A DNA stretch of 8,042 bases from Chloroflexota bacterium (GTDB taxonomy: Bacteria > Chloroflexota > Ktedonobacteria > Ktedonobacterales > Ktedonobacteraceae): the NCBI GenBank assembly GCA_005879655.1, contig VBJK01000201.1, positions 1 through 8,042 on the forward strand. The letters are read 5' to 3'. Both the position numbers and the translations under genes were made by a program. Positions 1 through 8,042 of the stretch are shown piece by piece (position 1 is the stretch's first letter; each line of letters starts with the position of its first letter). Under the pieces are notes generated by a model, which worked only from the letters and a program-made list of their open reading frames with translations, did no database searches and was not told where the DNA came from.

Positions 1-534
1 CATAGTGACCAGAGCACGTGCGATCGCCACACGTTGCTGCTCCCCGCCGGAAAGCTGATGAGGACGGTTGTGCAGACGATGACTGAGACCAACGAGTTCG
101 AGCATCTCTTGAGCACGTTTTGCCGGAGAACCATGATGCTTACCTACATAGAGCGGTACTTCCACATTTTCTTGCGCAGTAAGCGTAGGAATCAGGTTAA
201 ACCCTTGGTAGACCATGCCAATCTTTGCATTGCGGACAGCTGCCAAGTGCGCCTCTTTCATATGCGTGATATCTACCCCCTCGATGAACACCTGCCCTCC
301 CGTAGGCGTATCTAGACCCGCCAGAATACCTAAGAGGGTCGATTTTCCTGAGCCAGAGGGACCAACAATCGCCAGTAACTCGCCATGTTCGACAGTCAAA
401 CTAATCCCTTTCAAAATAGGAAGCATTCCCTGGCCGAAAGCGAAGTTTTTTGTAATATTGCGCCCCTCCAATGCATATCGCTTTCCAGTATGCGTCTGCT
501 CTGTATGCAACGATGGGGTCAACTTACTCTCCAT
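1..534 (-). CDS. ABC transporter ATP-binding protein, LolD/MacB type (3' end outside window)
   Basis: Cytoplasmic nucleotide-binding subunit that would hydrolyse ATP to drive a membrane permease. Reading the minus strand from ATG at 534 gives 178 open residues that run off the window edge. Walker A is GPSGSGKST at residues 58-66, the Q-loop is VYQGFNL at 108-114, and the signature LSGGEQQRVAIARAL is at 161-175. The Walker B, D-loop and H-switch must lie beyond base 1; family members are usually 220-260 residues. The sequence style (ILAGLD, TPTGG, QLSGGEQQRVAIARAL) fits the LolD/MacB/FtsE-like group of lipoprotein, peptide or macrolide exporters rather than importers. An AGAGAGG Shine-Dalgarno lies about 11 nt before the start. 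The gene follows a lipoprotein gene by only 24 nt, so they are probably co-transcribed; a FtsX/MacB-type permease is expected next but is not visible. The substrate cannot be inferred. Confidence 0.93.
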   Translation of the reverse strand, partial: MESKLTPSLHTEQTHTGKRYALEGRNITKNFAFGQGMLPILKGISLTVEHGELLAIVGPSGSGKSTLLGILAGLDTPTGGQVFIEGVDITHMKEAHLAAVRNAKIGMVYQGFNLIPTLTAQENVEVPLYVGKHHGSPAKRAQEMLELVGLSHRLHNRPHQLSGGEQQRVAIARALVTM

Positions 535-558
535 ATGTAATTGATCCTCTCTACACAA

Positions 559-1242
559 TTACAAGACAAACAGCTGCACGTTATCAAAACAAGTCACCGA
601 GTCAGCCTTCGTCCATAGTCCAATCTTACCTGTCTTAAAACTCTCGTCATTAGCCTTAACAACCTGTTGATTATTGAGATAACCACGAATACTATTACCT
701 ATTGCCTCAATGCGCAACTCTTGCCACTTACCAGAGACAACAGTGGCCGAGCCTTCTTGGATGAGACTGCGTACGCCACCACTATACTTGAAGATATCGA
801 CGTTATTCTCAAGAGCATTGGCACGCACAATGTAATAATTGTTCTTATCCTGAATACGAAAAATAATGCCTGCTGCCTGATCGACGGCACCGGAGATTGG
901 TTTAAAGCGGACAGAGACTGCCAGATCTGTATAAGTGGCAGGACTTAAAGACAGCGCGGGAAATGTGGCCTGACCGGTCTGGCAAAGCGCATTAGGGGAA
1001 GTGGGAGCATCACTTTCCGCCCGTACTACCCAGTTACCGCTAAAAACCTCTGCGCCCGCAGGCAATCCACCACGCGGATCACTATCGAACAGCCATTGGC
1101 TAGTCACTTTCCCAGACGTATGAGGGGTCACTTTCTCAGACGTAGCGGGGGTTCCTGATCCTAATGGGGTGGATTGGCTAGCACCACAGCTGGCGAGCGC
1201 CAAGATAATTACCAGCAAGCTTACGTAGTATTTAGTGCTCAT
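559..1242 (-). CDS. Lipoprotein with concanavalin A-like (DUF1080/LamG-like) domain
   Basis: Predicted 227-residue extracytoplasmic lipoprotein. Residues 1-18 are a short signal peptide ending in lipobox LASC, so Cys19 would be lipidated. A Ser/Thr/Pro-rich linker (about 20-48) carries an 8-residue tandem repeat (TSEKVTPH, then TSGKVTSQ). From about residue 50 to the end comes a beta-sandwich-like domain with the WLFDSD start, GIIFRIQDKNNYYIVRANA near 125-143, GKWQELRIEA near 171-180 and a GKIGLWTKADS close, the pattern of DUF1080/concanavalin-type carbohydrate-binding or hydrolase-like domains. I see no clear catalytic residues, so binding is more likely than catalysis. Cys87 and Cys218 could form a disulfide. 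The start is fixed by GGAGG five nt before ATG 1242. It leads the ABC ATPase gene (24-nt gap) and has a TTCTCAT repeat promoter upstream. The domain call is by pattern only. Confidence 0.85.
   Translation of the reverse strand: MSTKYYVSLLVIILALASCGASQSTPLGSGTPATSEKVTPHTSGKVTSQWLFDSDPRGGLPAGAEVFSGNWVVRAESDAPTSPNALCQTGQATFPALSLSPATYTDLAVSVRFKPISGAVDQAAGIIFRIQDKNNYYIVRANALENNVDIFKYSGGVRSLIQEGSATVVSGKWQELRIEAIGNSIRGYLNNQQVVKANDESFKTGKIGLWTKADSVTCFDNVQLFVL
1103..1144. repeat. Imperfect 24-bp tandem duplication in the lipoprotein linker
   Basis: The 18-mer GTCACTTTCYCAGACGTA occurs at 1103-1120 and again at 1127-1144, differing at one base, with a period of 24 bp (eight codons). It encodes the repeated TSxKVT linker segment of the lipoprotein and keeps the frame. 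It looks like a recent in-frame duplication in a flexible region. Confidence 0.85.
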
Positions 1243-1304
1243 CTATACCTCCACATTCTTTATTTTGTCACAAGATGTTACCAGCAAAGGACTCTGTATG
1301 TTAC

Positions 1305-1356
1305 TTTATATCTGACGAATGAGATAGTGATGAGATCTCGATGAGAATAATGAGAA
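1305..1356 (-). promoter_or_regulatory. Promoter with four TTCTCAT direct repeats (array 1) for the lipoprotein/ABC operon
   Basis: On the minus strand, heptamers TTCTCAT (1356-1350), TTCTCAT (1347-1341), ATCTCAT (1336-1330) and ATCTCAT (1325-1319) stand with start-to-start steps of 9, 11 and 11 bp. Eight bases after the last one is a -10-like TATAAA (1310-1305), about 60 nt before the lipoprotein start. There is no recognisable -35; the repeats occupy its place, as in promoters activated by PhoB/OmpR-type response regulators. That regulator family is inference; the repeats are directly visible and recur in two other places in the window. Confidence 0.75.
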
Positions 1357-1382
1357 GGAACTTGTTATCTCAATTACAATAG

Positions 1383-1435
1383 TTCTAATACTACTTATTA
1401 TCCTTTCATGATGTTCTCATACAATGACATATAAT
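1383..1435 (+). promoter_or_regulatory. Promoter with TTCTCAT-like repeat array 2, facing the 35-aa peptide gene
   Basis: On the plus strand, heptamers TTCTAAT (1383-1389), TACTTAT (1392-1398), CTTTCAT (1403-1409) and TTCTCAT (1414-1420) show the same 9, 11, 11 bp steps as array 1, in the opposite direction. Nine bases later there is a perfect -10, TATAAT (1430-1435). No -35 is seen. Transcription would begin near 1442, leaving a leader of about 60 nt before ATG 1501. The individual heptamers are weaker than in array 1 but the spacing is identical. Confidence 0.65.
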
Positions 1436-1500
1436 ATAAGGTAAGAAGTCCATATTAACTTTAGGATAGCTGTACTATGAACATTACAGGAGACAACATC

Positions 1501-1608
1501 ATGTCTGTGAGAGATAAGCTTCTCATTGTCATAGCTTGCATAGGCATTGTACTATTGCTGATATTGGTGTGTGTGATTACCATCGTGACGATTGTGATTG
1601 CCAGCTAG
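1501..1608 (+). CDS. Small single-span membrane peptide, 35 aa
   Basis: Thirty-five codons from ATG 1501 to TAG 1606-1608. The start has a clear AGGAG eight nt upstream, and a promoter with a perfect TATAAT and a repeat array lies 65-118 nt upstream, so it is likely a real gene despite its size. The product has a short charged start (MSVRDK) followed by an almost unbroken run of Ile, Val and Leu to the end (residues 7-35), with two Cys inside the span at 13 and 23. This predicts one membrane helix with a cytoplasmic N-terminus. I do not recognise the family. Small peptides of this form often modulate a larger membrane complex or sensor kinase, but nothing here shows a partner. Its promoter design links it to the lipoprotein/ABC operon on the other strand. 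Confidence 0.6.
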   Translation: MSVRDKLLIVIACIGIVLLLILVCVITIVTIVIAS

Positions 1609-1629
1609 TGATACTAACTCAGGGAAACA

Positions 1630-1670
1630 CTGCCAATTTTGCGAGACACCCCCTCATACCTCTGCCAATT
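1630..1670. repeat. Direct repeat CTGCCAATT (two copies, 32-bp period)
   Basis: CTGCCAATT occurs at 1630-1638 and 1662-1670, just downstream of the 35-aa peptide gene. Role unknown; two short copies could be chance. Confidence 0.35.
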
Positions 1671-1686
1671 AGATAAAAAAAGAGGC

Positions 1687-1755
1687 AAATATCTGTAATT
1701 TGTTAATATTAATAGTTTTCATGAAAACTATTCAGAACAAAAACCAAAGATATTT
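1687..1755. repeat. Concentric AT-rich inverted repeat with a 22-bp perfect palindrome at its core
   Basis: Bases 1711-1732 form a perfect 22-bp palindrome centred on TTTTCATGAAAA. A second pair of arms, AAATATCT (1687-1694) and AGATATTT (1748-1755), has almost the same centre, giving one nested dyad of 69 bp with imperfect pairing between. It lies 79 nt after the 35-aa gene. It could be a transcription terminator or hairpin for that gene, a binding site for a dimeric regulator, or a small non-coding inverted repeat. Confidence 0.75.
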
Positions 1756-1780
1756 ACAGTATTTTTATTACAGTACAGTA

Positions 1781-1810
1781 CAATATTTCATATATATATA
1801 TGTCATATTG
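1781..1810. repeat. 30-bp near-perfect AT-rich palindrome
   Basis: CAATAT (1781-1786) and ATATTG (1805-1810) flank the 14-bp palindrome CATATATATATATG (1789-1802), with only the two base pairs between them failing to match. It lies 26 nt after the 1687-1755 dyad and just before a candidate promoter, so it may be an operator or an easily melted cruciform. Low-complexity TA runs make palindromes more likely by chance. Confidence 0.6.
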
Positions 1811-1835
1811 AATTTAAAAAGAATCTGCCTTGTTC

Positions 1836-1865
1836 TTGCATATCTTAATCTTGTGATGTTATACT
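1836..1865 (+). promoter_or_regulatory. Candidate sigma-70-type promoter
   Basis: TTGCAT (1836-1841), an 18-bp spacer and TATACT (1860-1865) read on the plus strand. The next convincing gene starts at 2259, so the transcript would carry a leader of almost 390 nt. This rests on consensus matches in an AT-rich stretch only. Confidence 0.35.
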
Positions 1866-2258
1866 ATCGGTAGCTAGGCAGATGCAAATCATCCTAGAAA
1901 AAACACACAATATATGTTTTTGACATAAAACACTTCTGCTTCTACAAGCAGGAAAATAGGAAGATTATGCAAGCCTACATCCATGCTTGTCATCCGAAAC
2001 CTGTATAGCGTAACATCGTATTCTCGTGCATAGTATAACAGTACTCTAGATAAGATGGGTGGCTTAGACAGAGTACTCACTAGTAGAGCGCTAGACACAA
2101 CCTCCAGCTACAAAGAGAACGTATTGCACTGTCATTCTAGATTTGTCACAGGTACAAGCTATCCAGAATGGCTGCTCAGACACTTCCAGTGGATTAACCT
2201 CTGTGACAATCTTAGCTGGACAGAGCAGTATATCACTTCATAAGAAATGGAAGCTGAT
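1866..2258 (+). other. Gene-free stretch, possible long leader of the first DoxX-like gene
   Basis: No convincing coding region is present on either strand. It contains a small hairpin CTGCTT-CTAC-AAGCAG (1936-1951), a 13-codon ORF (1967-2008, MQAYIHACHPKPV) preceded by AGGAAG that could be a leader peptide, an 8-bp inverted repeat AGTACTCT/AGAGTACT (2040-2047 and 2070-2077), and a stronger stem at 2143-2209 listed separately. Longer open frames here lack Shine-Dalgarno sites and protein-like composition. Confidence 0.4.
2143..2209 (+). other. Structured leader element upstream of the first DoxX-like gene
   Basis: TTGTCACA (2143-2150) can pair with TGTGACAA (2202-2209), continued across a two-base bulge by GGT/ACC. 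Further in, ATCCA (2161-2165) pairs with TGGAT (2190-2194). The whole makes a 67-nt bulged hairpin ending 49 nt before ATG 2259. It matches no riboswitch that I recognise. It may be a regulatory RNA structure or a pair of operator half-sites. Confidence 0.45.
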
Positions 2259-2843
2259 ATGTCACAAACATCGCCAAGGTATCTCTTTGCCATTGTACAG
2301 GTTATCGTCGGCCTTAATTGGTTGCTTACTGGACTAAACAAGCTGTTTTTCGGCAGTTTTCCTCAAAGCTTGGGCAACGCGTTGCGCACTGGTGCGGGTG
2401 TTGCTCCGGCTCTTGGACACAACCCGAACGGCTGGTATGACGCTTTTATACAGGCATTCATCTTGCCGAATAGTCTTATTTACGGCTACTTGATCGAATG
2501 GGGCGAGGTCTGTACTGGAGTAGCCTACCTCATCGGTGCCATCTTGCTACTAAGTTGGTCGCAGCAAAAGGGCCGCAGCTCCCTCTGGTCAGCCAGACTG
2601 CAACTGATTATGACCACTGTGCTAACTATCATCACAACATTCATGTGTCTCAACTTCAACTTTTGGCGTGGAAGAACACTTCCATTATTCGATCCCAAAT
2701 TCGCCTATGGCCCCATCTGGGAAGCTAATCTGATCCTCCCAATAGTTTCCCTTTGTCTTTTGATCGTCAGCGTGGGCGTATGGCAAGAAGCAATGCGCAC
2801 ACTGGCATCAGTCCCTCTACAGAAGAACGCAAAGAATACATAG
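2259..2843 (+). CDS. DoxX-like membrane protein, paralogue 1
   Basis: A 194-residue integral membrane protein with four likely spans (about residues 9-30, 66-100, 115-134 and 155-175). The N-terminal IVGLNWLLTGLNKLFFG, the following RTGxGVAPAL loop and the GYLIEWGEV segment, with its conserved Glu in the third hydrophobic region, fit the DoxX/DoxD-like superfamily. Members of that superfamily are linked to terminal quinol oxidases and thiosulfate:quinone oxidoreductase, though most are uncharacterised. In-frame ATGs occur at 2247 and 2259. I chose 2259 because GGAAG lies five nt before it and because MSQTSPRY then lines up with the start of the neighbouring paralogue (MLSKTPRY). Thirty-five of the first 60 residues match that neighbour by eye without gaps. 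The C-terminus is basic and probably cytoplasmic. No redox cofactor motif is visible, so function is not assigned beyond family. Confidence 0.8.
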   Translation: MSQTSPRYLFAIVQVIVGLNWLLTGLNKLFFGSFPQSLGNALRTGAGVAPALGHNPNGWYDAFIQAFILPNSLIYGYLIEWGEVCTGVAYLIGAILLLSWSQQKGRSSLWSARLQLIMTTVLTIITTFMCLNFNFWRGRTLPLFDPKFAYGPIWEANLILPIVSLCLLIVSVGVWQEAMRTLASVPLQKNAKNT

Positions 2844-2964
2844 GCGAAGCGCTGGCCTAACAGGTCTCCCCCTCTTCTCTCATTAAGTAGAGAGCAGAAG
2901 CAAGACCGACCTAGCTTCGCATGACTAGGAACAGCGTCCTGTAAAAAGTGCTTGTAAATATAGG

Positions 2965-2970
2965 TATGAT
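2965..2970 (+). promoter_or_regulatory. Possible -10 element before the second DoxX-like gene
   Basis: TATGAT lies 35 nt before ATG 3005 in an AT-rich stretch, but no good -35 is seen 16-19 bp upstream. The 161-nt gap after the first paralogue, which contains small hairpins such as CCTAG/CTAGG, suggests the second gene may have its own promoter. Weak evidence. Confidence 0.25.
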
Positions 2971-3004
2971 GTGTTTCAAGACAACGAAAAAGGAAGAAGG
3001 AACC

Positions 3005-3580
3005 ATGCTTAGCAAGACACCACGCTATGCACTCATCATTTTACAGCTGATTGTAGGATTAGAATGGTTAATTTCGGGGATCAACAAGATCTTGGTTGGC
3101 ACGTTTCCCCAAAGCCTAGCCGTGGCATTGCGCACGGGTCACACAGTGGCCCCAGCACTCGCGCACCATCCTCGTATGTGGTACGCCACATTCTTGCAGA
3201 CTGTGATCCTACCCAATAGTCTCTTTCTCGGCTACCTGATTATGATTGGAGAGGTCACTATCGGCACACTGATGCTGATTAGTGCCGTATTATTACTAGG
3301 TTGGCCGCTACGAAGTGGTACGCTTAGTCTGAGTGCTGCTCGCTGGCAATTCGTCTTCACTGCTTGTGCTACAGTGGTAGGCGTCTTTATGGATATTAAC
3401 TTCAACATTTGGAAAGGAAAAGTGTTACCACTCCCTCTCATTAATACAAAAGCAGCCTTCCTTCCCGTCTGGGATGGCACGATTATGCTCATTCTATTAG
3501 CACTTACCCTTTTTGCATTTAGTATCGTCTTGTGGCGTGAGGCAGAGCAAACGGCATCCGTAGAACGATCAGCCAAGTAG
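3005..3580 (+). CDS. DoxX-like membrane protein, paralogue 2
   Basis: A 191-residue integral membrane protein, same fold and length as its upstream neighbour: hydrophobic spans near residues 9-30, 66-100, 115-134 and 155-176. Shared signatures include PRY, QLIVGLEWLISGINK, FPQSL, ALRTG, VAPAL, ILPNSL, the GEV glutamate at residue 83 and NFNxWxGxxLP at 132-142. This indicates a tandem duplication followed by divergence. The start at 3005 is chosen over more upstream in-frame starts because GGAAGAAGG lies directly before it and because it matches the paralogue. The basic-acidic C-terminal tail (WREAEQTASVERSAK) is probably cytoplasmic. Two adjacent copies may form a heteromeric membrane complex, but that is inference. 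A stem-loop CAAAAGG/CCTTTTG (3602-3608 and 3619-3625) lies 21 nt after the stop. Confidence 0.82.
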   Translation: MLSKTPRYALIILQLIVGLEWLISGINKILVGTFPQSLAVALRTGHTVAPALAHHPRMWYATFLQTVILPNSLFLGYLIMIGEVTIGTLMLISAVLLLGWPLRSGTLSLSAARWQFVFTACATVVGVFMDINFNIWKGKVLPLPLINTKAAFLPVWDGTIMLILLALTLFAFSIVLWREAEQTASVERSAK

Positions 3581-3601
3581 CCGACACACGAGAGATACGA
3601 A

Positions 3602-3625
3602 CAAAAGGACACGAGGGACCTTTTG
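3602..3625 (+). terminator. Possible terminator hairpin after the DoxX-like pair
   Basis: CAAAAGG and CCTTTTG form a 7-bp stem with a 10-nt loop. The only T run is inside the 3' arm and no U tract follows, so it is a weak candidate. Confidence 0.3.
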
Positions 3626-3779
3626 CCCAACTAGTCGTTTACAGAAACTATTAAAATCTTCTTCTTAAAGAAGGCATCCTGTTGCAGTACCCTCAAACGG
3701 GTTGAGAAAGGACATTGGCCCCGCCGCCTTCTTAATGAAGGGAAAGTATACACACCAAATCCGAAGGAGTCAAGCGGAA

Positions 3780-3809
3780 AGACATCCTGGGAATACTCTT
3801 GGGATGTCT
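3780..3809. terminator. Hairpin terminator after the cupredoxin gene, possibly bidirectional
   Basis: AGACATCC (3780-3787) pairs with GGATGTCT (3802-3809) around a 14-nt loop. It begins two nt past the cupredoxin stop. On the minus strand the stem is followed by TTTCC and on the plus strand by CTTTATT, so it could serve both the cupredoxin operon and the DoxX-like genes. Both U tracts are short. Confidence 0.5.
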
Positions 3810-3811
3810 CT

Positions 3812-4129
3812 TTATTGCACAATCACGGTGAAATTCATCTCAGCATGTACAGAGCAATATAAATTGAAGATCCCACTAGTGTTGAATGGACCAATACTAT
3901 GACTGTCATTGCTATTGAATGTGACGTTAACAGCTGGTGCTCCGCTCTCAATCTTTTTTTGGACTACAATAGATGACTGCGTAAAATCGGCATCACTCAT
4001 GTGTACAGTATTTTTCTCAATAACCACTGGACCAGATGTACCACATGCAACAAATACCAGTATACTAACGCTCAAGAGTAAAAAAACCATGATGAGTCTT
4101 CTTTGACGCGCTTTCTTGGTGATACACAT
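3812..4129 (-). CDS. Blue-copper (cupredoxin) lipoprotein
   Basis: A 105-residue exported protein that probably carries one type 1 copper and shuttles electrons at the outer face of the membrane. A basic start (KKARQRR) leads into a hydrophobic segment at 12-28 ending FVAC, an acceptable lipobox, with Cys29 the likely lipidation site. The rest is a minimal cupredoxin: VHMSDADF near 42-49, then copper ligands His77 (in NDSHSIGPF) and the Cys92-x2-His95-x2-Met98 cluster (YCSVHAEM), ending in a final strand FTVIVQ. The frame is open farther upstream, to 4282, but that extension overlaps the neighbouring gene and gives a non-exported start. The ATG at 4129 follows AGAGGAG by about 11 nt and gives a proper signal peptide. 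It lies 26 nt after the small membrane protein gene and close to ctaA, consistent with a role in respiratory electron transfer or copper supply to an oxidase. Confidence 0.85.
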   Translation of the reverse strand: MCITKKARQRRLIMVFLLLSVSILVFVACGTSGPVVIEKNTVHMSDADFTQSSIVVQKKIESGAPAVNVTFNSNDSHSIGPFNTSGIFNLYCSVHAEMNFTVIVQ

Positions 4130-4155
4130 GGGCGCATACTCTCCTCTAAGCAAGC

Positions 4156-4506
4156 TTAAAGCACGACGACGCTGGTAAAGAACGCCAGTACGGTGAGCAG
4201 CACCTGGATCTGTGCCCAACGAGCAGGCGGCTGACGAAGGGCTGCATACATACTCAGAGAGAAATATACCACAACAGGGCATAGCATATCGTTAGGGCTA
4301 ATGCCTGGAATAGGATCATCATTCAAGAGAGCTACGTTGGCTGCCATTCTCCATGCAAACAATGCGAAGCCAACTACAAGAGCAATGATGATGCCATCAT
4401 AGACTGGAAAGGTTTTGGCACGCTGGCGCAAGAGCAGAAGAGCAATCAAGCTGGCAATGAATGCAACTATTGCCGCCAGCAGAATTTGCCAGATAGGAAA
4501 AGGCAC
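4156..4506 (-). CDS. Small polytopic membrane protein, unknown function
   Basis: A 116-residue protein, mostly hydrophobic, with about four predicted spans (roughly residues 6-24, 37-55, 74-88 and 97-115). Short loops contain an RQRAK basic patch and a GISPNDMLCP segment just before the third span. I do not recognise the family. GTG codons at 4512 and 4506 are both in frame. The 4506 start is preferred because GGAGG lies five nt before it, whereas the same site overlaps the 4512 start. It is the first gene of a two-gene unit with the blue-copper lipoprotein (26-nt gap) and is divergent from ctaA, so a role around the respiratory chain or copper handling is plausible but not shown. Its promoter carries the third TTCTCAT repeat array of the window. 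Confidence 0.7.
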   Translation of the reverse strand: MPFPIWQILLAAIVAFIASLIALLLLRQRAKTFPVYDGIIIALVVGFALFAWRMAANVALLNDDPIPGISPNDMLCPVVVYFSLSMYAALRQPPARWAQIQVLLTVLAFFTSVVVL

Positions 4507-4556
4507 AATCACCTCCCATGGCTTATGTGATAGATCACTGAGAACTCCTCATACCT

Positions 4557-4610
4557 ATGGTATCTGCACAGAGTAAGAAGAGCATGAAAAATTGATGAGA
4601 AAAATGAGAA
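4557..4610 (-). promoter_or_regulatory. Promoter with TTCTCAT repeat array 3, for the membrane protein/cupredoxin operon
   Basis: On the minus strand, TTCTCAT (4610-4604), TTCTCAT (4601-4595), TTTTCAT (4590-4584) and TTCTTAC (4579-4573) show the same 9, 11, 11 bp steps as the two arrays near 1319-1420. Ten bases after the last heptamer is a -10-like TACCAT (4562-4557), about 50 nt before the GTG start. The first two heptamers are identical to those of array 1. The array ends five bp from the candidate -35 of ctaA on the other strand, so the bound factor could also affect ctaA. Confidence 0.7.
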
Positions 4611-4614
4611 GGGG

Positions 4615-4643
4615 TGGCATTTTCGGCAAGTATTTTTTATAGT
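4615..4643 (+). promoter_or_regulatory. Candidate ctaA promoter
   Basis: TGGCAT (4615-4620), a 17-bp spacer and TATAGT (4638-4643) read toward ctaA, giving a leader of about 90 nt. The -35 is weak, which would fit control by a neighbouring activator. Confidence 0.45.
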
Positions 4644-4674
4644 ATCATTGCAGTGGCCGCGTAATTCCCCACCC

Positions 4675-4688
4675 GTATTGGCCAATAC
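4675..4688. repeat. 14-bp perfect palindrome GTATTGGCCAATAC in the ctaA leader
   Basis: A perfect dyad located about 30 bp downstream of the predicted transcription start and 51 bp before the ctaA ATG. The position suits a repressor operator; the binding protein is unknown. Confidence 0.45.
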
Positions 4689-4739
4689 CAAAGGATATAC
4701 TGTGCCATATTGTGCATCACTTATCAAGGAAAATAAAGC

Positions 4740-5729
4740 ATGTTTAAACGTCTTCTATTGAGGATATTAGCCATCATTACCTCATTTTTTGCCTACATCA
4801 CATCGCTACTGGGAGTCAATGTCACAGTGACAGGCTCTGGCAGAGGATGTGGTGGCTCCTGGCCACTTTGTCATGGTCAGCTGCTCCCTGATTCGATGTC
4901 GGTTGCATCATTCATTGAGTACAGCCATCGCATAGTTTCAGGTGGTGACGGCCTATGCATCCTCATCTTAACAGTCTGGACCTGGTTTGCGTACAAGCAA
5001 GATCGCCTGATCAAACTACTGGGTTTTTTAAGCCTATTTTTTGTCGTGTTGCAGGGTGTGTTAGGCGCTCTGACAGTCGTGTTTGAGGGTACATTCGCCA
5101 AAAACGCCCTGCTCTCATTTCACTTTGGTTTCTCTTTAATCTCTTTTGCCAGCGTGATCCTGCTGACTATTCGTATTTTCCAGTTGCAGAGCACCAAAAC
5201 CGAAAAATCAGCGGCACGTCCTATAGCAAAAGTCTTGCAGTATGGTGCCTGGGTCTTAGCCATCTATACGTATATCGTCATGTACACTGGGGCACTAGTA
5301 GAACATGCTGGTGCGGCAACAGGTTGTGGACATGAAGTGCCCGGCTGTGGGACAAGGTACTTGCCCGACTTGTCTTCGCTGGCTGGTATTCACGTGCTGC
5401 ATCGCTACGCCGCTTTCCTGATCTGGTTATTAACGCTCTGCTTTATGGTCATGGTCATACGTGGCTTCAGGGAGCATCGCGACCTGCTATGGGGAAGCTG
5501 CTGGGCATTCCTGCTGGTGACGCTACAAGCCTTGAGCGGCATATTGACGGTGCTGCTTGGTGAGCAGCTGATGATATCACTTGTGCATGCCACGCTCGTT
5601 TCAGTGTTCTTTGCAATGTTGTGTTATCTGTGTATGCAGGTTGGCTGGCCGTGGAGTGGGCGACAGATTGTGGAGCAACAGGTACCAATTGTGCCGGTAA
5701 AGACACAAGGGAGTGTCGGGAGCCGATAG
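4740..5729 (+). CDS. ctaA: Heme A synthase (COX15/CtaA family)
   Basis: Integral membrane enzyme that oxidises the C8 methyl of heme O to a formyl group, giving the heme A needed by aa3-type cytochrome oxidases. The 329 residues match the family's eight-span layout: two homologous four-helix halves (about 1-150 and 165-305). The first half has the extracellular pair Cys37/Cys44 (GCGGSWPLCHGQLLP), the E60-x2-H63-R segment (EYSHRIVSG) and His128. The second half has Cys196/Cys203, His218/His221 (GIHVLHRY) and His283 (LVHATL). These correspond to the redox cysteines, catalytic glutamate and heme-ligand histidines of Bacillus CtaA. The start follows AAGGAAA by seven nt. No ctaB or oxidase subunit gene lies in the window, so heme O synthase must be elsewhere. 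It is divergent from the cupredoxin operon. The C-terminal tail after residue 305 is longer than usual and polar. Confidence 0.95.
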   Translation: MFKRLLLRILAIITSFFAYITSLLGVNVTVTGSGRGCGGSWPLCHGQLLPDSMSVASFIEYSHRIVSGGDGLCILILTVWTWFAYKQDRLIKLLGFLSLFFVVLQGVLGALTVVFEGTFAKNALLSFHFGFSLISFASVILLTIRIFQLQSTKTEKSAARPIAKVLQYGAWVLAIYTYIVMYTGALVEHAGAATGCGHEVPGCGTRYLPDLSSLAGIHVLHRYAAFLIWLLTLCFMVMVIRGFREHRDLLWGSCWAFLLVTLQALSGILTVLLGEQLMISLVHATLVSVFFAMLCYLCMQVGWPWSGRQIVEQQVPIVPVKTQGSVGSR

Positions 5730-5758
5730 GAAATACCCGAACTATATGCAGTATGCAT

Positions 5759-5792
5759 GGTGTGCTTAAGCATGTCAATAAAATGGCACACC
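5759..5792 (+). terminator. Possible terminator hairpin after ctaA
   Basis: GGTGTGC (5759-5765) pairs with GCACACC (5786-5792) around a 20-nt loop, 30 nt after the ctaA stop. No strong U tract follows. A 10-bp palindrome TGCTTAAGCA (5763-5772) overlaps the 5' arm, offering an alternative fold. Confidence 0.35.
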
Positions 5793-5868
5793 TTCACACC
5801 TTCCTGTCGGATGAGAGGTTACAATACGTATAGACTCAGTCTCTGTAGTTAGGCATGTGTCAATGCAA

Positions 5869-5920
5869 GGGAAGAAATTTTCTCATAATATAGGCAGATT
5901 CTTCCCTAGCGAACTGCCTA
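5869..5920 (+). other. Interleaved stems, potential H-type pseudoknot or alternative hairpins
   Basis: GGGAAGAA (5869-5876) is complementary to TTCTTCCC (5899-5906), and TAGGCAG (5891-5897), which lies in the loop of that stem, is complementary to CTGCCTA (5914-5920). The order is that of an H-type pseudoknot, with loops of 14, 1 and 7 nt; alternatively the two stems exclude each other. Both are perfect matches of eight and seven pairs. It lies 120-170 nt before the 6040 gene. No known RNA family is recognised. Confidence 0.5.
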
Positions 5921-5932
5921 GTTTATGTGGTA

Positions 5933-5950
5933 TGTTGTAGACATACAACA
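5933..5950. repeat. Inverted repeat TGTTGTA-4-TACAACA, possible operator
   Basis: Two perfect 7-bp arms separated by GACA, located about 90 bp before the 6040 gene. Its size and symmetry suit a dimeric DNA-binding repressor, but no matching site is seen elsewhere in the window. Confidence 0.4.
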
Positions 5951-6039
5951 GATTCCATCTTGCGAGGTCTGTAAAAGAAAAGATTACTGTGAGTCTTTAT
6001 TCGACAGAAACCCAAGCAGACGGAGTATTTTGAGGGTTT

Positions 6040-6477
6040 GTGTTTCTTTATTCAAAGAAGGGACGGTTCATAGTCGTGAAAAAAGCCGAAAGCAAACGAG
6101 CGTCGTTATTGGCTATTCTGGGCGATCTCAACCGACCTTTGCGTGTTCGACCTGTACGCTATATGGGACGTGAGTGGTGGGCGATAGATCCTGAAGACAC
6201 GTGGCCAGGCATGGTAATGGATCTGAGGCGCTTGGGTTTCGAGTCAGTAGCAATGGGAGAAGAAGTGTTCGTACGTGAAAGCGCATCAATCGCCTATGAA
6301 ACGAAGATGGAAGGCCCTGCCGCCCTTGGTGGCCTGAAACCTTTTCCAGTGCTCTATCCCACGATCCAAATCCGCAAAGAGTCATTCTCAACCAGATATG
6401 AGGACTTCTCCTATTTAGATGAGGATGATGAGAACGAAGAAGATGACGTTTTGGAAGCAGAGGATCTGGACAACTAA
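6040..6477 (+). CDS. Hypothetical soluble protein with acidic C-terminal tail
   Basis: I do not recognise this 145-residue protein. The first 30 residues are basic (KKGRF, KKAESKRAS). The middle has a compact, probably beta-rich segment (RPVRYMGREWWAIDPEDTWPGMVMDLRRLGFESVAMGEEVFVRES, about residues 38-82), and the last 25 residues are strongly acidic (YLDEDDENEEDDVLEAEDLDN). There is no signal peptide or membrane span, so it is cytoplasmic. The start is uncertain: GTG 6040 has GAGGG three nt upstream, while GTG 6076 (VKKAESKR) has a more distant AAGGGA. The basic head and acidic tail would suit nucleic-acid or basic-partner binding, but that is speculation. The next gene, a recombinase-like protein, begins 86 nt downstream on the same strand, so they may share a transcript. 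Confidence 0.7.
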   Translation: MFLYSKKGRFIVVKKAESKRASLLAILGDLNRPLRVRPVRYMGREWWAIDPEDTWPGMVMDLRRLGFESVAMGEEVFVRESASIAYETKMEGPAALGGLKPFPVLYPTIQIRKESFSTRYEDFSYLDEDDENEEDDVLEAEDLDN

Positions 6478-6563
6478 GGTTAAGATGCTCATGTCTTGTT
6501 AAAATAGACCTGATACACTAGCCCGCAATGGGGTGCGATCTGACCAGGGCATAGGAGGGGGGA

Positions 6564-7628
6564 GTGTGGGACATGAAAAGTTGTATAGAGGAGCGATTCA
6601 TGCATAACGAAATAAAGCAGGGATTGCCGCAAGAACAGATGGTGGCAGGTGAAAGATCCATTTTACCATCTGGTCCTTCTGCTGTTACTGCGGAACCTCC
6701 CGATCCACAGGAGACGCCCCATCTTCCTCTGGTCCATACGCATACCCTCACTGATCAATCAAGCTTGATCGAGTGTGTTCTTCCCTATCGGCAAGAATTG
6801 ACGCTACGTGGTAGGTCAAACTATACAGTCACCTGTTTTCTTTCAGACCTGAAAATGTTTAGCGCTTTCGTCGGTCAGGATACCCCAGTGGGACGGGTGA
6901 CGAAAGAGCATGTGACTGACTGGCTCATGAAACTAAAATTTGGCACTGAGGGCCATACCCCTGCCCCAAAAACGATGGCGCGCCGCATTACGTTTCTGCG
7001 CAACTTCTTTTCCTGGCTCGCGCAAGAGGGTGTGATCAGAGAAGATCCTTCTGCTAGCCTAGTCCTAGAGCGGCCACAACCCCCTTTGCCAGAACTCTTG
7101 TCAGCAGACGAAATGCAACGCTTGCTTGTAGCAGCTGCCGAGGACATACGCTGCTATTGCTTAGTCTTTCTGGTGTTACATGCTGGATTGAAGAAGGAAG
7201 AAATTATGGCGTTAAAAGTACACCATATTGATCTCTCCGATCCACAGATACCAACAATAGCCGTACATTTCTCAGCACTAACAGGTAAACAGCATCGTGA
7301 ACGGCAGCTTGTCCTACCACCTAAGTTTACAAACATTTTTACAGAATATCAAAAAGATTATCGTCTCACCGAGAGGGTCTTTGAATGTACTCATCGTAAC
7401 CTCAACTATATTCTCACTAGAGCAGTGCATGCGGCAAAGATCGAGAAACGTGTCACATTACAATTACTCCGTGACACCTTCGCTGTAGAGCAACTGAAAA
7501 CTGGTGTCACACCTGAAGTTCTGCGCGAAAAGCTTGGCCTTTCAGATGAAGCTTGGCTGGAAGCCAGAATAAAGTATCGTCGCTTGGCCTTTCCTAATAC
7601 GAAAAAGCAACGAGCAGTAGACGAATAG
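6564..7628 (+). CDS. Tyrosine recombinase-fold protein with degenerate active site
   Basis: A 354-residue XerC/XerD-like protein. Residues 1-62 are a polar, Pro-rich extension; about 66-165 form the SAM-like N-terminal core-binding domain (IECVLPYRQELTLRGRS through FLRNFFSWLAQEGVIREDPS); about 175-345 form the catalytic domain. Active enzymes use Arg-Lys-His-x2-Arg-His/Trp-Tyr. Here the first Arg is Lys210 (AGLKKEE), the hairpin Lys may be Lys242, the HxLR His is Gln300 with Arg303 kept (QLLRDTFA), the LGH His is Leu326 (LGLS), and the nearest Tyr is Tyr338, three residues farther away than usual. Strand cleavage is therefore doubtful; a DNA-binding or structural role is possible. GTG 6564 has AGGAGG five nt upstream; ATG 6600 (GGAG, six nt) is an equally good start and loses only part of the extension. 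No attachment site or partner mobile gene is visible. Confidence 0.85.
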   Translation: MWDMKSCIEERFMHNEIKQGLPQEQMVAGERSILPSGPSAVTAEPPDPQETPHLPLVHTHTLTDQSSLIECVLPYRQELTLRGRSNYTVTCFLSDLKMFSAFVGQDTPVGRVTKEHVTDWLMKLKFGTEGHTPAPKTMARRITFLRNFFSWLAQEGVIREDPSASLVLERPQPPLPELLSADEMQRLLVAAAEDIRCYCLVFLVLHAGLKKEEIMALKVHHIDLSDPQIPTIAVHFSALTGKQHRERQLVLPPKFTNIFTEYQKDYRLTERVFECTHRNLNYILTRAVHAAKIEKRVTLQLLRDTFAVEQLKTGVTPEVLREKLGLSDEAWLEARIKYRRLAFPNTKKQRAVDE

Positions 7629-7697
7629 TAGACGAATAAGCTAGCCTATAGAGAGGGTGTCACCCCTTCTGGCTAGCTTATTCGTCTACTATTCGTC
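7620..7697. terminator. 27-bp perfect inverted repeat spanning both convergent gene ends, likely bidirectional terminator
   Basis: Bases 7620-7646 are exactly complementary to 7671-7697. The 24-nt loop folds further: AGAGAGGGTG against CACCCCTTCT, with two mismatches and a one-base tip. The arms cover the last three codons, stop included, of the recombinase and the last seven, stop included, of the minus-strand gene, which is why both proteins end in VDE. The left arm also contains GTAGACGAATA twice in tandem (7618-7628 and 7629-7639). There is no U tract on either side. It probably stops transcription from both directions, although the length of perfect identity is unusual for a terminator. 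Confidence 0.8.
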
Positions 7698-8037
7698 GAG
7701 GTGGCATATGCCTCTGCTGATGGTGTCGCATCATGATGAACTTTGTTGCTTTACGGTTGAGTGCTCTATTGAGTAATAGCGTATTGAATATAATGACAGC
7801 GATAGCCAATGGACCCAAGCAGATGAGACCCAAGCCGAGTGTAAAAATCGTACCCAAGATGACAAACGGCCAGTAAATGAGAACGCTACCAAGGAGCAGA
7901 ATGACACCAATAGCGGTTTCTCCGGCCATCAGCCAGCCCACGCCAAAAAGGCCAAAGAGTGACAGAATAATCTCTGCGATGAGTGCGCTGTCATTTTTGT
8001 TAGAGAACGTGATTTCCTGGGCAAATGGGGCAGGCAT
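7678..8037 (-). CDS. Small membrane protein, TM2-like, unknown function
   Basis: A 119-residue protein with a polar N-terminus (about 1-18), three hydrophobic spans (about 19-38, 41-59 and 62-90) and a basic, His/Arg-rich tail (KATKFIMMRHHQQRHMPPRRIVDE) that is probably cytoplasmic. The opening helix pair (LSLFGLFGVGWLMAGETAIGVILLL) recalls the TM2 or related small-membrane-protein pattern, but I cannot assign a family with confidence. ATG 8037 lies five bases from the window edge, so its ribosome binding site is not visible and the true start could be farther upstream; the frame is open to the edge. The gene converges on the recombinase-like gene, and its last seven codons lie inside the shared inverted repeat. 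Confidence 0.7.
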   Translation of the reverse strand: MPAPFAQEITFSNKNDSALIAEIILSLFGLFGVGWLMAGETAIGVILLLGSVLIYWPFVILGTIFTLGLGLICLGPLAIAVIIFNTLLLNRALNRKATKFIMMRHHQQRHMPPRRIVDE

Positions 8038-8042
8038 CGAGT

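Follow-up and report, generated by a model that had tools for sequence, protein, structure and literature searches.

Three transcription units lie close together in a genome of the Ktedonobacteraceae (Chloroflexota), and each is preceded by the same tandem arrangement of TTCTCAT-like heptamers. What kind of regulator would recognize such an arrangement, and do the three units form a regulon? We analyzed the surrounding 8,042 nucleotides (contig VBJK01000201.1), here called the window, and compared the arrays with those of other genomes.

Arrays, Promoters and Genes in the Window

Three four-heptamer TTCTCAT arrays with a spacing of 9-11-11 were found at positions 1319-1356 (minus strand), 1383-1420 (plus strand) and 4573-4610 (minus strand), with 0, 3, and 2 mismatches to the 38-bp pattern, respectively. 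Pattern scan, scoring and shuffling thereby bore out the positions given by an earlier sequence-only reading. The distal heptamer, located 9 bp upstream, is termed H0, while heptamers 1-3 are the promoter-proximal ones with an 11-bp period. Array 1 consists of TTCTCAT (1356-1350), TTCTCAT (1347-1341), ATCTCAT (1336-1330), and ATCTCAT (1325-1319), and agrees with four copies of TTCTCAT in 26 of 28 nucleotides. Array 2 is the weakest at 23/28, with TTCTAAT (1383-1389), TACTTAT (1392-1398), CTTTCAT (1403-1409), and TTCTCAT (1414-1420). Array 3 reaches 25/28, with TTCTCAT (4610-4604), TTCTCAT (4601-4595), TTTTCAT (4590-4584), and TTCTTAC (4579-4573). Heptamers 1-3 are direct repeats in all three arrays, and H0 is direct in 3/3.

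The 38-bp pattern had no match in 200 dinucleotide shuffles of the window. The best-scoring other place in the window was 19/28, compared to 23-26 for the three arrays, and the top score in 500 shuffles was 21/28, none reaching 22. A profile built only from heptamers 1-3 of 12 arrays of relatives placed arrays 1, 3, and 2 first, second and third among the 15,978 window positions, and 0, 0, and 2 of 367,092 background positions scored as high or higher; this profile is not fully independent, because its training hits came from a TCTCAT pattern search. With the full relatives' profile the window maximum was 10.2 (array 3), short of the 15 that served as threshold for the regulator loci described below.

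Each array is followed by a -10-like hexamer, as the sequence-only reading had it. Judged from sequence, these are TATAAA at 1305-1310 (minus strand, spacer 8 bp), TATAAT at 1430-1435 (plus strand, 9 bp), and TACCAT at 4557-4562 (minus strand, 10 bp). For array 1 an alternative is TAAAGT at 1303-1308, for which the spacer would be 10 bp. The arrays thus appear to occupy the -35 position, the arrangement expected for class II activation. Each array is directed at a gene whose start codon, judged by eye, has a Shine-Dalgarno-like sequence and lies 50-65 bp past the hexamer: the ATG at 1242 of a lipoprotein, the ATG at 1501 of a 35-aa peptide and the GTG at 4506 of a membrane protein.

The first gene of unit 1 (559-1242, minus strand) encodes a lipoprotein-like protein with a 3-keto-disaccharide hydrolase domain (PF06439, E 4.7e-11); a lipobox-like N-terminus was seen by eye in its translation. 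The second (1-558, minus strand), cut by the window end, encodes a LolD/MacB-type ABC transporter ATPase (PF00005); the best model for this incomplete protein was LolD, with 169.7 bits, under the cut-off of 307.75. Array 2 precedes an open reading frame for a hydrophobic peptide (1501-1608, plus strand) with AGGAGA in front. A 43-aa form of the peptide (1477-1605) found only itself (P0004), on 3 contigs, among approximately 5.8 billion proteins searched. Unit 3 starts with a small membrane protein (4156-4506, minus strand) without a match in Pfam or NCBIfam; its GTG follows GGAGG, and GTG 4512 is also a possible start. The second gene of unit 3 (3812-4129, minus strand) encodes a cupredoxin-like lipoprotein. 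The product itself has no Pfam match, while a homologue (P0003, 45% identical) carries PF00127, the copper-binding/plastocyanin family. No regulator gene was found within the window.

Conservation of the Array in Other Genomes

The expectation that orthologous promoters would keep the 9-11-11 spacing failed in its strict form: none of 400 Chloroflexota genomes, and none of the 16 searched from the order to which genome G170 belongs, had the all-direct array, and its degenerate direct-H0 form was found in 0 of 47 genomes of the nearest class. Four distant orthologues of the lipoprotein (37-61% identical) were also found to lack a 9-11-11 array of at least 19/28; one of them (L008) had one weak triple of 14/21. 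In the COX15 neighbourhoods of 16 genomes synteny was mostly lost, and the top array score was 20/28 (L092). A cupredoxin-like match lies beside COX15 in L084, and DoxX-like matches were seen in L085. The exact three-heptamer form had 6 matches among 84,980 species, in six scattered groups and about as many as expected by chance, of which 1/6 was in Chloroflexota (Roseiflexaceae). A plasmid comparison gave no match, and a viral scan gave one AT-rich match, which was rejected as unrelated.

Conservation was found in another part of the array. The core TCTCAT-N5-TCTCAT-N5-TCTCAT-N10-TAnnnT had 53 matches in the 47 genomes of the nearest class compared to 5 for the reversed pattern, an approximately tenfold enrichment of 11-bp-period arrays with a -10 at N10. 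Four of the five control matches were in one genome. This supports the earlier proposal that a site for a PhoB/OmpR-type activator stands in for the -35 element. After removal of three overlapping duplicates 50 core matches were examined, some of them copies in sister genomes; 15/50 lay inside a mechanical open reading frame of at least 90 aa. The direct 9-11 three-heptamer pattern was not enriched (8 matches vs. 10 reversed). One of these eight (L101, genome G125) is intergenic, beside mannosyltransferase-like and lipoprotein-like genes, and could be a direct-H0 site.

The distal heptamer of the relatives is a different matter. An inverted copy, ATGAGAA (at least 5/7), was present at exactly -9 in 20/50 core matches, a position that lay outside the search pattern of the core, while no other offset from -24 to -7 exceeded 2 per half of the set. 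None of the 50 carried a direct copy at -9, 30/50 had no clear inverted heptamer there, and 6/50 had a direct heptamer at -11 instead. Searched as a pattern, the form with inverted H0 gave 19 matches in 15/400 genomes, 18 of them in the nearest class, and 0 for the control. The conserved part in relatives is therefore the 11-11-N10 core, with an inverted heptamer at the 9-bp position in part of the matches, and the all-direct orientation of the window arrays is what is new here.

Association with a Response Regulator in Relatives

In two loci of relatives, L206 and L207, arrays are located directly upstream of response-regulator genes. We collected 27 loci whose regulators shared at least 60% identity and scanned them with the full relatives' profile at a threshold of 15. 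In the 320 bp preceding the OmpR-family regulator genes, 8.4 kb in all, there were 14 non-training arrays, in 11/27 loci, compared to 4 in the other 87 kb. Counting two training loci, 13/27 loci had an array within 320 bp of the regulator gene, which agrees with the regulon use proposed earlier. Of the 26 loci in which regulator identity was 69% or higher, 16 were without a non-training array in this interval; because two of the 16 (L217 and L227) hold training arrays, 14/26 were without any array. Conversely, a response-regulator gene was present in 9/50 array loci (2-4 kb fetched) compared to 1/58 control pieces. The best NCBIfam model for the L207 regulator was cztR_silR_copR (TIGR01387), with 241.5 bits, under the cut-off of 279.2. 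Envelope-type proteins were encoded downstream of the arrays of relatives in 10/20 scanned cases. The window genes are not clear orthologues of these targets. On this comparative evidence the motif is linked with a regulator of the CopR/CusR-like kind and not with PhoB itself.

Proposed Mechanism and Alternative Explanations

The shared array in the window, together with its sister version in relatives, points to one putative regulator for a common gene set. We consider it likely that the arrays are operators for class II activation by one OmpR-family regulator, with an orthologue of the self-regulated CopR/CusR-like protein as the best candidate. An OmpR-family response regulator would then take the place of the -35 element at the three arrays. 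Its winged-helix monomers would bind head to tail on heptamers 1-3, with the 11-bp period, and end approximately 10 bp before the -10, where they would contact RNA polymerase. The fourth, distal heptamer 9 bp upstream would bind one more monomer. The predicted regulator belongs to a type widespread in the related class, whose cell-envelope genes are found behind this core operator too, and the signal is probably envelope or redox/metal stress.

The regulator could also be another OmpR-family paralogue, a reading that we judge unlikely. It would account for the changed distal orientation, with subsites that are all direct. At E <= 1e-45 the query matched between 1 and 18 regulators per genome in all 47 genomes. 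Two other regulators (L244 and L246, approximately 52% identical) are immediately preceded by direct repeats of a different heptamer, TTGTCAT or CTGTCAT, with a -10-like hexamer ten bp further on. However, TTCTCAT, N10 and the 9-bp distal position of the window arrays all match the arrays of the CopR-like regulator itself. A SARP/BTAD-type activator, also a winged-helix protein and known from Streptomyces antibiotic clusters, might bind the heptamers too, since SARP sites are described as heptameric direct repeats with 4-15-nt spacers overlapping the -35 (PMC10972967). The association of the relatives' arrays with two-component regulator genes makes this very improbable. Least credible is a coincidental resemblance, or arrays that represent no more than ordinary AT-rich promoter sequence, a reading favoured by the absence of the full array from all genomes searched (400 Chloroflexota; 47 of the nearest class), the 6 scattered exact matches and the modest score of array 2. 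The shuffle maxima, with 0/500 reaching 22, and the recurrence of core and -10 spacing in relatives relative to the reversed-pattern control strongly disfavour it.

The distal subsite may have been flipped. Tentatively, and with some doubt, we suggest that in this lineage's envelope/redox regulon it went from inverted to direct at all 3/3 targets seen, with its exact position kept, so that an all-tandem 9-11-11 tetramer replaced two tandem monomers combined with a palindromic pair. If so, a whole regulon would have naturally changed the mode in which its response regulator assembles. A distal subsite that is inverted in relatives and direct here, at the same position, offers a natural comparison for head-to-tail vs. 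head-to-head binding in the OmpR family. For a two-component regulon, the analysis also supplies a concrete and testable operator, a candidate regulator and a set of genes. Among the matches listed from the open literature we found no described regulon in this bacterial group and nothing on a Ktedonobacter response regulator with a direct repeat; their titles and the beginnings of their abstracts held no description of a TTCTCAT operator of a response regulator.

Comparison with Known Systems

The pho box bound by PhoB replaces the -35 element, with the -10 approximately 10 bp further on. In E. coli it is described as two 7-bp direct repeats, CTGTCAT, with 4-bp spacers, giving 11-bp units (PMC4415409). 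The window arrays resemble the box so described in having direct heptamers of related sequence in 11-bp units. They differ from it in the heptamer, TTCTCAT, and in a fourth subsite 9 bp, not 11 bp, upstream, and no phosphate-uptake family, as an E. coli-type pho box would call for, was found among the window genes or 20 scanned proteins of relatives.

SARP operators, as outlined above, are similar in their heptameric direct repeats overlapping the -35. They differ in that the arrays are linked here to a response regulator with a receiver domain and in that the distal heptamer is inverted in many arrays of relatives.

A further likeness is to heavy-metal regulator boxes of the CusR/CopR/AgrR type. 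The E. coli CusR box is given as AAAATGACAAnnTTGTCATTTT, with a 7-2-7 layout (PMC11195947), and the H0-H1 pair of relatives, ATGAGAA-nn-TTCTCAT, has this layout. AgrR, of the CopR type, is described (PMC7380067) as binding an inverted repeat that is accompanied at some operators by direct repeats in phase with it, as autoregulating and as a possible type II activator. The relatives' regulator has cztR_silR_copR as its top NCBIfam model. Unlike the CusR, CopR and AgrR boxes, the arrays here have two further direct heptamers recurring at 11 bp, and the palindromic 7-2-7 box is absent from the window arrays because the distal heptamer is direct. The relatives' regulator also differs from CusR, CopR and AgrR in falling under the family cut-off, and the targets seen are envelope genes rather than metal efflux genes.

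Arrays and Gene Units in the Window

The sequence-only reading had placed three heptamer arrays at 1319..1356 (-), 1383..1420 (+), and 4573..4610 (-), here arrays 1, 2, and 3, and a pattern search of the window recovered these positions exactly. Each array consists of four TTCTCAT-like heptamers with starts separated by 9, 11, and 11 bp, all four in direct orientation including the distal one, and is followed after 8–10 bp by TATAAA (array 1), TATAAT (array 2), or TACCAT (array 3). Identity to four copies of TTCTCAT was 26/28 for array 1, 23/28 for array 2, and 25/28 for array 3, while the best score elsewhere in the window was 19/28 and the maximum over 500 dinucleotide shuffles 21/28. By eye, a start codon preceded by a ribosome-binding sequence lies 50–65 bp past each -10 hexamer.

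Arrays 1 and 2 share one intergenic region, in which they lie 26 bp apart and read outward in opposite directions. Downstream of array 1 is a lipoprotein gene whose product carries a 3-keto-disaccharide hydrolase domain, and next comes the gene of a LolD/MacB-type ABC ATPase. Array 2 precedes a hydrophobic peptide of 35/43 aa (1477-1608, +), for which a protein database search found no relative, the sole match being the peptide itself on three contigs. Array 3 points away from the heme A synthase gene (COX15-CtaA), toward a small membrane protein and then a cupredoxin-like lipoprotein. Between arrays 2 and 3 lie two tandem paralogous membrane proteins (2247-2843 and 3005-3580, +), DoxX-like by eye and without match to any Pfam or NCBIfam model. 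A long inverted repeat, ATAGTAGACGAATAAGCTAGCC, seen by eye at 7620-7700 between a tyrosine-recombinase-like gene and a convergent ORF (7678-8037), is probably a bidirectional terminator.

Conservation of the Arrays in Related Genomes

The window COX15 was 50–60% identical to COX15 of 17 genomes (5.0–13.7 Mb), all of one class. The nearest class was sampled with 47 genomes and the phylum with 400 Chloroflexota genomes; the search for relatives started from a Roseiflexaceae contig of this phylum. Allowing at most three mismatches, the complete 9-11-11 pattern had no match in the 400 genomes, a version with a degenerate third heptamer had none in the 47, and the promoters of four lipoprotein orthologues carried no such arrays. 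The expectation that orthologous promoters keep the 9-11-11 spacing thus fails strictly, which the sequence-only reading itself counted as refutation, and, as far as these searches reach, the strict array is restricted to the lineage of the window. The 9-11 half-pattern was not enriched in the nearest class (8 matches vs. 10 for the reversed pattern). An intergenic TTCTCAT-N2-TTCACAT-N4-CTATCAT in one relative (locus L101 of genome G125), between mannosyltransferase-like and lipoprotein-like genes, possibly represents a direct distal heptamer.

The three-heptamer core is widespread in the nearest class. TCTCAT repeated three times at an 11-bp period gave 40 matches compared to 18 for the reversed pattern, several with a -10-like hexamer 10 bp beyond the last heptamer. 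The core followed by N10-TAnnnT gave 53 matches in 29 of the 47 genomes compared to 5 reversed, four of these from one genome; counts across related genomes are not independent. Removal of three overlapping duplicates left 50 of the 53 matches, some of them orthologous copies from sister genomes, and 15 that lie within mechanical ORFs of at least 90 aa may be chance. The cleanest arrays read ATGAGAA-N2-TTCTCAT-N4-TTCCAAT-N4-TTCTCAT-N10-TACNCT. Since the search heptamer came from the window, part of the heptamer similarity follows from the search itself; three signals are independent of it, namely the inverted heptamer at -9, the association with regulator genes, and the control with reversed patterns.

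The upstream heptamer of the relatives lay outside the search pattern. ATGAGAA, the reverse complement of TTCTCAT, was found (at least 5/7 identical) exactly at -9 in 20 of the 50 core matches, namely 11/25 of those picked as promoter-like and 9/25 of the remainder, and at other offsets from -24 to -7 at most twice per half of the set. A direct heptamer occurred at -9 in none of the 50 and at -11 in six. Because the inverted heptamer recurs at -9, the 9-bp step of the window corresponds to a recurring subsite position in opposite orientation. Across the 400 genomes the inverted-heptamer pattern had 19 matches, in 15 genomes; of these matches, 18 fell in the nearest class, and the control had none.

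A Candidate Regulator

Two relatives' loci (L206 and L207) have the array immediately ahead of a gene for an OmpR-family response regulator, composed of a receiver and a winged helix; in L207 the reading frames that follow this gene look by eye like those of a split histidine kinase. Of the 47 nearest-class genomes, 26 encode an orthologue with at least 69% identity. The best NCBIfam model of the regulator was cztR_silR_copR, a heavy-metal regulator subfamily, with a score below cut-off.

Using a profile built from 12 relatives' arrays, we scanned 27 loci with regulators of 60% identity or more at a threshold of 15; one shuffled copy of each of 30 loci gave a maximum of 6.2. Fourteen non-training arrays, nine on the same strand and five divergent, were located at most 320 bp upstream of the regulator gene in 11 of the 27 loci, compared to four in the remaining 87 kb; arrays in six regulator loci (L219-L224) are closely similar. 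Of the 26 loci whose regulators reach 69% identity, 16 had no non-training array within these 320 bp; two of them (L217 and L227) carry training arrays, so that 14/26 lack any array there. Three loci (L235, L237, and L238) have one array each 1–2.2 kb from the regulator gene. A response-regulator gene was found in the fetched stretch of 9/50 array loci compared to 1/58 control pieces, a comparison overlapping with the 27-locus scan.

Genes Behind the Relatives' Arrays

We scanned 20 downstream proteins chosen from 27 promoter-like-looking array loci; given array-to-gene distances of 25–420 bp, some of them are perhaps not the true target. Ten were of envelope type: undecaprenyl-diphosphatase BacA (G329), MprF-type lysyl-phosphatidylglycerol synthase, PAP2, two GtrA plus glycosyltransferase 2, one more glycosyltransferase 2, YkcB-type mannosyltransferase, a trypsin-like (HtrA-type) protease, a DoxD-DoxX-Rieske protein (L191), and YceI. 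Two were the response regulator itself, one HTH protein carried a 3-keto-disaccharide hydrolase domain, two fell outside the envelope pattern (RuvX and CxxCxxCC), and five had no family match. Undecaprenyl-diphosphatase-type genes with upstream arrays were seen in genomes G329, G365, and G359 (L182, L194, L102, and L103), by eye in the latter two genomes. The window has in common with the relatives' targets the 3-keto-disaccharide hydrolase domain and, by eye, the DoxX-like character of its two tandem genes; the window pair has no array of its own, whereas the relatives' DoxD-DoxX-Rieske gene has one.

Proposed Regulation

We regard it as likely that the window arrays serve class II activation by an OmpR-family regulator, probably an orthologue of the self-regulated CopR/CusR-like protein. 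Tandem winged-helix domains on the 11-bp-spaced heptamers would fill the -35 position and contact polymerase, activating when the kinase signals. For the window organism, binding, activation, signal, and regulator identity are what we infer.

Either the same regulator tolerates the flipped distal subsite in the window, or a paralogue serves these arrays. Two other OmpR-type regulators (L244 and L246, about 52% identical) are preceded by a heptamer of their own (TTGTCAT, CTGTCAT), repeated in direct orientation with the same geometry, at an 11-bp period and with a -10-like hexamer 10 bp farther downstream, which suggests several self-regulated paralogues with diverged heptamers. The relatives' profile reduced to heptamers 1–3 ranked window arrays 1, 3, and 2 first, second, and third among 15,978 positions, and the same regulator family is therefore favored. 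That a SARP-type activator would occupy the window heptamers we consider very improbable.

The OmpR-family scheme is that of PhoB promoters, where tandem domains on 11-bp-spaced heptamers replace the -35. AgrR, a CopR-type regulator described in PMC7380067, can combine an inverted core with in-phase direct repeats; it is autoregulated and may activate in type II fashion. The relatives' distal pair ATGAGAA-nn-TTCTCAT has the same layout as ATGACAA-nn-TTGTCAT, the CusR box of E. coli, contained in a sequence quoted in PMC11195947.
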